From NCBI RefSeq assembly GCF_900103645.1, contig NZ_FNHP01000010.1, positions 62,001 through 126,000 of the forward strand: DNA of 64,000 nt, written 5' to 3'. Origin of the DNA: Oryzisolibacter propanilivorax (GTDB taxonomy: Bacteria > Pseudomonadota > Gammaproteobacteria > Burkholderiales > Burkholderiaceae_C). This document shows, in pieces, positions 1 to 64,000 of this stretch. A model generated the notes under the pieces. The model was not told where the DNA came from, ran no database searches, and was given only the letters and a program-made list of their open reading frames with translations. How positions within the stretch are numbered: position 1 is the stretch's first letter; the number at the start of each line of letters is the position of its first letter. The position numbers were made by a program, and so were the translations under genes.

Positions 1-229
1 TGTCCGAGCCGACCTCGGCCAGGATGGACTTGATGGCCGCCTTGTTCTTGGGCTGGCCGGCGAAGGCGCCGTTCAGGTCCACCAGGTGCAGGCGGCGCGC
101 GCCGGCGTCCACCCAGCGCCGCGCCATGGCGGCCGGGTCTTCGCCGAAGGTCGTCGATTGGTCCATGTCACCTTGCTTGAGGCGAACGCAGTGGCCGTCC
201 TTGAGGTCGATGGCGGGGATGAGCAGCAT
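1..229 (-). CDS. hisA: HisA, phosphoribosylformimino-AICAR ribotide isomerase (partial, C-terminus outside window)
   Basis: Only the first 76 codons lie inside the window; the gene runs off the left edge. HisA performs the fourth step of histidine synthesis, the Amadori isomerisation of ProFAR to PRFAR, in the cytoplasm. The start [20 protein letters not shown] is the classic beginning of the TIM barrel, with the catalytic aspartate at position 8 in PAIDL. It follows hisH on the same strand with a 57-base gap, as in most proteobacterial his operons. Function is known from the family; the rest of the protein cannot be judged. Confidence 0.95.
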
Positions 230-286
230 GGTCGTGTGGTGCAAAGTGCGCCCTGCCGGGCGCGGCGGTTGCGGGAGGGGAAAGGC

Positions 287-955
287 TCAGGGTTTCCAGG
301 TCAGGAAGTTGCGGTACAGCCGCAGCCCGTGGGCAGCGCTCTTTTCCGGGTGGAACTGGGTGGCGAAGAGGTTGTCGCGGGCGATGGCGGCAGCGAACGG
401 GCCGCCGTAGTCGGCCTCGCCGGCGCAGTGCGCCGGGTTGTCGGGACGGGCGTAGAAGCTGTGCACGAAGTAGAAATAGCTCTCCTCAGGCACGCCGTCC
501 CACAGCGCATGCCGGCCATCGGCGCCGCAGGCCTGGCGCACGCGGTTCCAGCCCATCTGCGGCACCTTGTAGCGGCTGCCGTCGGGCTGCATGCGACCGG
601 CCAGATCGAATTTCAGCACCTGGCCGGCAATCAGCCCCAGGCCGGGCGTGTCGCCCTCCTCGCTGCGGTCGAGCAGCATCTGCATGCCGACGCACACGCC
701 GAACAGCGGCCGGCTGGCGGCCGCGTCCAGCACCGCCTGCTTGAGGCCGCTGGCGGCCAGCTCGGCCATGCAGTCGGGCATGGCGCCCTGGCCGGGCAGT
801 ACCACGCGGTCGGCGGCGGCCACGTCCTCGGGGCGGCTGGTGACCAGCACGCGGCAGTCCAGCCCCTCGGCCGCGGCCTGCACCGCCTGCGCCACCGAGC
901 GCAGGTTGCCCATGCCGTAATCGACCACGGCGACGGTAGTTGCTTGCATTTTCAT
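287..955 (-). CDS. hisH: HisH, glutamine amidotransferase subunit of imidazole glycerol phosphate synthase
   Basis: Class I glutaminase that supplies ammonia to HisF, which is expected beyond the left edge. The 222 residues contain the opening [13 protein letters not shown], the nucleophile cysteine at residue 88 in GVCVGMQ, and the C-terminal TQFHPEKS with the catalytic His and Glu. The reading frame is open back to an ATG at 976, but that extension lies inside a dispersed repeat, so I start at the ATG at 955 (MKMQATT); the next ATG at 949 is also possible. It lies between hisB and hisA, and a repeat copy fills the short gap to hisB. Confidence 0.93.
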
Positions 956-994
956 AGCTGCAGGCGCTTTATTCATCAGGGCTCAATGCCTTTT
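948..994 (+). repeat. Dispersed Comamonadaceae-type repeat, copy R1
   Basis: Reads TTTTCATAGCTGCAGGCGC, then TTTATTCATCAGGGCTCAA. It matches other copies in this window (R6, R9, R11) in the core ATAGCTGC-GGC, an A/T-rich middle, and GGGCT. It overlaps the 5' end of hisH and separates hisH from hisB. Confidence 0.75.
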
Positions 995-1009
995 TGACCC
1001 AAAAACACG

Positions 1010-1645
1010 TCACAGCGCGCCCTTGGTGGACGGAATCACCCCGGCCATGCGCGGGTCGCGCTCCAGCGCCAGGCGCAGCGCGCGGGCGAAGGCCTTGAAC
1101 ACCGTCTCGCACTGGTGGTGGGCGTTGATGCCCTTCAGGTTGTCGATGTGAATGGTGGCCTGCGCGTGGTTAGCAAAACCCTGGAAGAACTCGTAGGTCA
1201 GCTGGGTGTCGAAGCCGCCGATGCTGGCCGCCGTGAACGGGATGTGCAGGTGCAGGCCCGGGCGGCCAGAAAAATCGATGACCACGCGCGACAGCGCCTC
1301 GTCCAGCGGCACATAGGCGTGGCCATAGCGGCTGATGCCTTTCTTGTCGCCCAGCGCACGCGCGAAGGCCTGGCCCAGCGTGATGCCCACGTCCTCCACC
1401 GTGTGGTGGCCGTCGATGTGCAGGTCGCCGTCGCACTCGATGTCCAGGTCGATCAGGCCGTGGCGCGCGATCTGCTCGAGCATGTGGTCGAAGAAGCCGA
1501 TGCCGGTGGCCAGGCGCGATTGGCCGCTGCCGTCCAGGTTGACGCGCACGCGGATGCGCGTCTCGGCGGTGTTGCGCGACACCTCGGCCGTGCGGTCGGC
1601 GTACAGGTCGGGAGAAGCGGAAGGAATGAGTGCGGAAGAAGTCAT
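1010..1645 (-). CDS. hisB: HisB, imidazoleglycerol-phosphate dehydratase
   Basis: Monofunctional IGP dehydratase of 211 residues, the normal size for the version without the phosphatase domain. The two metal-binding motifs are visible as HHTVEDVGI in the first half and NAHHQCET near the C-terminus. The ATG at 1645 (MTSSALIPS) overlaps the hisC stop in an ATGA arrangement, which fixes the start and implies translational coupling; an in-frame upstream ATG inside hisC is therefore unlikely. It carries out the seventh step of histidine synthesis, giving imidazole acetol phosphate for HisC. Confidence 0.95.
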
Positions 1646-2766
1646 AGCGAAGCCTCGAGCGCTGCCAGCATCTGTGCGTTGTCCTGCGCGCTGCCCACCG
1701 TCAGGCGCAGGCACTGCGCCAGCAGCGCGTGCATTGTAGAAACGTTCTTGACGAGGACCCCCCGGTCCTTCATGCCCTGGAAGGTGCGCGCCGCATCCGG
1801 CACGCGGACCAGCACCATGTTGGCCTGGCTGTCCCAGACGCGCTGCACGCCGGGCATGGCGCGCAGCCGCGCGATGAGCAGCTCGCGCTCGCCGCGCAGC
1901 TCGGCGGCCTGGTCGGCGAAGACGTCGGCGTGCTCGAGCGCGAACAGCGCCGCCTCACAGTTGAGCACGCTGATGTTGTAGGGCGGGCGCACCTTGTCGA
2001 TCTCGCCGACCAGCGCCGCCGGACCGATGAGATAGCCCAGGCGCACACCCGCCAGGCCGAACTTGGACAGCGTGCGCATCAAGAGCACGTGCGCGTTGCG
2101 CGCGGGCTCCGCGCGCATGCGCTCGATCCAGCTGCGGCTGGCGAACGGCTGGTAGGCCTCGTCGATGGCGACGATGCCGCCCTGCGCGGCCACCGCATCG
2201 ACGATGCGCTGCATGGCGCCCTCGTCCCACAGCGTGGCCGTGGGGTTGTTCGGATACGCCAGGTAGGTGATGGCCGGGTGGTGCGCGGCGATGGCGGCCA
2301 GCATGGCGCGCTCGTCCAGCTCGAAATCCGGTGTCAGCGGCACGCCGACGAAGTCCAGGCCCTGCAGCTGCGCGCTCATGGCGTACATGACGAAGCCCGG
2401 CACCGGCGCCAGCACCACGGCGCGGCGCCTGTCAGCGGCCGGCTGCGCGCAGGCCAGCGCCAGCAGGCTGATCAGCTCGTCCGAGCCGTTGCCCAGCATC
2501 AGCGCGCTGCCCTCGGGCGCGCCGGCGTGCGCGGCCAGGGCAGCCTTGAGCGCCTCTTGGCGCGCGCCGCCGGGGTAGCGGTTGAGCTGCAGCGCTCCCA
2601 GGCGCTCGCCCAGCGCGCGCTGCAGCGCGGGCGGCAGGGAAAACGGGTTCTCCATCGCGTCCAGCTTCAGCAGGCCATCGGACGGCGCGACGTGGTAGGC
2701 GTGCATGGCGCGCACGTCGGGACGGATGCGGGACAACGGGGAAGGCGCGGGGACGGAGGGATTCAT
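1642..2766 (-). CDS. hisC: HisC, histidinol-phosphate aminotransferase
   Basis: PLP-dependent class I/II aminotransferase of 374 residues that converts imidazole acetol phosphate to histidinol phosphate. The Schiff-base lysine is K235 in [20 protein letters not shown] and the C-terminal arginine region VGSAQDNAQ fit the family. I take the ATG at 2766 (MNPSVPAP), because the frame upstream runs antisense-like through the RHH-PIN gene. The TGA overlaps the hisB ATG by four bases. The gene directly upstream on the same strand is the RHH-PIN fusion, 44 bases away, so hisC may be co-transcribed with it rather than with hisD. Confidence 0.94.
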
Positions 2767-2810
2767 CGGGCTCACCGGACTTGTCTGAAAAATCGGGACG
2801 GCGGGTGTTG

Positions 2811-3515
2811 TCAGGCCTGCGGCAGCAACGCGCAATGCTGCGGGTGCAGCACCTGCACGCCGCCGAACAGCGCGCCGTGCGGCAGCGCCAGCGACAGCAG
2901 CTGGCCGCAGCCGCTGTGCTGCGCGGCGGCCAGCGACAGGCAGTCGCCCCAGGCCAGCTGGTGGCGCGTCTGCAGCGCCCAGGCGGTCTCGAGCGTGGCG
3001 GCATCGACCTGCCAGGGCGTCCAGGCGTGGTAGCGGCGGATGGCGGCGCGCGCGTCGCCCTGCGGCATGGGCGGGCGGGCGTGCACCGTCGCGGCTTCGT
3101 AGAACTCGGCCAGCACCACGCTGCTGACGCGCCCGGCGCGCTCGCGCCACAGCACGTCCAGGGCGGCGCGCACCTGGGTGTGCACAGCCGTTTGCGCGCC
3201 GTCCTCGGCGGCCAGCAGCACGGCGGTATCGACAAACACCGGCTGCGTCAGCGGGCAGTCGAGGGCTTCGGCGCCGCTCTCCAGCGGTTGCGCCGGCGTG
3301 CGGCCGAAGCCGCAGGCGGCGGCGCTGCCGCCCGAGCGCCAGTTGCGCTCGTCGGTGCGCCAGGCGAGATAAGCGCGCTCATAGGCATCCTCGCGCCGCT
3401 GCAGCTCGCCCAGGAAGTCACCCACCATGCGCGACACGCTGGTGCCCCGGCGCGCCGCCTCAATGCGGGCCCATTCGAGCACCGGATCATCGACCGTGAT
3501 GGTGACGTTCTTCAT
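2811..3515 (-). CDS. Fused ribbon-helix-helix / PIN-domain protein (toxin-antitoxin-like single gene)
   Basis: 234 residues with two recognisable parts. Residues 1-40 (MKNVTITVDD, VLEWARIEAARRGTSVSRMV) are a ribbon-helix-helix domain of the kind found in antitoxins. Residues about 92-225 are a PIN ribonuclease-like domain with acidic residues at D96 (FVDTAVLL), E137 (VVLAEFYE) and D191 (WGDCLSLAAA). Residues 41-91 form an Ala/Gly-rich linker. In the usual VapBC-like arrangement these are two genes; here one uninterrupted frame joins them. The fourth acidic position is not evident: residues 206-214 read LLSLALPHG, where relatives usually carry an acidic pair. Two palindromes just upstream look like RHH operators. 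Whether it is a toxin, an inert remnant or a regulator cannot be decided from sequence. Confidence 0.82.
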   Translation of the reverse strand: MKNVTITVDDPVLEWARIEAARRGTSVSRMVGDFLGELQRREDAYERAYLAWRTDERNWRSGGSAAACGFGRTPAQPLESGAEALDCPLTQPVFVDTAVLLAAEDGAQTAVHTQVRAALDVLWRERAGRVSSVVLAEFYEAATVHARPPMPQGDARAAIRRYHAWTPWQVDAATLETAWALQTRHQLAWGDCLSLAAAQHSGCGQLLSLALPHGALFGGVQVLHPQHCALLPQA

Positions 3516-3527
3516 AAGGGCGAGCTT

Positions 3528-3557
3528 ACACGAAATTCGTGTTGCACGATTTTCGTG
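3528..3557. promoter_or_regulatory. Tandem palindromic operators between the RHH-PIN gene and sir2
   Basis: A perfect palindrome ACACGAAATTCGTGT (3528-3542, centre 3535) is followed by CACGATTTTCGTG (3545-3557, five-base arms, centre 3551). The half-site CACGAA or CACGA occurs four times and the centres are 16 bases apart, suitable for two RHH dimers binding cooperatively. The first site begins 12 bases before the RHH-PIN start codon. Autorepression by the N-terminal RHH domain, possibly also affecting the divergent sirtuin, is inference. Confidence 0.7.
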
Positions 3558-3603
3558 TCGGCCACCTTCTGCACGAACACGCCATCCTTTCTATGCTTGC
3601 GCC

Positions 3604-4545
3604 ATGCCTGTCGCCACGCCCGCATCTTCCGAAAAAGCCGCTGCTCCTGGCCAAGCTGCAGCGCCAGACGGCAGCCCTGCACTGTCGGACCCTGCGCTGC
3701 TGCCTGCCCCGCTGACACTGCTGCGCAACGCACCGCGCTGGACAGTGCTGACCGGCGCCGGCATCAGCACCGGCAGTGGCATCCCCGACTACCGCGACGC
3801 CGCCGGCGCCTGGAAGCGCCCGGCGCCGGTGATGTTCCAGGACTTCATGGCGCACGCCGCCACGCGCCGGCGCTACTGGGCGCGCAGCCTGATCGGCTGG
3901 CCGGTCTTTGCCCGTGCCCAGCCCAACGCCGCGCACCAGGCGCTGGCGCAGCTGCAGGCGGCAGGATACGTGGGCACCCTGATCACGCAGAACGTGGACG
4001 GACTGCACCAGCGCGCCGGCAGCACCGGCGTGATCGACCTGCACGGGCGGCTGGACCAGACGGTGTGCATGGGCTGCGGCCGGCGCGCACCGCGCGAAGA
4101 GTTCCAGCAGGCCCTGCTGCAGGCCAACCCCGGCTGGGCGCACTGGCGCGCACCCGTGGCGCCAGACGGCGACGCCGACCTGCAAGGCGTGGATTTCAGC
4201 GCTTTTGCTGTCCCGCCCTGCCCGCTGTGCGGCGGCATCGTCAAGCCGGATGTCGTGCTCTACGGCGAGAACGTACCGCGAGAGCGCGTGCAGGCAGCGC
4301 TGCAGGCGCTGGAGCAAAGCGACCTGCTGCTGGTCGTGGGCAGCTCCCTGATGGTGTATTCAGGGTTGCGCTTCGTGCATGCGGCACGCGAGCGCGGCCT
4401 GCCGGTGGCGGCCATCAATCTCGGGCGCACGCGGGCGGACGAACTGCTGATGCTGAAGGTAACGGCGCCCTGTGCGGACGTGCTGCAGATGCTGGCGCGC
4501 AGCCTTGCCCAGCCTGCCGCAACCGCTACGGCAGCCACGCGGTAA
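3604..4545 (+). CDS. Sir2-family NAD-dependent protein deacylase
   Basis: Sirtuin of 313 residues. The NAD-binding GAGIS motif is at residues 51-55, GIPDYRD follows at 59-65, TQNVD at 128-132, and the catalytic histidine is H147 in DLHG. The zinc ribbon has C155/C158 (CMGC) and C206/C209 (CPLC), separated by a longer loop than in CobB. GSSLMVYS and INLGRTRAD complete the Rossmann fold. The first 30 residues are a low-complexity Ala/Pro extension. It diverges from the RHH-PIN gene and the 88 bases between them hold the operators, so shared control is plausible. By family it is expected to remove acyl groups from lysines using NAD; no substrate is suggested by the context. Confidence 0.9.
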   Translation: MPVATPASSEKAAAPGQAAAPDGSPALSDPALLPAPLTLLRNAPRWTVLTGAGISTGSGIPDYRDAAGAWKRPAPVMFQDFMAHAATRRRYWARSLIGWPVFARAQPNAAHQALAQLQAAGYVGTLITQNVDGLHQRAGSTGVIDLHGRLDQTVCMGCGRRAPREEFQQALLQANPGWAHWRAPVAPDGDADLQGVDFSAFAVPPCPLCGGIVKPDVVLYGENVPRERVQAALQALEQSDLLLVVGSSLMVYSGLRFVHAARERGLPVAAINLGRTRADELLMLKVTAPCADVLQMLARSLAQPAATATAATR

Positions 4546-4565
4546 GCAGTGCCACGGCCCATGCG

Positions 4566-6032
4566 TCACGCCGCCCGCGCCACTTCTTCCTGCAGCAGCT
4601 GCCCGGCGATCTCGCCCACGCGCCGCAGCCCCTCCAGATGTGCCTCGCCCCATTCCCCACCCAGCCCGATGCGCAGGCAATTGCGAAAGCGCCCGCTGGC
4701 GCTGAACAGCGTACCCGGTGCCACCAGAATGCCCTCGGTCAGGCAGGCTTCGTGCAGCCGCAGCGCGTCCAGCCCGCGCGGCAGCGCCAGCCACAGCAGC
4801 AGGCCTCCGGGCGGGTCGCTCACGCGCGTGCCGCGCGGAAAGTGCATGGCAATGGCTTCGCGCGCGGCCTGCACCCGGGCACCGGCCCGCGCGCGCAGGG
4901 TGCGCATGGCGGCGGCGTGGCCGGGCTGGGTGATCAGGTCGGCCAGCGCCAGCTCCAGCACCGGCGACTGGCCGCCCGACTGCACGTCCTGCAGGCGGTG
5001 CACCTCGCGCTGCCAGCGCCCGGCCTCGACCCAGCCCAGGCGCAGGCCCGGCGCCAGCGTCTTGGAAAACGAGCCGCACAACATGACGTGGCCGCGGTCG
5101 TCGTATGACTTGACGCTGCGGCGCATCTCGTCGCCATCGGCCAGGTCGTTGTAGATCGCGTCCTCGATCACCGCCACGCCGTGGCGCGCGGCCAGCTGCG
5201 CCAGGCGCCGGCGCTCGGCCTGCGGCAGGCAGGCGCCCAGCGGGTTGCTCAGCGTGGGCACCAGCAGCACGGCCTTGACGGGTTGCGTCTCCAGCGCCAG
5301 CTGCAGCGCGTCCAGCGACAGGCCATGGCGCGGGTGCGTGGGGATTTCCAGCGCACGCAGGTGCAGGCTCTGCAGCACCTCCAGGAAGGAGAAGTGCGTT
5401 GGCGACTCCAGCGCCACCACGTCGCCCGGCCGGGTGACGGCGCGCAGGCACAGCGCGATGGCATCCATGCAGCCGCCGGTGACGACGATGCGCTCGGGGT
5501 CCAGCGTGCAGCCCAGGCTGGCGGCGTAGCGCGCCAGCGCCCGGCGCGCCTCGGGCTGGCCGGTGGCCGACGGATAGGCATACAGCAAACCGTGGTGGCG
5601 CTGCACCGCGCGCGCCACGGCGCGGCGCACGCGCTCGGTGTCCAGCAGGTCCGGGCCGGGCGTGCCGCTGCTGTACGACAGCAGGTGGTCGGGCTGCGCC
5701 TGTCCCAGCACGCGCTGGCCCAGCCAGTCCACGGCCACGGCGCGCGGCCGGGGCGAGGCGCGCACAGCGGCCGGCGCGGTCAGCGGCGCGGGTTGCGGGC
5801 CGCTGCGCGGCGCGACGAAGAAGCCCGAGCGCGGGCGGGCGACGACCAGCCGCGCGTCCTCCAGCCAGTGCAGCGCCTGCACCACCGTCGTCGGCGCTGC
5901 GCCGTGCTGGCGCGCCAGCGCGCGCACCGAGGGCAGGCGCTCACCGCGCGCCAGCGTGCCGTTGCGGATGAGTTCGGCCCACTGGCCGGCGATCTGCTGG
6001 TACAGGGGCAAGGCGTCGGCGGCACAGGTCAT
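4566..6032 (-). CDS. MocR-type transcriptional regulator (GntR winged helix fused to aminotransferase-like domain)
   Basis: 488 residues. Residues about 8-77 are a GntR winged helix (LYQQIAGQWAELI, GERLPSVRALARQ, TTVVQAL), and residues about 110-480 are a fold-type I aminotransferase-like domain with the PLP-binding lysine K324 in GSFSKTLAPGLRLGW. Such proteins bind PLP and use the transferase-like part to sense an amine or a vitamin B6 vitamer. Start at the ATG at 6032 (MTCAADALPLY). It is divergent from a DUF2917 gene, with TGTAC motifs in the shared interval. The 3' end converges with sir2, 20 bases apart. The regulated gene is not known; the neighbour is the obvious candidate. Confidence 0.9.
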   Translation of the reverse strand: MTCAADALPLYQQIAGQWAELIRNGTLARGERLPSVRALARQHGAAPTTVVQALHWLEDARLVVARPRSGFFVAPRSGPQPAPLTAPAAVRASPRPRAVAVDWLGQRVLGQAQPDHLLSYSSGTPGPDLLDTERVRRAVARAVQRHHGLLYAYPSATGQPEARRALARYAASLGCTLDPERIVVTGGCMDAIALCLRAVTRPGDVVALESPTHFSFLEVLQSLHLRALEIPTHPRHGLSLDALQLALETQPVKAVLLVPTLSNPLGACLPQAERRRLAQLAARHGVAVIEDAIYNDLADGDEMRRSVKSYDDRGHVMLCGSFSKTLAPGLRLGWVEAGRWQREVHRLQDVQSGGQSPVLELALADLITQPGHAAAMRTLRARAGARVQAAREAIAMHFPRGTRVSDPPGGLLLWLALPRGLDALRLHEACLTEGILVAPGTLFSASGRFRNCLRIGLGGEWGEAHLEGLRRVGEIAGQLLQEEVARAA

Positions 6033-6042
6033 GCCGCGATTC

Positions 6043-6123
6043 TGTACGGGTGCGGGCGGCGCAGGGCAGTACAGACGAGCGCTGCACCGACCAACACAGC
6101 CGTCCCTGCAGCGCCGGCTGTAC
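6043..6123. promoter_or_regulatory. Possible MocR operator region (three TGTAC/GTACA motifs)
   Basis: The 152-base interval between the divergent MocR and DUF2917 genes holds TGTAC at 6043-6047, GTACA at 6069-6073 and TGTAC at 6119-6123. Separated half-sites of this sort are typical of MocR regulators, but no binding motif is known for this one, so this is a pattern only. Confidence 0.35.
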
Positions 6124-6184
6124 CAATGCACGGCGCGGCCGTCTGTGGCTGGCGGCGCGGAGTGCAGGGGGCGAGAGTGCAGGC

Positions 6185-6529
6185 ATGCAACACACCGCCC
6201 CGCTCTTGTCGTTTCGCTGGCCCGCCTGGGCCCTTCCGCGCACCCTGCCCGGCGCCCTGCCTGCCTGGCAGGAATGTCATCTGGCGCCCGGCCAGGCGCC
6301 GCGACTGCTGGTCGTGCCGCGTGGCACGCGTCTGCTGCTGCAGGTTGGCCAGGGCCAAGTCTGGCTGACCTGCGAGGGCCAGCCGAGGGATCATTTTCTG
6401 GAGGCTGATGCCGCAGCGCAAGCGGATGGCAACGCACCTCTGGTCATCGCCGGGCCGGCGCGACTGCACGTCGGCACCGCGGGGGCCAGCGCGGCGGCGG
6501 TGCTGCGCTGGCGCTGGCTGCAGGGCTGA
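6185..6529 (+). CDS. DUF2917 domain-containing small protein
   Basis: 114 residues. The core LAPGQAPRLLVVP, LQVGQGQVWLTCEG and DHFLEADAA matches the DUF2917 family, a cupin-like small beta protein whose members often sit beside MocR or LysR regulators in Burkholderiales. No signal peptide or metal site is evident. The start is the ATG at 6185. It is divergent from the MocR gene, so it is likely to be the regulated partner. The molecular function of the family is unknown. Confidence 0.75.
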   Translation: MQHTAPLLSFRWPAWALPRTLPGALPAWQECHLAPGQAPRLLVVPRGTRLLLQVGQGQVWLTCEGQPRDHFLEADAAAQADGNAPLVIAGPARLHVGTAGASAAAVLRWRWLQG

Positions 6530-6551
6530 CGGCCCCGCGCGGCGCAGCGGC

Positions 6552-7883
6552 TCAGCACTGCGCGGTGGGCAGCAGCCGCATCTCCGCCGCCCGCGCATGC
6601 GCCTGCAGCCCCTCGCCGTGCGCCAGCACGCTGGCGATGCGGCCCAGCTCCTGCGCGCCCTGCTCGCTGACCTCGATCAGGCTGCTGCGCTTCTGGAAGT
6701 CGTATACGCCCAGCGGCGAGGAAAACCGCGCCGTGCCGCTGGTGGGCAGCACGTGGTTCGGGCCGGCGCAGTAGTCGCCCAGGCTCTCGGAGGTGTAGGC
6801 CCCCAGGAAGATGGCGCCGGCGTGCCTGAGCAGCGGCTCCCAGCGGTGCGGGTCGCGGCTGGAGACTTCCAGATGCTCGGGCGCGATGCGGTTGCTGATG
6901 GCGCAGGCCTCTTCCATGTCGCGCGTGTGGATCAGCGCGCCGCGGTCGGTCAGGCTCTTGGCGATGATCTCGGCGCGCGGCATCTCGGGCAGCAGGCGGT
7001 CGATCTCGCGCTGCACGGCGTCGATGTAGGCGGCATCCGGGCACAGCAGGATGGACTGCGCCAGCTCGTCGTGCTCGGCCTGGGAAAACAGGTCCATCGC
7101 CACCCAGTCCGGGGGCGTCGAGCCGTCGGCCAGCACCAGGATCTCGCTGGGCCCGGCGATCATGTCAATGCCCACGGTGCCGAACACGCGCTTCTTGGCG
7201 CTGGCGACGTAGGCGTTGCCAGGACCGGTGATCTTGTCCACGCGCGGGATGGTCTGGGTGCCATGGGCCAGCGCGGCCACGGCCTGCGCGCCGCCCACGG
7301 TGAAGGCGCGGTGCACGCCGGCCACGTGCGCGGCGGCCAGCACCAGCGGGTTCTTGGCGCCGTGCGGCGTGGGCACGACCATGATGATCTCGGGCACGCC
7401 GGCCACCTGCGCGGGGATGGCGTTCATCAGCACGCTGCTGGGGTACGCCGCCTTGCCGCCGGGCACGTAGATGCCGACGCGGTCCAGCGGCGTCACCTTC
7501 TGGCCCAGCAGGGTGCCGTCCTCGTCGCGGTAGCTCCAGCTCTCGCCGCTGGCGCGGCGCTGGGCCTCGTGGTAGCGGCGCACGCGCGCGGCGGCGTCCT
7601 GCAGCGCCTGCTGCTGCACGGGCGGCAGCGACTCGAACGCGGCGCGCAGCTCATCGGCGTGCAGCTCCAGTTCGGGCACGTTTTGCGCATGCAGGCCGTC
7701 GAAGCGCTGGGTGTACTCCAGCAGCGCGGCGTCGCCGCGCGCACGCACGTCGGCCAGGATGTCGGCCACGCGCTGCTCGATGGCCGCGTCCTGTTCGGCC
7801 GACCAATGCAGGCGCTGCGTGAATTCCTGCTCGAAATTGCCGGAAGTCGTGGACAGGCGCAGGGGTGCAGCTACAAGATTCAT
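6552..7883 (-). CDS. hisD: HisD, histidinol dehydrogenase
   Basis: 443 residues, the full usual length. HisD oxidises L-histidinol to histidine in two NAD-dependent steps and uses zinc. [13 protein letters not shown], the metal-ligand segment [10 protein letters not shown], and the C-terminal [19 protein letters not shown] are all visible. It follows hisG with a 28-base gap. Its 3' end faces the DUF2917 gene, so hisD is separated from hisC by the accessory block at 2.77-6.55 kb. Confidence 0.95.
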
Positions 7884-7911
7884 AGTAAGACCGGGCGGGT
7901 GCGGTAGGTTT

Positions 7912-8562
7912 TCAGGCGGGCGCCAGGGCGCTGGCGAAGGCCTCGATGATGCGCTTGAGCGGCGCCTGCTTGAGCTTCAGCGCGGCCTGGTTGACCACCA
8001 GGTGCGAGCTGATGTCCATGATCGGCTCGACCTCGACCAGGTGGTTGGCCTTGAGCGTGTTGCCGGTGGAGACCAGGTCCACGATGGCGTCGGCCAGGCC
8101 GGTGAGCGGCGCCAGCTCCATGCTGCCGTAGAGCTTGATCAGGTCCACGTGCACGCCCTTGGAGGCGAAGAACTCGCGCGCGATCGCGGTGTACTTGGTC
8201 GCCACCTTCAGGCGCGCGCCCTGGCGCACGGCCTGCGCGTAGTCGAAGTCGGCCCGCACGGCGACGCTGACGCGGCACTTGGCGATGCGCAGGTCCAGCG
8301 GGCGGAACAGCCCCTGGCCGCCGTGCTCGATCAGCGAGTCCTTGCCGGCCACGCCGAGGTCGGCGCCGCCGTACTGCACGTAGGTCGGCACGTCGCTGGC
8401 CCGCACCAGCACCACGCGCACCTCGGGCCGGCTGGTGGGCAGGATGAGCTTGCGCGACTTCTCCGGGTCTTCCAGCACCTCGATGCCGGCGGCGGCCAGC
8501 AGGGGCAGTGTTTCCTCGAAGATGCGGCCCTTGGACAGGGCCAGGGTGATGGGTGCGTTCAT
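7912..8562 (-). CDS. hisG: HisG, ATP phosphoribosyltransferase, short form
   Basis: First enzyme of histidine synthesis, joining ATP and PRPP. At 216 residues it is the short form, lacking the C-terminal regulatory domain, and such enzymes need HisZ for activity and feedback control; hisZ is not in this window. Visible features are [11 protein letters not shown], the segment [13 protein letters not shown], and the PRPP-site region [17 protein letters not shown] start at the ATG at 8562 (MNAPITLAL) because the frame upstream passes through a dispersed repeat. Confidence 0.94.
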
Positions 8563-8570
8563 TTCAAGCG

Positions 8571-8620
8571 AAATTGGCCTCCAGCCCTTATGCAGCAAAG
8601 GCCAGCAGCTATGGATTCAG
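8571..8620 (-). repeat. Dispersed repeat, copy R2 (reverse orientation)
   Basis: On the minus strand it reads CATAGCTGCTGGCCTTTGCT followed by GCATAAGGGCTGGAGGCCAA, the same layout as R1, R6 and R10. It occupies almost the whole gap between hisG and the bolA-type gene, the position where many Burkholderiales have murA. Confidence 0.75.
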
Positions 8621-8640
8621 GAGTTTAAGGCGCCCTGCGC

Positions 8641-8889
8641 TCAGGCGCCCGGCTGCTCGGCGCGCCACTCGGCGGGGGTCAGCGTCTTCATCGACAGCGC
8701 ATGCACCTCGTCGGTCTGCATGCGTCCGCCCAGGGTGGCATACACGCGCTGGTGGCGCTGGATCTGGCGCTTGCCCTCGAACTCGGGCGAGACGATGGTG
8801 GCGAACCAGTGGCGGCCGTCGCCGTCCAGCGCGATATGCTCGCACTGCAGGCCGGCGCTGATGATGTCCTTGAGTTCGTTGGCAGTCAT
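8641..8889 (-). CDS. BolA-family protein (IbaG/YrbA type)
   Basis: 82 residues from the ATG at 8889 (MTANELKDI). It shows the BolA fold signature: an N-terminal helix, GDGRHWFATIVSPEFEGK, then RHQRVYATLGGRMQTDEVHALSMKT with the conserved invariant-helix and VHAL region. BolA proteins pair with monothiol glutaredoxins in iron-sulfur cluster and iron handling. In Burkholderiales this paralogue typically follows the Mla and ABC exporter genes, as here. Confidence 0.88.
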   Translation of the reverse strand: MTANELKDIISAGLQCEHIALDGDGRHWFATIVSPEFEGKRQIQRHQRVYATLGGRMQTDEVHALSMKTLTPAEWRAEQPGA

Positions 8890-8924
8890 GGCGTAGAGAG
8901 TAGTCGGGTTGAGGGTGTGCACCG

Positions 8925-9069
8925 CGCCCGGCCTTGCCCTGGTCCGTTGCCAGGGGCGCAGGCCAGGGCACCCCTGGCTCCGGCTTTGCCGGGCCAACGG
9001 GTGCGTTCCCCTTTCCGCGCGCAGCGCGAGAGAAGGGGGAAGATGCGAAGCGACTCAGGGGGATGCACG
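8925..9069 (-). repeat. Intergenic repeat element S1 (CTCAGGGGG-ended, with hairpins)
   Basis: The gap between the permease and bolA contains short inverted pieces (GGCTTTGCC; GCGCGCAGCGCG; CCCTTTCC paired with GAAGGGGGAAG) and ends in GAAGCGACTCAGGGGGA. A second element at 37.43-37.54 kb shares the pieces CCGGCTTTGCCGG, GGGGGAAG and CTCAGGGGGG, so I treat both as members of one family. No gene is seen in it. Confidence 0.5.
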
Positions 9070-9821
9070 CTAGTTCCTGATCTTGTAGCCCGTGCGCAGC
9101 AGGTGCAGCGCCAGCGCGCTGACCAGCGCCCAGGCCAGGCCGACCACGCCCAGGCTGATCCAGGGCGAGACGTCGCTGACCCCGAAGAAGCCGTGGCGAA
9201 AGCCGTCGATCATGTAGAAGAACGGGTTCAGGTGGCTCACCGCCTGCCAGAACGGGGGCAGCGACTGGATGGAATAGAACACGCCCGACAGGAACGTCAT
9301 GGGCATGATCAGGAAGTTCTGGAACGCCGCCATCTGGTCGAATTTGTCGGCCCACAGCCCGGCGATCACGCCCAGCGTGGCCAGCAGCGCCGTGCCCAGC
9401 AGCGCGAAGGCCACGATCCACCATGGCGCGGCGAAGTGCGGCGCGGCGTAGAACAGCGTGGCGATGAAGACGCCCAGGCCGACCATCAGCGCGCGCAGCA
9501 TGGACGCGCCAACGTAGGCGCCGAACCAGGCGCGGTGCGACAGCGGCGTGAGCAGCAGAAACACCAGGCTGCCCATGATCTTGCTCTGGATCAGGCTGGA
9601 CGAGCTGTTGGCAAAGGCGTTCTGCAGCATGCCCATCATCACCAGGCCGGGCACCAGGAAGGCGGTGTAACTCAGGTGGCCATAGACCTGCACCCGGTCC
9701 TCCAGCACGTGGCCGAAGATCAGCAAGTACAGCATGGAGGTCAGCACCGGCGCGGCCACGGTCTGGAAGCCCACTTTCCAGAAGCGCAGCACTTCCTTCT
9801 TGAACAGCGTCTGCCAGCCGG

Positions 9822-9825
<4 letters not shown>
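9070..9825 (-). CDS. ABC-2 type transport permease (YadH-like)
   Basis: 251 residues with about six membrane segments and the ABC-2 C-terminal stretch MPMTFLSGVFYSI, then HLNPFFYMIDGFRHGFFG. The start overlaps the stop of the ATPase gene by four bases (ATGA), so the two form one exporter. The substrate is not known; relatives (YadG/YadH, NodJ-like) are lumped as multidrug or polysaccharide export. The position directly after the mla genes is typical for Burkholderiales. Confidence 0.88.
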
Positions 9826-10754
<929 letters not shown>

Positions 10755-10804
10755 GGGAACCGGGCATTCTAGCCCGCGCCCTCCTGGCCGACTGGCCTGG
10801 GGCT

Positions 10805-11074
10805 TTAGGCTACCGGCAGCAGCTCGTGCACCCCGTACAGCTCGGCCAGGCTGGCCAGATGCGTCGGCATGCCCTGCACCGCCAGAGTGCGGCCAGCCGC
10901 CACGGCGGCGCGCCGGCATTCCAGCAGCACCGCCAGCGCCGACGAGTCGAAGGTCGCCAGCGCCTGCGCGTCCACAACCACCACCGGGCCGGCTTCGCCC
11001 GGCAGCCGGGCCAGCAGTTGCTGCGCGCAGGCACGCGCCTGGCGCTGGGTTAGCTCGGCAGGCAGCGTCAGCAT
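10805..11074 (-). CDS. mlaB: MlaB, STAS-domain component of the Mla lipid transporter
   Basis: 89 residues forming a single STAS domain: VVVVDAQALATFDSSALAVLLECRRAA, in which FDSSAL is the region that is phosphorylated in anti-sigma-factor antagonists. In the MlaFEDB inner-membrane complex MlaB stabilises the ATPase MlaF. Last gene of mlaFEDACB, four bases downstream of mlaC. Confidence 0.87.
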   Translation of the reverse strand: MLTLPAELTQRQARACAQQLLARLPGEAGPVVVVDAQALATFDSSALAVLLECRRAAVAAGRTLAVQGMPTHLASLAELYGVHELLPVA

Positions 11075-11078
11075 GGGC

Positions 11079-11720
11079 TTACTTCGTGCCGGAGTTATTG
11101 CTGCGGTTGCGCGTCGCCAGCGCGTCGATCAGCCCGTCGATGCCGCGCGCGTTCACCTCTTGCGCGAACTGGCTGCGGTAGGTGTCGACCAGCCACACGC
11201 CCAGCACATTCAGGTTGTAGATCTTCCAGCCGGCACCGTCGCCGGCGGTTTTTTCCATGCGGTAGTCCAGCTGCACCGGGTCGCCGCGGCCGTGCACTTC
11301 GGTCCGCACCAGCACGTCCTTGTCGCCGGGTGCGGCGCGCAGCGGCTTGACGACCACCGTCTGGTCGGAGATCTGCGCCACCGCGCCGGCGTAGGTGCGC
11401 ACCAGCAGCTGCTTGAACTCCTCCTGCAGCCGCGCCTGCTGCTGCGGCGTGGCCTGGCGCCAGGCCGGGCCCACGGCGCCAGCCGTCATGCGGCGGAAGT
11501 TCACGTGCGGCAGGATGATGCGGTCGACCAGCCGCATCAGGTACTCGACGTTGCCGGACTTGACCGAGGGGTCCTTGCGCGCGGTCTCCAGCACCTCGCT
11601 GGACAGGCGCTTGATGAGCGCGTCGGGGGCCTCCTCGGCGGCCAGGGCAAGGCTGGACAAGGGCAGGCAGGAAACGGCCGCCAGCGCGGCGGCGGCATGG
11701 ATCAGGGTTCGGCGGTTCAT
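11079..11720 (-). CDS. mlaC: MlaC, periplasmic phospholipid-binding protein
   Basis: 213 residues with an export signal (MNRRTLIHAAAALAAVSCLPL, cleavage near LALAA) and the MlaC/Ttg2D body: PDALIKRLSSEVL, LILPHVNFRRM, GPAWRQATPQQQARLQEEFKQLLVRTY and WKIYNLNVLGVWLVDTYRSQF. It shuttles phospholipid between MlaA-porin in the outer membrane and MlaFEDB in the inner membrane. An ATG two codons earlier (11726) is an equally possible start. Confidence 0.93.
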   Translation of the reverse strand: MNRRTLIHAAAALAAVSCLPLSSLALAAEEAPDALIKRLSSEVLETARKDPSVKSGNVEYLMRLVDRIILPHVNFRRMTAGAVGPAWRQATPQQQARLQEEFKQLLVRTYAGAVAQISDQTVVVKPLRAAPGDKDVLVRTEVHGRGDPVQLDYRMEKTAGDGAGWKIYNLNVLGVWLVDTYRSQFAQEVNARGIDGLIDALATRNRSNNSGTK

Positions 11721-11883
11721 CGGCATGGCAGGGAATGGCTTTCTTTGTGTCAGGGGAAATGCCGCGGCCTCGGGCGCAGCCACGGCAGCGCCGCCATTGT
11801 GCGCAGCCGACCCGGCGGCCATGCGTCGGACGCGTGCCCGGTTGCAAGCAACTGCAAACCGCACGGGCGCCGCTGGCCAAGGT

Positions 11884-12639
11884 TCAATAGTCGTCGGAGA
11901 TCCGTCCGGCTTCCTCGTCCCGCGCGCGTGCCTTGCGGCTGGAGAGCGCATGGTTGTTGCGCACCTGCAGGTAGACGTCGCGCGTGAACGAGTAGGAGTC
12001 AAGCGCGGCGTTGTCCAGCACCTCGCCGGCCTGCAGCAAGCGCGAGCGCTTGTCCACCACACGCAGTCCGTACAGCGTGTTGCGCGCCGACACCGGATCG
12101 ACCTGACGCACCAGGTCACCCCAGTGATCGGCAGGCAGCGCCGCCGTGTCGCGCAGCGTGGACGGGCCCAGCAGCGGCAGCACCAGATAAGGCCCGGTGG
12201 GCACGCCCCAGCGGCCCAGCGTCAGGCCAAAGTCCTGCTTGTGGCGCTCGATGCCCATCTCACTGGCGATATCCAGCACGCCGCCCAAGCCAAAGACGGT
12301 GTTGACGTTGAAGCGCACCATGCTGTCGTAGGCGTCGCGCAGGCGCAGCTGCAGCACGTTGTTGACGAACGACCAGGCATCGCCCAGGTTGCCGAAGAAG
12401 TTGCCTACGCCGGTGCGCAGCGGCCGCGGCGCGACGTCGCGGTAGACCGTCGCCACGGGCCGCAGCACGGCGTCGTCCACGCGGTCGTTGAACGTGGTCA
12501 TGGCCCGGTTGTAGGGCTCCAGCGGGTCGTCCGGGTGGGCATGGGGGCCGCTGGCGCAGCCTGCGGCCAGGGCACAGGCCAACGCCAGAGCGCCCCAGCG
12601 GGGCACACGGCGAACTGCGGAAAAGGTGGTGGGGTTCAT
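11884..12639 (-). CDS. mlaA: MlaA (VacJ), outer-membrane lipoprotein
   Basis: 251 residues with a lipoprotein signal ending in LAAGCAS (lipobox cysteine at about residue 28). The body has the VacJ signature: DPLEPYNRAMTTFND, RTGVGNFFGNL, FNVNTVFGLGGVLD and GPYLVLPLLGPST. MlaA removes mislocalised phospholipids from the outer leaflet. The start overlaps the mlaD stop by four bases. Unlike E. coli, mlaA lies inside the operon, as is usual in Burkholderiales. The 163 bases to mlaC contain no gene. Confidence 0.94.
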   Translation of the reverse strand: MNPTTFSAVRRVPRWGALALACALAAGCASGPHAHPDDPLEPYNRAMTTFNDRVDDAVLRPVATVYRDVAPRPLRTGVGNFFGNLGDAWSFVNNVLQLRLRDAYDSMVRFNVNTVFGLGGVLDIASEMGIERHKQDFGLTLGRWGVPTGPYLVLPLLGPSTLRDTAALPADHWGDLVRQVDPVSARNTLYGLRVVDKRSRLLQAGEVLDNAALDSYSFTRDVYLQVRNNHALSSRKARARDEEAGRISDDY

Positions 12640-13115
12640 TTGGAGGGTCCTGCGCTGGCGCCTTCTTCGGCCTTGCCGTAGAGGAACTGGCCGATGAGAT
12701 TTTCCAGCACGACGGCCGATTGCGTGGCAGTGACGGTGTCGCCCGGGGCGAGCTGCGCCTCGTCATAGCCGGCCTCGATGCCGATGTACTGGTCGCCCAG
12801 CAAGCCGCTGGTGAGGATTTTCAGGGAGCTGTCCTTGGGGAACACGTAGCGTTTGTCCAGCTCCAGTGTCACCCGCGCCTGATAGGTCTTGTCGTCAAAA
12901 TTGATGGCCTGCACGCGGCCGACGACCACGCCGGCGCTGCGCACCGCCGCCTGGGGCTTCAGGCCGCCGATGTTGTCGAAGCGCGCGGTGACGGTGTAGC
13001 CGCTCTTCCAGTCCAGATGCAGCAGGTTGGCCGCCTGCAGCGCCAGGAACACCAGAGCCGCCGCGCCCAGCAGCACGAACAGGCCCACCCAGACGTCATT
13101 CTTGGACTGCTGCAT
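12636..13115 (-). CDS. mlaD: MlaD, MCE-domain subunit of the Mla transporter
   Basis: 159 residues: a short cytoplasmic start, one membrane helix (VWVGLFVLLGAAALVFLALQ, residues about 9-28) and an MCE domain (YTVTARFDNIGGLKPQAAVR, SAGVVVGRV, SGLLGDQYIGI). It forms the periplasmic hexameric ring through which lipids pass. Length and layout are normal. Overlaps mlaA by four bases. Confidence 0.94.
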   Translation of the reverse strand: MQQSKNDVWVGLFVLLGAAALVFLALQAANLLHLDWKSGYTVTARFDNIGGLKPQAAVRSAGVVVGRVQAINFDDKTYQARVTLELDKRYVFPKDSSLKILTSGLLGDQYIGIEAGYDEAQLAPGDTVTATQSAVVLENLIGQFLYGKAEEGASAGPSK

Positions 13116-13149
13116 GGTGAAATTTCCTTGAGTTGTCTTGTCGTGAGGT

Positions 13150-13932
13150 TCAGATGCGGAACATCAGCGCCGTGAGCACAAAGTCCAGCGCCAGCACCGA
13201 CAGCGACGCCATGACCACCGTGCGCGTGGTGGCGCGCGCCACGCCCTCAGGGGTGGCCCGCGCGGCGTAGCCCTGCAGCACGGCGATGAAGGTGACGGCC
13301 ACGCCGAACACCGCGCTCTTGACGACGCCGTTGCCCACGTCGCGCCACACGTCCACGCCGGACTGCATCTGGCCCCAGAACGCGCCGGTGTCCACGCCCA
13401 GCAGCACCACGCCGACCAGCCAGCCGCCAATCACGCCGACGGCGCTGAACACCGCCGCCAGCAGCGGCATGGCGATCACGCCAGCAAAGAAGCGCGGCGC
13501 CAGGATGCGCCGCTCGGGGTCGACGGCCATCATCTCCATCGCCGCCAGCTGCTCGCCGGCGCGCATCAGGCCGATCTCGGCGGTGAGCGAGGTGCCGGCG
13601 CGCCCGGCGAACAGCAGCGCCGCGACCACCGGCCCGAGCTCGCGCACCAGGCCCAGCGTCACCACCAGCCCCAGGGCATTGGCCGAGCCGTACAGCTGCA
13701 GCACGTTGTAGCCCTGCAGCGCCAGCACGAAGCCGACGAACAGGCCCGAAGTGGCGATGATGGACAGCGAATGGTTGCCCAAGAAATGCACCTGGTCGCG
13801 CAGCAGCGCCGGGCGACGCGCCACCGCCGGCGCCAGCGCCAGCAGCCGCGCCAGCAGCCGCGTGGCGGCGCCGATGTCGGCCAGCTTGCAGCGCACGGCG
13901 AAACCCAGGCGCGCGGGGTGCCAGCGGCTCAT
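13150..13932 (-). CDS. mlaE: MlaE, permease subunit of the Mla transporter
   Basis: 260 residues, a MlaE/YrbE-family membrane protein with an amphipathic N-terminal region followed by about five membrane segments; GLVRELGPVVAALLFAGRAG and MRAGEQLAAMEMMAVDP are the family signatures. Inner-membrane core of MlaFEDB. Its start overlaps the mlaF stop by four bases. Confidence 0.95.
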   Translation of the reverse strand: MSRWHPARLGFAVRCKLADIGAATRLLARLLALAPAVARRPALLRDQVHFLGNHSLSIIATSGLFVGFVLALQGYNVLQLYGSANALGLVVTLGLVRELGPVVAALLFAGRAGTSLTAEIGLMRAGEQLAAMEMMAVDPERRILAPRFFAGVIAMPLLAAVFSAVGVIGGWLVGVVLLGVDTGAFWGQMQSGVDVWRDVGNGVVKSAVFGVAVTFIAVLQGYAARATPEGVARATTRTVVMASLSVLALDFVLTALMFRI

Positions 13933-14756
13933 GGCGTGCCTCCGAAATCCTCGGCAAGGGGCGGCGCCGGCTGGTGGAACGGCACCGGCCCGGTCGGCAG
14001 CGCGCGCACGAACTGGTGCACCAGCGGGTCGATGCTGGCGCGCACCTCGTCGGGCGTGCCCTGGGCGGCGACATGGCCCGGGCCCAGGATGATGACGTGG
14101 TCGGCCAGCCGGAAGGTCTCCTCCAGGTCGTGCGAGACCAGGATGCTGGTCAGGCCCATGGTCTCGCCCAGGCGACGGATCAGCTGCGCGGCTGTGCCCA
14201 AGGCGATCGGGTCCAACCCGGCGAAGGGCTCGTCGTACATGATGAGTTCGGGGTCGAGCGCGATGGCCCGCGCCAGCGCCACGCGCCGCGCCATGCCGCC
14301 GGAGATCTGGCTGGGCATCAGGTCGCGCGCGCCGCGCAGGCCCACGGCGTTGAGCTTCATCAGCGCGATGTCGCGCACCAGCGCCTCGGGCAGGTCGGTG
14401 TGCTCGCGCAGCGGGAAGGCCACGTTGTCCAGCACGCTCATGTCGGTGAACAGTGCGCCGAACTGGAACAGCATGCCCATGCGCCGGCGCAGCGCGTATA
14501 GGCCCGCCTTGTCCAGCCGGCCCATGTCCTGCCCGTCCACCAGCACCTGCCCCGACTGCGTGCGCAGCTGCCCGCCGATCAGGCGCAGCACGGTGGTCTT
14601 GCCGCCGCCCGACGCGCCCATGATGGCCGTGACCTTGCCGCGCGGCACCGTCAGCGATAGCCCCTGCAGCAGGGTGCGCTCGCCGTAGCCGAAGGTGACG
14701 TCGCGCAGCTCCACCAGAAAGCGGGCCTCGGGTGCGGCGGGCGGGGCGGCGGGCAT
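13929..14756 (-). CDS. mlaF: MlaF, ATP-binding subunit of the Mla transporter
   Basis: 275 residues from the ATG at 14756 (MPAAPPAAPE); further upstream ATGs in frame give an unlikely, compositionally odd extension. Walker A GASGGGKTT, signature ISGGMARR, Walker B LIMYDEPFAGLDP and VSHDLEETF are present. First gene of the mlaFEDACB operon, which probably continues into the exporter, bolA and hisG-hisD, since all lie on one strand with short gaps. Confidence 0.94.
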   Translation of the reverse strand: MPAAPPAAPEARFLVELRDVTFGYGERTLLQGLSLTVPRGKVTAIMGASGGGKTTVLRLIGGQLRTQSGQVLVDGQDMGRLDKAGLYALRRRMGMLFQFGALFTDMSVLDNVAFPLREHTDLPEALVRDIALMKLNAVGLRGARDLMPSQISGGMARRVALARAIALDPELIMYDEPFAGLDPIALGTAAQLIRRLGETMGLTSILVSHDLEETFRLADHVIILGPGHVAAQGTPDEVRASIDPLVHQFVRALPTGPVPFHQPAPPLAEDFGGTP

Positions 14757-14945
14757 GGCAGGCGGCAGGTCGGGCAGAGCGAGGGAAAAGGGCGGGTATG
14801 CGGCGGGTGCGCCGTCATCGGACAGGGCAAAAAAAGCTGGGCACGCGCCACACCGCGCGAGCGGACAGCCGGCCATCATAGGGGCAAACCCTCCATGCCC
14901 GCTGCGCCGGCCGTCGTTTTCTCGGATGAGCATATGACGTTTCGC

Positions 14946-14951
14946 TATAAT
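14946..14951 (+). promoter_or_regulatory. Perfect -10 element TATAAT upstream of the speD leader
   Basis: TATAAT in the context TTCGCTATAATCGCGG. No good -35 hexamer is seen at the ideal spacing. It is 274 bases before the speD start codon, which implies a long 5' leader. Confidence 0.55.
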
Positions 14952-14972
14952 CGCGGGTTTGCAAAAATGTCA

Positions 14973-15208
14973 CGCTCGCCTTGCGAGCGGATTGCTGTCA
15001 GCGTTGCCAGGCGTCCTTTTCTAGGCGCACAGCAGGAAACCAAAGGCGCGGCAATGGCGATAGGGCGATTCATTCGGCCCTTCATCGACGTTTCCCACCC
15101 CCCCATTTCCTCGTGCGTGGACGCCCCAGCAGCGCGCCGGTCGGCGACCGCCGCGGGGGGACAACCCTTGTGGCCCAGCCGTTGTTTGCCACGCTCGCCT
15201 CTTGAGCG
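14973..15208 (+). other. Structured speD 5' leader with two related hairpins
   Basis: Hairpin 1 at 14973-14989 is CGCTCGC-CTT-GCGAGCG (seven base pairs). Hairpin 2 at 15192-15208 is CGCTC-gcctctt-GAGCG, ending 17 bases before the speD ATG. Both begin with the direct repeat CACGCTCGCCT. I found no convincing gene in this 469-base interval between mlaF and speD. A regulatory role in polyamine synthesis is only an inference. Confidence 0.4.
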
Positions 15209-15225
15209 AAGAAAGGGTTTGCTCC

Positions 15226-15636
15226 ATGAAGAACTACCAATCCGTCGTCCCGATCCGCCCGCCCGCGCCGCAGCGCCAGGCCACGGGGCTGCATTTGATC
15301 GGCGACCTGTACGGCTGCCTGTGCGACAGCCGCCTGATGCTGGACGCCGACCATCTGGAAAACTTCTGCAAGGAGCTGGTGGCGGCCGCGGGCCTGACCA
15401 CCGTCGGATCGCTGTTCCACAGCTTCGGAGAGGGCGGCGGCGTGACCGGCGCCGTGGTGCTGGCCGAATCGCACTTGGCCATCCACACCTGGCCTGAGTC
15501 GGGCTACGTGACGCTGGACGTCTACGTCTGCAACTACACCGAGAACAACCGCCCCAAGGCGCAGAAACTGTTCGACGACCTGCAGGCCGCCTTCAACCCG
15601 GCCGACCCGCACCTGCACACCGTCGACCGCGCATGA
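15226..15636 (+). CDS. speD: SpeD, S-adenosylmethionine decarboxylase proenzyme
   Basis: 136 residues, the small prokaryotic (class 1B, Thermotoga-like) type. It self-cleaves at the serine of ESHLAIHTWPE (S82 from this start) to make the pyruvoyl cofactor, then makes decarboxylated SAM, the aminopropyl donor for spermidine. GLHLIGDLYGC and the C-terminal DVYVCNYTENN fit the family. The ATG at 15226 (MKNYQS) is preferred to an upstream in-frame ATG at 15202, which lies inside the leader hairpin. It overlaps speE by four bases (ATGA). Confidence 0.94.
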   Translation: MKNYQSVVPIRPPAPQRQATGLHLIGDLYGCLCDSRLMLDADHLENFCKELVAAAGLTTVGSLFHSFGEGGGVTGAVVLAESHLAIHTWPESGYVTLDVYVCNYTENNRPKAQKLFDDLQAAFNPADPHLHTVDRA

Positions 15637-16610
15637 GCGGCGCGACGCCCTCCCCAGCCGGCACGCCGGCCGCGGCGCCGCGCTACGTCGCCGAGCGCCT
15701 GAACGCCGACTTCGGCCTGTACCTGTCGGCCGGCGCGCCGCTGGCGCAGGCGCAATCCGAGTGGCAGCGCATCGAGATCTTCGAGAACCCGCAGTTCGGA
15801 CGCGTGATGCGCATCGACGACGTATTCATGACCAGCGAGCGCGACGAATTCTTCTACCACGAGCCGATGGTGCACCTGCCGGCCATCGCCCACCCGGGGG
15901 TCAAGCGCGCCCTGGTGGTGGGCGGCGGCGACGGCGGCGCGGCGGAAGAACTGCTGAAACTGCCCGGCATCGAGCGCGTGGTGCTGGCCGAGCTGGACGG
16001 CGCGGTGGTCGAGATGGCGCGCCAGTGGCTGCCCGGCATCCACCGCGGCGCGCTGGACGATGCGCGCCTGCAACTGCGCCTGGGCGATGCGCGCGCCTTC
16101 CTGGCCGAGACCGACGAGCGCTTCGACCAGATCGTGCTGGACCTGACGGACCCGTTCGGCCCGGCGGTCGAGCTGTACACGGTGGAGTTCTACCAGTCGT
16201 GCCGGCGCGCCCTGAACCCGGGCGGCGTGCTGTCGCTGCACTTGGGCTCGCCGATCCACCTGCCCGAAACGCTGACGCGCATCGCCGCGTCGGTGCGGGC
16301 CGTGTTTCCGGTGTTCCGACCCTACCTGCAGTACGTGCCGCTGTACGGCGCGCTGTGGTGCATGGGCATGGCCTCGGACACGACCGATCCGGCGCGGCTG
16401 TCGGCGGGCGAGGTCGATGCGCGCATCGCCGCGCGCGGCATCGGCGATCTGCAGCTGTACAACGGCGCCATGCACCAAGCGCTGCTGGCGCAGCCGAATT
16501 TTCTGCGCGAGTTGCTGGCGCGGCCGGCGCGGGCGCTGCATACGGGCGATACGCTGGATGAGGTGCGCGATCCGGCGGAACTGCCGCCGATCCGGGTGAT
16601 GGCGGGCTGA
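15633..16610 (+). CDS. speE: SpeE, spermidine synthase (polyamine aminopropyltransferase)
   Basis: 325 residues. It transfers the aminopropyl group made by SpeD to putrescine. The SAM-like binding motif VVGGGDGGAAEELLK, the YHEPMVHLP segment, and the catalytic region VLDLTDPFGPA are clear. It is translationally coupled to speD. The N-terminal 20 residues are an Ala/Pro-rich extension. Cytoplasmic. Confidence 0.94.
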   Translation: MSGATPSPAGTPAAAPRYVAERLNADFGLYLSAGAPLAQAQSEWQRIEIFENPQFGRVMRIDDVFMTSERDEFFYHEPMVHLPAIAHPGVKRALVVGGGDGGAAEELLKLPGIERVVLAELDGAVVEMARQWLPGIHRGALDDARLQLRLGDARAFLAETDERFDQIVLDLTDPFGPAVELYTVEFYQSCRRALNPGGVLSLHLGSPIHLPETLTRIAASVRAVFPVFRPYLQYVPLYGALWCMGMASDTTDPARLSAGEVDARIAARGIGDLQLYNGAMHQALLAQPNFLRELLARPARALHTGDTLDEVRDPAELPPIRVMAG

Positions 16611-16667
16611 GCGGGCGGGCGTCTGCCTTGCTGCTGTGACGCAGTAGCAGGGCCGGCCTAGGTTTAT

Positions 16668-16725
16668 GCCGCTTCTACTTTGATAGCTGCCGGGTATTTA
16701 TTGATCGAGGCTCGGGCTGTTTTTA
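16668..16725 (+). repeat. Dispersed repeat, copy R3 (left flank of the palindromic island)
   Basis: Contains TTTGATAGCTGCCGGGTATT followed by TATTGATCGAGGCTCGGGCT. It faces the reverse copy R4 at 17568-17618, so the two bracket the inverted-repeat element between them. Confidence 0.75.
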
Positions 16726-16740
16726 TTGTTGGTTGTTGAG

Positions 16741-17537
16741 TTGACTGCGGGGGCCGGGACTCGCCCCGGCGGGCGACCTCCTTTTCTTGCTCGCACAAGA
16801 AAAGGAGGCAAAAGAAGTGCGCCCCCCGCAGGCTGCGTCCCCCACGCGCTGTCGCGCGTGGGGGCAACCTGTCTCGGGGCGCTGGCGGGGTGCGCTGCGG
16901 AACTCACTTCGCGCCTTCAAGCGCTTCGTTCAAACAACTGCGGCCAGTCAGATGACGAAGCATGGGCGCTGCGACGCCCATGCCCCCCCGCCAGCGCCCC
17001 GAGACAGGCGCGGCCTTTGAAGGGGGTGGTGGGGAGAGGGAACAGCCAAACAGCCGGGACAGCCGCACCGCGTGGTCTTCACTCCCTCTCCCGCAGGGCG
17101 GGAGAGGGCTGGGGTGAGGGTGGGAGGGCTGGTACAGGCGCAGCGCCCGAACCATCACCCCCTCACCCCTGCCCTCTCCCCCTGACGGGGGCGAGGGAGC
17201 AAGAGGGCCGCTGTCTGTCATCAGGCCGCGCGCAGCGCCGGCCTCTCCCCGCTCCCGCCTTCGCCCCTTTAAGGCTGCGCCTGGGGCGGGGCGCTGGCGG
17301 GGGGGCATGGGCGTCGCAGCGCCCATGCTTCGTCATCTGACTGGCCGCAGTTGTTTGAACGGAGCTGCGCAGCAGCGCAGTGAGTTCTGCGGCCCACCCC
17401 GCAAGCGTCCCGCCCCAGGTCTGCCCCTTCGCGCCAGCGAAGGGGTCGCAGCCGTGGGGCCGTGTTCTTTGCTTCCTTTCTTGCACGAGCAAGAAAGGAA
17501 GTCGCCCGCCGGGGCGAGTCCCGGCCCCCGCAGTCAA
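16741..17537. repeat. Large imperfect inverted-repeat element between speE and lolD
   Basis: The left arm (16741-17023) and right arm (17264-17537) are near reverse complements: both begin at the outside with TTGACTGCGGGGGCCGGGAC, and both contain CAGTTGTTTGAAC or its complement, the segment around GCATGGGCGCTGCGACGCCC, and CGCCAGCGCCCCG. Embedded hairpins include CCTCCTTTTCTTG paired with CAAGAAAAGGAGG (16777-16808) and its counterpart at 17472-17501. The centre (17090-17197) holds two opposed REP-like units, CCCTCTCCCGCAGGGCGGG and GCCCTCTCCCCCTGACGGGG. Flanked by R3 and R4. About 1000 bases from 16611 to 17612 hold no supportable gene. Confidence 0.8.
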
Positions 17538-17567
17538 AACAAAATCAACACCAAAACCGAAAAAAAC

Positions 17568-17618
17568 AGGAAAAACTGCCTCACGCCCCGATAAACAAAG
17601 GGCCGTTAGCTATCACCC
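17568..17618 (-). repeat. Dispersed repeat, copy R4 (right flank, reverse orientation)
   Basis: On the minus strand reads GATAGCTAACGGCCCTTTGT followed by TTATCGGGGCGTGAGGCAG. It is the mirror partner of R3. It ends directly before the 3' end of lolD. Confidence 0.7.
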
Positions 17619-18308
17619 CTGTAGCACCTCCCCCGACGCCAGCCGCACCACCCGATCACACCTCCCCGCCAGCTGCTCGTCATGCGTCACCATGACGAAC
17701 GCCGTCCCCCGCTCCCGTGCCAGCCCCAGCATCAACGCGAACACCCCATCCGCCGTCCCCCGGTCCAGATTCCCCGTTGGCTCATCGGCCAGCACGCACG
17801 CCGGCTGGGTGACCAGCGCGCGCGCGATCGCCACGCGCTGGCGCTCGCCGCCCGACAGCTCGGCCGGGCGGTGCTGCACGCGCCCAGCCAGGCCCACGGC
17901 CTGCAGCATCTGCTGCGCCTGCGCCGCGCACTCGGCCGGCGCCAGGCGGCGGATGCGCAGCGGCATGGCCACGTTGTCCAGTGCGCTGAACTCGGGCAGC
18001 AGGTGGTGGAACTGGTAGATGAAGCCCAGGCGCTGGTTGCGCAGCCGGCCCTGCTCGGCGGGCGACAGCGCGCCCAGGTCCTGGCCCTGCAGCAGCACGC
18101 GGCCGCTGGTGGGCGCGTCCAGACCGCCCAGCAGGTGCAGCAATGTGCTCTTGCCCGAGCCCGAGGCGCCGACGATAGCCAGCGTCTCGCCGGCGCGCAC
18201 GGACAGGTCCACGCCCTTGAGCACGGTCACGTCCAGCCGCCCCTCCTGGAAGCGCTTGGTCAGGCCGCCGGCCTGCAGCACCACATCGTGGGTCAGGGTC
18301 TCACTCAT
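17613..18308 (-). CDS. lolD: LolD, ATP-binding subunit of the lipoprotein release system
   Basis: 231 residues of the MacB/LolD ABC family. Walker [10 protein letters not shown], signature LSGGERQR, Walker [12 protein letters not shown], and [18 protein letters not shown], the Lol motif region. With LolC/E it extracts lipoproteins from the inner membrane and hands them to LolA. Its start overlaps the end of lolC by eight bases. Confidence 0.94.
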
Positions 18309-19554
18309 AGCGCAGGGCCTCCGCGGGATTGACGCGGCTGGCGCGCCAACTCGGGTACAGCGTGGCGACGAAGGCCAGCACCAGCGAGATCAGCGCGATC
18401 GGCATGATGTCGGCCGCCAGCGGCTCGCTGGGCATGCGGCTGATGAGGTAGATGTCGCGCGGCAGGAAGCTGGTGTGCAGTGCCCGCTCGATGGCCGGCA
18501 CGATGACGTCGATGTTGAACGCCACCAGCAGCCCCAGCGCCAGCCCGCCCAGCGTGCCGATGACGCCGACCATGGCGCCCTGCACCACGAAGATGCCCAT
18601 GATGCTCGCCGGGCTCGCGCCCAGGGTGCGCAGGATGGCGATGTCGGCGCGCTTGTCAGTCACCGTCATGACCAGCGTGGACACCAGGTTGAACGCCGCC
18701 ACCGCGACGATCAGCGTGAGGATGATGAACATCATGCGTTTTTCCAGCTGCACCGCGGCGAACCAGGTCTTGTTCTGCTGCGTCCAGTCGCGGATCAGCA
18801 GCTGGCCCGACAGCGTGCCGGCCAGCTGGCGCGCGACCTCCGGGGCCTGGTGCAGGTCCTTGAGCTTCAGGCGCACGCCGGTCGGCCCCTCCAGGCGGAA
18901 GATGCGTTCGGCGTCCTGGTGGTGCAGCAGCACCAGGGCCGAGTCGTACTCGTAGTGGCCGCTGCTGAAGGTGCCGGCCACGGTCATCTGCTTCAGGCGC
19001 GGCACGATGCCGGCGGGGGTCACCTGGCCCGACGGGGCGATCAGGGTGACCGCGTCGCCGGCGCGCACGCCCAGCTGGTGCGCCAGGTCCACGCCCAGCA
19101 CCACATGGAACTCGCCCGGCACCAGCGCCTTCAGGCCTTCGACGCTCTCGGCCGCCAGGTCGGTCACCTCGGCCTCGCGCGACGGGTCGATGCCGCGCAC
19201 CAGCACGCCCTTCATGTCCTCGCCGCGCGCCAGCAGCGCCTGCGCGGCGACGAAGGGCGCGGCGCCGACCACGTTCGGGTTGGCGCGCGCCTCGGCCAGG
19301 GTGCGCTCCATGTCGGGCAGCGCCGCGCCGCCGGGCGCGAAGATCTCGATGTGCGAGACCACACTGAGCATGCGGTCGCGCACCTCTTTTTGAAAGCCGT
19401 TCATCACCGACAGCACGATGATCAGGGCCGCGACGCCCAGGGCGATGCCCAGCATGGACACACCCGAGATGAAGGAGATGAAGCCGTTGCGCCGGGTGGC
19501 GCGCCCTGCGCGGGTGTAGCGCCAGCCCAGGGCAAGTTCGTAGGGAATAGGCAT
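18301..19554 (-). CDS. lolC: LolC/LolE-type lipoprotein-releasing permease
   Basis: 417 residues from the ATG at 19554 ([13 protein letters not shown]). Four membrane segments: residues about 24-48 ([20 protein letters not shown]) and three near the C-terminus, flanking a large periplasmic domain; the C-terminal [17 protein letters not shown] is the FtsX/MacB-type ending. Only one permease gene is present, so the transporter may use a homodimer (often called LolF) as in other single-permease bacteria; lolE elsewhere cannot be excluded. Confidence 0.9.
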
Positions 19555-19667
19555 GGATGGGGGCAACAGACGGCGCGCGGCGCGGGCCGAGGTGACGCCC
19601 GCCGCGCCGTGGGGACACGGCCACCGTGGCGGGCGGGCGCATTGTGGCATCCCGGACAATGGCGGCC

Positions 19668-20606
19668 ATGCCAGACAACTCCCATTTGCTCATCGCGCTG
19701 GCCGCCAGCCCCTCGCCGGGCTGCCAGCCGGTGCTGGACGCGCTGCAGCTGCCGCACCTGGAGCGGCTGCTGGCGCGCCTGACCCCGGAGGCGCCGGACA
19801 CAGGCAGCGACACCGATTTCTCCCCGCCGCACGAGCGCGCGCTGGCACGCCACCTGGGCCTGCCGGCATCGCCCCGCGGCACCACGCCCTGGGCGGCGTT
19901 CGCGCAGCAGGCCGCGCCCGGCGAGGCCTGGGCTTATGTCACGCCCTGCCAGTGGCATATCGGCGCCGACTCGGTCACCCTGGCCGACCCGGCGTTGCTG
20001 CAACTGACCGAGGCCGATGCGCGCGCGCTGCTGGATATCCTGGCGCCCTGGTTCGCGCAGGACGGTATCGCGCTGGAATACGACCAGCCCACGCGCTGGC
20101 GCGCGCGCGGCGATGCGCTGGCCGGCCTGGCCTGCGCATCGCTCGACCGGGTCGTGGGGCGCGACGTGCGCCCCTGGCTGCCGGACGCCGCCAGCGCGCG
20201 CTTGGTGCACCGGCTACACAGCGAGATGCAGATGCTGCTCTACACCCACCCTTTCAACGACGAGCGCGCCGCGCGCGGCCTGCCCGCCGTGAATGCCTTC
20301 TGGCTGCACGGCGCCGGCGCCCTGCCCGAGCGGCCCGCGCCGGTGGCGCCGCCGCAGCAGCCGGACGAGCTGCGCCAGGCGGCCCTGGCCGAGGACTGGG
20401 CCGCCTGGGGCGCAGCCTGGCGCGCGCTGGACGCCGGCCCGGTGGCGCAGCTGGCCGCGCCCGCCGCGGCGGGCGAAGCCGTGCGGCTCACGCTGTGCGG
20501 CGAGCGTTCGGCCCTCACCTGGCACAGCGCGCCGCGCGGCCTGTGGCAGCGCATGACCAGTCAATTCCGGCGCCAGCAACTGTCAACATTGGCCGAACAG
20601 CTATGA
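19668..20606 (+). CDS. Phosphoglycerate-mutase-like protein of unknown function
   Basis: 312 residues; start at the ATG at 19668 (MPDNSHLLI), with another in-frame ATG at 19659. It resembles a family found beside recJ in Comamonadaceae that is labelled phosphoglycerate mutase or regulatory protein RPE-like: conserved pieces include WAYVTPCQWHIGADSV, LLQLTEADARALLDIL and RLHSEMQMLLYTHPFNDERAARGLPAVNAFWLHGAG. No catalytic RHG phosphatase motif is visible, so enzymatic activity is doubtful. Its TGA overlaps the recJ ATG. Confidence 0.7.
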   Translation: MPDNSHLLIALAASPSPGCQPVLDALQLPHLERLLARLTPEAPDTGSDTDFSPPHERALARHLGLPASPRGTTPWAAFAQQAAPGEAWAYVTPCQWHIGADSVTLADPALLQLTEADARALLDILAPWFAQDGIALEYDQPTRWRARGDALAGLACASLDRVVGRDVRPWLPDAASARLVHRLHSEMQMLLYTHPFNDERAARGLPAVNAFWLHGAGALPERPAPVAPPQQPDELRQAALAEDWAAWGAAWRALDAGPVAQLAAPAAAGEAVRLTLCGERSALTWHSAPRGLWQRMTSQFRRQQLSTLAEQL

Positions 20607-20612
20607 AAATAA
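20586..20612 (-). repeat. Fragment of the dispersed repeat (R5) at the recJ start
   Basis: On the minus strand reads TATTATTTTCATAGCTGTTC, matching the ATTTTCATAGCTG part of R1. If it is a repeat end, the recJ start codon lies within it. Short, so uncertain. Confidence 0.35.
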
Positions 20613-22318
20613 TAGAACGCGACATCCCGCCGCGCACCGCCTGGGCGCTGGAGCAGGCCGGTGTGCATCCCCTGCTGGCGCGCCTGTACGCTGCGCGCGG
20701 CGTGCGCAGCAAGGAAGAACTCGACGACGGCTTGGCGCACCTGCTGCGCCCGCAGCAGCTGCGCGGCGCGCAGCAGGCCGCCCAGGTGCTGGCCGATGCC
20801 ATGGCGCAGGACCGGCGCCTGCTGGTCGTGGCCGACTACGACTGCGACGGCGCCACCGCCTGCGCCGTGGCGGTGCGCGGCCTGCGGTTGCTGGGCGCGT
20901 GCCACGTCGACTATCTGGTCCCCGACCGGGTGGTGGACGGCTACGGCCTCACCGCCCCGATCGCGCGGCGTGTGCACGCGCGCGGCGCCGACGTGCTGAT
21001 CACCGTGGACAACGGCATCGCCAGCTGCGAGGGCGTGGCCGAGGCCCGCGCCCTGGGCCTGACGGTGGTCGTCACCGACCACCACCTGCCGGGCCCGCAG
21101 CTGCCCGAGGCCGACGCCATCGTCAACCCGAACCAGCCCGGCTGCACCTTCGAAAGCAAGTGCATGGCCGGCGTGGGCGTGATGTTCTATGTGCTGCTGG
21201 CGCTGCGCGCCGAGCTGCGCGCGCGCGGCGTGTTCGACGCGACCAGCCAGCCACGGCTGGAGCCGCTGCTGCCGCTGGTCGCACTGGGCACGGTGGCCGA
21301 CGTGGTGAAGCTGGACGGCAACAACCGCCGCCTGGTGGCGCAGGGCCTGAAGCGCATCCGCACCGGGCAGATGCCGCCGGGCATTCGCGCGCTGTTCGAC
21401 GCCGCCGGCCGGCGCCCGGACGTAGCCACCACCTTCGACTTCGGCTTCGCGCTGGGTCCGCGCATCAACGCCGCCGGGCGCCTGGCCGACATGACGCTGG
21501 GCATCGAGTGCCTACTGACCGAGGACGCCGGCCGCGCCGGCGAATTGGCGCGCCAGTTGGACGCCATCAACCGCGAGCGGCGCGAGCTGGAGGGCGGTAT
21601 GCGCGAGCAGGCGCTGGCGCTGGCCGAGAGCCTGTTCGAGGACGGCGACACGCCGCCGCCGGCGATCAGCGTGTTCGATCCGGACTTCCACGAGGGCGTG
21701 GTCGGCATCGTCGCCTCGCGCCTGAAGGACCAGCATCACCGCCCGACCTTCGTCTTCGCGGCCAGCAGCGCGCCGGGCAAGCAGCACGAACTGAAGGGCT
21801 CGGGCCGGTCGATTCCCGGCTTTCACCTGCGCGACGCGCTGGACCTGGTCGCCAAGCGCCACCCGGGCGTGATCCTGAAATTCGGCGGCCACGCCATGGC
21901 CGCCGGCTGCACCGTAGCCGAAGAGCACTTCGACACTTTCGAGCAGGCCTTCGCCCAGGTGGCGCACGAGTGGCTGGACGCCGCCACGCTGACACGCCGG
22001 CTGGAAACCGACGGACCGCTGGCGCCCGAGTACTGCCGCGCCGAGCTGGTGGACACGCTGGCGCGCGAGGTCTGGGGCCAAGGCTTCGCGCCGCCCACTT
22101 TCAGCGAGCCGCTGACGGTGGTCAGCCAGCGCCTGGTGGGAGACGGTGGCAAGCACCTGTCCTTGAAACTGCTGCACCAGGGCCGCCCGGTGGACGCCAT
22201 CTGGTTCGGCCGCACCGAGCCCCTGCAGGGCGAGCCGCTGCTGGCCTTCCGGCTGGACGTGAACGAATGGGGCGGGCAGCGGCGCGTGCAGTTCGTGGTC
22301 GAGGGCGCGGCGGACTGA
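20603..22318 (+). CDS. recJ: RecJ, single-stranded-DNA-specific exonuclease
   Basis: 571 residues, the usual length. 5'-to-3' ssDNA exonuclease of the DHH family, acting in recombination repair and mismatch repair. DHH motifs: VVADYDCDGATA (I), ITVDNGIAS (II), VVVTDHHLPGP (III, the DHH motif), and LVALGTVADVVKLDGNNR (IV); the DHHA1 motif is KFGGHAMAAG. Coupled to the upstream gene by an ATGA overlap. A terminator-like hairpin follows after about 40 bases. Confidence 0.95.
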   Translation: MKIIERDIPPRTAWALEQAGVHPLLARLYAARGVRSKEELDDGLAHLLRPQQLRGAQQAAQVLADAMAQDRRLLVVADYDCDGATACAVAVRGLRLLGACHVDYLVPDRVVDGYGLTAPIARRVHARGADVLITVDNGIASCEGVAEARALGLTVVVTDHHLPGPQLPEADAIVNPNQPGCTFESKCMAGVGVMFYVLLALRAELRARGVFDATSQPRLEPLLPLVALGTVADVVKLDGNNRRLVAQGLKRIRTGQMPPGIRALFDAAGRRPDVATTFDFGFALGPRINAAGRLADMTLGIECLLTEDAGRAGELARQLDAINRERRELEGGMREQALALAESLFEDGDTPPPAISVFDPDFHEGVVGIVASRLKDQHHRPTFVFAASSAPGKQHELKGSGRSIPGFHLRDALDLVAKRHPGVILKFGGHAMAAGCTVAEEHFDTFEQAFAQVAHEWLDAATLTRRLETDGPLAPEYCRAELVDTLAREVWGQGFAPPTFSEPLTVVSQRLVGDGGKHLSLKLLHQGRPVDAIWFGRTEPLQGEPLLAFRLDVNEWGGQRRVQFVVEGAAD

Positions 22319-22360
22319 CCGGCCGCGCCTGCAGCCACCGCGCTGACACCCGCCAAAAAA

Positions 22361-22383
22361 AAGCGCCCCTCATGGGGCGCTTT
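22361..22383. terminator. Bidirectional intrinsic terminator between recJ and tctA
   Basis: Hairpin GCGCCCC-TCAT-GGGGCGC flanked by AAAAAAAAA on the left and TTT on the right, located between convergent genes. It gives a long U-tract for the minus-strand transcript and a short one for the plus strand. Confidence 0.8.
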
Positions 22384-22416
22384 CACAACCTGGCGCCGCT
22401 GTGGCGCCGCGGCGCG

Positions 22417-23928
22417 TCACTCCTCGACGAAAGCCTCCTCGCGTTTCTTGCTGACCGCAGGCAGCAGCACGATGATCAGCAGCAGCAGCGCCGCGACCAG
22501 CAGCCCCGCCGAGATCGGCCGCGTGGCCAGCACGCTCCAGTCGCCGCGCGACAGCAGCAGCGCGCGGCGCAGGTTCTCCTCCATCATCGGCCCCAGGATG
22601 AAGCCCAACAGCAGCGGCGCCGGCTCCATGCCCAGCTTGTAGAACAGGTAGCCGATAAAGCCGAAGGCGCCGACCAGCCACACGTCGAAGGTGTTGTTGT
22701 TGGTCGAGTACACGCCGATGGCGCAGAACAGCACGATGGACGGGAACAGCCAGCGGTAGGGCACCGTGAGCAGCTTGATCCAGATGCCGATCAGCGGCAG
22801 GTTCAGGATGATCAGCATCAGGTTGCCGATCCACATCGAGGCGATCAGGCCCCAGAACAGCTCGGGGTTGCTGGTCATGACCTGCGGGCCGGGCTGGATG
22901 TTGTGGATGGTCATGGCGCCGACCATCAGCGCCATCACGGCGTTGGGCGGGATGCCCAGAGTCAGCAGCGGGATGAACGAGGTCTGCGAACCCGCGTTGT
23001 TGGCCGACTCGGGCGCCGTCACGCCGCGGATGTTGCCCTGGCCGAACGGCACCTCGCCGGGCTTCAGCTTGGTCTTCTTCTCGATGGTGTAGGCCGCGAA
23101 GGCCGACAGCAGCGCGCCGCCACCCGGCAGGATGCCCAGCGCCGAGCCGAGCGCCGTGCCGCGCACCATGGCCGGGAACATGTGCTTGAAGTCCTCCTTG
23201 GTCGGCATCAGGCCGGTGACCTTGGCGGCGAACACCTCGCGCTCGTCCTCGGGGCGCGACAGGTTGGCGATGATCTCGCCGTAGCCGAACACGCCCATGG
23301 CGATGACCACGAAGTTCAGGCCGTCGGTCAGCTCGGGAATGTCGAAGCTGTAGCGCGCCACGCCCGAGTTCACGTCGGTGCCCACCAGGCCCAGCAGCAG
23401 GCCCAGCACGATCATGCCCACGGCCTTCAGCAGCGAGCCCGAGGCCAGCACCACGGCACCGATCAGGCCCAGCACCATCAGCGAGAAGTACTCGGCCGGG
23501 CCGAACTTGAAGGCCACCTCGGTCAGCGGCGGCGCGAACGCGGCCAGGATGATGGTGCCCACGCAGCCGGCAAAGAACGAGCCGATGCCCGCCGCCGCCA
23601 GCGCCGGCCCGGCCCGGCCCTTGCGCGCCATCTGGTAGCCGTCGATCACCGTGACCACCGAGGACGATTCGCCCGGCAGGTTCACCAGGATGGCGGTGGT
23701 CGAGCCGCCGTATTGCGCGCCGTAGTAGATGCCGGCCAGCATGATCAGCGCTGCCACCGGTGGCAGCGCGTAGGTGGCGGGCAGCAGCATGGCGATGGTG
23801 GCCACGGGGCCGACGCCGGGCAACACGCCGATCAGCGTGCCCAGCAGGCAGCCGACAAAGCAGTAGATCAGGTTCTGGAACGTGAAGGCCACGCCAAAAC
23901 CCGTCGAGAGGTGTTCGAACAATTCCAT
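22417..23928 (-). CDS. tctA: TctA-family large membrane subunit of a tripartite tricarboxylate transporter
   Basis: 503 residues with about 11-12 membrane segments and the TctA signature LIGVLPGVGPVATIAMLLP, with GIYYGAQYGGSTTAILVNLPGE; a second PGGGA repeat (ILPGGGALLSAF) marks the inverted duplication typical of the family. It imports carboxylates together with TctB and a periplasmic TctC (Bug) protein. tctB is upstream on the same strand; no tctC is adjacent. Confidence 0.93.
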   Translation of the reverse strand: MELFEHLSTGFGVAFTFQNLIYCFVGCLLGTLIGVLPGVGPVATIAMLLPATYALPPVAALIMLAGIYYGAQYGGSTTAILVNLPGESSSVVTVIDGYQMARKGRAGPALAAAGIGSFFAGCVGTIILAAFAPPLTEVAFKFGPAEYFSLMVLGLIGAVVLASGSLLKAVGMIVLGLLLGLVGTDVNSGVARYSFDIPELTDGLNFVVIAMGVFGYGEIIANLSRPEDEREVFAAKVTGLMPTKEDFKHMFPAMVRGTALGSALGILPGGGALLSAFAAYTIEKKTKLKPGEVPFGQGNIRGVTAPESANNAGSQTSFIPLLTLGIPPNAVMALMVGAMTIHNIQPGPQVMTSNPELFWGLIASMWIGNLMLIILNLPLIGIWIKLLTVPYRWLFPSIVLFCAIGVYSTNNNTFDVWLVGAFGFIGYLFYKLGMEPAPLLLGFILGPMMEENLRRALLLSRGDWSVLATRPISAGLLVAALLLLIIVLLPAVSKKREEAFVEE

Positions 23929-23961
23929 GGTGGGACTCGGGTATCGGGTTGTCGGGCGGCT

Positions 23962-24450
23962 TCAGCCGGCGATGAAGCTGGGCCACACGGGGAACTGCAG
24001 CTTCAGCGCCCAGACGAAGGCGAAGTAGCTGCCGGCGGCCAGCACCGTGGCCAGCACCAGCACCTCCTTGAACTTGAACTGGTCGCCCGCCAGGCTGGCC
24101 ACGAAGGTCAGGCCGTAGATGGCGACGATCAGGCCCATGGCCGGCACGCCGAAGCTGGGCAGCCCGGCCAGCAGCACACCGAACAGCAGGTTGGCGCCGA
24201 TGATGAAGAAGATCTGCTTCCAGGCCCACTTGCCGACCGGGTCGCCGTCCACGGTCGGCACCACGGTGGCCTTGACCATGATCACGCCGCCGATCAGGGC
24301 CAGCAGGATGCCCAGCATCAGCGGAAAGTAGCCCGGCCCCATGCGGGCGCCGCTGCCGACGGTGTAGCTGGTGGCCCCCCACGCGAAGCCCACACCCACC
24401 GCTGAATACAGCAGGCCGGCGAAGAAGTCCTTTTGACTCTTGATGTGCAC
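23962..24450 (-). CDS. tctB: TctB-family small membrane subunit
   Basis: 162 residues with four membrane segments; KSQKDFFAGLLYSAVGVGFAW at the N-terminus and ARMGPGYFPLMLGILLALIG are family hallmarks. I choose the GTG at 24450 (reading MHIKSQKDFF) because a GGAGA ribosome-binding site precedes it by about six bases and it matches the usual protein start; an ATG at 24495 is the alternative. Forms the transporter with TctA. The substrate is unknown. Confidence 0.88.
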   Translation of the reverse strand: MHIKSQKDFFAGLLYSAVGVGFAWGATSYTVGSGARMGPGYFPLMLGILLALIGGVIMVKATVVPTVDGDPVGKWAWKQIFFIIGANLLFGVLLAGLPSFGVPAMGLIVAIYGLTFVASLAGDQFKFKEVLVLATVLAAGSYFAFVWALKLQFPVWPSFIAG

Positions 24451-24566
24451 GAATGTCTCCACGATCCAGTTGACCTGGCGGATTGTGGAAGCCATGGCGG
24501 GTCCGGTGGATGTGGGTTCCACCTAGCATTGGCTGCTCGTTTTCCCCGATAGGGCCGGGGCGGCCG

Positions 24567-26387
24567 TCACTCCAGCGGTGGCGTGGCGGCGACGATTTCG
24601 TCCAGCGTGGTCAGGCCTTCGGCGGCGCGCAGGGCGCCGGCCAGGCGCAGCGGGCGCATGCCGTCGCGCGCCGCCTGGCGCCGCAGCGCGTCCAGCGACG
24701 GGCTGGCGTGGATCTCGCCCTTGAGCGCCTCGGTGACGGTGAGCAGCTCGTACAGCCCCATGCGGCCGCGAAAGCCGGTCATGCGGCAATCGACGCAGCC
24801 CACCGGCTTGTAGGCGCGATAGCCGGACACCTTCCAGGGCCGGATCAGCTCGGCCAGCGCCTGCGGGTCGGCCTGCTCGTCGCGCGCGCGGCACTGGCGG
24901 CACAGCGTACGCACCAGGCGCTGCGCCAGCACGCCCAGCAGCGTGGCGTTGATCAGGTACGGCGGCACGCCGAGTTCCATCAGCCGCGTGACGGCGCTGG
25001 GCGCGTCGTTGGTGTGCAGCGTGGAGAACACCAGGTGCCCGGTCAGCGCCGCCTGCACCGCCATGTCGGCGGTGCGCAGGTCGCGGATCTCGCCGACCAT
25101 GATGATGTCTGGGTCCTGGCGCATCAGCGCGCGCAGGCCCTCGGTGAAGTCGAAGTCCAGCTGCGGCTGCACCTGCGTCTGGTTGAAGGCAGGCTCGATC
25201 ATCTCGATCGGGTCTTCCACCGTGCTGACGTTCACTTCCTCGGTGGCCACGCGCTTGAGCGTGGAGTACAGCGTCGTGGTCTTGCCCGAGCCCGTGGGCC
25301 CGGTCACCAGGATGATGCCGTGCGGGCGCTTGACCAGCTGCTCCCAGCGCGCCGCGTCGTGCGGCGTGAAGCCCAGGGCGTCCAGGTCCTTGACGGCGTT
25401 GTCCGGGTCGAAGATGCGCATGACCATCTTCTCGCCGAACGCCGTGGGCAGCGTGGACAGGCGCATCTCGACCTCGTCGCCGCGCGGGTTGCGCGTCTTG
25501 ATGCGCCCGTCCTGCGGACGGCGGCGCTCGACCACGTCCATGCGCCCGAGCAGCTTGACGCGCGCCACCATGGCGTTGAGCACGCCCATCGGCATCTGAT
25601 ACACCGGGTGCAGCACGCCGTCGATGCGAAAGCGGATCACGCCCTGCTCGCGCCGCGGCTCCAGGTGGATGTCGCTGGCGCGCTGGTCGAAGGCGTACTG
25701 CCACAGCCAGTCGACGACGCGGATCACGCCCTGGTCGTTGGCGTCCAGCTGCTTGCCGGCGCGGCCCAGCTCGACCAACTGCTCGAAGCTGCTGCCGGCC
25801 GCGCCGCCGCCGGTCTTGCTGGCAGCGCGCACCGAACGCGCCAGCGCATAGAACTCAGCCGTGTAGCGCGTGATGTCCTGCGGGTTGGCCACGACGCGGC
25901 GCACGCTGCGCCGTACCTGGCGCTCGACCTCGCCGACCCAATCGTCGATGAACGGTTCGGCGGTGGCCACCACCACCTCCTGCGGCGTGACCTGCACCGG
26001 CAGCACCTTGTGGCGCTCGGCGTAGCCGGCACTCATGGCATCGGCCACGCGGCCCACGTCCACCTTGAGCGGGTCGATGCGCAGGTACGGCAGGCCGGCA
26101 CGGCCGGCGACGTATTCGGTCAGCAGCTCCACGTCCAGCGGCTTGCCGTCGGCGGCGCGCTGCATGGCCACCGCACCCAGGCGCACCAGCGGGTGCTGGC
26201 GGCTTTCGGCGTGCTGGCAGCGGGCGATGGTGCGCTGCGCTTCCTCGGCGGTGATCACGCCGTCCTCGCGCAGCCAGTCCACGACCTGGCGCCAGTGCAG
26301 CGGGCCGATGGCGGGCAGCGGCCGCGGCGGGGCGCCTGGTGCGGGCGGCGCCGTGGTCAGGCTGTCGGGAGCGGGCGCGATGGTCAT
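24567..26387 (-). CDS. GspE/PilB/VirB11-type secretion ATPase (orphan)
   Basis: 606 residues. An N-terminal GspE-type domain (residues about 30-170, LRIDPLKVDVGRVADAMS) precedes the ATPase core: Walker A VTGPTGSGKTTTLYS at about residue 355, Asp box STVEDPIEM, Walker B DPDIIMVGEIRDLRTADMAVQAALTGHLVFSTLHT, and the zinc tetracysteine CRQC/CVDC (residues about 480-525). It powers type II secretion or type IV pilus-like assembly in the family. No other pilus or secretion gene is adjacent, so it is an orphan here. The first 25 residues are Ala/Pro-rich. Confidence 0.88.
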   Translation of the reverse strand: MTIAPAPDSLTTAPPAPGAPPRPLPAIGPLHWRQVVDWLREDGVITAEEAQRTIARCQHAESRQHPLVRLGAVAMQRAADGKPLDVELLTEYVAGRAGLPYLRIDPLKVDVGRVADAMSAGYAERHKVLPVQVTPQEVVVATAEPFIDDWVGEVERQVRRSVRRVVANPQDITRYTAEFYALARSVRAASKTGGGAAGSSFEQLVELGRAGKQLDANDQGVIRVVDWLWQYAFDQRASDIHLEPRREQGVIRFRIDGVLHPVYQMPMGVLNAMVARVKLLGRMDVVERRRPQDGRIKTRNPRGDEVEMRLSTLPTAFGEKMVMRIFDPDNAVKDLDALGFTPHDAARWEQLVKRPHGIILVTGPTGSGKTTTLYSTLKRVATEEVNVSTVEDPIEMIEPAFNQTQVQPQLDFDFTEGLRALMRQDPDIIMVGEIRDLRTADMAVQAALTGHLVFSTLHTNDAPSAVTRLMELGVPPYLINATLLGVLAQRLVRTLCRQCRARDEQADPQALAELIRPWKVSGYRAYKPVGCVDCRMTGFRGRMGLYELLTVTEALKGEIHASPSLDALRRQAARDGMRPLRLAGALRAAEGLTTLDEIVAATPPLE

Positions 26388-26418
26388 GGCGGTGCCTGGG
26401 GTGAAAGGGGCGGCGCGC

Positions 26419-27189
26419 TCAGGGCCGCGGCGCCACCGGCTTGAACACGCGCAGCCATTTCGTTGCCGGCAGGTCCCAGCGCGCCTGCACGGCCTCCGCG
26501 CGCGCCATCAACTCGGCGCGCTTCGGAGCCGTCGGCGTGCGCTGCGCCAGCACCACGGTGTTGCCCTCGCGCGTGGGCTTGAAGGCCCACAACGCCTGTT
26601 CGCCGAAGGCCGCAGACAGGCTGGCCAGACTGCGCTCGTAGCTGCTGGCGCGGCCGAACAAATTCACTGTCAGACAGCCATCGTCGGTCAACAGCCGGCG
26701 GCAGTCGTCGTAGAAGTCGGCGTTGTCCAGTACCGGCGCGGCGGCCTCGTGGTCATACAGGTCCACCGCCAGGAAGTCCACCGTGCCGGCCAGCTCCGGG
26801 CGGCGGATCTGCTCGGCCGCATCGCCCAGCACCACCGTCAGGCGCGGCCCGTCGGGCGGCAGCTTGAACCAGGCGCGGCACACCGCCAGCACCTGCGGGT
26901 TCAGCTCGATCACGCTGGTGTGCATGCGCAGCACCTTGTGGCAGAACTTGGTGATCGCCCCGGCGCCCAGGCCCAGCTGCAGCGCGCGGCGCTTGGACAC
27001 GCTCTCGGGCGGCACGAACAGCAGCCAGGCCAGCATGCGCTGCACGTATTCCAGCTCGATGGCGTAGGGCTCGTCCACGCGCATCGAGCCCTGGATCCAC
27101 GGCGTGCCCAGGTGCAGGTGGCGCACCTCGCCATCCTCGGAGATGCTGACTTCGGGCAGTTCGATGCTGGCGGATTTCTTGCGGGTCAC
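26419..27189 (-). CDS. Spermidine-synthase-like protein (class I methyltransferase fold)
   Basis: 256 residues from a GTG at 27189 (MTRKKSASIELPEV). The frame is open to an ATG at 27261, but that part is encoded by repeat R6, so I do not include it. The nucleotide-binding loop is LQLGLGAGAITKFC rather than the GGGDGG of SpeE, followed by VIELNPQVL and FLAVDLYDHEAAAP. It is a spermine/spermidine synthase superfamily member; since a true speE is present at 15.6 kb, polyamine synthesis is an unlikely role. No SD is obvious at either start. Confidence 0.75.
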   Translation of the reverse strand: MTRKKSASIELPEVSISEDGEVRHLHLGTPWIQGSMRVDEPYAIELEYVQRMLAWLLFVPPESVSKRRALQLGLGAGAITKFCHKVLRMHTSVIELNPQVLAVCRAWFKLPPDGPRLTVVLGDAAEQIRRPELAGTVDFLAVDLYDHEAAAPVLDNADFYDDCRRLLTDDGCLTVNLFGRASSYERSLASLSAAFGEQALWAFKPTREGNTVVLAQRTPTAPKRAELMARAEAVQARWDLPATKWLRVFKPVAPRP

Positions 27190-27224
27190 GAGAGGCAGGA
27201 AAAGTGAGAGTGGAGATGGCCAGG

Positions 27225-27285
27225 TTGCTATTTTTTTTATAGCTGCAGGCCCTTGTTTCATATGGGCCAGAGGCCTGAAACACCA
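27225..27285 (+). repeat. Dispersed repeat, copy R6
   Basis: Reads TTTTTTTTATAGCTGCAGGC then CCTTGTTTCATATGGGCCAG. Located between tatD and the spermidine-synthase-like gene; it could supply a false start codon to the latter. Confidence 0.75.
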
Positions 27286-27293
27286 TGAACCTA

Positions 27294-28133
27294 TTATGAC
27301 AGCAGCCCCTGCAGCCGCGGCAGCGCCGCGCAGGCATTGGCGCGGCTGGCTTCGGCCAGCTCATCGGCTGCCATGCCGCGCAGCTCGGCGATCACCGCGC
27401 CGATGCGCGGCAGCTCGGCCGGGCTGTTGCGCGCCGGCGGCACGCCCGCGGCGCGCTCGGCGGCCGTCACGTACAGCCAGTGCGGCGGGATGTCGGGCGC
27501 GTCGGTCTCCAGCACCAGCGCCTCCAGGGGCAGCACCTGCGCCAGATGCCGGATGCGGTGCGCGCGCTCGAACGTCGCCGCGCCGCCGAAACCCAGCTTG
27601 AAACCCATCTCCACCAGGATGCGCGCCTGCTGCTCGCTGCCGTTGAAGGCGTGGGCGATGCCCCCGCGCACCGGCAGCTCGCGCAGGCCCTTGAGCACCT
27701 GGTCGACCGCGTGGCGCGAGTGCACGATCACCGGCAGATCGTGCTGGCGCGCCAGGCGCAGCTGCGCGCGCCACAGCTGTTGCTGGCGCTCCCAGTCCAG
27801 CTCCTTGACGAAGCCGTCCAGACCGATCTCGCCGATCGCCACCAGGTGCGGGTCGCCGGCGTGCTGCGCCAGCGCGTGCTCCAGCGCCGCCAGGTCGTCC
27901 TCGCCTGCGTCCTCGGTGAACAGCGGGTGGATGCCCAGCGCGTAGCTGTCCCCATGGTGCTGCGCCAGCTCGCGCACGGCAGCGAAATTGGCCTGCTCCA
28001 CCGCGGGCAGCACGCAGTGCGCCACGCCGGCCTGCGCGGCGCGCCGTCGCTCGGCGTCGGCATGCGCGGCGCCGCCGTGGTGGATGAATTCGTCCAGGTG
28101 GCAATGGGTGTCGATCCAGGCGGCATGGGTCAT
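27294..28133 (-). CDS. tatD: TatD-family metal-dependent hydrolase (DNase-like)
   Basis: 279 residues from the ATG at 28133 ([14 protein letters not shown]). Metal-binding motifs: DTHCHLDEF at the N-terminus, [20 protein letters not shown], and [14 protein letters not shown]. TatD proteins are 3'-5' exonucleases or deoxyribonucleases with a TIM-barrel fold; YcfH-type paralogues are hard to separate by sequence alone. The neighbours give no functional clue. Confidence 0.88.
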
Positions 28134-28313
28134 CGGCCCATCATGCCAGCGCGCTTGCGGCAGGCGTGTAGGTTGCGGCAGCCAGCGTGCTGGCCGGCAC
28201 CTTTCCCGCCACGGCAGTGCCATCTCTCACTGGCCAGGGCACTCCTGGAAGCGCAAACTGTCGGCATCTGCAGCGCCACTGCAGCCTGCAGCCACAAAAG
28301 GAAAGGAAGCCCC

Positions 28314-30041
28314 ATGTCCTTCATCCAGCGCCTGCAACTGCGCCAGAAATTCTGGCTGCTGGCCGCCCTGCTGGCCGTCCTGGTCGGCGTCTTCGCCGCC
28401 ACCCAGTGGCGCCTGAACGTCGCCGCCGACACCGTCGCGGCCGCCTACCAGCAGCGCTATCGCTCGTACATGCTGGCCGACGAACTGCGCCAGAGTTCGG
28501 ACGATCTGACGCGCTTGGTGCGCGCCTATGCGGCCAGCGGCGATGAGCGCTGGCGCCAGCAGTACCAGGAGGTGCTGGACATCCGTGCCGGCAAGCGCCC
28601 GCGCCCGGCCGGCTATGAGGGCATCTACTGGGACTTTCGCGCGGCCGGCATCGACGTGCCGGGCTCCCCTGGCCCGGCGGTCGCGCTGCAGGAACTGATG
28701 CGCCGCACCGGCTTTAACGACGCCGAGATGGCGCTGCTGGACGAGGCCGAGAAACGCTCGGCCGCGCTGGCCGAAACCGAGGCCCGCGCCATGCAGCTGG
28801 TGCAGGCGGGGGGCGCCGGCACGCCCGAGGCGGCGCAGGCCCGGGCGCTGGTGAACGACGCGCAATACCTGCGCACCAAGGCCGACATCATGCAGCCGGT
28901 GGCCGAGTTCTTCCGCGAACTGGACGCGCGCACCGGCGGCGCCGTGGCCGATGCGCTGCAGCAGGCGCGCCGCTGGCAGACCATTCAGATAGCCAGCGGC
29001 ACGCTGGCCGCAGCGCTGCTGCTGGGCGTGCTCTACAGCGTGTTCGCGCAGGTCGCCGCATCCATGCAGCGCGCCGTACAGCTGGCCGAACGCGTGGCGC
29101 AGGGTGATCTGACGCAGTCCGTGCAGGCGCAGGGCAGCGACGAGGTGGCGCAGCTGCTGGGCGCGCTGGGACGCATGCAGGCGGCGCTGACCCAGGTGGT
29201 GACCACCGTGCGACACGGAGCCGACGGCGTGGCCACCGCCAGCGCCGAGATCGCCCAGGGCAACCAGGACCTGTCGGCGCGCACCGAGAGCCAGGCCAGC
29301 GCGCTGCAGCAGACCGCCGCTTCGATGGAGCAGCTGTCGTCCACCGTGCGCCAGAACGCCGACAACGCGCGCCAGGCCAACCAGTTGGCGCAGGGCGCCT
29401 CGGGCGTGGCCACGCGGGGCGGCCAGGTGGTGTCCGAGGTGGTGCAGACCATGCAGGGCATCTCGGGCAGCTCCAGGCGCATCGCCGACATCATCCAGGT
29501 GATCGATTCGATCGCCTTCCAGACCAACATCCTGGCGCTGAACGCGGCCGTGGAAGCGGCGCGCGCCGGCGAGCAAGGCCGGGGTTTTGCGGTGGTCGCC
29601 GGCGAGGTGCGCTCGCTGGCGCAGCGCAGCGCCGACGCCGCGCGCGAGATCAAGCAGCTGATCGGCGACAGCGTGCAGCGCGTGGAGACGGGCACGCAAC
29701 TGGTGGACCGCGCCGGCAGCACCATGCAGGAGGTGGTGGGCAGCATCCGGCGCGTCACGGACCTCATGGGCGAGATCAGCGCCGCCAGCAGCGAGCAGAG
29801 CGCCGGTGTCAGCCAGGTGGGCGAGGCGGTGGTGCAGATGGACCAGGCCACGCAGCAAAACGCCGCGCTGGTCGAGGAGATGGCCGCTGCCGCCAGCAGC
29901 TTGAGGAGCCAGGCGCAGGAACTGGTGCAGGCGGTGGCGGTGTTCCGCCTGGACAGCGGGCAGGCGACGGTGGCGCCACACGGCCCGGGCCAGATGGTGC
30001 TGGCGGCGCCCTACGCTGCCAGCCTTGCAGGCCAGCACTGA
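28314..30041 (+). CDS. Methyl-accepting chemotaxis protein
   Basis: 575 residues. TM1 at residues about 12-31, periplasmic sensor region to about 222, TM2 at about 224-246, HAMP to about 300, then the signalling domain with the hairpin [45 protein letters not shown] good ribosome-binding site (GGAAAGGAAG) precedes the ATG at 28314. The periplasmic part carries [18 protein letters not shown], a motif common in chemoreceptors of Comamonadaceae; the ligand is unknown. It has no NWETF-like CheR tether at the C-terminus. Confidence 0.93.
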
Positions 30042-30073
30042 GAGCCCATGGTGCGGCGCCGCGACGCCCGACG

Positions 30074-30907
30074 CTACAGCACGTCCAGCGGCTGCTTGCG
30101 CCGTGGCGGCGGCGATGCGGCGTCGATGGCGGCCAGGTCCTGCGCGTCGAGCTGCAGCGCCAGGGCCCGGGCATTGGCGCGCACATGCTCGGCGCTGCCG
30201 CTTTCGGGGATGGCGATCACGCCCGGGTCGCGCAGCGCCCAGGCCAGCGCCACGGTGGCGGCCGGCACGCCGTGGCGCTCGCCGATCTCCTGCAGCACGC
30301 CGTCCTCCAGCACCTCGCCCTGCCCCAGCGGGCAGTAGGCCATCATGCCCACGCCGTGCTCGCGGCACCAGGACAGCAGGTCGTATTCGATGCCCCGGCT
30401 GTGCACGTTGTAGAGCACCTGGTTGACCACGCAGTGGCGCCCCTGCGGCACGCGCCACAGCTCCTGCATGTCGTCGGTGTCGAAATTGGACACGCCCCAG
30501 TGCCGGATCTGGCCCTGCGCGCGCAATTCCTCGAAGGCCGCCACCGTCTCGGCCAGCGGCACGCCACCGCGCCAGTGCAGCAGGTACAGGTCGATGCATT
30601 CGACACCCAGACGCTCGCGGCTGGCCTCGCAGGCGCGCAGCACGCCGCGCCGGCTGGCGTTGTGCGGCAGCACCTTGCTGACGAGGAACGGCCGCACGGG
30701 CATGGCGGGCAGCGCGGCGCCGATCAGCTCCTCCGACGCGCCATCGCCGTACATCTCGGCGGTGTCGATCAGCGTCAGGCCCAGGGCCGCGCCGGTGGTC
30801 AGGGCGTGGATTTCGCTGTCGGCATCCCGGCGGCCCTGGCCCAGGTGCCAGGAGCCCATGCCGAGCCGGGCATGGCCGTCCAGGAATGGCAGTGCGTGTG
30901 CGGTCAT
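30074..30907 (-). CDS. Aldo/keto reductase
   Basis: 277 residues. TIM-barrel NADPH-dependent oxidoreductase with the catalytic tetrad D48, Y53, K78 and H111 (TLIDTAEMYGDG, VSKVLPHN, LYLLHWRG). IPESGS near residue 212 is the cofactor-binding segment. Closest in feel to the YtbE/DkgA-like reductases. Convergent with the chemoreceptor gene; no pathway can be assigned. Confidence 0.9.
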   Translation of the reverse strand: MTAHALPFLDGHARLGMGSWHLGQGRRDADSEIHALTTGAALGLTLIDTAEMYGDGASEELIGAALPAMPVRPFLVSKVLPHNASRRGVLRACEASRERLGVECIDLYLLHWRGGVPLAETVAAFEELRAQGQIRHWGVSNFDTDDMQELWRVPQGRHCVVNQVLYNVHSRGIEYDLLSWCREHGVGMMAYCPLGQGEVLEDGVLQEIGERHGVPAATVALAWALRDPGVIAIPESGSAEHVRANARALALQLDAQDLAAIDAASPPPRRKQPLDVL

Positions 30908-31035
30908 GGTGCGCTCTCGTGCAAAACGGAAAGCGTTCGATGATGCCTCCGCACGCGGGGCGGCGGGGCGGCGGAACGCGCCCGCTGACAGAAAACAGTT
31001 TTGCCCTCAGATGCCGGCCACCCGGCCCGGCAGCG

Positions 31036-31431
31036 TCACGCGCCGTCGCCAGCCGCGCCGGGCAGCAGCTGCAGCACCCGCTCGGGCGGCCGGCACAGCA
31101 GCGCGCCGCGCGGCGTGACCACGATCGGGCGGTTCAGCAGCTCGGGGTGCGCGGCGACGGCGGCCATCAGCTCGTCGTCGCTGCGCGCCGCATCGCGCAG
31201 GCCGAGTTCGGCATAGGCCGCCTCCTTGCTGCGCAGCAGCTCGCGCACCGGAACCTGCAGGCGCGTCACCAGCGCCTTCAGCTGCGCGGCATCCAGCGGC
31301 CGAGCGATGTAGTCCACGATCTCGGGCTCGATACCGTGCTCGCGCAGCAGCGCCAGCGCGCCGCGCGAGTTGCTGCAGCGGGCACTGTGGTAGATGGTGT
31401 AGCCGGGAGTGGAAACGGGTGCGGTACTCAT
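31036..31431 (-). CDS. arsC: ArsC-family protein, glutaredoxin-type arsenate reductase
   Basis: 131 residues from the ATG at 31431. Thioredoxin-like fold with the nucleophile C19 in HSARCSNSRGALALL and the C-terminal signature NRPIVVTPRGALLCRPPERVLQLL. This matches the glutaredoxin-dependent ArsC class, with the arginines needed for arsenate. No arsR, arsB or acr3 is adjacent, so the arsenic role is by family only; YffB-like roles are an alternative. Confidence 0.85.
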   Translation of the reverse strand: MSTAPVSTPGYTIYHSARCSNSRGALALLREHGIEPEIVDYIARPLDAAQLKALVTRLQVPVRELLRSKEAAYAELGLRDAARSDDELMAAVAAHPELLNRPIVVTPRGALLCRPPERVLQLLPGAAGDGA

Positions 31432-31496
31432 GCGCGCCAGTGTAGGGCGCGCCCCGGGCGGCTGCCCTCGATGCCGGCGGCGCCGCCGCGCCGGCG

Positions 31497-33146
31497 TCAG
31501 CGCCGCGCCGAGCGCAGCGTGCGGCTGAGCAGGATGACCGGCACCAGCCCCACGGCCACCAGCGCCAGTGAGGGTAGCGCCGCCTCGCCCAGGCGCTCGT
31601 CGCGCGCCAGCTGGTAGGCCACCACCGCCAGCGTGTCGCTGTTGAACGGGCGCAGCACCATGGTCGCCGGCAGTTCCTTCATCACGTCGACGAACACCAG
31701 CAGCGCCGCTGCCGCCGCCGAGCGCTTGAGCAGCGGCCAGTGCACGCGCGCCAGCAGCTGCGCGCCGCCCACGCCGAGCATGCGCGAGCAGTCGTCCAGG
31801 CTCAGCGGCACGCGCGCGTAGCCGCTTTGCACCGACTGCAGCGCCACCGCGCAAAAGCGCACCAGGTAGGCCCAGACGATGCCCACCGCCGTGGCGGTGA
31901 CCAGCGCCGGCACGCGTGCCTCGGGCCAGGCGGCCTGCACCCAGCCCACCGGCAGCAGCAGGCCGACGACGATGACCGCGCCCGGCACGGCGTAGCCCAG
32001 GCTGGCCAGCCGCACCACGGCGCGCGTGACGAGGTCGCGGCTCCTGCGCACGGCGAACGCCAGCACGAAACTGATCAGCACCGCCAGCAGCGCCGTGATG
32101 GCGCCCAGGCGCACGCTGTTGCCGGCCCACTCCAGGAAGCGTCCCCAGGGCAGCACCGACCAGTCGGACGCCAGCGGGCGCAGCATGAACAGCACCGGCG
32201 CGAAAAAGCCCATGACCACCGGCACGGCGCAGACGCCCCAGGCCAGCAGCCGCCCGCCGCCGGACAGCCGCAGGGGTTCGGCTTCGGCCGAGCCGGCGCG
32301 GCCCACGCCACCGGCGGCGAAGCGCATGCGCCGCTGCGCGCGCAGCTCCAGGTGCAGCAACAGCGCCACCAGCACCAGCAGCATGGTCGCCAGCTGCGCC
32401 GCGGCCAGGCGGTCGTCCATCGCCAGCCAGGCCTTGTAGATGCCCACCGTGAAGGTCTGGATGCCGAAGTAGCTGGTCACGCCGAAGTCGGCCAGCGTCT
32501 CCATCAGCACCAGCGCCACGCCGGCCGCCACCGCCGGGCGCGCCAGTGGCAGCGCCACCTGCCAGATGCGCCGCGCGGGCGATGCGCCCAGCAGCCGCGC
32601 GGCCTCCATCAGATGCGCCGCGCGCTCGGTCAGCGCGGTGCGCGCCAGCAGGTACACGTAGGGGTAGAGCGAGAAGATGAAGACCCAGATGGCGCCCCAC
32701 AGGCTGCGCACCTCGGGCAGCAGCCGGCCTTCCAGCCCAAAGGCCTCGCGCAGCCCCACCTGCAGCGGGCCGCTGTACTGCAGGAAGTCGGTATAGGCGT
32801 AGGCCGTGACGTAGGCCGGCATGGCCAGCGGCAGCAGCAGCAGCCATTCCAGCTTGCGCCGCCCGGGAAAGTCGAACAGCGTCACCGCCGCCGCGCTGGC
32901 CGTGCCCACCGCCGCTGCGCCCAGGGCCACCGCCAGGCCCAGCACGGCGGTGGTCCACAGGTACTCGGGCAGCACGGTGGCGGCCATCTCGCGCACGATG
33001 GCACCGGCCTGCGCGCCACCGGCGCTGCCGGGCCACCAGGCGGAGAACACCGTCAACACCGGCAGCACCAGGGCCAGCGCCAGCAGAATCAGGAAGATGG
33101 TGCGCAGCGGCGCGGCAGGAGGACGAAGCGACAAAGGGGCGTGCAC
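31497..33146 (-). CDS. fbpB: Iron(III)-type ABC transporter permease (FbpB/ThiP-like, two fused halves)
   Basis: 549 residues with about 12 membrane segments arranged as two homologous halves, each with an EAA loop (EAARLLGASPARRIWQVALP and DDCSRMLGVGGAQLLARVHW). This is the layout of FbpB/AfuB ferric iron permeases; thiamine or spermidine-type permeases are related. Starts are GTG at 33146 or 33164; no ATG is suitable. It diverges from its ATPase gene. No periplasmic binding-protein gene is present nearby. Confidence 0.88.
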   Translation of the reverse strand: MHAPLSLRPPAAPLRTIFLILLALALVLPVLTVFSAWWPGSAGGAQAGAIVREMAATVLPEYLWTTAVLGLAVALGAAAVGTASAAAVTLFDFPGRRKLEWLLLLPLAMPAYVTAYAYTDFLQYSGPLQVGLREAFGLEGRLLPEVRSLWGAIWVFIFSLYPYVYLLARTALTERAAHLMEAARLLGASPARRIWQVALPLARPAVAAGVALVLMETLADFGVTSYFGIQTFTVGIYKAWLAMDDRLAAAQLATMLLVLVALLLHLELRAQRRMRFAAGGVGRAGSAEAEPLRLSGGGRLLAWGVCAVPVVMGFFAPVLFMLRPLASDWSVLPWGRFLEWAGNSVRLGAITALLAVLISFVLAFAVRRSRDLVTRAVVRLASLGYAVPGAVIVVGLLLPVGWVQAAWPEARVPALVTATAVGIVWAYLVRFCAVALQSVQSGYARVPLSLDDCSRMLGVGGAQLLARVHWPLLKRSAAAAALLVFVDVMKELPATMVLRPFNSDTLAVVAYQLARDERLGEAALPSLALVAVGLVPVILLSRTLRSARR

Positions 33147-33228
33147 GCAACAGGGCGGCCGCACGGGCGGGCGCCGGAAAAAAAACGACGCCAGCCGGGC
33201 CGCGCTGGCGGGCCCACAGGCTGGCGAT

Positions 33229-33247
33229 GCAAATGGGAACGATTTTA
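33229..33247. promoter_or_regulatory. Weak Fur-box-like sequence between the divergent iron transporter genes
   Basis: GCAAATGGGAACGATTTTA matches 11 of 19 positions of the classical Fur box by my count. It lies 21 bases before the ATPase start codon. Many chance sites score this well, so it is a hint only. Confidence 0.25.
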
Positions 33248-33267
33248 CGCGCCCTTAAAATCGCGCG

Positions 33268-34332
33268 ATGTTCCTGGAAGTCTCCCAACTGGATGTGCGC
33301 TACGGCGCGCGCGCGCAGGCCGCCGTGCAGGGCGTGACCATCGGCCTGGCGGCCGGCGAGATCGGCGTGTTGATCGGCCCCTCGGGCTGCGGCAAGACGA
33401 CGCTGCTGCGCGCCGTCGCCGGGCTGGAGCCGGTGGCCGGCGGCAGCATCCGCTTGGGCTCGGAGCTGGTCGGCGCGCCCGGGCGCAGCCTGCCGCCCGA
33501 GGAGCGGCGCATCGGCATGGTGTTCCAGGACTATGCGCTTTTTCCCCACCTGAGCGTGGGCCGCAACGTGGCCTTCGGGCTGCACGACCTGCCCCGAACC
33601 GAGCAGGAGCAGCGCGTGCGCGAGGCCCTGGCGCTGGTAGGGCTGGAGGGCAGCCAGGGGCGCTTTCCGCACGAGCTCTCAGGCGGGCAGCAGCAGCGCG
33701 TGGCGCTGGCCCGCGCGCTGGCGCCGCGCCCGCGCCTGATGTTGCTGGACGAGCCGTTCTCCAACCTCGACGTGGACCTGCGCGAGCGCCTGGCGCACGA
33801 GGTGCGCGGCATCCTGAAGGCCGCTGGCGCCACCGCGCTGTTCGTCACGCACGACCAGATGGAGGCCTTCGCCATCGGCGACCGCATCGGCGTGATGGAA
33901 GCGGGCCACCTGCACCAGTGGGACGACGCCTATGCGCTGTACCACCGCCCGGCCACGCGCTTCGTCGCCGGCTTCATCGGCCACGGCGTGTTCGCCCCGG
34001 CGGAGCTCGCCAGCCAGGGCGGACACGTGGTGGCGCGCACGCCGCTGGGTGACCTGACCGACGTGGATGGCTGTCCCCTGCCCTCGGCCTATGTGGATGG
34101 CCGCTGCGACGTGCTGCTGCGCCCGGACGACGTGGTGCACGACGACGCCGCGCCGGTGCGCGCGCGCGTGCTGCGCAAGTCGTTTCGTGGCGCGGAATTT
34201 CTGTACACGCTGGAGCTGGCAGGCGGCCTGACGGTGATGGCGCATGTCCCCAGCCACCACGACCACGCAGTGGGCGAGTGGATCGGCATCCGCCCGCAGG
34301 TGGACCATGTGGTGACGTTCGCGCCGGCCTGA
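33268..34332 (+). CDS. fbpC: Iron(III)-type ABC transporter ATP-binding protein (FbpC-like)
   Basis: 354 residues. Walker A GPSGCGKTT (37-45), FQDYALFPHLSVGRNV, signature LSGGQQQR, Walker B LMLLDEPFSNLDVDLRERL, and VTHDQMEAFAIGDRIGVM, the last typical of FbpC/PotA/CysA proteins. The C-terminal 110 residues form a TOBE-like regulatory region (DVLLRPDDVVHDD). It is divergent from the permease gene, presumably sharing a promoter region of about 120 bases. Confidence 0.9.
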   Translation: MFLEVSQLDVRYGARAQAAVQGVTIGLAAGEIGVLIGPSGCGKTTLLRAVAGLEPVAGGSIRLGSELVGAPGRSLPPEERRIGMVFQDYALFPHLSVGRNVAFGLHDLPRTEQEQRVREALALVGLEGSQGRFPHELSGGQQQRVALARALAPRPRLMLLDEPFSNLDVDLRERLAHEVRGILKAAGATALFVTHDQMEAFAIGDRIGVMEAGHLHQWDDAYALYHRPATRFVAGFIGHGVFAPAELASQGGHVVARTPLGDLTDVDGCPLPSAYVDGRCDVLLRPDDVVHDDAAPVRARVLRKSFRGAEFLYTLELAGGLTVMAHVPSHHDHAVGEWIGIRPQVDHVVTFAPA

Positions 34333-34337
34333 GGCGG

Positions 34338-34408
34338 AATTTCAGGCTTTTCGGGCTCCAGCCCTTTATTTACATGGGCTTGATGCTGCATAAAATGTAG
34401 CAAAAAGA
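34338..34408 (-). repeat. Dispersed repeat, copy R7 (reverse orientation)
   Basis: On the minus strand it reads TTTTTGCTACATTTTATGCA, then GCATCAAGCCCATGTAAATA and AAGGGCTGGAGC. The GCTAC-ATTTT opening is shared with R10. It lies after fbpC; the remaining bases to 34565 show no gene. Confidence 0.7.
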
Positions 34409-34565
34409 GAGCCTGTGCCCGATGGGGCGTCTCTCCTTCCGTCGCAGCCATTGGAGCCCGACGCTGCAAGACAGCCCGCATCGCTCCTGCCCCGCGGCGC
34501 GCGGCGCCAACTTCCAGGGGGCAACGGGCTGCCACGGGGCTGGGTACCGGCCTGGCCTGCGTGGC

Positions 34566-35135
34566 TCACGGCCCAGCAGACGGGCGCAGGGACCGCAGCG
34601 CCGCCAGGTCGAGCTGCGCCAGCCATCCGCGCAGTTGCGCGGCGCTGGCGGAATGGGCCTCCAGCTGGACCACCAGCCCGTTGTCCAGCACCACGCGCAG
34701 CCGGGACGGGCGGCGGGAGGGCTGCGCGTCCTCCCGCCCGTGCCCCGATATTGGGCCGGTACCCGCCGGCGCCGCATCGTCCTCGCGCCCCGCATCATCC
34801 TTGGCATCCACGACGCGCACCCGCACCGCATCCGCGCCGCTGCCATAGTGCGCCGTCACCTGGCTGCTGGCGCGCCCCTGCGCCGTGTGCTGGCGCAGCT
34901 GCAGGGCAACGCGCGGGCGCCCGTCCAGCTGCACTGGCAGGGCCTGCAGCAGCTCAGATGGCTGGATGGTGCGCGCTGCCGGGCCAGCCCCCGCCGCCGC
35001 ACCGGGCAGACCCAGCGCCAGTCCCGCGCACGCCACCGCATGGCCCAGCAGCAGCAAAAGCCACGGCAGGCGGCCTGCTCCGCCGCCTGGTCGCCGCGAC
35101 GGCGCAGGCGCTCGTGCGAATCCGCGCAGGGGCAT
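34566..35135 (-). CDS. Hypothetical exported or membrane-anchored protein
   Basis: 189 residues, not recognised. The start at 35135 is supported by a strong ribosome-binding site (AAGGAG, seven bases before ATG). Arg-rich N-terminus, then a hydrophobic segment LPWLLLLLGHAVACAGLALGL (residues about 23-43) that is a signal peptide or anchor. The rest contains IQPSELLQALPVQLDGR, a 40-residue charged low-complexity stretch (VVDAKDDAGRED to PSRR), and a C-terminal LRVVLDNGLVVQLEAHSASAAQLRGWLAQLDL. It lies between fbpC and plsC in the same direction as plsC. Confidence 0.65.
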   Translation of the reverse strand: MPLRGFARAPAPSRRPGGGAGRLPWLLLLLGHAVACAGLALGLPGAAAGAGPAARTIQPSELLQALPVQLDGRPRVALQLRQHTAQGRASSQVTAHYGSGADAVRVRVVDAKDDAGREDDAAPAGTGPISGHGREDAQPSRRPSRLRVVLDNGLVVQLEAHSASAAQLRGWLAQLDLAALRSLRPSAGP

Positions 35136-35251
35136 GGGCGACTCCTTCCTGGACGCGGCCGGCATCCGCCGCACACGCGTGCCGTGCCTGGCCTCGATCT
35201 GTCCACGATAGCGCAGGCGCGCGCGGCCTGCGGGCCATGCCCCTGTCGGCG

Positions 35252-35992
35252 TCAGGCGTGGCGCAGCGCCTGCACCTGCTCGCGCAGGGCGGCGGCCCAG
35301 GCGCGGCGCTCGCGCCCCTGTGCTGGCTCGGGCGCGCCGAAATGCACCCACGCCACCAGCGGCGGCGCGGCCAGCGTGCGCCAGACGGCACGCAGCAGGC
35401 TCTCGTCGCCCGGCCAGCACGGTGCCAGGCTGGGTGCGCCGCTGGCCGCATCGGCAAAGCCCAGCGCCACGGGCTGCACCGGCACACCGGCGTCGATGGC
35501 CGCCTGCAGCAGGTTGGCGTGGAACGGCAGCAGCGCGCGGCCGTCGCCGGTCGTGCCCTCGGGGAACAGCGCCAGCACCTCGCCGGCCTGCAGCGCGGCG
35601 CGCATGCCCCGCAGGGTCTGCAGCATGCCGCGGCGCGACTCGCGCGCCAGGAACAGCGTGCCGGCCGCCGTGGCCAGCGTGCCGACCAGCGGCCAGTCCT
35701 GCACGTCGGCCTTGGAGACGAAGCGGCAGTAGCGCGCCGCGTGCAGCAACGGAATGTCGAGCCAGGACGCATGGTTGGCCACCAGCAGCACTGGCCCGGC
35801 CGGCGCCGGCGTGCCGCGCACCTGCAGCCGGATGCCGGCGTGTGCCAGCAGCGCCAGCGCCCAGGCCTGCACGTGCGCCTGGCGCCGGTCCTCGCCCAGG
35901 CGCGGAAAGCGCAGCGCAACGATGGCCAGGCCGTGCAGCACATGCAGCAGCAGCCGCAGCAGGCGCCAGGCCGCGCGCAGGTGACGCACCAC
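35252..35992 (-). CDS. plsC: PlsC-family 1-acylglycerol-3-phosphate acyltransferase
   Basis: 246 residues from a GTG at 35992 (a second GTG follows immediately). Acyltransferase motif I NHASWLDIPLL (HX4D), motif III LFPEGTTGDGRALLPF, and an N-terminal hydrophobic helix LLRLLLHVLHGLAIVAL. It makes phosphatidic acid from lysophosphatidic acid at the inner membrane, or a related lyso-lipid. It follows pyrX by 32 bases and is likely in the same transcript, an arrangement seen in other betaproteobacteria. Confidence 0.88.
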   Translation of the reverse strand: MVRHLRAAWRLLRLLLHVLHGLAIVALRFPRLGEDRRQAHVQAWALALLAHAGIRLQVRGTPAPAGPVLLVANHASWLDIPLLHAARYCRFVSKADVQDWPLVGTLATAAGTLFLARESRRGMLQTLRGMRAALQAGEVLALFPEGTTGDGRALLPFHANLLQAAIDAGVPVQPVALGFADAASGAPSLAPCWPGDESLLRAVWRTLAAPPLVAWVHFGAPEPAQGRERRAWAAALREQVQALRHA

Positions 35993-36024
35993 CGCCCGCC
36001 CTGCCCCGATCGTCGCCGGCCGCC

Positions 36025-37326
36025 TCAGCCGCGCCCGCGCTCGAAGGCGATATGGCCGCCGACCAGCGTGGCGCGCACCCGCGCCGGCAGCTCGTAGCCC
36101 GACAGCGGGGTGTGCTTGCCCTGGCTGGCCAGGGCCGCGCGCTCCACCGTCCACCAGGCCTGCGGCTCGACGATGCACAGGTCGCCCACGCCGCCCTCGA
36201 CGATGCGCCCGACGCTGGCCTGCAGCGTGCCCAGCGACGCGCCCAGCACGCCGGCCGGGGCGCTGGTGACCGCCGCCAGCGCGCGCTGCAGCGGCACGCC
36301 GGCATCCTGCGACCATTTCACGGCCACCGACAGCAGCAGCTCCAGCCCGGTGGCGCCGGGCTCGGCCTCGGCGAAGGGCACGGCCTTGGCGTCGTCGTCC
36401 ACCGGCGTGTGGTCGGAGACCAGCGCGTCGATGGTGCCGTCGGCCAGGCCGGCCGACAGCGCATCGCGGTCGCGCTGCTGGCGCAGCGGCGGGTTCAGGC
36501 GCGCGCGGCTGTCGAAGTAGCCGATGTCCACGTCGGTCAGCAGCAGCGAGTTGATGCTCACGTCGCAACTCACCGCCAGGCCCTCGGCCTTGGCGCGGCG
36601 CACCAGCTCGACGCCGGCGCTGCTCGACAGCCGGCACAGGTGCACGCGCGCGCCGGTGGTCTTCATCAGCTCGAAGATGGTGTGCAGCGCGATGGTCTCG
36701 GCCGCCACCGGCACGCCCGACAGGCCCATGCGCGTGGCCAGCGGGCCGCTGGCGGCGACGCCGCGGCCCAGGTGCAGCTCCTGCGGACGCAGCCAGACGG
36801 TGTAGCCGAAGGTGGCGGCGTACTGCAGCGCGCGCTGCAGCACCTGGGTGCTGGGCAGCTGCACCTCGGCCTGCGAAAAGCCCACGCAGCCGGCCTCGGT
36901 CAGCTCGGCCATCTCGGTCAGCACCTCGCCGGCCAGATTGCGCGTGAGCGCGCCCAGCGGGAACAGGCGCGCCTGGTGCAGCTTTTCGGCGCGGAACTTG
37001 AGCATCTCGACCAGGCCGGGCTCGTCCAGCACCGGGTCGGTGTCGGGCGGGCAGACCAGGCTGGTCACGCCGCCGGCCACGGCCGCGGCCATCTCCGACT
37101 CGAGCATGCCCTCGTGCTCGTAGCCGGGCTCGCGCAGGCGCGCGGCCAGGTCCACCAGACCGGGCAGCACGAGGCAGCCGCTGGCGTCGATGGTGCGCGC
37201 GGGGGCGAAACCCTCGGGCAGCCGGTCCACGGCGATGATGCGCCCCGCCGCCAGCGCCACACTGCACACCTTGTCGAGCCCGCTGGCGGGGTCGATGACG
37301 CGGCCGTTTTCGATCAGGATTTTCAT
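36025..37326 (-). CDS. pyrX: PyrX (PyrC'), dihydroorotase homologue lacking metal ligands
   Basis: 433 residues of the type I dihydroorotase family. Active enzymes have DxHxHxREPG near residue 60; here it reads DLAARLREPG, so both metal-binding histidines are lost, and LCRLSSSAGVEL replaces the usual histidine-bearing strand. DALVSDHTPVDDDAK is retained. In Pseudomonas and relatives such proteins are inactive partners needed for the PyrB (ATCase) holoenzyme. The position right after pyrB supports that role. An active pyrC should lie elsewhere. Confidence 0.88.
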   Translation of the reverse strand: MKILIENGRVIDPASGLDKVCSVALAAGRIIAVDRLPEGFAPARTIDASGCLVLPGLVDLAARLREPGYEHEGMLESEMAAAVAGGVTSLVCPPDTDPVLDEPGLVEMLKFRAEKLHQARLFPLGALTRNLAGEVLTEMAELTEAGCVGFSQAEVQLPSTQVLQRALQYAATFGYTVWLRPQELHLGRGVAASGPLATRMGLSGVPVAAETIALHTIFELMKTTGARVHLCRLSSSAGVELVRRAKAEGLAVSCDVSINSLLLTDVDIGYFDSRARLNPPLRQQRDRDALSAGLADGTIDALVSDHTPVDDDAKAVPFAEAEPGATGLELLLSVAVKWSQDAGVPLQRALAAVTSAPAGVLGASLGTLQASVGRIVEGGVGDLCIVEPQAWWTVERAALASQGKHTPLSGYELPARVRATLVGGHIAFERGRG

Positions 37327-37329
37327 GAT

Positions 37330-37397
37330 TCAGGCTCAAATCGGCCGTATGCCCTGATGGAATACTGGCCTCTAGCTATCAAAAACATAGTGAAGCC
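37330..37397 (-). repeat. Dispersed repeat, copy R8 (reverse orientation)
   Basis: On the minus strand reads CTATGTTTTTGATAGCTAGA, then GGCCAGTATTCCATCAGGGC. It separates pyrB from pyrX, whose start codon lies just downstream. It is followed by GCCCGC-cttttcaat-GCGGGC, a small hairpin. Confidence 0.7.
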
Positions 37398-37424
37398 CGC
37401 CTTTTCAATGCGGGCTGTGTACCG

Positions 37425-37540
37425 GCACTGCGTTTCGCCATGGCGCCCGCCAAACCAGCAGCCGCCGTGGATCCGGCTTTGCCGGTCCATCAGCGGCGTG
37501 CCCCTGGGGGGAAGCCGCGCAGCAGCTCAGGGGGGTCAAG
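37425..37540 (-). repeat. Intergenic repeat element S2
   Basis: Contains CCGGCTTTGCCGG, GTGCCCCTGGGGGGAAG and CAGCTCAGGGGGGTCA, pieces shared with S1 at 8.9-9.07 kb. It overlaps the last codons of pyrB. Short inverted pieces suggest hairpins in RNA. Confidence 0.5.
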
Positions 37541-38498
37541 CCTCGTTCCCGGCGACGATGGACATGACGGCCATGCGCACCGCGATGCCGAAGGTCACCT
37601 GCGGCAGGATCACCGCCTGCGGGCCGTCGACCACGGCGGAGTCGATCTCCACGCCGCGGTTGATCGGCCCGGGGTGCATGACGATGGCGTCCGGCTGCGC
37701 CAGGCGCAGCTTCTCGGGCGTAAGGCCAAAGCTCTTGAAGTATTCCTGGCTGGAAGGCAGCAGCGCGCCGCTCATGCGCTCGTTCTGCAGCCGCAGCATG
37801 ATGACCACGTCGCAGCCGCGAATGCCGTCCTCCAGGTTGTGGAACACCTGCACGCCCATGTGCGACAAATCGGACGGCACCAGCGTGCGCGGGCCGACCA
37901 CGCGCACCTCGGCGCAGCCCAGCGTGGTCAGCGCGTGGATGTCCGAGCGCGCCACGCGCGAGTGCAGCACGTCGCCGACGATGGCCACCCGCAGGTTGGC
38001 AAAGTCCCGCTTGTAGTGGCGGATGGTGTACATGTCGAGCAGCCCCTGCGTGGGGTGCGAGTGGCGCCCGTCGCCGGCGTTCACCACGTGCACGTGCGGC
38101 GCGACATGCTGCGCGATCAGGTAGGGCGCGCCGGATTCGCTGTGGCGCACGACGAACAGGTCGGCCGCCATGGCCGAGAGGTTGTCGATGGTGTCCAGCA
38201 GCGTCTCGCCCTTGGCGGTGGACGAGCGTGCGATGTCCAGGTTGAACACGTCGGCCGACAGGCGCTTGGCGGCGATCTCGAACGTGGTGCGGGTGCGCGT
38301 GCTGTTCTCGAAGAACAGGTTGAACACGCTCTTGCCGCGCAGCAGCGGCACCTTTTTCACCTCGCGGTCGTTGACGCTGACGAAGTTGGCCGCCGTGTCC
38401 AGGATGTGCGTCAGGATGGCGCGGGGCAGGCCCTCGATGGACAGCAGGTGGATCAGCTCGCCGCTCTTGTTGAGCTGGGGGTTGCGCTTGTACAGCAC
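37536..38498 (-). CDS. pyrB: PyrB, aspartate carbamoyltransferase catalytic subunit
   Basis: 320 residues. The carbamoyl-phosphate site [19 protein letters not shown] and the [11 protein letters not shown] motif are intact. It condenses carbamoyl phosphate with aspartate in UMP synthesis. Gene order pyrR-pyrB-pyrX matches the class A ATCase system of pseudomonads, in which PyrB complexes with the inactive dihydroorotase. One base separates it from pyrR. Confidence 0.95.
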
Positions 38499-38499
38499 A

Positions 38500-39030
38500 T
38501 CAGGCCTCGTGGGATTTCACGTCGAAATGGAAGGCGCCGGCCTCGGTGCGGGCCAGCGCCAGCGACTGGCTGGCCGGCAGGCTGACGCGCGCGGCGGCGA
38601 ACTCGGCGGCCACGGGCAGCTCGCGCCCGCCGCGGTCCACCAGCACGGCCAGACGCACGCGCGCCGGGCGGCCGTAGTCGAACAGCTCGTTGAGCACGGC
38701 GCGCACCGTGCGGCCGGTGTAGAGCACGTCGTCCAGCAGCAGGATGTCGGCGCCGTTCACGTCGAACGGGATGCTGGTCTGCGCGCTGGCGGCCAGGCCG
38801 CGGCGCGCGAAGTCGTCGCGGTGCATGGCCGAGGACAGCACGCCAGGCGCCTCCTGCAGGCCCAGGTCGCGCTGCAGCCGCTCGGCCAGCCAGGCACCGC
38901 CCGAGGTGATGCCGGCCAGGCGCGTGCCCGGCGCCAGCAGCGCGCGCACGCCGCGCGCCAGTTCGGCGTACAGCGCCTCGGCGTCCAGCAGCAGGCGGCC
39001 GGCCGGGCCAGCGGTGTCGGGGTGGGTCAT
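38500..39030 (-). CDS. pyrR: PyrR, bifunctional pyrimidine regulatory protein / uracil phosphoribosyltransferase
   Basis: 176 residues with the PRPP-binding motif [19 protein letters not shown]. In Gram-positives PyrR binds pyr mRNA leaders; in proteobacteria the regulatory role is less clear and UPRTase activity may dominate. It lies between ruvX and pyrB with one-base gaps, so it is part of the same operon. Confidence 0.92.
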
Positions 39031-39031
39031 G

Positions 39032-39457
39032 TCAAAGGCTCCTCAGGAACTGTTCCAGGATGATGCAGGCGGCGCCGGCGTCGGCGTCACGCGCGCCCTC
39101 CTCCAGCGCCGCGGTGGTGCTGTAGCGCTCGTCCACCTCGTGCACCGCCAGGCCGAAGCGCCCGCGCAGCTGGCGCGCGAACTTGCGCGCGCGCAGGGTG
39201 TTCTCGTGCTCGGCGCCGTCCGGGTGCACCGGGATGCCGACCACCAGCGCGTCGGGCTGCCACTCGCGGATGCGCTCGGCCACCTGGGCGAAACGCGCGT
39301 CGGCGCCCTCGGCGCGAATGGTGCGCTGCGGCGACGCCGTGCCGAGCATGCGCGTGCCCACGGCCACGCCGGTGCGCTTGGCGCCGAAGTCGAAGGCCAG
39401 GAAGGTCTGGTGCTGTGCGGCAGCGGCGGCAGGGCGGGCGGGCTGGGCGCCGCTCAT
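39032..39457 (-). CDS. ruvX: RuvX/YqgF, Holliday-junction-resolvase-like protein
   Basis: 141 residues of the RNase H-like YqgF family: FDFGAKRTGVAVG, VVGIPVHPDG, VHEVDERYSTTAAL and DAGAACIILEQFL, with the acidic residues of the active site retained. In E. coli the protein acts in pre-16S rRNA 5'-end maturation. Its start overlaps the yqgE stop by four bases. The N-terminus has a short Ala-rich extension. Confidence 0.92.
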   Translation of the reverse strand: MSGAQPARPAAAAAQHQTFLAFDFGAKRTGVAVGTRMLGTASPQRTIRAEGADARFAQVAERIREWQPDALVVGIPVHPDGAEHENTLRARKFARQLRGRFGLAVHEVDERYSTTAALEEGARDADAGAACIILEQFLRSL

Positions 39458-40068
39458 GCGCGCCCCGCGACGGGCGACAGCATCCAGGTCTGCAGACCCA
39501 GCAGGGCCAGCGCGCGGTCGTAACGCTCGGGAGCTGGGGCGTCGAAGATGACCTGCGGGTCGGCCTCGACGGTCAGCCAGCTGTTTTCCGCCAGCTCGGA
39601 CTCGAGCTGGCCCTCGCCCCAGGAGGCATAGCCCAGCGTGACCAGCACGCGGCGCGGGCCGGCGCCGTGCGACAGCGCCTCCAGCACGTCCTTGGAGGTG
39701 GTCATCTCCAGGCCGCTGGCGGAGATCTCCAGCGTCGAGGCATAGGGCGAGGCATCCTCACCGTCCGTGTCGGCGTGCGGGCGCATGGCGTCATGCAGCA
39801 CGAAGCCGCGCTCGGGCTGCAGCGGGCCGCCGTGGAACACCGGCGCGCCGTGCAGGTCGGCACGGCCGAGCGTCAGGTCGACTTTTTCCAGCAGGCCGTC
39901 CAGGTCGATGCCCATGGGCTTGTTGATGACCAGGCCGAGGGCGCCGCGCTCGCTGTGCTCGCACAGGTAGACCACGGCACGCGAGAAGAACGACGTCCCC
40001 TCTTCCAGACCCGGCATGGCGATCAGGAAGTGGTGGGTCAGGTTCATGGACGGGCGGGAGTCGGACAT
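39454..40068 (-). CDS. YqgE/AlgH family protein
   Basis: 204 residues (start at 40068; MNLTHHFLIAMPG at 40047 is the alternative). The family motifs NLTHHFLIAMPGL, VVYLCEHSERGALGLVINKP, VFHGGPLQPERGFVLH and VTLGYASWGEGQLESEL are complete. Function is not established. It is the first gene of the set yqgE-ruvX-pyrR-pyrB-pyrX-plsC, an order seen widely in proteobacteria. Confidence 0.92.
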   Translation of the reverse strand: MSDSRPSMNLTHHFLIAMPGLEEGTSFFSRAVVYLCEHSERGALGLVINKPMGIDLDGLLEKVDLTLGRADLHGAPVFHGGPLQPERGFVLHDAMRPHADTDGEDASPYASTLEISASGLEMTTSKDVLEALSHGAGPRRVLVTLGYASWGEGQLESELAENSWLTVEADPQVIFDAPAPERYDRALALLGLQTWMLSPVAGRA

Positions 40069-40110
40069 GGGCCGGATTTTACGGCCACGTCCCTTGCCCC
40101 CCGCCCGGTC

Positions 40111-43100
40111 TCAGGCACTGTCGGCAGTGGCCGCCTGGTGCGCATAGCGCTGCACCAGCCCCAGCAGCTCGTCGTCGGAATACGGCTTGCCCAGGTAGTG
40201 GTTCACGCCCAGCTCCAGCGCATGCTCGCGGTGCTTTTGCGCGATACGCGAGGTGATCATGATGATTGGCAGGCCAGCCAGGGCCGCGTCGGCGCGGATG
40301 TTGCGTGCCAGGTCGAAGCCGTCCATGCGCGGCATCTCGATGTCCGACAGCACCACCGCCGGGCGCTCCTCCTGCAGCCGCTCCAGCGCCTGCAGGCCGT
40401 CGGCGGCCAGCGCCACGCGGTAGCCCTCACGCTTCAGGAGGCGCTGCGTCACCCGGCGCACGGTGATGGAGTCGTCCACCACCAGCACCAGCGGCACCTG
40501 CGCGGCTGCGGCGGCGTCCTGCGGCAGGGCCGCAGCCGGCGGTGCGCCGGCCTGCTCCTGGCCATGCGCTGGCAGGGCGGCGCTGCGCCCGGCGCGCAGC
40601 TGCTCGCCGTACACCGTGGCCAGGGCCACGGGGTTATAGATCAGCACCACCGCCCCCGAGGCCAGCACCGACATGCCCGCCAGGCCCGGCAGGCGCGACA
40701 GCTGCGGTCCCAGGTTCTTGACCACCACTTCCTGGTTGCCCAGCACCTCGTCCACGTGCATCGCCAGGCGCTGGGCGGCGCTGCGCACGATGACCACCGG
40801 GCGCGTGCGGCCAGCGGTCTCGTCGCTGCGCGCCGAGGATTGCAGCAGCGCCCCGGCCCAGTGCAGCGCCAGCGTCTCGCCGTCGTGCTCGAAGGCACCG
40901 TCGGCATAAGCTGCGTCCAGCGCCGCAGCCGGCACGCGGCGCACGATTTCGATCAGCGACGCCGGCACGCCGAACACCAGCTGGCCGGCGCGCAGCATGA
41001 CCACCTGGGTGACCGCCGTGGTCAGCGGCAGCACCAGCCGGAACGCCGTGCCCTGGCCGTCGGCACTCTCGGTCTCGATGCGCCCACCCAGGGCACTGAC
41101 CTCGGTGCGCACCACGTCCATGCCGATGCCGCGGCCGGACAGCCCGGTCACCTCGCTGGCGGTGGTGAAGCCAGGCTGGAAGATCAGCTGCGCCGCGTCG
41201 GCCCGGCCCAGTTGCACGCCGGCAGGCAGCAGGCCCAGCGCCACCGCCTTGTCGCGGATGCGCTGCACGTCCAGGCCGGCGCCGTCGTCGCGGAACTCCA
41301 CCGACACGTCGTTGCCTTCCTGGCGCAGGGAGATGGTGATGGAGCCCACCGCCGGCTTGCCGGCGGCTTGGCGCTGCTCGGGCGGCTCGATGCCGTGGCC
41401 GATGCAGTTGCGCAGCAGGTGCTCGAACACCGGCGCCATGCGGTCCAGCACGCCCCGGTCCATCTCGATGGCGCCGCCGACGATGTCCAGCTTGACCTGT
41501 TTGCCGGTTTCCTTGGCGGCCTGGCGCACCACGGCGTACAGGCGCTCGGACAGGCCCTCGAACTCGACCATGCGCGTGCGCAGCAAATCGCGCTGCAGCT
41601 CGCGCGCCTGCCGGCCCTGGGCGATCAGGTCGTCCTCGGCGCCTTCCATGGCGCGCTGCATGTTGCGCTGCACGGTGGCCACGTCGTTGACCGACTCGGC
41701 CATCATCCGGGTCAGTTCCTGCACCCGCGTGAAGCGGTCGAATTCCAGCGGGTCGAAGCCAGCGGCCGAGTCGCGCGACAGCGCCAGGCGCGACTGCATC
41801 TGGCTCTCGGCCTGCACCTCGATGTCGCGCAGCTGCTGGCGCAGGCGCTCCAGGTTGCCGGTCAGGTCGTCGAGCGAGCCGCGCAGCTGGCCCATGTGCG
41901 CCTCCAGACGCGAGCGGGCGATCATCACCTCGCCGGCCTGGTTGACCAGGCGGTCGAGCAGCTGGGTGCGCACGCGCACCGACTGCCCGCCAGCGCGCGG
42001 TGCAGGCGCGGCGGCCGGCTGGCGAGCCAGTGCCGCCGGCGCGGTGGCGGCAGCCGCGTCCTCAACGCGGCCCGCGGCTGGCGCCACGGTCAGCGGCTCG
42101 TTCAGCGGCTGCGCACCCAGCGTGCGCAGGGCCTCGAAATCGGCCTGCAGCACGTCCAGGCGCGCCAGCAGCGGCTCGACATCGGAGCTCTGCGTGGACT
42201 CGACTGGAATGCGTTCGACGGCGCTCTCCAGCCGGTGCGCCATCTCGCCCAGGCGCATGGCGCCGGCCAGTCGCGCGCTGCCCTTCAGCGTGTGCAGGGC
42301 GCGCAGCAGTTCGCTGCGCGCGCTCAGGTTGTCGGGGCGCACCGACCACTGGCGCAGCGCACCCCCCAGCCGCGGCAGCAGCTCGGCCGCCTCTTCCTCG
42401 AAAATCGGGAACAGGTCGGGATCGATGGTGTCCAGCGCGTCGATGTCGTCGTCATCGACCAGCGCCGACGCGGCGGCGGCCGCGGCAGGCTGGGGCACGG
42501 GCATCGGCGCCACATGCGCCAGACCGGCGCCCTCGCGTTCGGGCATGGCCTGCCGGACGGCGGAAAAATCCAGCGGCGCCCGCGCGCTGGTGACCTCGAC
42601 ATCCAGCAGCTGCTGCAGCTGGGCCAGCACCTGCGGGTTGGGCTCCTTGATGAAGCCGGCCGCGAACTGGTGCAGCAGCCGGCGGATGTCGTGCGCCGCC
42701 GCGTTCACGCGCCGCGCATGTTCCGGCAGGCCCTGCGGCAGCAATTGCAGATGCTGCAGCACATGCTCCAGCGTGCGCGCCAGACCGGACAGGTCGGCGA
42801 AGCCGACAGTGGCCGAACTGCCGGCCAGGGAGTGCGCCAGCGCGATCGCTACTTCTGGCACCGGCTGATGCAGTTCCAGTTCCCACTCCTGCAACGCGGT
42901 GGACAGTCGGCGCGACCATTCGTCGGCCTCGTTCAGGTAAACGTTGTAGAGCGGAATGCCGATGCGCAGGTCGCCGATGACCTTGACCTCCTCGTCGGAG
43001 GATTCGGCCGAAGTAGAAAATTCGGGCTCGGGCTCGGGCTCGGGCTCGGGTGCATGTGCGGACTCGGGCTGGGATTGGGCAAGGGTTTCCTGTTCAGGCC

Positions 43101-46100
43101 AGGATTCAGGCGCGGCGGCAGGCACAGCCTCCGCCATCGCCGGCTTTTCGTCTTCCGGCTCCCGCTCCGACTGCGGCAATGGCTCGTGCGGTTCTCCCGC
43201 AAATTCGGCGGGCATCTGCCCTGCCAGCGGCGGCTCGGTCCGCACCTCCTCTGCCGCCGGCTCGTCCGCCCAGGCTTGCTGCGACGCGTCGTCCGCCAGC
43301 GGCCAGTCCAGTCCTGCCCCTTGCGACTCCACGCCTGCGTCGGCACCTGGCACAGACACCAGCTCCGCGGCCGGCACATCGGCCTCGGGCGGCAGCGCCA
43401 CAGCAGGTGGCTGCGGTGCCGGCGCGACATCGTGCCTTTCCGGCAGTTCGAGGTCCAGCGAGAAGTCTTGCACGTCGCTGGCCTGGTCGTCCGGCGCAAC
43501 CGGCAGCCGCGGCAGGGCCTCGTCCAGCGGAACCATCAGGGTATCGTCTGGCACCGACGGCGGCAGCAGCGCCTCGGTATCGCCCGCGCCCCACTCCAGG
43601 GGCAGTTCCGTCATGACCTCTGGCGGCTCAGCTGCCTCGCTGCCTGCGGCCGCGTCACGCGGCGGCAGCGACAAGGCAAGCGGCGGATCCAGCTCACCTT
43701 CCATCGCCTGCTCGAACAGCGAGAAATCGATCTCTTCGCCCTCGGGCAACAGCGCGGCAGGCGCATCTGCCGCCTCCGGCATCAACGCCCCGTCGATGAA
43801 GGTGTCGGCAAAGTCCAGCGGTGCCTCGTCTGCCTCCGGCGCCGCTGCCAGGGCCGGCGGCAGCTCCAGGTCGAAGCCCAGCGGCAGGCCCGGCTCGTGC
43901 GCGAGCCCGTCATCCAGCAGGTCCAGTTCCGGGTGGGGTTCCCAAGGCAACTCTGCCAGCGCCGGTGCTGCCTCGTCCGGGGCCGCCACAGGCTTTTGCG
44001 CCGCGGTTGGCGCAGGCTGCTCCTGCTCCATGTCCAGCGGCATGGCGACCGGCTCTGGCATTTCCTGCAGCAGAAGATGTTCTTCCGTGGCCTGGATGGC
44101 TGCGGCAGGCTCGGGCAGCGCGTGGTCTGTTGGGGCGAGCGTCAGATCCGGCAGCGTGCCACCCTGCCGGACGGCATCCGCGGCGGCGCGGAAGGGCTGG
44201 GCCTGCCAGGCCTGGGCGTTGCCGCTGGCGATGTCGTCGCTCCACCGGCCGAAGGAATGCAAGGCATGTTCGGACAGCGCCAGCAGCGGCTCCGGCATGG
44301 GCTTTTGCTCGGCCAGCCAGGCGTTCAAGGCCTGCTCCAGCGCCCACGCGGCCTCGCCGAACTCGGTCAGCCCGACCATGCGCGAGCTGCCTTTCAGGGT
44401 GTGGAAAGCCCGGCGCAGCGTGGTCTGCTCGCTCAGGTCGCCCGGCTGCTGCCGCAGCGCCGCACTGGCCTGCAGGCCGGTGGCGACCACTTCGCGGGCC
44501 TCCTCGAGGAAGATGTCCTGCAGTTCGCCGCCATCGTCCTCATCGGCATCGCCGGGCTGCGGCTGCGAGATGGCGGGGGCCGGCGCTGGTCCGGCAGCCG
44601 CGGGCACGGCCGCGGCCGGATCGATCGGCGGGGCCGGGGGTGCGGCCACCGGCAGGTGGTCCGCCGCAGGCGCCATGAGCGGCTGCAGGGTATCCGTGCC
44701 GGGCGCTGCGGGCGCAGGCGCCAGCTGCGCGACGAAGGTCTCCGGTGCCGGCGCCGGGGTTGCGGTCACATCGCGTGCCTGGACTCCGGCGACCGCCTGG
44801 GCTGCGCTGTCGCCGGCGCGAGTGCGCTGGCGTCCCATCAGGATGCGCAGCTCCTGGGCTTCCTCGTCGTAGACGAACAGCTTGCGCGCCATGGCGCGCT
44901 GGTAGCTCAGCATGTCCACCAGGAAGCCGAGCGCCCCCAGGCTGTTGCCCAGCCTGGCGAAAACCTCGGCGCGGTCCTGCGGCGCCACGGCTCCGGTCAT
45001 CAGCTGCTCGACCGTGCCACGCATGTGCATCACCGCCAGCGAGGCCTGGTCCAGCCCCAGCACCGACAGCACGCCGCGCATCTGCTGCAGCCCGCCGGGC
45101 ACGGATGCCAGCACCGCCATGTCCTGCGGGTCACGGAAATGCTGGTCCAGCGCCTTCTCGGCCTCGGCCAGCGCGATGCGCAGCTCGCCCACCACGCTGC
45201 CCATGGTCTGCTGGTCGCTGACCCGGCGGTACAGGTCCTCCATCCAGGATTCCAGCGGCTGGGGTTCGCCGCCGGCGGCCACCTCGGCCACGCGCTGCGC
45301 CAGGCGCCCGGCGCGCTGCGCCACCTGGTCCTGCGCCAGGTCCAGGTCATCGAAGGATGCCTGCAGGTACAGCACCGCCGTCGCCACCTCGATGGCCAGC
45401 GATGGATTGGGTGGCTCGCCCGAGCGCACCACGGCATCGCTCGCCTCGGTGAGCGCCCGTGCCAGGCTTTCGCTGCCCGGCTGCAGCCGGCGCAGCGAGT
45501 CGCACACCAGGCTGAACTGATCGGCCGCAGGCTTGAGCTTGTTGCGCTCGCCACCCGCCAGCGCCGACCAGGTCTCGGTGGCGGCGGCGATGCGCTTGCG
45601 CGCTTGCGCCAGCAGCGCCGGGTCGTACAGGCCAAAGCGCGGCTTTTCGTAATCCACCGGCTGGTGGCGCTCCAGGCCATAGGCCTGACGCACCGCCGCC
45701 AGCGCCGGCAGCGCGGCCGGATCGGTGGGCCGGGCCTGGGCACAGAAGAACAGCAGATCCTGCAGCAGCCGCTCGTTCAGCGGCGCATCGGTACGCGCCA
45801 GCGCGGCGTATTGCAGCAGCACGCGCGAAGCGACCCGCTTGACGTACACATCGGGCGCCAGCGCGCCGTGGGCCATGGCCTCGAAGAAGCCGGCACACAC
45901 CTTCCAGAAGATGCGCACCTGGCGGTCGGTCTGCAGCGCGGCGAAACCCAGCGCCACCGCCTGCAGCTCGGCCGCGGCCTGCCGGTCGGCGCTCTTGACA
46001 ATGCGCAGCACCGCGCTGTCCATGCGCGTGCGCGCCGCAGCGCCATAGGCCAGCGGCTCGGCCGTGGCCTGCAGCATCGGCTCGCGCAGGCGCCGCTCGG

Positions 46101-46590
46101 CCGGCCACAGGTCGGCCGGGTGCACCTGATCGGCCCCGGCCAGCGCCTGCGCCTGACGGTATTGGGGAAACAGCGAGACCGGGGACACCGCCTTGCCGGC
46201 CAGCACATGCTCGAGGTACTCGATGAGCGCGAAACTGGCGCTCTCGATCACTCCGGTGGCGTCGTCGCCGCACAGCTCGGGCCGCTGCACGAAGCGCTGC
46301 ACCGCGGACTCAAGCGCGCGCACCACCAGCGCCGGCTGCGCCATGCCGACCATCTCCAGCGCACCGCCGGCCTGATGCAGCTGCTGGCGTGCCACGCGCA
46401 GGCCGCCAGCGTCCAGCGCCGCCAGATCGGACTGGCGCGCCACTTCCGCGTCGCGCACGAAGCGGCGCATGGCGCGTGCGGCACCGTCCAGGCTCTTGCG
46501 CAGCTCGTCCAGCACCCAGGCCAGCGGGCCGAGGTCCTGCTCGCCCTGTGTCCAGTCGTGGCCTGCCGGGCTGGTGTCGGTGATTGGCAT
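40111..46590 (-). CDS. chpA: ChpA/PilL, multi-Hpt CheA-type hybrid histidine kinase of the pilus chemosensory system
   Basis: 2159 residues. In order: an N-terminal FimS-like Hpt-type region around H72 (LHQAGGALEMVG), a long helical part, Hpt domains with phospho-acceptor histidines near H730 (HTLKGSSRMVG), H1253 (HSLAGSSATVG) and H1433 (HTLKGSARLAG), the dimerisation and HATPase core (HLLRNCIGHGIEPPEQR around residue 1725), a CheW-like domain (about 1850-1990), and a C-terminal receiver with D2083 (VLSDIEMPRMDG). A Pro/Glu-rich acidic linker (about 830-1200) includes a PEPEPEPEPE run. It is the last gene of pilGHIJ-chpA and controls type IV pilus twitching, with PilG and PilH as response regulators. 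Confidence 0.94.
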   Translation of the reverse strand: MPITDTSPAGHDWTQGEQDLGPLAWVLDELRKSLDGAARAMRRFVRDAEVARQSDLAALDAGGLRVARQQLHQAGGALEMVGMAQPALVVRALESAVQRFVQRPELCGDDATGVIESASFALIEYLEHVLAGKAVSPVSLFPQYRQAQALAGADQVHPADLWPAERRLREPMLQATAEPLAYGAAARTRMDSAVLRIVKSADRQAAAELQAVALGFAALQTDRQVRIFWKVCAGFFEAMAHGALAPDVYVKRVASRVLLQYAALARTDAPLNERLLQDLLFFCAQARPTDPAALPALAAVRQAYGLERHQPVDYEKPRFGLYDPALLAQARKRIAAATETWSALAGGERNKLKPAADQFSLVCDSLRRLQPGSESLARALTEASDAVVRSGEPPNPSLAIEVATAVLYLQASFDDLDLAQDQVAQRAGRLAQRVAEVAAGGEPQPLESWMEDLYRRVSDQQTMGSVVGELRIALAEAEKALDQHFRDPQDMAVLASVPGGLQQMRGVLSVLGLDQASLAVMHMRGTVEQLMTGAVAPQDRAEVFARLGNSLGALGFLVDMLSYQRAMARKLFVYDEEAQELRILMGRQRTRAGDSAAQAVAGVQARDVTATPAPAPETFVAQLAPAPAAPGTDTLQPLMAPAADHLPVAAPPAPPIDPAAAVPAAAGPAPAPAISQPQPGDADEDDGGELQDIFLEEAREVVATGLQASAALRQQPGDLSEQTTLRRAFHTLKGSSRMVGLTEFGEAAWALEQALNAWLAEQKPMPEPLLALSEHALHSFGRWSDDIASGNAQAWQAQPFRAAADAVRQGGTLPDLTLAPTDHALPEPAAAIQATEEHLLLQEMPEPVAMPLDMEQEQPAPTAAQKPVAAPDEAAPALAELPWEPHPELDLLDDGLAHEPGLPLGFDLELPPALAAAPEADEAPLDFADTFIDGALMPEAADAPAALLPEGEEIDFSLFEQAMEGELDPPLALSLPPRDAAAGSEAAEPPEVMTELPLEWGAGDTEALLPPSVPDDTLMVPLDEALPRLPVAPDDQASDVQDFSLDLELPERHDVAPAPQPPAVALPPEADVPAAELVSVPGADAGVESQGAGLDWPLADDASQQAWADEPAAEEVRTEPPLAGQMPAEFAGEPHEPLPQSEREPEDEKPAMAEAVPAAAPESWPEQETLAQSQPESAHAPEPEPEPEPEFSTSAESSDEEVKVIGDLRIGIPLYNVYLNEADEWSRRLSTALQEWELELHQPVPEVAIALAHSLAGSSATVGFADLSGLARTLEHVLQHLQLLPQGLPEHARRVNAAAHDIRRLLHQFAAGFIKEPNPQVLAQLQQLLDVEVTSARAPLDFSAVRQAMPEREGAGLAHVAPMPVPQPAAAAAASALVDDDDIDALDTIDPDLFPIFEEEAAELLPRLGGALRQWSVRPDNLSARSELLRALHTLKGSARLAGAMRLGEMAHRLESAVERIPVESTQSSDVEPLLARLDVLQADFEALRTLGAQPLNEPLTVAPAAGRVEDAAAATAPAALARQPAAAPAPRAGGQSVRVRTQLLDRLVNQAGEVMIARSRLEAHMGQLRGSLDDLTGNLERLRQQLRDIEVQAESQMQSRLALSRDSAAGFDPLEFDRFTRVQELTRMMAESVNDVATVQRNMQRAMEGAEDDLIAQGRQARELQRDLLRTRMVEFEGLSERLYAVVRQAAKETGKQVKLDIVGGAIEMDRGVLDRMAPVFEHLLRNCIGHGIEPPEQRQAAGKPAVGSITISLRQEGNDVSVEFRDDGAGLDVQRIRDKAVALGLLPAGVQLGRADAAQLIFQPGFTTASEVTGLSGRGIGMDVVRTEVSALGGRIETESADGQGTAFRLVLPLTTAVTQVVMLRAGQLVFGVPASLIEIVRRVPAAALDAAYADGAFEHDGETLALHWAGALLQSSARSDETAGRTRPVVIVRSAAQRLAMHVDEVLGNQEVVVKNLGPQLSRLPGLAGMSVLASGAVVLIYNPVALATVYGEQLRAGRSAALPAHGQEQAGAPPAAALPQDAAAAAQVPLVLVVDDSITVRRVTQRLLKREGYRVALAADGLQALERLQEERPAVVLSDIEMPRMDGFDLARNIRADAALAGLPIIMITSRIAQKHREHALELGVNHYLGKPYSDDELLGLVQRYAHQAATADSA
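43021..43050. repeat. Hexanucleotide tandem repeat inside chpA
   Basis: About five units of CTCGGG (the first unit has one mismatch) encode the (Pro-Glu)n run in the ChpA linker. Each unit is two codons, so length changes would alter the linker without shifting the frame. Confidence 0.8.
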
Positions 46591-46642
46591 GGGTTCGTTC
46601 CCGGCTGCGCGCAGCCCGTGCTGAAGTGAAAACGTCGCCGTG

Positions 46643-48910
46643 TCAGGCGATCTTGAAGCGGGTAACCGACTGGCGCAGCTCCTCGGCCATGTGCGAAAGC
46701 TCGCGCACCTGCTGGGCCGTCATGCGCGTGCCCTCGCCGGTCTGCTCGGTCACAGCGAAGATGTGCTGGATGTTGTCCGCCACGTCGTTGGCCAGCACCG
46801 CCTCGCGCGAGGTGGACGACGAGATCTGCTCGATCAGCTCGGCCAGCCGGCGCGACACGCGGTCGATCTCGGACAGGGCCGTGCCGGCGCTGTCGGACAG
46901 GCGCGCGCCCTCGACCACGCCCTGCGTGGAACGCTCCATGGCGGCCACCGCATCCTGGGTGTCGGTCTGAATGGCTTTCACCAGCGCCGAGATCTGGCGC
47001 GTGGCGTCGGCCGAGCGTTCGGCCAGGCGCTGCACTTCCTCGGCCACCACGGAGAAGCCGCGGCCCGCCTCGCCGGCGGAGGCCGCCTGGATGGCGGCGT
47101 TCAGCGCCAGCACGTTGGTCTGCTCGGTGATGTCCGAGATCAGCTCGGTGATCTCGCCGATCTCCTGCGACGATTCGCCCAGGCGCTTGATGCGCTTGGA
47201 GGTGTCCTGGATCTGGTCGCGGATGGCGTTCATGCCGCCGATGGCGTTCTGCACCGCTTGCAGGCCCTGCTCGGCGGCCTGCAGCGACTGACGCGCCACC
47301 TGGGCCGATTCCTGCGCCTGCGAGGACACGTCGTTGATGCGCCCGGCCATGTCCAGCACCGAGCGGCCGGTTTCGCGGATCTCGCGCAGCTGCTCGGTCG
47401 AGGCGGCCAGCAGCTCGGTCGAGGTGGAGTCCACCTGGGCGGTGGTCTCGGCCACGCGCGCCGCCGTGTTCTGCACGCTGCCCACCAGCAGGCGCAGCTC
47501 CTCCACGGTGTAGTTCACCGAGTCGGCGATGGCGCCGGTGATGTCCTCGGTCACGGTGGCTTCCTGTGTCAGGTCGCCCTCGGCCACGGCCTGCAGCTCG
47601 TTCATCAGCCGCAGAATGGCCGCCTGGTTGGCGTCGTTCACGCGCTTGGCTTCCTGCTCCTGCTGGCGCGATTCGCGCTCCTGCGTCTCGGCCAGGCTCT
47701 GGCGCTGGCGGCTGTCCAGCAGCTGCACGCGGGCGATGCCCACGCCGCACAGCAGCACGAACAGCGCCGCCGCAGCCAGTGCCGCGAACTGCCCGGCGCC
47801 CATGCCCGAACGCTCCGCCAAGTTTTCCTGCAGACCTTCCAGCTGGCGCCGCAGCGGCTCGCTGTCGGTCAGGATGGCGGCTTGCGCCTCGCGCGCCGAC
47901 ACCAGGCCCTGCAGGTTGCCTAGGATGGCACCGGCCTGGGTGCGCGTCTGCTCGTACAGCGCGACCAGCGCCTGCAGCTGCTCGCGCGTCTGCGCATCAC
48001 GCGCCGCACCCAGGCGCAGCTCGGCGCTGCCGTCGAGCAGGCCCTGGGCGATTTCCTTGAAGGTGTTCAGATCCTTGCCCAGCAGGAACACTGCCTCGGG
48101 GCTGACGCCCTCGGTGGTCTGAAACTCGTTGGCCGATTTGCCGATGCGCTGCGTCAGCATCACCAGCTGGCCTGCGGCGGAAATCTCGGCCGCCGGAGCA
48201 CCCTGCTGCAACTTCAGCGACGAGATGGCCTCGGCCATCTCCAGCAGGTCCGAGGACTGGCGGTTGATGGTGCGCAGCGCGTCGCCCACCTGCGTCAGGA
48301 TCTTCTCTTGGCCCATCACGGTCGCGGCGTTCTTCTCGGCGCGCTCGACCAGCGGCAGGATGGCGTCGATCTCGCCTTGCAGCGGCGCCGCCACCTGCTG
48401 CACTCCCAGTGCAGAGTCGCCGTTATGCAGCGCGCGCACGTTGCGTGCCAGCACGCCCGAGCTGTCGACCACGTCGGGGAAGGCCTGCGGGTTGCCCACC
48501 AGCGCCTGCGACACCGACTTGGCCAGGCGTTGCGACTGCATCAGTGCCTGGCCGGTGGCGGTCAGCTGCGCCGCCGAGCGGTTGGCTTGCTGCAGCACCC
48601 AGCCGGCGATCAGCGCCAGCACCAGCAGGCCCACGGTCAGCAGCATCAGCAGGTGTCGCTGGTGCTTGGCAGTGCTGGTCCGGCCCAGTAGCGGTAGCCG
48701 CACTTCGTCCGCTGCCTCGTGCGCTACCAAAGGCTCATCGGAAGCGGCCAGCAGCGGGGCCGGCTGGCCTTGCACGCTGTTCAGCGCATCCTCCGGGTAG
48801 AGCTCGGACGGACCCAGCAGCGGCCGCGCGCCCTCGTCCGGCCGCTGCGCGTCGCCGCCTGCGACGTCCTTGCGATTGAACAGTTTTCCAAAGGGATTGG
48901 CGACGGACAT
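46643..48910 (-). CDS. pilJ: PilJ, methyl-accepting chemotaxis protein of the type IV pilus system
   Basis: 755 residues. A cytoplasmic N-terminus of about 85 residues, TM1 (LLMLLTVGLLVLALIAGWVL), a PilJ-type periplasmic region duplicated in helical bundles (SAAQLTATGQALMQSQRLAK and AAGQLVMLTQRIGKSANEF), TM2 (ALAAAALFVLLCGVGIA), and a signalling domain with EQTNVLALNAAIQAASAGEAGRGFSVVAEEVQRLAERSA. The signalling hairpin is the PilJ variant. It lies between pilI and chpA with short gaps. Confidence 0.95.
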   Translation of the reverse strand: MSVANPFGKLFNRKDVAGGDAQRPDEGARPLLGPSELYPEDALNSVQGQPAPLLAASDEPLVAHEAADEVRLPLLGRTSTAKHQRHLLMLLTVGLLVLALIAGWVLQQANRSAAQLTATGQALMQSQRLAKSVSQALVGNPQAFPDVVDSSGVLARNVRALHNGDSALGVQQVAAPLQGEIDAILPLVERAEKNAATVMGQEKILTQVGDALRTINRQSSDLLEMAEAISSLKLQQGAPAAEISAAGQLVMLTQRIGKSANEFQTTEGVSPEAVFLLGKDLNTFKEIAQGLLDGSAELRLGAARDAQTREQLQALVALYEQTRTQAGAILGNLQGLVSAREAQAAILTDSEPLRRQLEGLQENLAERSGMGAGQFAALAAAALFVLLCGVGIARVQLLDSRQRQSLAETQERESRQQEQEAKRVNDANQAAILRLMNELQAVAEGDLTQEATVTEDITGAIADSVNYTVEELRLLVGSVQNTAARVAETTAQVDSTSTELLAASTEQLREIRETGRSVLDMAGRINDVSSQAQESAQVARQSLQAAEQGLQAVQNAIGGMNAIRDQIQDTSKRIKRLGESSQEIGEITELISDITEQTNVLALNAAIQAASAGEAGRGFSVVAEEVQRLAERSADATRQISALVKAIQTDTQDAVAAMERSTQGVVEGARLSDSAGTALSEIDRVSRRLAELIEQISSSTSREAVLANDVADNIQHIFAVTEQTGEGTRMTAQQVRELSHMAEELRQSVTRFKIA

Positions 48911-48945
48911 GGTGCTGCCTTGACGGGAAAAGGGAGGAAAGCGGA

Positions 48946-49473
48946 TCAGGTGCTGATGGCCAGGAAGGCCGGATCACGCGACAGGGCCTGCAGGTCAACT
49001 TCCTGCCAGCGCTGGCCCTGGGCATCCAGATGCGTGGCGCCAAGGTAGGCTGGCGTATCCGCGTCCGGGGCTTCGCTGGCGCTGAAGGTGTCGGCGCTGC
49101 GCAGGCCCGCCAGGCGTTCGACCAGCAACGCGGCATTGACCTCCAGCGCGCCGCCCAACGTCAGCACGCTGGCCTCGGCCAGCGCCTGTTCGGAGCGCGT
49201 CGACACGGCCCCGAGCAGCACTGCCAGGTCGATCACGCCGCACAGCGCGCCGCGCAGGTTGGCCACACCCAGGAACCAGGGCTGGGTATAGGGCACGGGC
49301 TGGACACCGCTCCAGGAGAAGATTTCGCCGGCCTGCGCCAGCGGCAGCAGCAGGCGCCGGCCGCCGGTCTCCACGGCCAGCCATGCCGCCACCGCCACCC
49401 CCTCGGCGCGCGCAGCCTGCAGGCGCGCGGCCAGGCGCGTCTGCAGCTCCTTCAGAGCCTCACGCTTGGCCAT
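48946..49473 (-). CDS. pilI: PilI, CheW-like coupling protein
   Basis: 175 residues from the ATG at 49473 (MAKREALKEL). A CheW domain: WLAVETGGRRLLLPLAQAGEIF, YTQPWFLGVANLRGALCGVIDLAVLLG. It links PilJ to ChpA. It lies 14 bases after pilH, in the same operon. Confidence 0.92.
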   Translation of the reverse strand: MAKREALKELQTRLAARLQAARAEGVAVAAWLAVETGGRRLLLPLAQAGEIFSWSGVQPVPYTQPWFLGVANLRGALCGVIDLAVLLGAVSTRSEQALAEASVLTLGGALEVNAALLVERLAGLRSADTFSASEAPDADTPAYLGATHLDAQGQRWQEVDLQALSRDPAFLAIST

Positions 49474-49487
49474 GGAACCGCAGCCGC

Positions 49488-49856
49488 TCAGCCGAGGGCA
49501 TCGATGGTGGCCTGCAACTGCGCCGGATCGACCGGCTTGGTGACATAGCCGCGGGCGCCCTGGCGCATGCCCCAGACCCGATCGGTTTCCTGGTTCTTGC
49601 TGGTGCACATGATGATCGGCACGTCGCTATAGCGCGGATCGCGCGAGATGGTGCGCGTCAGCTGAAAGCCGTTCTGGCCGGGCATGACCACGTCCATCAG
49701 GATCAGGTCGGGCTTGTCCTCGGCCAGGCTGCGCAGCGCCTCGTCGGCGTTCTCGGCCGTACGTACCTGCAGGCCTTTCTTTTGCAGCAGGCCGGTCAGG
49801 AACATGAGTTCGGTCCTGGAGTCGTCCACGACCAGCACCTTGCGGATGGGCATCAT
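49488..49856 (-). CDS. pilH: PilH, single-domain response regulator
   Basis: 122 residues consisting of one receiver domain: VLVVDDSRTE at the start, phospho-acceptor aspartate in LILMDVVMPGQNGF, the T/S position in IIMCTSKNQ, and lysine in GYVTKPVDP. PilH is linked to pilus retraction in the Pil-Chp system. Its ATG overlaps the pilG stop (ATGA). Confidence 0.93.
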   Translation of the reverse strand: MMPIRKVLVVDDSRTELMFLTGLLQKKGLQVRTAENADEALRSLAEDKPDLILMDVVMPGQNGFQLTRTISRDPRYSDVPIIMCTSKNQETDRVWGMRQGARGYVTKPVDPAQLQATIDALG

Positions 49857-50257
49857 TGGAATCCTTGTTGCGCGCCAAGGCAGTGCTGCACGGCCTGCAG
49901 CAGCTGGTCCTTGGTGAAGGGTTTGGTGAGGTAGTCCTGGCAGCCGACCATGCGGCCGCGCGCCTTGTCGAAGACCCCGTCCTTGGACGAGAGCATGACC
50001 ACCGGCGTGGCGGCGAAGCGGGCGTTGCGCTTGATGATGGCGCAGGTCTGGTAGCCGTCCAGGCGCGGCATCAGGATGTCGCAGAAGATGACCTGCGGCT
50101 GGTAGTCGTTGACCTTGGCCAGCGCATCAAAGCCGTCATCGGCCAGCAGCACCTCGTGGCCGCCCTGCTTGAGAAAGATCTCGGCACTGCGCCGGATGGT
50201 GTTGCTGTCGTCCACCACCAGCACCCGGACCGGGGCAGCATTTGTCGTCGTAGCCAA
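49853..50257 (-). CDS. pilG: PilG, single-domain response regulator
   Basis: 134 residues. I choose a TTG start at 50257 (MATTTNAAPVRVLVVDDS), because an AGGAG lies about ten bases before it and longer versions would run through the rubredoxin gene in another frame. Receiver motifs: VVDDSNTIRRSAEIFLKQGGHEV, aspartate in IFCDILMPRLDG, VVMLSSKDG and YLTKPFTKDQL. PilG promotes pilus extension. First gene of the cluster, 49 bases after rubredoxin. Confidence 0.92.
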   Translation of the reverse strand: MATTTNAAPVRVLVVDDSNTIRRSAEIFLKQGGHEVLLADDGFDALAKVNDYQPQVIFCDILMPRLDGYQTCAIIKRNARFAATPVVMLSSKDGVFDKARGRMVGCQDYLTKPFTKDQLLQAVQHCLGAQQGFQ

Positions 50258-50306
50258 TTTCTTTGGTGCTCCTGGGCAACGGTTGGCGGCGCCGGCGGGC
50301 CGGCGC

Positions 50307-50480
50307 TCAGATCTCGACCATCTCGAAGTCGTCCTTGGAGGCGCCGCACTCGGGGCAAGCCCAGTCAGCGGGGACATCCTGCCAGCGGGTGCCGGGCGCC
50401 AGTCCGTCCTGTGGCGAGCCGGCGGCCTCATCGTAGAGCCACCCGCATACCACGCACATCCAGGTCTTGGGATCAGTCAC
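50307..50480 (-). CDS. Rubredoxin
   Basis: 57 residues from a GTG start (MTDPKTWMCVVCGWLYDEA). The four iron ligands are C9, C12, C42 and C45 in MCVVCGW and ACPECGASKDDF, the standard rubredoxin fold. A small one-electron carrier in the cytoplasm. The same neighbourhood (rubredoxin between thiD-hemL and pilG) is typical of Comamonadaceae. Its redox partner is not in the window. Confidence 0.93.
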   Translation of the reverse strand: MTDPKTWMCVVCGWLYDEAAGSPQDGLAPGTRWQDVPADWACPECGASKDDFEMVEI

Positions 50481-50587
50481 GGCTTGAATCGAGTGTCAGA
50501 AAGCATCTCATAGAATGCAACGATTGTATCCAGCCCTCACAGCCGGACGCGGCTTTCGCGCCATCCGTTAGGCTGGTCGTTTTTTGC

Positions 50588-51535
50588 ATGAAATCCAGTT
50601 CCGCGCGCCCCCCGGAAACCCCGATTGCCGCCACCGATGAACCGGACAGCCTGGTGGACGTGGTCTGCGTGCTGGCCTTCAACGCCAGCGACCCCAGCGG
50701 CGCCGGCGGGCTGACCGGCGACATCGCCGCCATCAGTGCCGTCGGCGGCCATCCGCTGGCGGTGGTCACTGGCGCCTACGCCCGCGACACCACGCAGATC
50801 TTCGAGCACTTCGCATTCGACAGCGACGCGGTGGCCGAGCAAGCGCGCGCCGCGCTCGAAGACATGCCGGTGCAGGCCATCAAGGTCGGCTTCGCCGGCA
50901 GCCCCGAAAACCTGGCGACCATTGCCGAGATCGCCGCCGACTATGCCGAGCTGCCGGTCATCGCCTACATGCCCGATCTGTCGTGGTGGCGCGACGACCT
51001 GATCGACCAGTACCTGGACGCCTTCGCCGAGCTGCTGCTGCCGCAGACCTCGGTGCTGGTCGGCAGCCACAGCCTGCTGGCGCGCTGGCTCCTGCCCGAC
51101 TGGTCGGCCAGCCACCCGCCCAGCCCGCGTGAGCTGGCGCTGGCCGCCGAGGAGCACGGTGTGCCCTACCTGCTGGTGACCGGCGTGCCGCTACCCGAGC
51201 AGCACATCGACAACGTTCTGACCTCGGCCCAGTCGGTGCTGGCCAGCGTGCGCTTCGAGCGCATCGAGGCGACCTTCATCGGCGCCGGCGACACGCTCAG
51301 CGCCACGCTCACGGCCCTGGTGGCCACCGGCTGCGACCTGGGCGAGGCTCTGGCCGAGGCGCTGACCTACCTGGACGGCGCGCTGGAATGCGGCATCCGT
51401 CCCGGCATGGGCCAGGTGCTGCCCGACCGCATGTTCTGGGCCCAGCCGGACGACGACGAAGCCGACGAGAGCGCCACACCCGATCCGCTGGACCCGTCCG
51501 GCTTCGAGATGCCCCCGCATGACACACAGCACTGA
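50588..51535 (+). CDS. thiD: ThiD-like hydroxymethylpyrimidine/phosphomethylpyrimidine kinase
   Basis: 315 residues of the ribokinase-like superfamily. [26 protein letters not shown] is the ThiD substrate region, and [19 protein letters not shown] is the C-terminal anion hole motif with the catalytic aspartate. It phosphorylates the pyrimidine precursor of thiamine. At the N-terminus there are about 25 extra residues, and the acidic C-terminal tail is longer than usual. Its end overlaps hemL by 17 bases. No other thi gene is near. Confidence 0.88.
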
Positions 51536-52853
51536 CCCCACCGCCTCCACCCCCGCCCGCAGCCAGCAGCTCTTCGAGCGCGCGCAGCGCGTCATCCCCG
51601 GTGGCGTGAACTCGCCCGTGCGCGCCTTCCGCGCCGTGGGCGGCACGCCGCGCTTCATTGCCCGCGCCCAGGGCGCCCACCTGTGGGACGCCGACGGCCA
51701 GCGCTATATCGACTATATCGGCTCCTGGGGCCCGATGATCCTGGGCCACGGCCACCCGGCGGCGCTGGAAGCGGTGCAAAAAGCGGCGCTGGAGGGCTTC
51801 AGTTTCGGCGCGCCGACCGAGCGCGAGGTCGAGCTGGCCGAAGAGATCCTGCGCCACGTGCCGTCGATGGAGATGGTGCGCCTGGTCAGCTCGGGCACCG
51901 AGGCCGGCATGAGCGCCATCCGCCTGGCGCGCGGCGCCACCGGGCGCTCGGTGATCGTCAAGTTCAACGGCTGCTACCACGGCCATGCCGATTCGCTGCT
52001 GGTGAAGGCCGGCTCGGGCCTGGCGACCTTCGGCCATGCCACCAGCGCCGGCGTGCCGCCCGAGGTGGTGCAGCACACGCTGGTGCTCGAATACAACGAC
52101 GTGGCGCAGCTGGACGAGGCCTTCGCGCTGCACGGCGCCGATATCGCCTGCGTGATCATGGAGCCGATCGCCGGCAACATGAACTTCGTGCGCGCCAGCG
52201 TGCCGTTCATGCAGCGCGCGCGCGAGCTGTGCACGCAGCATGGCGCCCTGTTGATCCTGGACGAGGTCATGACCGGCTTTCGCGTGGCGCTGGGCGGCGC
52301 GCAGAGCCTCTACGCGCAGCAGATCCCGGGCTTCGCACCGGACCTGACGGTGCTGGGCAAGGTGATCGGCGGCGGCATGCCGCTGGCGGCCTTCGGCGGC
52401 CCGCGCGCGGTGATGGAGCAGCTGGCGCCGCTGGGCCCGGTGTACCAAGCCGGCACGCTGTCGGGCAACCCGGTGGCCACCGCCTGCGGGCTGGCGACAC
52501 TGCGTGAAATTTCCAGGCCGGGCTTCTACGACCGGCTGGCGGCGCGCACGCGCGCCTGGATGCAGGGCCTGGAGGACGCCGCGCGCGCCGAGGGCGTGCC
52601 GCTGGTGACCGACTGCGAGGGCGGCATGTTCGGCTTCTTCCTGCTGCCCGAGCTGCCGCAGAACTACCCGCAGGTGCTGGCCACCGACGGACCGCGCTTC
52701 AACCGGCTGTTCCACGGCCTGCTGGCGCGCGGCGTGTACATCGCGCCGGCGCTGTACGAGGCCGGCTTCGTCAGCAGCGCGCACACCGAGGACGACATCG
52801 CGCAGAGCGTGGCGGCGGCGCGCGAGGTGTTCCGGGAACTATCGAAAGCATAG
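51519..52853 (+). CDS. hemL: HemL, glutamate-1-semialdehyde 2,1-aminomutase
   Basis: 444 residues. PLP enzyme that makes 5-aminolevulinate for tetrapyrroles by the C5 route. Motifs: [58 protein letters not shown], and the PLP-lysine K281 in [16 protein letters not shown]. The stop codon TAG is the TAG of the repeat CATAGCTGCAGG (R9), so the last residues may be repeat-derived. Confidence 0.96.
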
Positions 52854-52893
52854 CTGCAGGCCCTTTGCACATCAGGACTGGATCGCTTTTTCA
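52842..52893 (+). repeat. Dispersed repeat, copy R9 (supplies the hemL stop)
   Basis: Reads GAAAGCATAGCTGCAGGCCC followed by TTTGCACATCAGGACTGGA. The TAG in CATAGCTG is in frame as the stop codon of hemL. Confidence 0.75.
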
Positions 52894-52896
52894 CTC

Positions 52897-52921
52897 AAAA
52901 AAGGCCCTGCGGGGCCTTTTT
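52897..52921 (+). terminator. Intrinsic terminator after hemL
   Basis: AAGGCCC-TGCG-GGGCCTT flanked by A and T runs, giving a stem with a U-tract in either direction. It lies between hemL and the convergent GAF-GGDEF-EAL gene. Confidence 0.85.
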
Positions 52922-52963
52922 GCCGTCCCAGCTGGTGCCTGGTGCGGCGACCGCCCGCCGCGT

Positions 52964-54823
52964 TCAGCTGGCGGACACCGGTGCGGCCAGGGCTGCCACC
53001 GCGGGCGCGGCGCGCAGGAAGTCCGCCGCCGCCGACGCCTCCAGCGGCCGCGACAGGTGGTAGCCCTGCGCCGCGTCGCAGCCCTCGCGCGCCAGGATGT
53101 CCAGCACCTCGGCGCTTTCCACGCCCTCGGCCAGCAGACGGTAGCCCAGGCTGTGGCCCATTAGGATCAGCGAGCGCACCAGCGCCAGGGCGCGCACGTC
53201 GGCGGCAATGGGTTTGATGAGCGACTGGTCGAGTTTGAGCAGTTGCACCGGCAGCGAATGCAGGCAGGCCAGGTTGCTGTAGCCGACGCCAAAGTCGTCC
53301 AGCGAGATGCTCACCCCCAGGGCCAGCACCTCCTGCAGCACGCGCGCCGTGCGGGTGCCGGCGATGACCGCGTTCTCGGTGCATTCCAGGTGCAGCGCCG
53401 GCGCCGGCACGTCGTGCAACGCGCAGGCGTTGCGCAGCATGCGCAGAAAGTGCGGGTGCTCCAGGTTGCGCGCCGACACGTTCACGGCCATGGTCAGCTC
53501 CAGCCCTTGAGCGCGCCATGCCGCCAGCTGCGCCAGCGCCTGGTGCAGCACCCATTCGGTGAACTCGTGGATCAGCGCGGTGCTCTCGATCAGCGCCACG
53601 AACTCTGCGGGCGAGACGTCCCCGTGCTGCGCGCTGCGCCAGCGCGCCAGCGCCTCCACGCCGCTGAAGCGGCCGCTGCGCAGGTTCAGCTTGGGCTGAT
53701 AGACCAGGCGGAACTCCCCCGCGGCCAGCGCCGCCGGGATGCTGTGCAGCAGCGCGTAGGCGCGCTGGTGCGGCGCGTCGTCCGCGGGCTGGTGCCAGGC
53801 CAGGCGCTGCTGCGCGGCCCGCGCCCCATGCAGCGCGGTCGAGGCGCGGCGCAGCGCGTCTTCCGCCTCCCCGGGCAGCAGGCGAAAGCGCGCCAGTCCG
53901 GCATCGACATGCAGCTGCACCGACAGGCCGTTGAGCCATAGCGGCTGGTCGAAACGCGCCAGCAACCCGGACGCGAAGTCGTCCTGCGGCGCGTGCGCGC
54001 CGGCATGCACGAGCAGCACCGCTAGGCGGCTTTCGCTGACGTGGTAGAGGGCCGCACCGGCCGGCAGCCAGCCCAGCAGCTGGCTGGCGACGCTGCGCAG
54101 CGCGCTCTCCAGCCGCGCGATGCCAATGGCGCGCACGGCCGAATGCAGCTGGTCGTTGCCCATCAGGTCCAGCAGCATCAGCGTGCACTGCCCGCCGGCG
54201 CGCGCGTCGCGGCAGGCGGCGCGCAGGTCGTCGGCCAGCTGCGCGCGGTTGGGCAGCCGCGTCACCTCGTGCACCCGCCCGGCCAACTGGTGCAGGTCGA
54301 TCTGGCTCATGACCAGCGCCGCCAGGTCCTGCAGCAGCTGCAGCTGGGCGGCGCTGAACGCGCGTGGGCGGGTGTCGATGATGCACAGGCTGCCCAGCAC
54401 GTGGCCCGTCGGCAGGACGAGTGGCGCGCCGGCGTAGAAGCGGATGCCGGGCGCACCGGTGACCAGCAGGTTGCCGGCAAAGCGTGCGTCCTGGCGCGCA
54501 TCGGGCACCACCAGCGGTGCGCGGTCGCTCACGCAGTATGCGCAGAAGGACACCTCGCGCGGCGTTTCGTCCACGTCCAGCCCGACGCGCGACTTGAACC
54601 ACTGGCGCTGCTCGTCCACCAGCGAGATCAGGCTGATCGGCACCTCGAAGATCTGGCTGGCCAGCCGCGTGATGCGGTCGAAGGCGGCGCTGGCGGTGGT
54701 GTCCAGCAGACCGGTCGAGCGCAGGAAGAACAGGCGCTGGCCTTCGTCGTCCGGCGGCGGCGCGCCGCACCAGACGGCAGGCGCCGCCCCACCTGGGCGG
54801 CTGAAGGTCGGTGGCAGGTCCAT
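52964..54823 (-). CDS. GAF - degenerate GGDEF - EAL protein, probable cyclic-di-GMP phosphodiesterase
   Basis: 619 residues from the ATG at 54823 (MDLPPTF). Residues about 35-190: GAF (FDRITRLASQIFEVPISLISLVDEQRQWFKS, FCAYCVSD, VLGSLCIID). Residues about 205-345: a GGDEF-like domain in which the signature is replaced by VSESRLAV. Residues about 360-605: an EAL domain with GVEALARW, NVSARNL, ECTEN, LDDFGVGYSNL, KLDQSLI and LAEGVES, so the catalytic acids are present. GAF plus a dead cyclase suggests sensing control of an active phosphodiesterase. No membrane segments. Confidence 0.88.
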   Translation of the reverse strand: MDLPPTFSRPGGAAPAVWCGAPPPDDEGQRLFFLRSTGLLDTTASAAFDRITRLASQIFEVPISLISLVDEQRQWFKSRVGLDVDETPREVSFCAYCVSDRAPLVVPDARQDARFAGNLLVTGAPGIRFYAGAPLVLPTGHVLGSLCIIDTRPRAFSAAQLQLLQDLAALVMSQIDLHQLAGRVHEVTRLPNRAQLADDLRAACRDARAGGQCTLMLLDLMGNDQLHSAVRAIGIARLESALRSVASQLLGWLPAGAALYHVSESRLAVLLVHAGAHAPQDDFASGLLARFDQPLWLNGLSVQLHVDAGLARFRLLPGEAEDALRRASTALHGARAAQQRLAWHQPADDAPHQRAYALLHSIPAALAAGEFRLVYQPKLNLRSGRFSGVEALARWRSAQHGDVSPAEFVALIESTALIHEFTEWVLHQALAQLAAWRAQGLELTMAVNVSARNLEHPHFLRMLRNACALHDVPAPALHLECTENAVIAGTRTARVLQEVLALGVSISLDDFGVGYSNLACLHSLPVQLLKLDQSLIKPIAADVRALALVRSLILMGHSLGYRLLAEGVESAEVLDILAREGCDAAQGYHLSRPLEASAAADFLRAAPAVAALAAPVSAS

Positions 54824-54911
54824 GGGCAGGTTCTCTTCAGGCTGGCTGCAATCGGCGCGGGCGGTCAGCGCCCCACTATGCCCCATCGGCCGCGGCAGCG
54901 GCCGGCGCGGG

Positions 54912-56510
54912 TCAATGCCGGAAGTGCCGCACGCCCGTGAACACCATGGCCACGCCGCGCTCGTTGGCGGCGTCGATCACCTCCTGGTCGCGCATCGAGC
55001 CGCCGGGCTGCGCCACGCAGGTCGCGCCGGCGTCCACCACCACGTCCAGGCCGTCGCGGAACGGGAAGAAGGCATCGCTGGCCACCGCCGTGCCGGCCAG
55101 GCTCAGGCCGGCGGCCTGGGCCTTGATGCTGGCGATGCGCGCCGAATCCAGCCGGCTCATCTGCCCGGCGCCTACGCCCATGGTCATGCCGCCCTTGCAG
55201 AAGACGATGGCGTTGCTCTTCACGTACTTGGCCACCTTCCAGGCGAACATCAGGTCCTGCATCTCTTCCTGCGTCGGCTGGCGCGTGGTGACCACGCGCA
55301 CGTCGGGCAGCTGCAGCTCGTGGTTGTCGGCGGTCTGCAGCAGCAGGCCCGAGCCGACGCGCTTGGCGTCCATGGCGTTGCGGCCCTGCTGCCAGGCGCT
55401 GTCGCCACCGGGCGGCAAGGCGATCTTCACCAGGCGCACGTTGGCCTTGGCCTTGAAGATCTCCAGCGCCTCGGGCGTGAAGTCGGGCGCCATCAGCACC
55501 TCGACGAATTGCTTGGCGATGGCTTGCGCCGCCGCGCCGTCCACCGGGCGGTTGAAGGCGATGATGCCGCCGAAGGCGCTGGTCGGGTCGGTCTGGAAGG
55601 CTTTGGAATAGGCCTCCAGCGCACTGGTGCCCACGGCCACGCCGCAGGGGTTGGCGTGCTTGACGATGACGCAGGCCGGCAGCTTGAAGCTTTTCACGCA
55701 CTCCCAGGCGGCGTCGGCGTCGGCGATGTTGTTGTACGACAGCTCCTTGCCCTGCAACTGCTCGCCGGTGACGATGGAGCCGGGCGCGGGGTGCAGGTCG
55801 CGGTACAGCGCGGCGCTCTGGTGGCTGTTCTCGCCGTAGCGCAGGTCCTGCACCTTGGTGAAGATGCCGTTGCTCTGGCCGGGGAAGGGGTTGCGCGCGG
55901 GCACGTAGCCTTCGCCCAGCTTCTCCGCCTCGAAGGTGACGGAGGACAGGTAGTCGCTGATCGCGCCGTCGTACTGCGCGATGCGGTTGAACGCCGCCAC
56001 CGACAGGGCGAAGCGCAGCGCATCCGACAGCTTGCCCTGAGCCTGCAACTCGGCCAGCACCGGCGGGTACTGCGCTGCATCGGTCACCACGCCCACGTCC
56101 TGCCAGTTCTTGGCGGCACTGCGCACCATGGCCGGGCCGCCGATGTCGATGTTCTCGATGGCATCCGCCAGCGTGCAGCCGGGCTTCGCCACGGTGGCCT
56201 CGAACGGGTACAGGTTGACCACCAGCAGGTCGATCGTGTCGATGCCGTGCTCCTGCAGCGCCGCCATGTGCGCCGGCAGGTCGCGCCGCGCCAGCAGGCC
56301 GCCGTGCACCTTGGGATGCAGCGTCTTGACGCGGCCGTCCAGCATCTCGGGGAACTGCGTGACCTCGGCCACCTCGGTGACCGGCAGGCCTTCGCGCGCC
56401 AGCAGCTGCGCCGTGCCGCCGGTGGACAGCAGGCGCACGCCCAGGGCGTGCAGTGCGCGCGCGAACTCGACCACGCCGGTCTTGTCGGAGACGGAAATCA
56501 GTGCGTTCAT
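54912..56510 (-). CDS. purH: PurH, bifunctional AICAR transformylase / IMP cyclohydrolase
   Basis: 532 residues. The N-terminal IMP cyclohydrolase domain ([45 protein letters not shown]) and the C-terminal transformylase ([11 protein letters not shown] with the active-site Lys-His, [26 protein letters not shown]). It performs the last two steps of IMP synthesis. It lies downstream of dusB-fis, separated by repeat R10. Confidence 0.96.
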
Positions 56511-56529
56511 GGGGCCTCTCGGTAATGAA

Positions 56530-56595
56530 ATATGGATGAAAACCGGCTGCAGTCCTCTATTTACACAGGCCTCCAGCTATGTTTAACGTAGCAAA
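56530..56595 (-). repeat. Dispersed repeat, copy R10 (reverse orientation)
   Basis: On the minus strand reads TTTTTGCTACGTTAAACATA, then GCTGGAGGCCTGTGTAAATA and GAGGACTGCAG. Located between fis and purH. Confidence 0.7.
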
Positions 56596-56609
56596 AACGC
56601 CGCGCGGCC

Positions 56610-56894
56610 TTACAGGAGGTTGTGCTCCAGCAGCTTCTTGCGCAGCGTGTTGCGGTTCAGGCCCAGCCACTGCGCGGCGCGCGACTGGTTCTGCTGCGCC
56701 TGGTCCATCACCACCTCCAGCAGCGGGCGCTCTACCAAGCGCACCACCATGTCATACACGCCGTTGGGCGTCTCGCCCCCGAGGTCCTGGAAGTAGCCGT
56801 GCAGGCTGTCGCGCACGCACTGCTCCAGGCTGGCGTTGCCGCTGTCGCCCTGGGGGCCGGTGCCCTCGAGCGGGCGGATGCTGTCGATGGTCAT
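56610..56894 (-). CDS. fis: Fis-family nucleoid-associated DNA-binding protein
   Basis: 94 residues, the full length of Fis. The C-terminal helix-turn-helix is QSRAAQWLGLNRNTLRKKLLEH; the N-terminus has the SLEQCVRDSLHGYF helix. It controls DNA bending and growth-rate genes. Its start overlaps the dusB stop by four bases, giving the classic dusB-fis operon. Confidence 0.94.
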   Translation of the reverse strand: MTIDSIRPLEGTGPQGDSGNASLEQCVRDSLHGYFQDLGGETPNGVYDMVVRLVERPLLEVVMDQAQQNQSRAAQWLGLNRNTLRKKLLEHNLL

Positions 56895-57928
56895 GCAGGC
56901 AGATGGTGTTCTTCAGGGGCCGCGGCGGGCAGCCGGTCCATGCGTTGGCCCAGGTCGTCGAAATAGCGCGCCACGGCCTGCCACTGGGCATCGCAGTCGT
57001 GCAGGGTGTTGATGTGCGGGCGCAGCGCCTCGCCGCCGGGCAGCTGGCGCACGTACCAGCCGATGTGCTTGCGCGCGCTGCGCACGCCGGTGCCTTCGCC
57101 GTACAGCCGGTAGTGGTCCTGCAGGTGCGCAAGCAGCAGGCGGCGCACCTCGGCCACCAGGGGCGGCGCCAGGTGCTCGCCGGTGGCCAGGAAGTGGCCG
57201 ATCTCGCGAAAGATCCACGGCCGGCCCTGCGCAGCGCGGCCGACCATCAGCGCGTCGGCGCCGGTGGCAGCCAGCACGGCGCGGGCCTTTTGCGGGCTGT
57301 CGATGTCGCCGTTAGCCACCACCGGCACGGCCACCGCGGCCTTGACGGCGGCGACCGTGTCGTACTCGGCCTGGCCGCGGTAACCCTGCTCGCGCGTGCG
57401 CCCGTGCACGGTGAGCAGCTGGATGCCCGCGTCCTCGAACTGGCGCGCCAGCCGCACGGCATTTTTCTGCGCGTCGCACCAGCCGGTGCGCATCTTCAGC
57501 GTCACCGGCACGCCGCGCGGCGCGCAGGCGGCGACCACGGCGGCGGCGATCTCCAGCGCCAGCGGCTCGTTCTGCATCAGCGCCGAGCCGGCCCACTTGT
57601 TGCAGACCTTCTTGGCCGGGCAGCCCATGTTGATGTCGATGATCTGCGCGCCGCGGTCGATGTTGTAGAGCGCCGCCTCGGCCATCATGGGCGCGTCGGT
57701 GCCGGCGATCTGCACGGCGATCGGGCCGCTCTCGCCATCATGGTTGGCGCGGCGGCTGGTCTTGAGGCTGTCCCACAGGTCGCGCCGCGAGGTGACCATC
57801 TCGCTGACCGCGTAGCCCGCGCCCAGCTGCTTGCACAGCTGGCGGAACGGCCGGTCCGTCACGCCCGCCATGGGGGCGACGAACAGGCGGTTGGGCAGGG
57901 CATGCGAGCCGATGCGCAGGGCGGACAT
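56891..57928 (-). CDS. dusB: DusB, tRNA dihydrouridine synthase
   Basis: 345 residues from the ATG at 57928 (MSALRIGSH). FMN TIM-barrel enzyme: LFVAPMAGVTDRPFRQL, IDINMGCPAKKVCNKWAGSAL with the active-site cysteine in KKVCNK, TVHGRTREQGYRG, VVANGDIDSPQKA and MVGRAAQGRPWIF. It reduces uridines in the tRNA D-loop. Cotranscribed with fis. Confidence 0.94.
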   Translation of the reverse strand: MSALRIGSHALPNRLFVAPMAGVTDRPFRQLCKQLGAGYAVSEMVTSRRDLWDSLKTSRRANHDGESGPIAVQIAGTDAPMMAEAALYNIDRGAQIIDINMGCPAKKVCNKWAGSALMQNEPLALEIAAAVVAACAPRGVPVTLKMRTGWCDAQKNAVRLARQFEDAGIQLLTVHGRTREQGYRGQAEYDTVAAVKAAVAVPVVANGDIDSPQKARAVLAATGADALMVGRAAQGRPWIFREIGHFLATGEHLAPPLVAEVRRLLLAHLQDHYRLYGEGTGVRSARKHIGWYVRQLPGGEALRPHINTLHDCDAQWQAVARYFDDLGQRMDRLPAAAPEEHHLPA

Positions 57929-58009
57929 GGACGGGCGGGCTGGGAAAAAGGCGTCAGGGCGGCTGGCCGGGACCGGGCGAGCGCGGGGGACGCGGATTGT
58001 ACTGCCCAA

Positions 58010-58237
58010 TTTTTCAGCACCCGGCCGGCGCGTCTGCCTGCGCTGGTGGTGCCAGCACCGTGCCGGGCTCAGCGCTGCGTGGCGGCCGCGCCGCTGCCAG
58101 CCTCGGGTCGGGTGGCACCGCCTGCCCCGGCGGCAGCGGGCCCGGCACCCTGCCCGGCCAGGTGCTCGAGGCAGGCCAGCAGATCGTCGCGCTGCGTCTC
58201 GCTCAGCTGCTGCGCGGCTGGCGTGGCGCAGCCCGCG
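58010..58237. other. Intergenic stretch with no supportable gene
   Basis: GC-rich 228 bases between dusB and the dipeptidase gene. On the minus strand an open stretch ending at about 58068 translates to ATPAAQQLSETQRDDLLACL and continues as Gly/Ala-rich sequence, but I find no start codon with a ribosome-binding site. It may be the end of a lost gene or chance. Confidence 0.3.
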
Positions 58238-59014
58238 TCAGCGCAGCGGCACGTCGAAATACTGCTGCGGATAGGGCTCTTGCTCCAGCGTGTAGTGCCA
58301 CCACTCCTCGGGCAGGTTGCGCCAGCCGTGGCGCTGCATCAGCGCGCGCAGCCAGCGGCGGTTGGCCTGCACGTCCGGCGGCAGCTCGGCGTTGTCGGTG
58401 TGCGAGCGCGCATCGAACAGGTCGAACGGCGTGCCCATGTCGGCCTCTTCGCCATCGGCCAGCGGCCCGGCCAGCACCTGGCGCGCGCGCATGCCATCCT
58501 CCACCACCAGCGTCAGGTCCACCGTGCTGGCGCGGCTGTGGCCCGAGCGCTCGGCGATGTAGCCGCGCTGGAACAGCTCGGCCTTGGGCACGCGCGGGTA
58601 GTACGCGGCGCGCGTCGCCTGGTCTTTCAGGTCGCGTCCCCAGCGCACGAAATCGTCCACGGCGCGCTGCGGCCGGTAGCAGTCGAAGACCTTGACGCGC
58701 AGGCCCAGCGGCGCCACTTCGCGCTGCACCGCCGCCAGCGCCTGCGCCGCCGGGCGACTGAGCCAGCACTGCGCGTGCTCGTACCCGGCCACCGGGCGGC
58801 CGAGAAAGTTGCGGCTGCCGGCATAGCGCAGGTCCTGCGCGATGTCCGGCGCGACGCTGGCCAGCGGCACCAGGTCGGGCGCGCCCGCGCCCTGCGGGGC
58901 CGTGCCCGCCAGGCCGGCGCAGCCGCCTAGCGCCAGCGCCAGCAGCGCCGCGGCGCCCGCCGCCAGCGCCTTGCTGCGCCCATCCATGACCATTGCACGC
59001 TGCCTGCCTGTCAT
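58238..59014 (-). CDS. D-alanyl-D-alanine dipeptidase (VanX/DdpX-like) lipoprotein
   Basis: 258 residues. The start at 59014 is supported by a strong GGAGG ribosome-binding site. A hydrophobic N-terminal segment ending in LALGGCAG looks like a lipobox, placing the enzyme in the periplasm. Peptidase M15D motifs: SGHSRASTVDLTLV with the zinc-binding His and Asp, PFDLFDARSHTD, and LPEEWWHYTLE with catalytic Glu and zinc His; it ends in YPQQYFDVPLR. Family members hydrolyse D-Ala-D-Ala. No van genes are near, so a role in peptidoglycan turnover is more likely than resistance. Confidence 0.88.
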   Translation of the reverse strand: MTGRQRAMVMDGRSKALAAGAAALLALALGGCAGLAGTAPQGAGAPDLVPLASVAPDIAQDLRYAGSRNFLGRPVAGYEHAQCWLSRPAAQALAAVQREVAPLGLRVKVFDCYRPQRAVDDFVRWGRDLKDQATRAAYYPRVPKAELFQRGYIAERSGHSRASTVDLTLVVEDGMRARQVLAGPLADGEEADMGTPFDLFDARSHTDNAELPPDVQANRRWLRALMQRHGWRNLPEEWWHYTLEQEPYPQQYFDVPLR

Positions 59015-59121
59015 CGTCGCTCCCTCCTACGCCTGTATTGAGAGCGGCGACGATACAAGAGGCAGCGCGCCACGCACAGGAATGTTCCGGCGCGCGCGCC
59101 CTCTTCCTACACTGCCCGCCC

Positions 59122-59664
59122 ATGCCCGACTGGATGCACCTGCTGCTCGACACCCTGGCCCTGCCGCAATTCGGCCTGAGCACGGTCTTTCTGGTGGCCT
59201 TCGTTTCCGCAACGCTGTTGCCGCTGGGTTCCGAGCCGGCGGTGTTCGGCCTGATCAAGCTGAACCCGGAGCTGTTCTGGCCGGCCGTGCTGATGGCCAG
59301 CGCCGGCAATACCCTGGGCGGCGCCGTCAGCTGGTGGATGGGCCTGGGGGCGCACAAGGCCTGGCAGGCCGCGCGCCAACTGGCCGCGGCCGATGCGCCG
59401 CCGCCCGCGCGCCGCCCGCGCCGGCTGTCGCGCCACGAGCGGGTGGTGCGCGTGTGGCTGCGCCGCCACGGCGCGCGCGCCTGCCTGCTGAGTTGGCTGC
59501 CGGTGGTGGGCGACCCGCTGTGCGCCGTCGCCGGCTGGCTGCGCCTGCCGTTCTGGCCCTGCGTGGCCTACATGGCGGTGGGCAAGTTCCTGCGCTACCT
59601 GGTCATGACCACGCTGCTGCTGCACACCGTGCCCGATGGCTGGCTGTCCTGGCTGCACGGATAA
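59122..59664 (+). CDS. YqaA-family (DedA-related) membrane protein
   Basis: 180 residues from the ATG at 59122 (MPDWMHLLL). About four membrane segments; LSTVFLVAFVSATLLPLGSEP and ASAGNTLGGAVSWWMG, then LLSWLPVVGDPLCAVAGWLRL match the YqaA/DedA SNARE-associated family. Exact role unknown; DedA proteins act in lipid flipping and envelope homeostasis. Confidence 0.88.
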   Translation: MPDWMHLLLDTLALPQFGLSTVFLVAFVSATLLPLGSEPAVFGLIKLNPELFWPAVLMASAGNTLGGAVSWWMGLGAHKAWQAARQLAAADAPPPARRPRRLSRHERVVRVWLRRHGARACLLSWLPVVGDPLCAVAGWLRLPFWPCVAYMAVGKFLRYLVMTTLLLHTVPDGWLSWLHG

Positions 59665-59722
59665 CGACTGTTTTGATAGCTGCCAGCCGTTGATCCATAT
59701 GGGCTCAAAGCAGATTTCATAC
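59665..59722 (+). repeat. Dispersed repeat, copy R11 (overlaps the rarD 3' end)
   Basis: Reads TGTTTTGATAGCTGCCAGCC then GTTGATCCATATGGGCTCAA. It follows the YqaA-type gene directly and extends into the last codon and stop of the opposing rarD gene. Confidence 0.75.
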
Positions 59723-60406
59723 TGAATCCAGCATCGCGAGCGTGCGGCGCCGCTGCCAGGCTCCCTCCAGCGCGAACAGCGCCAGCGCACCCCAGATCAG
59801 CGCGAAGCCCACCAGCCGCGCCGGCTGCACCGCCTCGCCCAGCAGTCCCACACCCAGCAGGAACTGCAGGCTGGGGGCGATGTACTGCAGCAGCCCCAGC
59901 GTGGCCAACGGCACGCGCCGCGCGCCGGCGGCGAACAGCAGCAGCGGCACGGCGGTGATCGGCCCGGCCGCCAGCAGCCAAGCCCAGTCGGCGGCACTGG
60001 CGTGCGCCCACGCCGCCGTGCCCTGCCAGCCCCACCAGGCCAGCAGCGCGGCGGCCAGCGGGGCCAGCAGCGCGGTTTCCAGGGCCAAGCCCTCCAGCGC
60101 GCCCAGCGGCGCCGTCTTGCGCAGCAGGCCGTAGCCGCCAAAAGTCAGCGCGATCGCCAGCCCGGTCCAGGGCAGGCGGCCTGCCTGCAGCGCCAGCCAC
60201 AGCACCCCCAGCGCGGCGATGGCCACCGCTGCCCACTGGCCGCGCCGCGGGCGCTCGCCCAGCACCACGTAGCCCAGCGCCACGTTGATCAGCGGCAGGA
60301 TGAAGTAGCCCAGGCTGGCGTCCAGCACATGGCCGCTGTTCACCGCCCACACATAGATCAGCCAGTTGGCTGACAGTAGCAGCGCCGACAGGCCCGAGAC
60401 CGCCAC
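59717..60406 (-). pseudogene. rarD: RarD-type EamA transporter, 5'-truncated
   Basis: 229 residues against about 295-300 for RarD. The visible part is normal from LSALLLSANWLIYVWAVNSG (position about 77 in full-length proteins) to LIWGALALFALEGAWQRR, with SLGYFILPLINVALGYVVLGERP and GLLQYIAPSLQFLLG. Homology continues a little before the GTG start (PALRQPRLVAV), then an in-frame TAG occurs; none of the three frames upstream on that strand resembles the missing N-terminal helices. I call it a pseudogene, though a shortened protein could be made. The truncation point lies near the start region of the divergent EAL gene. Confidence 0.75.
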
Positions 60407-60682
60407 CAGGCGCGGCTGGCGCAGCGCCGGGACTCGGCGGCTCTACGGGCCGGCACTGGGCTGGGCGTCTGGGTGCCGCGGATTGTGCGCTTGCCCGCCC
60501 CGGCCCGGCTGACGCGCAGCGGACAGCACGCACGGCGCTCCAATCCGCCACGGCGCCGCCTCCAAGCCCGACAGCCGACCCGGGCCAATGTCGGGCCGGG
60601 TGCTGCCGGGCAGCCGCCTGTGCGACGATGCGTCCGACTGTCACCAATGGTGTCCCCGCCCCAGCTCTTGCGGACCCTGCCC

Positions 60683-61480
60683 ATGCACCCTCTTCCATCC
60701 GACAACGCCCCCCGTGCCACGCGCGGCTGCGCCGGCTGCATCAACGCGGCGCCGCTGGGCTTCGACTTCGACTTCGCCTACCAGCCCATCGTCGATCTGG
60801 CCGCGCACCAGGTCTGGGCGCACGAGGCGCTGGTGCGCGGCCCCGAAGGCCAGGGCGCCGGCTGGGTGCTGGGCCAGGTGACCGAAGACAACCGCTACCG
60901 TTTCGACCAGGCCTGCCGCGTCAAGGCCATCGGCACCGCGGCGGCGCTGGGCATGGGCACGCGCCTGTCCATCAACTTCCTGCCCAACGCCGTGTACCGG
61001 CCCGAGCTGTGCATCCGCACCACGCTGGACGCCGCGCGCGAGCACGCCTTTCCGCTGGAACGCATCATCTTCGAGGTCACCGAGGGCGAGCGGGTCGAGG
61101 ACGGGCCGTGGCTGGCCGAGATCCTGCGCGAGTACCAGCGCTTCGGCTTTCTCACCGCCATCGACGACTTCGGCGCCGGCTATGCCGGCCTGACGCTGCT
61201 GGCGGACTTCCAGCCCGACATCGTCAAGCTGGACATGGCGCTGGTGCGCGGCGTGGACACCAGCCGCTCGCGCCAGGCCATCACGCGCGGGCTGCTGCGC
61301 ATCTGCCAGGAGCTGGACATCAGCATCGTCGCCGAGGGCATCGAGACCGAGGGCGAGCGTGATTTTTTCTGCAGCGAGGGTGTGAGCCTGATGCAGGGCT
61401 ACCTTTTCGCGCGCCCCGGCTTTCGAGCGCTGACCGGCGACCGCGGCGTGGGCTGGCCGGCGGCGCTGTGCAGCAGTTGA
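60683..61480 (+). CDS. Stand-alone EAL-domain protein, probable c-di-GMP phosphodiesterase
   Basis: 265 residues from the ATG at 60683 (MHPLPSD); an ATG at 60647 adds 12 residues. A CxxC pair (GCAGC) precedes the domain. EAL motifs: HEALVRG, NFLPNAVY, FEVTEGE, IDDFGAGYAGL, KLDMALVRG, and VAEGIETEGE, so the metal and catalytic acids are intact. No sensory domain is attached. The same type is seen attached to BLUF photosensors in other proteins. Upstream DNA of about 270 bases to rarD includes the lost rarD end. Confidence 0.87.
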   Translation: MHPLPSDNAPRATRGCAGCINAAPLGFDFDFAYQPIVDLAAHQVWAHEALVRGPEGQGAGWVLGQVTEDNRYRFDQACRVKAIGTAAALGMGTRLSINFLPNAVYRPELCIRTTLDAAREHAFPLERIIFEVTEGERVEDGPWLAEILREYQRFGFLTAIDDFGAGYAGLTLLADFQPDIVKLDMALVRGVDTSRSRQAITRGLLRICQELDISIVAEGIETEGERDFFCSEGVSLMQGYLFARPGFRALTGDRGVGWPAALCSS

Positions 61481-61657
61481 ACCGGTCCGTTCGCGGTCTG
61501 GATTCGCCTGCCACGCCCGCCAGGGTGGCGTTAGCATTTGCAGGCTGCGGAGAAGGCGTTTGCCTGGCTCTGCGCCCCTTCCGCCATTCCTGATGGCTGC
61601 TCAGGCAGTTATCTTGCCGGAAGCATTTGTTCCTGAACCTTAGAAAGATCCTCGGAG

Positions 61658-62638
61658 ATGAAATCACTTGGTTTGCGCAGCTTGGCTGCTCTTTTGTCCG
61701 TAGGACTGATCGCAACGGCAAGCGCTCAACCTGCGGCGTGGCCTGTCAGGCAGCCCTTGACCCTGATTGTCCCGTTCGGGCCCGGCTCCAGCCCGGACAC
61801 CATGGCCCGTGCGGTGGCCGAGGAAGCGGGAAAGACGCTTCAGCAAAGCATCGTGATTCAAAATAAGCCAGGCGCCAGTGGCAACTTGGGCACCGATGCG
61901 ATTGCCAAGGCCAATCCCGATGGATACACGTTCGGCGTTTCGATCACGGGTCCGCTGGTCAACAACACGGTCATCTATAAGCATCTGCCGTACCGGCCCG
62001 CCACCGATCTGACCCCACTGACGCTGGGCGTGCACCAGTACAACGTCTTGGTGGTCCCCTCCGCATCGCCGGTCAAAACACTCCCTGAACTGGTTGCCGC
62101 CATGAAAAAGCCGGGCGCCCAGTTGAACTTCCCAAGTACAGGGGCAGGCACGGTCTCGCATCTGGCGGTCGAGCTCTTGCTGGACCGTGTGGGCGGCAAA
62201 GCCTTGCATGTTCCCTACAAATCCTCTCCAGACGCGGTCACCTCGCTGTTGAGCGGCGACACCCAGTTTGCCGCGCTGCCCCCCGTAGCGGTGATGCCCA
62301 TGGTGAAAGACGGCCGCTTGCGCGCCATCGCCGCAGTGGCGGCCAAACGCCTGTCTTTCTTGCCCGACACGCCGACAGTCTCAGAACTGGGCTACCCCGG
62401 CGTGGAAGGCTCAGGCTGGATCGGTTTCGTGGCGCCTGCCGGCATTCCAGCGGACATCAAGACACGCCTGAATGCGGCCCTGACCCAGGCCCTGTCCTCC
62501 CCCTCGGTGACGCAGCGCCTGAAAACCATGTACATGGAAGCGGCCCCATCTACGCCCGAGGCGTTCGGGCAATATATGGCGGACGAACTGCAGCGGTGGT
62601 CCCCCGTGATCCAACGCCTGAATCTTGCCGAGAACTGA
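61658..62638 (+). CDS. Tripartite tricarboxylate transporter substrate-binding protein (Bug/TctC family)
   Basis: 326 residues with an export signal (MKSLGLRSLAALLSVGLIATASAQ, cleavage after ASA). Bug family signature: WPVRQPLTLIVPFGPGSSPD, NKPGASGNLGTDAIAKANPDGYTF, and YKSSPDAVTSLLSGDTQF. It binds a carboxylate in the periplasm. It is an orphan: tctBA lie 37 kb away. Codon use looks less GC-biased than in neighbours (for example AAA, GGA, TCA codons), a possible sign of different origin. A terminator follows. Confidence 0.9.
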   Translation: MKSLGLRSLAALLSVGLIATASAQPAAWPVRQPLTLIVPFGPGSSPDTMARAVAEEAGKTLQQSIVIQNKPGASGNLGTDAIAKANPDGYTFGVSITGPLVNNTVIYKHLPYRPATDLTPLTLGVHQYNVLVVPSASPVKTLPELVAAMKKPGAQLNFPSTGAGTVSHLAVELLLDRVGGKALHVPYKSSPDAVTSLLSGDTQFAALPPVAVMPMVKDGRLRAIAAVAAKRLSFLPDTPTVSELGYPGVEGSGWIGFVAPAGIPADIKTRLNAALTQALSSPSVTQRLKTMYMEAAPSTPEAFGQYMADELQRWSPVIQRLNLAEN

Positions 62639-62656
62639 CTTTTTTCGGTGAATGCA

Positions 62657-62695
62657 AAAGACCTGCTGACACGTCGCGTCGGCAGGTCTTTTTTT
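62657..62695 (+). terminator. Intrinsic terminator after the Bug-family gene
   Basis: AAAGACCTGC and GCAGGTCTTT form a ten-base-pair stem around a loop with further pairing (TGAC with GTCG), followed by a run of T. It also serves the convergent isochorismate synthase gene. Confidence 0.85.
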
Positions 62696-62713
62696 GCCTA
62701 AGCCGCGCGGCGG

Positions 62714-63895
62714 TCATGCGATGGCGCGCATGAAGGTTTCCATCTTCATCGCTGTTTCGCGGATCTCGCTCTCCGGATCCGACCCGGCGACCGTGCCCGC
62801 GCCTGCATACAGACGCAAGCGGCGGTCTCCGTCATACCGGGCGCAGCGCAGCGTCAAGGCCCATTCGCCGTCCCCATCTTCGCGCTGCCAGCCGACCAAA
62901 CCCGCGAAGTATTCGCGGTCGAACGGCTCCAAGTCCTGGATATGCGCGAACGCCTGCGCGGTGGGAAAACCGCAGATGGCTGGCGTGGGGTGCAAAGCGC
63001 AAGCCAACCCCAGCGCGGACAAGTCAGGACTCTTCAATCGGCCGGCAATGAAAGTGGACAGGTGCCATAGCGCATCGGTGCCGATCACCGAGGGACCTTG
63101 CGGCACGTCAAGTTCCTCGCAGTGCTCGCGCAAGATGCGCACGATGTCGCTGACCACATAGCCATGCTCGCGCAGGTCTTTCTCAGACACCGCCAGGCCC
63201 TCGCGGCGCGCCTGGTCCTCTTCCGGATCGGCCACACGGGGGATCGAGCCGGCCAGCGGATTGATGAACACCCTGTCGCCTTCGCGGCGCACCAGCAACT
63301 CTGGGCTGGCCCCCACCATGCTCGCGGCCGGCTGGGCCCCGGCCACACCATCGGACCAAGCGGGCACGGCAAAGGTATATCCCTGCGCGTTGCGGCGTAA
63401 CAGGTCACGCAGCACATCGGCGTATGCAATAGGCGCATCCAGCTCCACGTCCATGGCCCGTGAGAGGACGATCTTGCGCACGTCGCCCTCTTCATAAAGA
63501 TCCAGCGCCTTGCGCACCATATCGCCATAGATTTCAGGCGCAGGGACAGGCTGGCGCGCCACCACCGCAGGCCTGCGCCCCGCCGGCGCGACGACGGCGC
63601 CGCCGCGCTGCGGTACGGGTGCCAACTGCAGCTGCACTGGGATCGTGAAGCTGGCATGGCGTGTGGTGTCAAACGGCACCAAGCCAAACAGCACAGGGCG
63701 AGCTATGCCCGCTGCTCGCGCGCGATCAAACAGCCGGCGGACGCCGTCGGCGCTCACTGGCTCGTAGGCGCACACGGCACCTTTCGTCCCATGCGAGCGT
63801 TGCTGCAGCGTGGGCGAGGCGAAGAAAATCTCGCCATGGGACAGGCTCTCGACCATCCAGCCGTCGGCGGACATCTCTCGTGTCGGCGCTGTCAT
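62714..63895 (-). CDS. Isochorismate synthase (DhbC/EntC/MenF family)
   Basis: 393 residues. The chorismate-utilising domain includes [63 protein letters not shown], and [15 protein letters not shown]. Isochorismate is a precursor of 2,3-dihydroxybenzoate siderophores, salicylate or menaquinone. No dhbABE or men genes are present here. The start overlaps the ychF stop by four bases, so it is translationally coupled to that unrelated gene. Composition is less GC-rich than the left part of the window. Confidence 0.92.
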
Positions 63896-64000
63896 ACATT
63901 GAACAGGAAATTCATCACATCGCCATCCTTGACGACGTAGTCCTTGCCCTCGGCGCGCATCTTGCCCGCGTCCTTGGCGCCCTGCTCGCCCTTGAACTGC
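63892..64000 (-). CDS. ychF: YchF, redox-regulated ATPase (partial, C-terminal end only)
   Basis: Only the last 35 codons are in the window: [20 protein letters not shown] followed by NFLFNV. This matches the TGS-domain end of YchF (EGKDYIVKDGDV-H-FRFNV in others). Universal Obg-family ATPase associated with ribosomes and oxidative stress. Its TGA overlaps the isochorismate synthase ATG. Confidence 0.85.

Follow-up and report, generated by a model that had tools for sequence, protein, structure and literature searches.

The imperfect palindrome of about 0.94 kb at positions 16679-17615 of the window (the whole stretch of 64,000 nucleotides from Oryzisolibacter propanilivorax that was analysed) is probably, at a rough probability of 0.6, one copy of a MITE-like, apparently non-coding composite palindrome that was spread by insertion and is kept by recombination between its copies. 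It occupies the gap between a speE-like and a lolD-like gene, which are convergent. The piece 16600-17650 gave an inverted self-match of 545 bits, compared with no more than 32.8 bits in 50 dinucleotide shuffles of the piece; when 58 further pieces of 1051 bp from the window were scored, the best reached 45.5 bits. Positions 16721-17556 were 76% identical to their own reverse complement over 875 columns, with a symmetry centre at about 17.14 kb. The arms thus align as inverted copies in the self-comparison that the earlier note had proposed as a check, and the inverted pairs listed below agree with its description of facing layers nested about one centre at this place. The outermost layer is a unit of the GATAGCT type; going inwards, it is followed by a short stem, an arm of about 270 nt and an inverted pair of BoxC/triplex motifs, and each arm is a multi-hairpin unit in its own right. 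The earlier note had named the layers as a dispersed repeat, a 275-283-base element and REP-like units; the nesting was retained, while the layers themselves were redefined, the outermost being of the GATAGCT type, the arms about 273 and 263 nt long and the central units triplex motifs. The features, with positions in the window, are as follows.

15633-16610, + strand: spermidine-synthase-like (speE-like) gene (PF01564), reading toward the element
16679-16727, + strand: outer repeat unit of the GATAGCT type on the left side (inner boundary placed by eye)
16736-16752, + strand: left outer stem, complementary to 17526-17542
16753-17025, + strand: left arm, type X, a folded unit of about 273 nt (inner end set by eye)
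16777-16808, + strand: left-arm hairpin CTCCTTTTCTTG/CAAGAAAAGGAG (helix 3, both-side changes in 9 of 12 pairs)
17084-17120, + strand: first BoxC/intrastrand-triplex motif (pattern match, CCCTCTCCC centre)
17160-17197, - strand: second BoxC/intrastrand-triplex motif, inverted (pattern match, CCCTCTCCC centre)
17224-17243, + strand: may be left over from a central palindrome of the GGCCGAGC type, as present in other genomes (not scored as GGCCGAGC type)
17263-17525, - strand: right arm, type Y, a folded unit of about 263 nt (inner boundary placed by eye after the arm of locus L029)
17526-17542, - strand: right outer stem, part of the outer inverted pair
17566-17615, - strand: right outer GATAGCT-type unit (inner end set by eye), containing the lolD stop codon
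17613-18308, - strand: ABC ATPase gene, lolD-like (PF00005; next gene PF12704/PF02687), reading toward the element
16736-16784 with 17494-17542: outer inverted pair, 94% complementary
16778-16807 with 17472-17501: hairpin inverted pair, 80%
16923-17045 with 17243-17365: first inverted pair of the arms, 87%
16860-16912 with 17375-17427: second inverted pair of the arms, 77%
17100-17128 with 17152-17180: inverted pair of the centre, 86%

The ATPase gene at 17613-18308 is presumably lolD, a name suggested by its neighbour gene, and its stop codon lies inside the outer GATAGCT repeat at 17608-17615. Open frames overlapping the island were 124-212 aa long, and none of the four gave a Pfam match at E 0.01. 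Exact copies of TTTTGATAGCT were also observed elsewhere in the window at 37374-37384 and 59671-59681, and six sites were found when up to one mismatch was allowed, compared with 0.09 expected.

In the genome from which the window derives (3.7 Mb in 24 contigs), 27 stretches matched the left arm and were spread over nine sites, namely seven facing pairs including that of the window, one single arm with a triplex centre (L034) and one miniature of 160 bp in which just the first hairpin and the outer units are present (L035). Among the facing pairs, L030 had no triplex centre. At least three paired elements per genome were found in the congeners G003 and G004, and the presence of the same architecture in these two genomes, each a single-contig assembly, indicates that misassembly is an unlikely source of the palindrome at this place. 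A first-look search gave no match of the left arm in the congeners G001 (840 contigs) and G002, the latter showing only the triplex centre among the matches listed. At the family level, 78 of 200 genomes matched the left arm in whole or in part when up to three candidates were scored in each, and at the class level 38 of 369 genomes matched a short arm when up to two candidates were scored. A scan of a collection of 84,980 species with an exact 24-mer yielded 97 loci, mainly from Variovorax, Acidovorax, Comamonas, Zoogloea, Sulfuritalea, and Rhodocyclaceae or unclassified proteobacterial MAGs. Altogether there were 102 motif copies, 71 of them with at least 1 kb of room on the inner side. A facing partner, with at most five mismatches and within 2.5 kb, was present in 47 of these 71, mostly at a spacing of 420-660 bases; a partner in diverging orientation was observed in 1 of 88 copies and one on the same strand in 2 of 71. 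Single arms, which the earlier note had suggested looking for, do occur: they were found at one of the nine sites of the own genome, and 24 of the 71 copies elsewhere had no facing partner within the above limits, although some of these do have a more diverged one (e.g. L114). In five genomes (G005, G072, G098, G300 and G509), arm matches started no farther than about 100 bases from the beginning of a contig, which suggests that assemblies may break at these palindromes.

The fold of the arms was investigated on sequences containing no N, with a recognisable 3′ end and a length of 200-285 nt, a filter that kept 119 of 178 distinct arms. Fold statistics were taken from an alignment of the window arm with 27 of the 30 non-redundant long arms (L101, L107 and L143 omitted) and not from a second alignment of 21 of the 23 short arms (L093 and L169 omitted); a 20-arm alignment made earlier was exploratory. 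On the resulting 28 arms, 65 predicted pairs were formed in 94.1% of cells and 43 of them showed changes on both sides. Cells with double changes numbered 293, whereas shuffling gave 85 such cells and the slid controls 32-50; the counted structure had been predicted from the same alignment, and the excess over both controls is still large. Predicted-unpaired stretches, such as AACTC and CAAA, were invariant across genera.

Such a pattern would be expected if the arm encoded a conserved non-coding RNA or a structure at transcript ends that is selected as RNA, and the very strong covariation, the conserved predicted-unpaired stretches and the position of the elements at gene 3′ ends all speak for this reading, which we nevertheless consider unlikely. 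No excess of G-U was seen in three counts of G-T versus A-C mispairs (21 versus 36 on 62 pairs, binomial p 0.06; 30 versus 40 at a laxer threshold; 8 versus 13 in 63 distinct first hairpins), though the controls for these counts were poor. Own-genome tRNAs paired by fixed geometry gave 39 versus 21 (Fisher p 0.003), but RNase P (29 versus 25) and tRNAs in the same pipeline (3 versus 19) failed to serve as controls, and the ARAGORN brackets, with 34 G-T of 558 pairs, exclude A-C by design. The absence of a match at gathering score for 17 loci in Rfam 15 likewise argues against a known RNA. A scan of the island at E values up to 5 returned 97 hits, none at its gathering score; these were mostly microRNA models on the central palindrome and were taken as chance. 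Since the pairs are nearly all Watson-Crick, we lean towards a fold that is kept at the DNA level, on counts whose G-T versus A-C controls mostly failed.

Templated repair of the stems would leave the same mark of covariation. A neutral upkeep, in which template switching at the replication fork keeps stems complementary and the covariation reflects copying within hairpins instead of selection, could thus account for the pairing in 94% of cells, the rarity of non-canonical pairs and the many double changes. It would also be consistent with the agreement of the outer ends within elements, which a permutation test supported for the 13 elements of the genus (p 0.0008), weakly for the 11 of the Zoogloea group (p 0.017) and not for the 23 of Variovorax (p 0.49). 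In the outer-stem data, L075 and L140, which are one contig, were counted twice. Copying within hairpins, however, gives no reason for predicted-unpaired stretches to be invariant across genera, and as the full explanation of the arms neutral upkeep also appears doubtful to us.

The relationships between arms point to copying of the whole composite. In all 13 paired elements of three congeneric genomes, each of the 26 arms was closest to an arm at another locus, with identities of 87-99% (some over partial lengths) compared with 72-85% between partners. The left and right arms of the window were 97% and 99% identical, respectively, to arms at other loci and 83% identical to each other. When arms were assigned by eye to types X, Y and Z, every pair was mixed; X was partnered by Y in five pairs of the own genome and by Z in one. 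At each of the seven own sites that carry it (six pairs and the single-arm site), the triplex pair was oriented in the same way with respect to the arm types, and the six other own centres were 91-98% identical to that of the window. Because the arms are closer to other loci than to their partners and the orientation of the centre is constant, the composite appears to have been copied as a unit, and these comparisons suggest that it was probably formed once and then copied, with some later exchange of arms. Locus L032 carries a Z arm in the position that Y holds elsewhere. The case for a single origin is weaker for L032 and L034, whose centres are 91% identical to that of the window, barely above the 88-89% shown by the best two triplex pairs that stand free and match over their full length.

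Among the 56 paired elements, the centre was of the GGCCGAGC type only in 31, triplex only in 3, both in 6 and neither in 16, so that GGCCGAGC-type centres occurred in 37 and the CCCTCTCCC motif in 9. The centre is thus exchangeable across genomes, which supports the idea of insertion for the innermost layer; this layer appears to have been inserted into an older central palindrome or to have taken its place. At L176:318-1280 and L191:1010-2019, long tandem repeats with a period of about 125 bases occupied the space between the arms, and an IS30-like transposase gene (named by eye) was observed between the two first hairpins of a Variovorax palindrome at L120:2530-3749. A build-up at this very place, with layers inserted in turn or an arm duplicated by inversion, would be in keeping with the modular centres, with the IS30-like gene of L120, with the reduced form of L035 and with the facing pair of L030 that has no triplex centre. 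It is nonetheless improbable, as partner arms are less alike than arms of different loci and the centre keeps one orientation at every own site that carries it. The earlier note had offered both repeated insertion and duplication by inversion: the former is supported for the innermost layer, the layers as a whole probably not having arrived successively at this site, and local inversion is disfavoured by the arm identities of the window.

In the four congeners G001-G004, the alignments of speE and lolD ended about 100-150 bp apart and the element was absent from the gap, a short GATAGCT repeat being present in two of the four gaps. In none of 29 other genera was the arm motif found in the surroundings of lolD, searched to a distance of up to 1.5 kb, and speE was not adjacent to lolD there. 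The empty gaps of the congeners together with the motif-free surroundings of lolD support a gain of the element in the own lineage. L127 and L137 were considered as the same gap elsewhere and rejected, as the element there follows lolD and a thioredoxin-like gene (identified by eye) and does not lie in a speE-lolD gap. Other sites are shared. At least two pairs of loci (L030/L061 and L033/L062) have a shared flanking gene beside the element in the own genome and G004, and one flanking gene is common to the own genome, G003 and at least six Variovorax loci (L028, L066, L108, L112, L155, L175, L183 and L189). Sites common to several genera indicate that many copies are old, and movement may therefore be rare.

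At least 33 clusters of sites were obtained, 18 of which were used for comparing own-genome arms with same-site arms; L187 was left out, as were four members of a 12-member cluster in which unrelated flanks are partly chained together. In the genus, arms of the own genome were closer than same-site arms elsewhere in all eight cases tested. In Variovorax, whose copies were incompletely sampled, the own-genome arm was closer in 24 of 41 cases and the same-site arm in 16, with one tie. By these identities, the arms evolve in concert in the genus, and the picture in Variovorax is mixed.

Under the reading that we prefer, in which insertion spreads the composite and recombination among its copies maintains it, the element would enter intergenic gaps behind genes as a unit, in the manner of a MITE, by means of an enzyme acting in trans. 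The copies would then swap arms and centres by recombination or by template switching at extruded hairpins. Near-identical pairs of arms would be lost through the instability of perfect long palindromes, and mixed pairs would survive. A benefit to the host, if there is any, may consist of weak two-way termination of transcription at gene ends.

According to a simple GC3 gene finder, the genes around 47 elements were convergent in 15 cases, tandem in 29 and divergent in 3, the corresponding numbers for 48 junctions of the window being 9, 30 and 9; the two sets did not differ significantly (Fisher p 0.16 for convergent and 0.12 for divergent). At least one neighbouring gene read toward the element in 44 of 47 cases. 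Each arm of the island contains a terminator-like hairpin reading inward, with three sites in total compared with 1.3 expected (sd 1.3), and no promoter-like site was found in the element. Two-way termination at gene ends is a possible function on these predictions.

By class, the island is ordinary, an intergenic palindromic repeat; it is unusual in its size, its fold, its mixed arms and the history of its sites. Its centre contains two matches to the collinear blocks CCCTCNCCC, GGGNGAGGG and GGGGTGAGGG. The BoxC/PIT/TM motif is described in passages of PMC4666352 by the pattern CCCTCNCCC-GGGNGAGGG-GGGGTGAGGG, with five inverted pairs in E. coli K-12, and the two central units fit this triplex motif (TM) and are arranged as such a pair. 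Unlike that motif, the island has arms and caps outside it, and most paired elements have another centre. The abstract of PMC4666352 describes CD and NMR as the means of showing triplex folding; the units of the island match the motif as a sequence pattern. Like REP/BIME sequences, the elements are intergenic, palindromic, multi-copy mosaics, but the passages of PMC4666352 give the REP unit as 20-40 bp, and the arms of the island family are multi-helical and 200-285 nt long. With MITEs the element shares inverted terminal parts, dispersed copies and an empty site in relatives, and it may, like them, be non-coding; it exceeds the size of <200 bp given for MITEs in those passages. Neither a mobility enzyme nor an exact end was found, and no parent transposon or target duplication was seen, the empty sites being too diverged to reveal a duplication. 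The outer GATAGCT unit resembles ATAGCT(N)22CAAAAG, listed as a spaced intergenic motif of Polaromonas in table 7 of PMC5217627, a source whose relevant passages contain no palindromic island. No description of the arms was found in Rfam or in the literature searched, which included few subscription papers. The element looks like an undescribed large relative of the known bacterial palindromic repeats.

That these are REP/BIME sequences moved by a RAYT (Y1) transposase is very improbable: the elements are indeed palindromic, intergenic and multi-copy, and the own genome and G004 have one Y1_Tnp gene each, but the gene of the own genome is bordered by another repeat and not by arms, G003 carries arms with no Y1_Tnp match, and G002 has Y1 pieces with no left-arm match. 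The sole Y1 match of the own genome (L200, G000:C12:377265-377591) has inverted GGGGTCAGATTCCAATT-type repeats as flanks, and a link to RAYT within the genus is thus unsupported.

Two arm pairs in one Rhodocyclaceae MAG enclose AT-rich ORFs, as if bordering a gene cassette. The GC content inside was 0.50 at both, compared with 0.63 for the locus in one (L104:4652-6487) and 0.615 in the other (L110:4850-6139), and none of the enclosed ORFs had a Pfam match at E 0.01. Assorted genes were also observed on the inner side of the single arms L113 (DUF5131 and an IS481-like transposase), L156 (ankyrin repeats), L162, L171 (DUF6804) and L180 (caspase-like); L156 and L171 had inner DNA of higher AT content than the locus, which was hardly so in L113, L162 and L180. 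A bolder reading would make the arms a widespread, undescribed class of folded DNA, consisting of single-stranded hairpins recognised by an enzyme, set head to head with non-identical partners, able to carry genes, as the AT-rich ORFs of the two Rhodocyclaceae elements suggest, and kept at fixed sites through recombination between copies; we regard this as speculative and rather unlikely.

The island thus changes from a one-off oddity into a member of a family of long palindromes that extends across a bacterial family and beyond. These palindromes persist despite the instability generally ascribed to long palindromes, and they may break short-read assemblies. With their mixed partners, their covarying folds and their old sites combined with likeness within genomes, they make the tolerance, spread and repair of palindromes directly testable.
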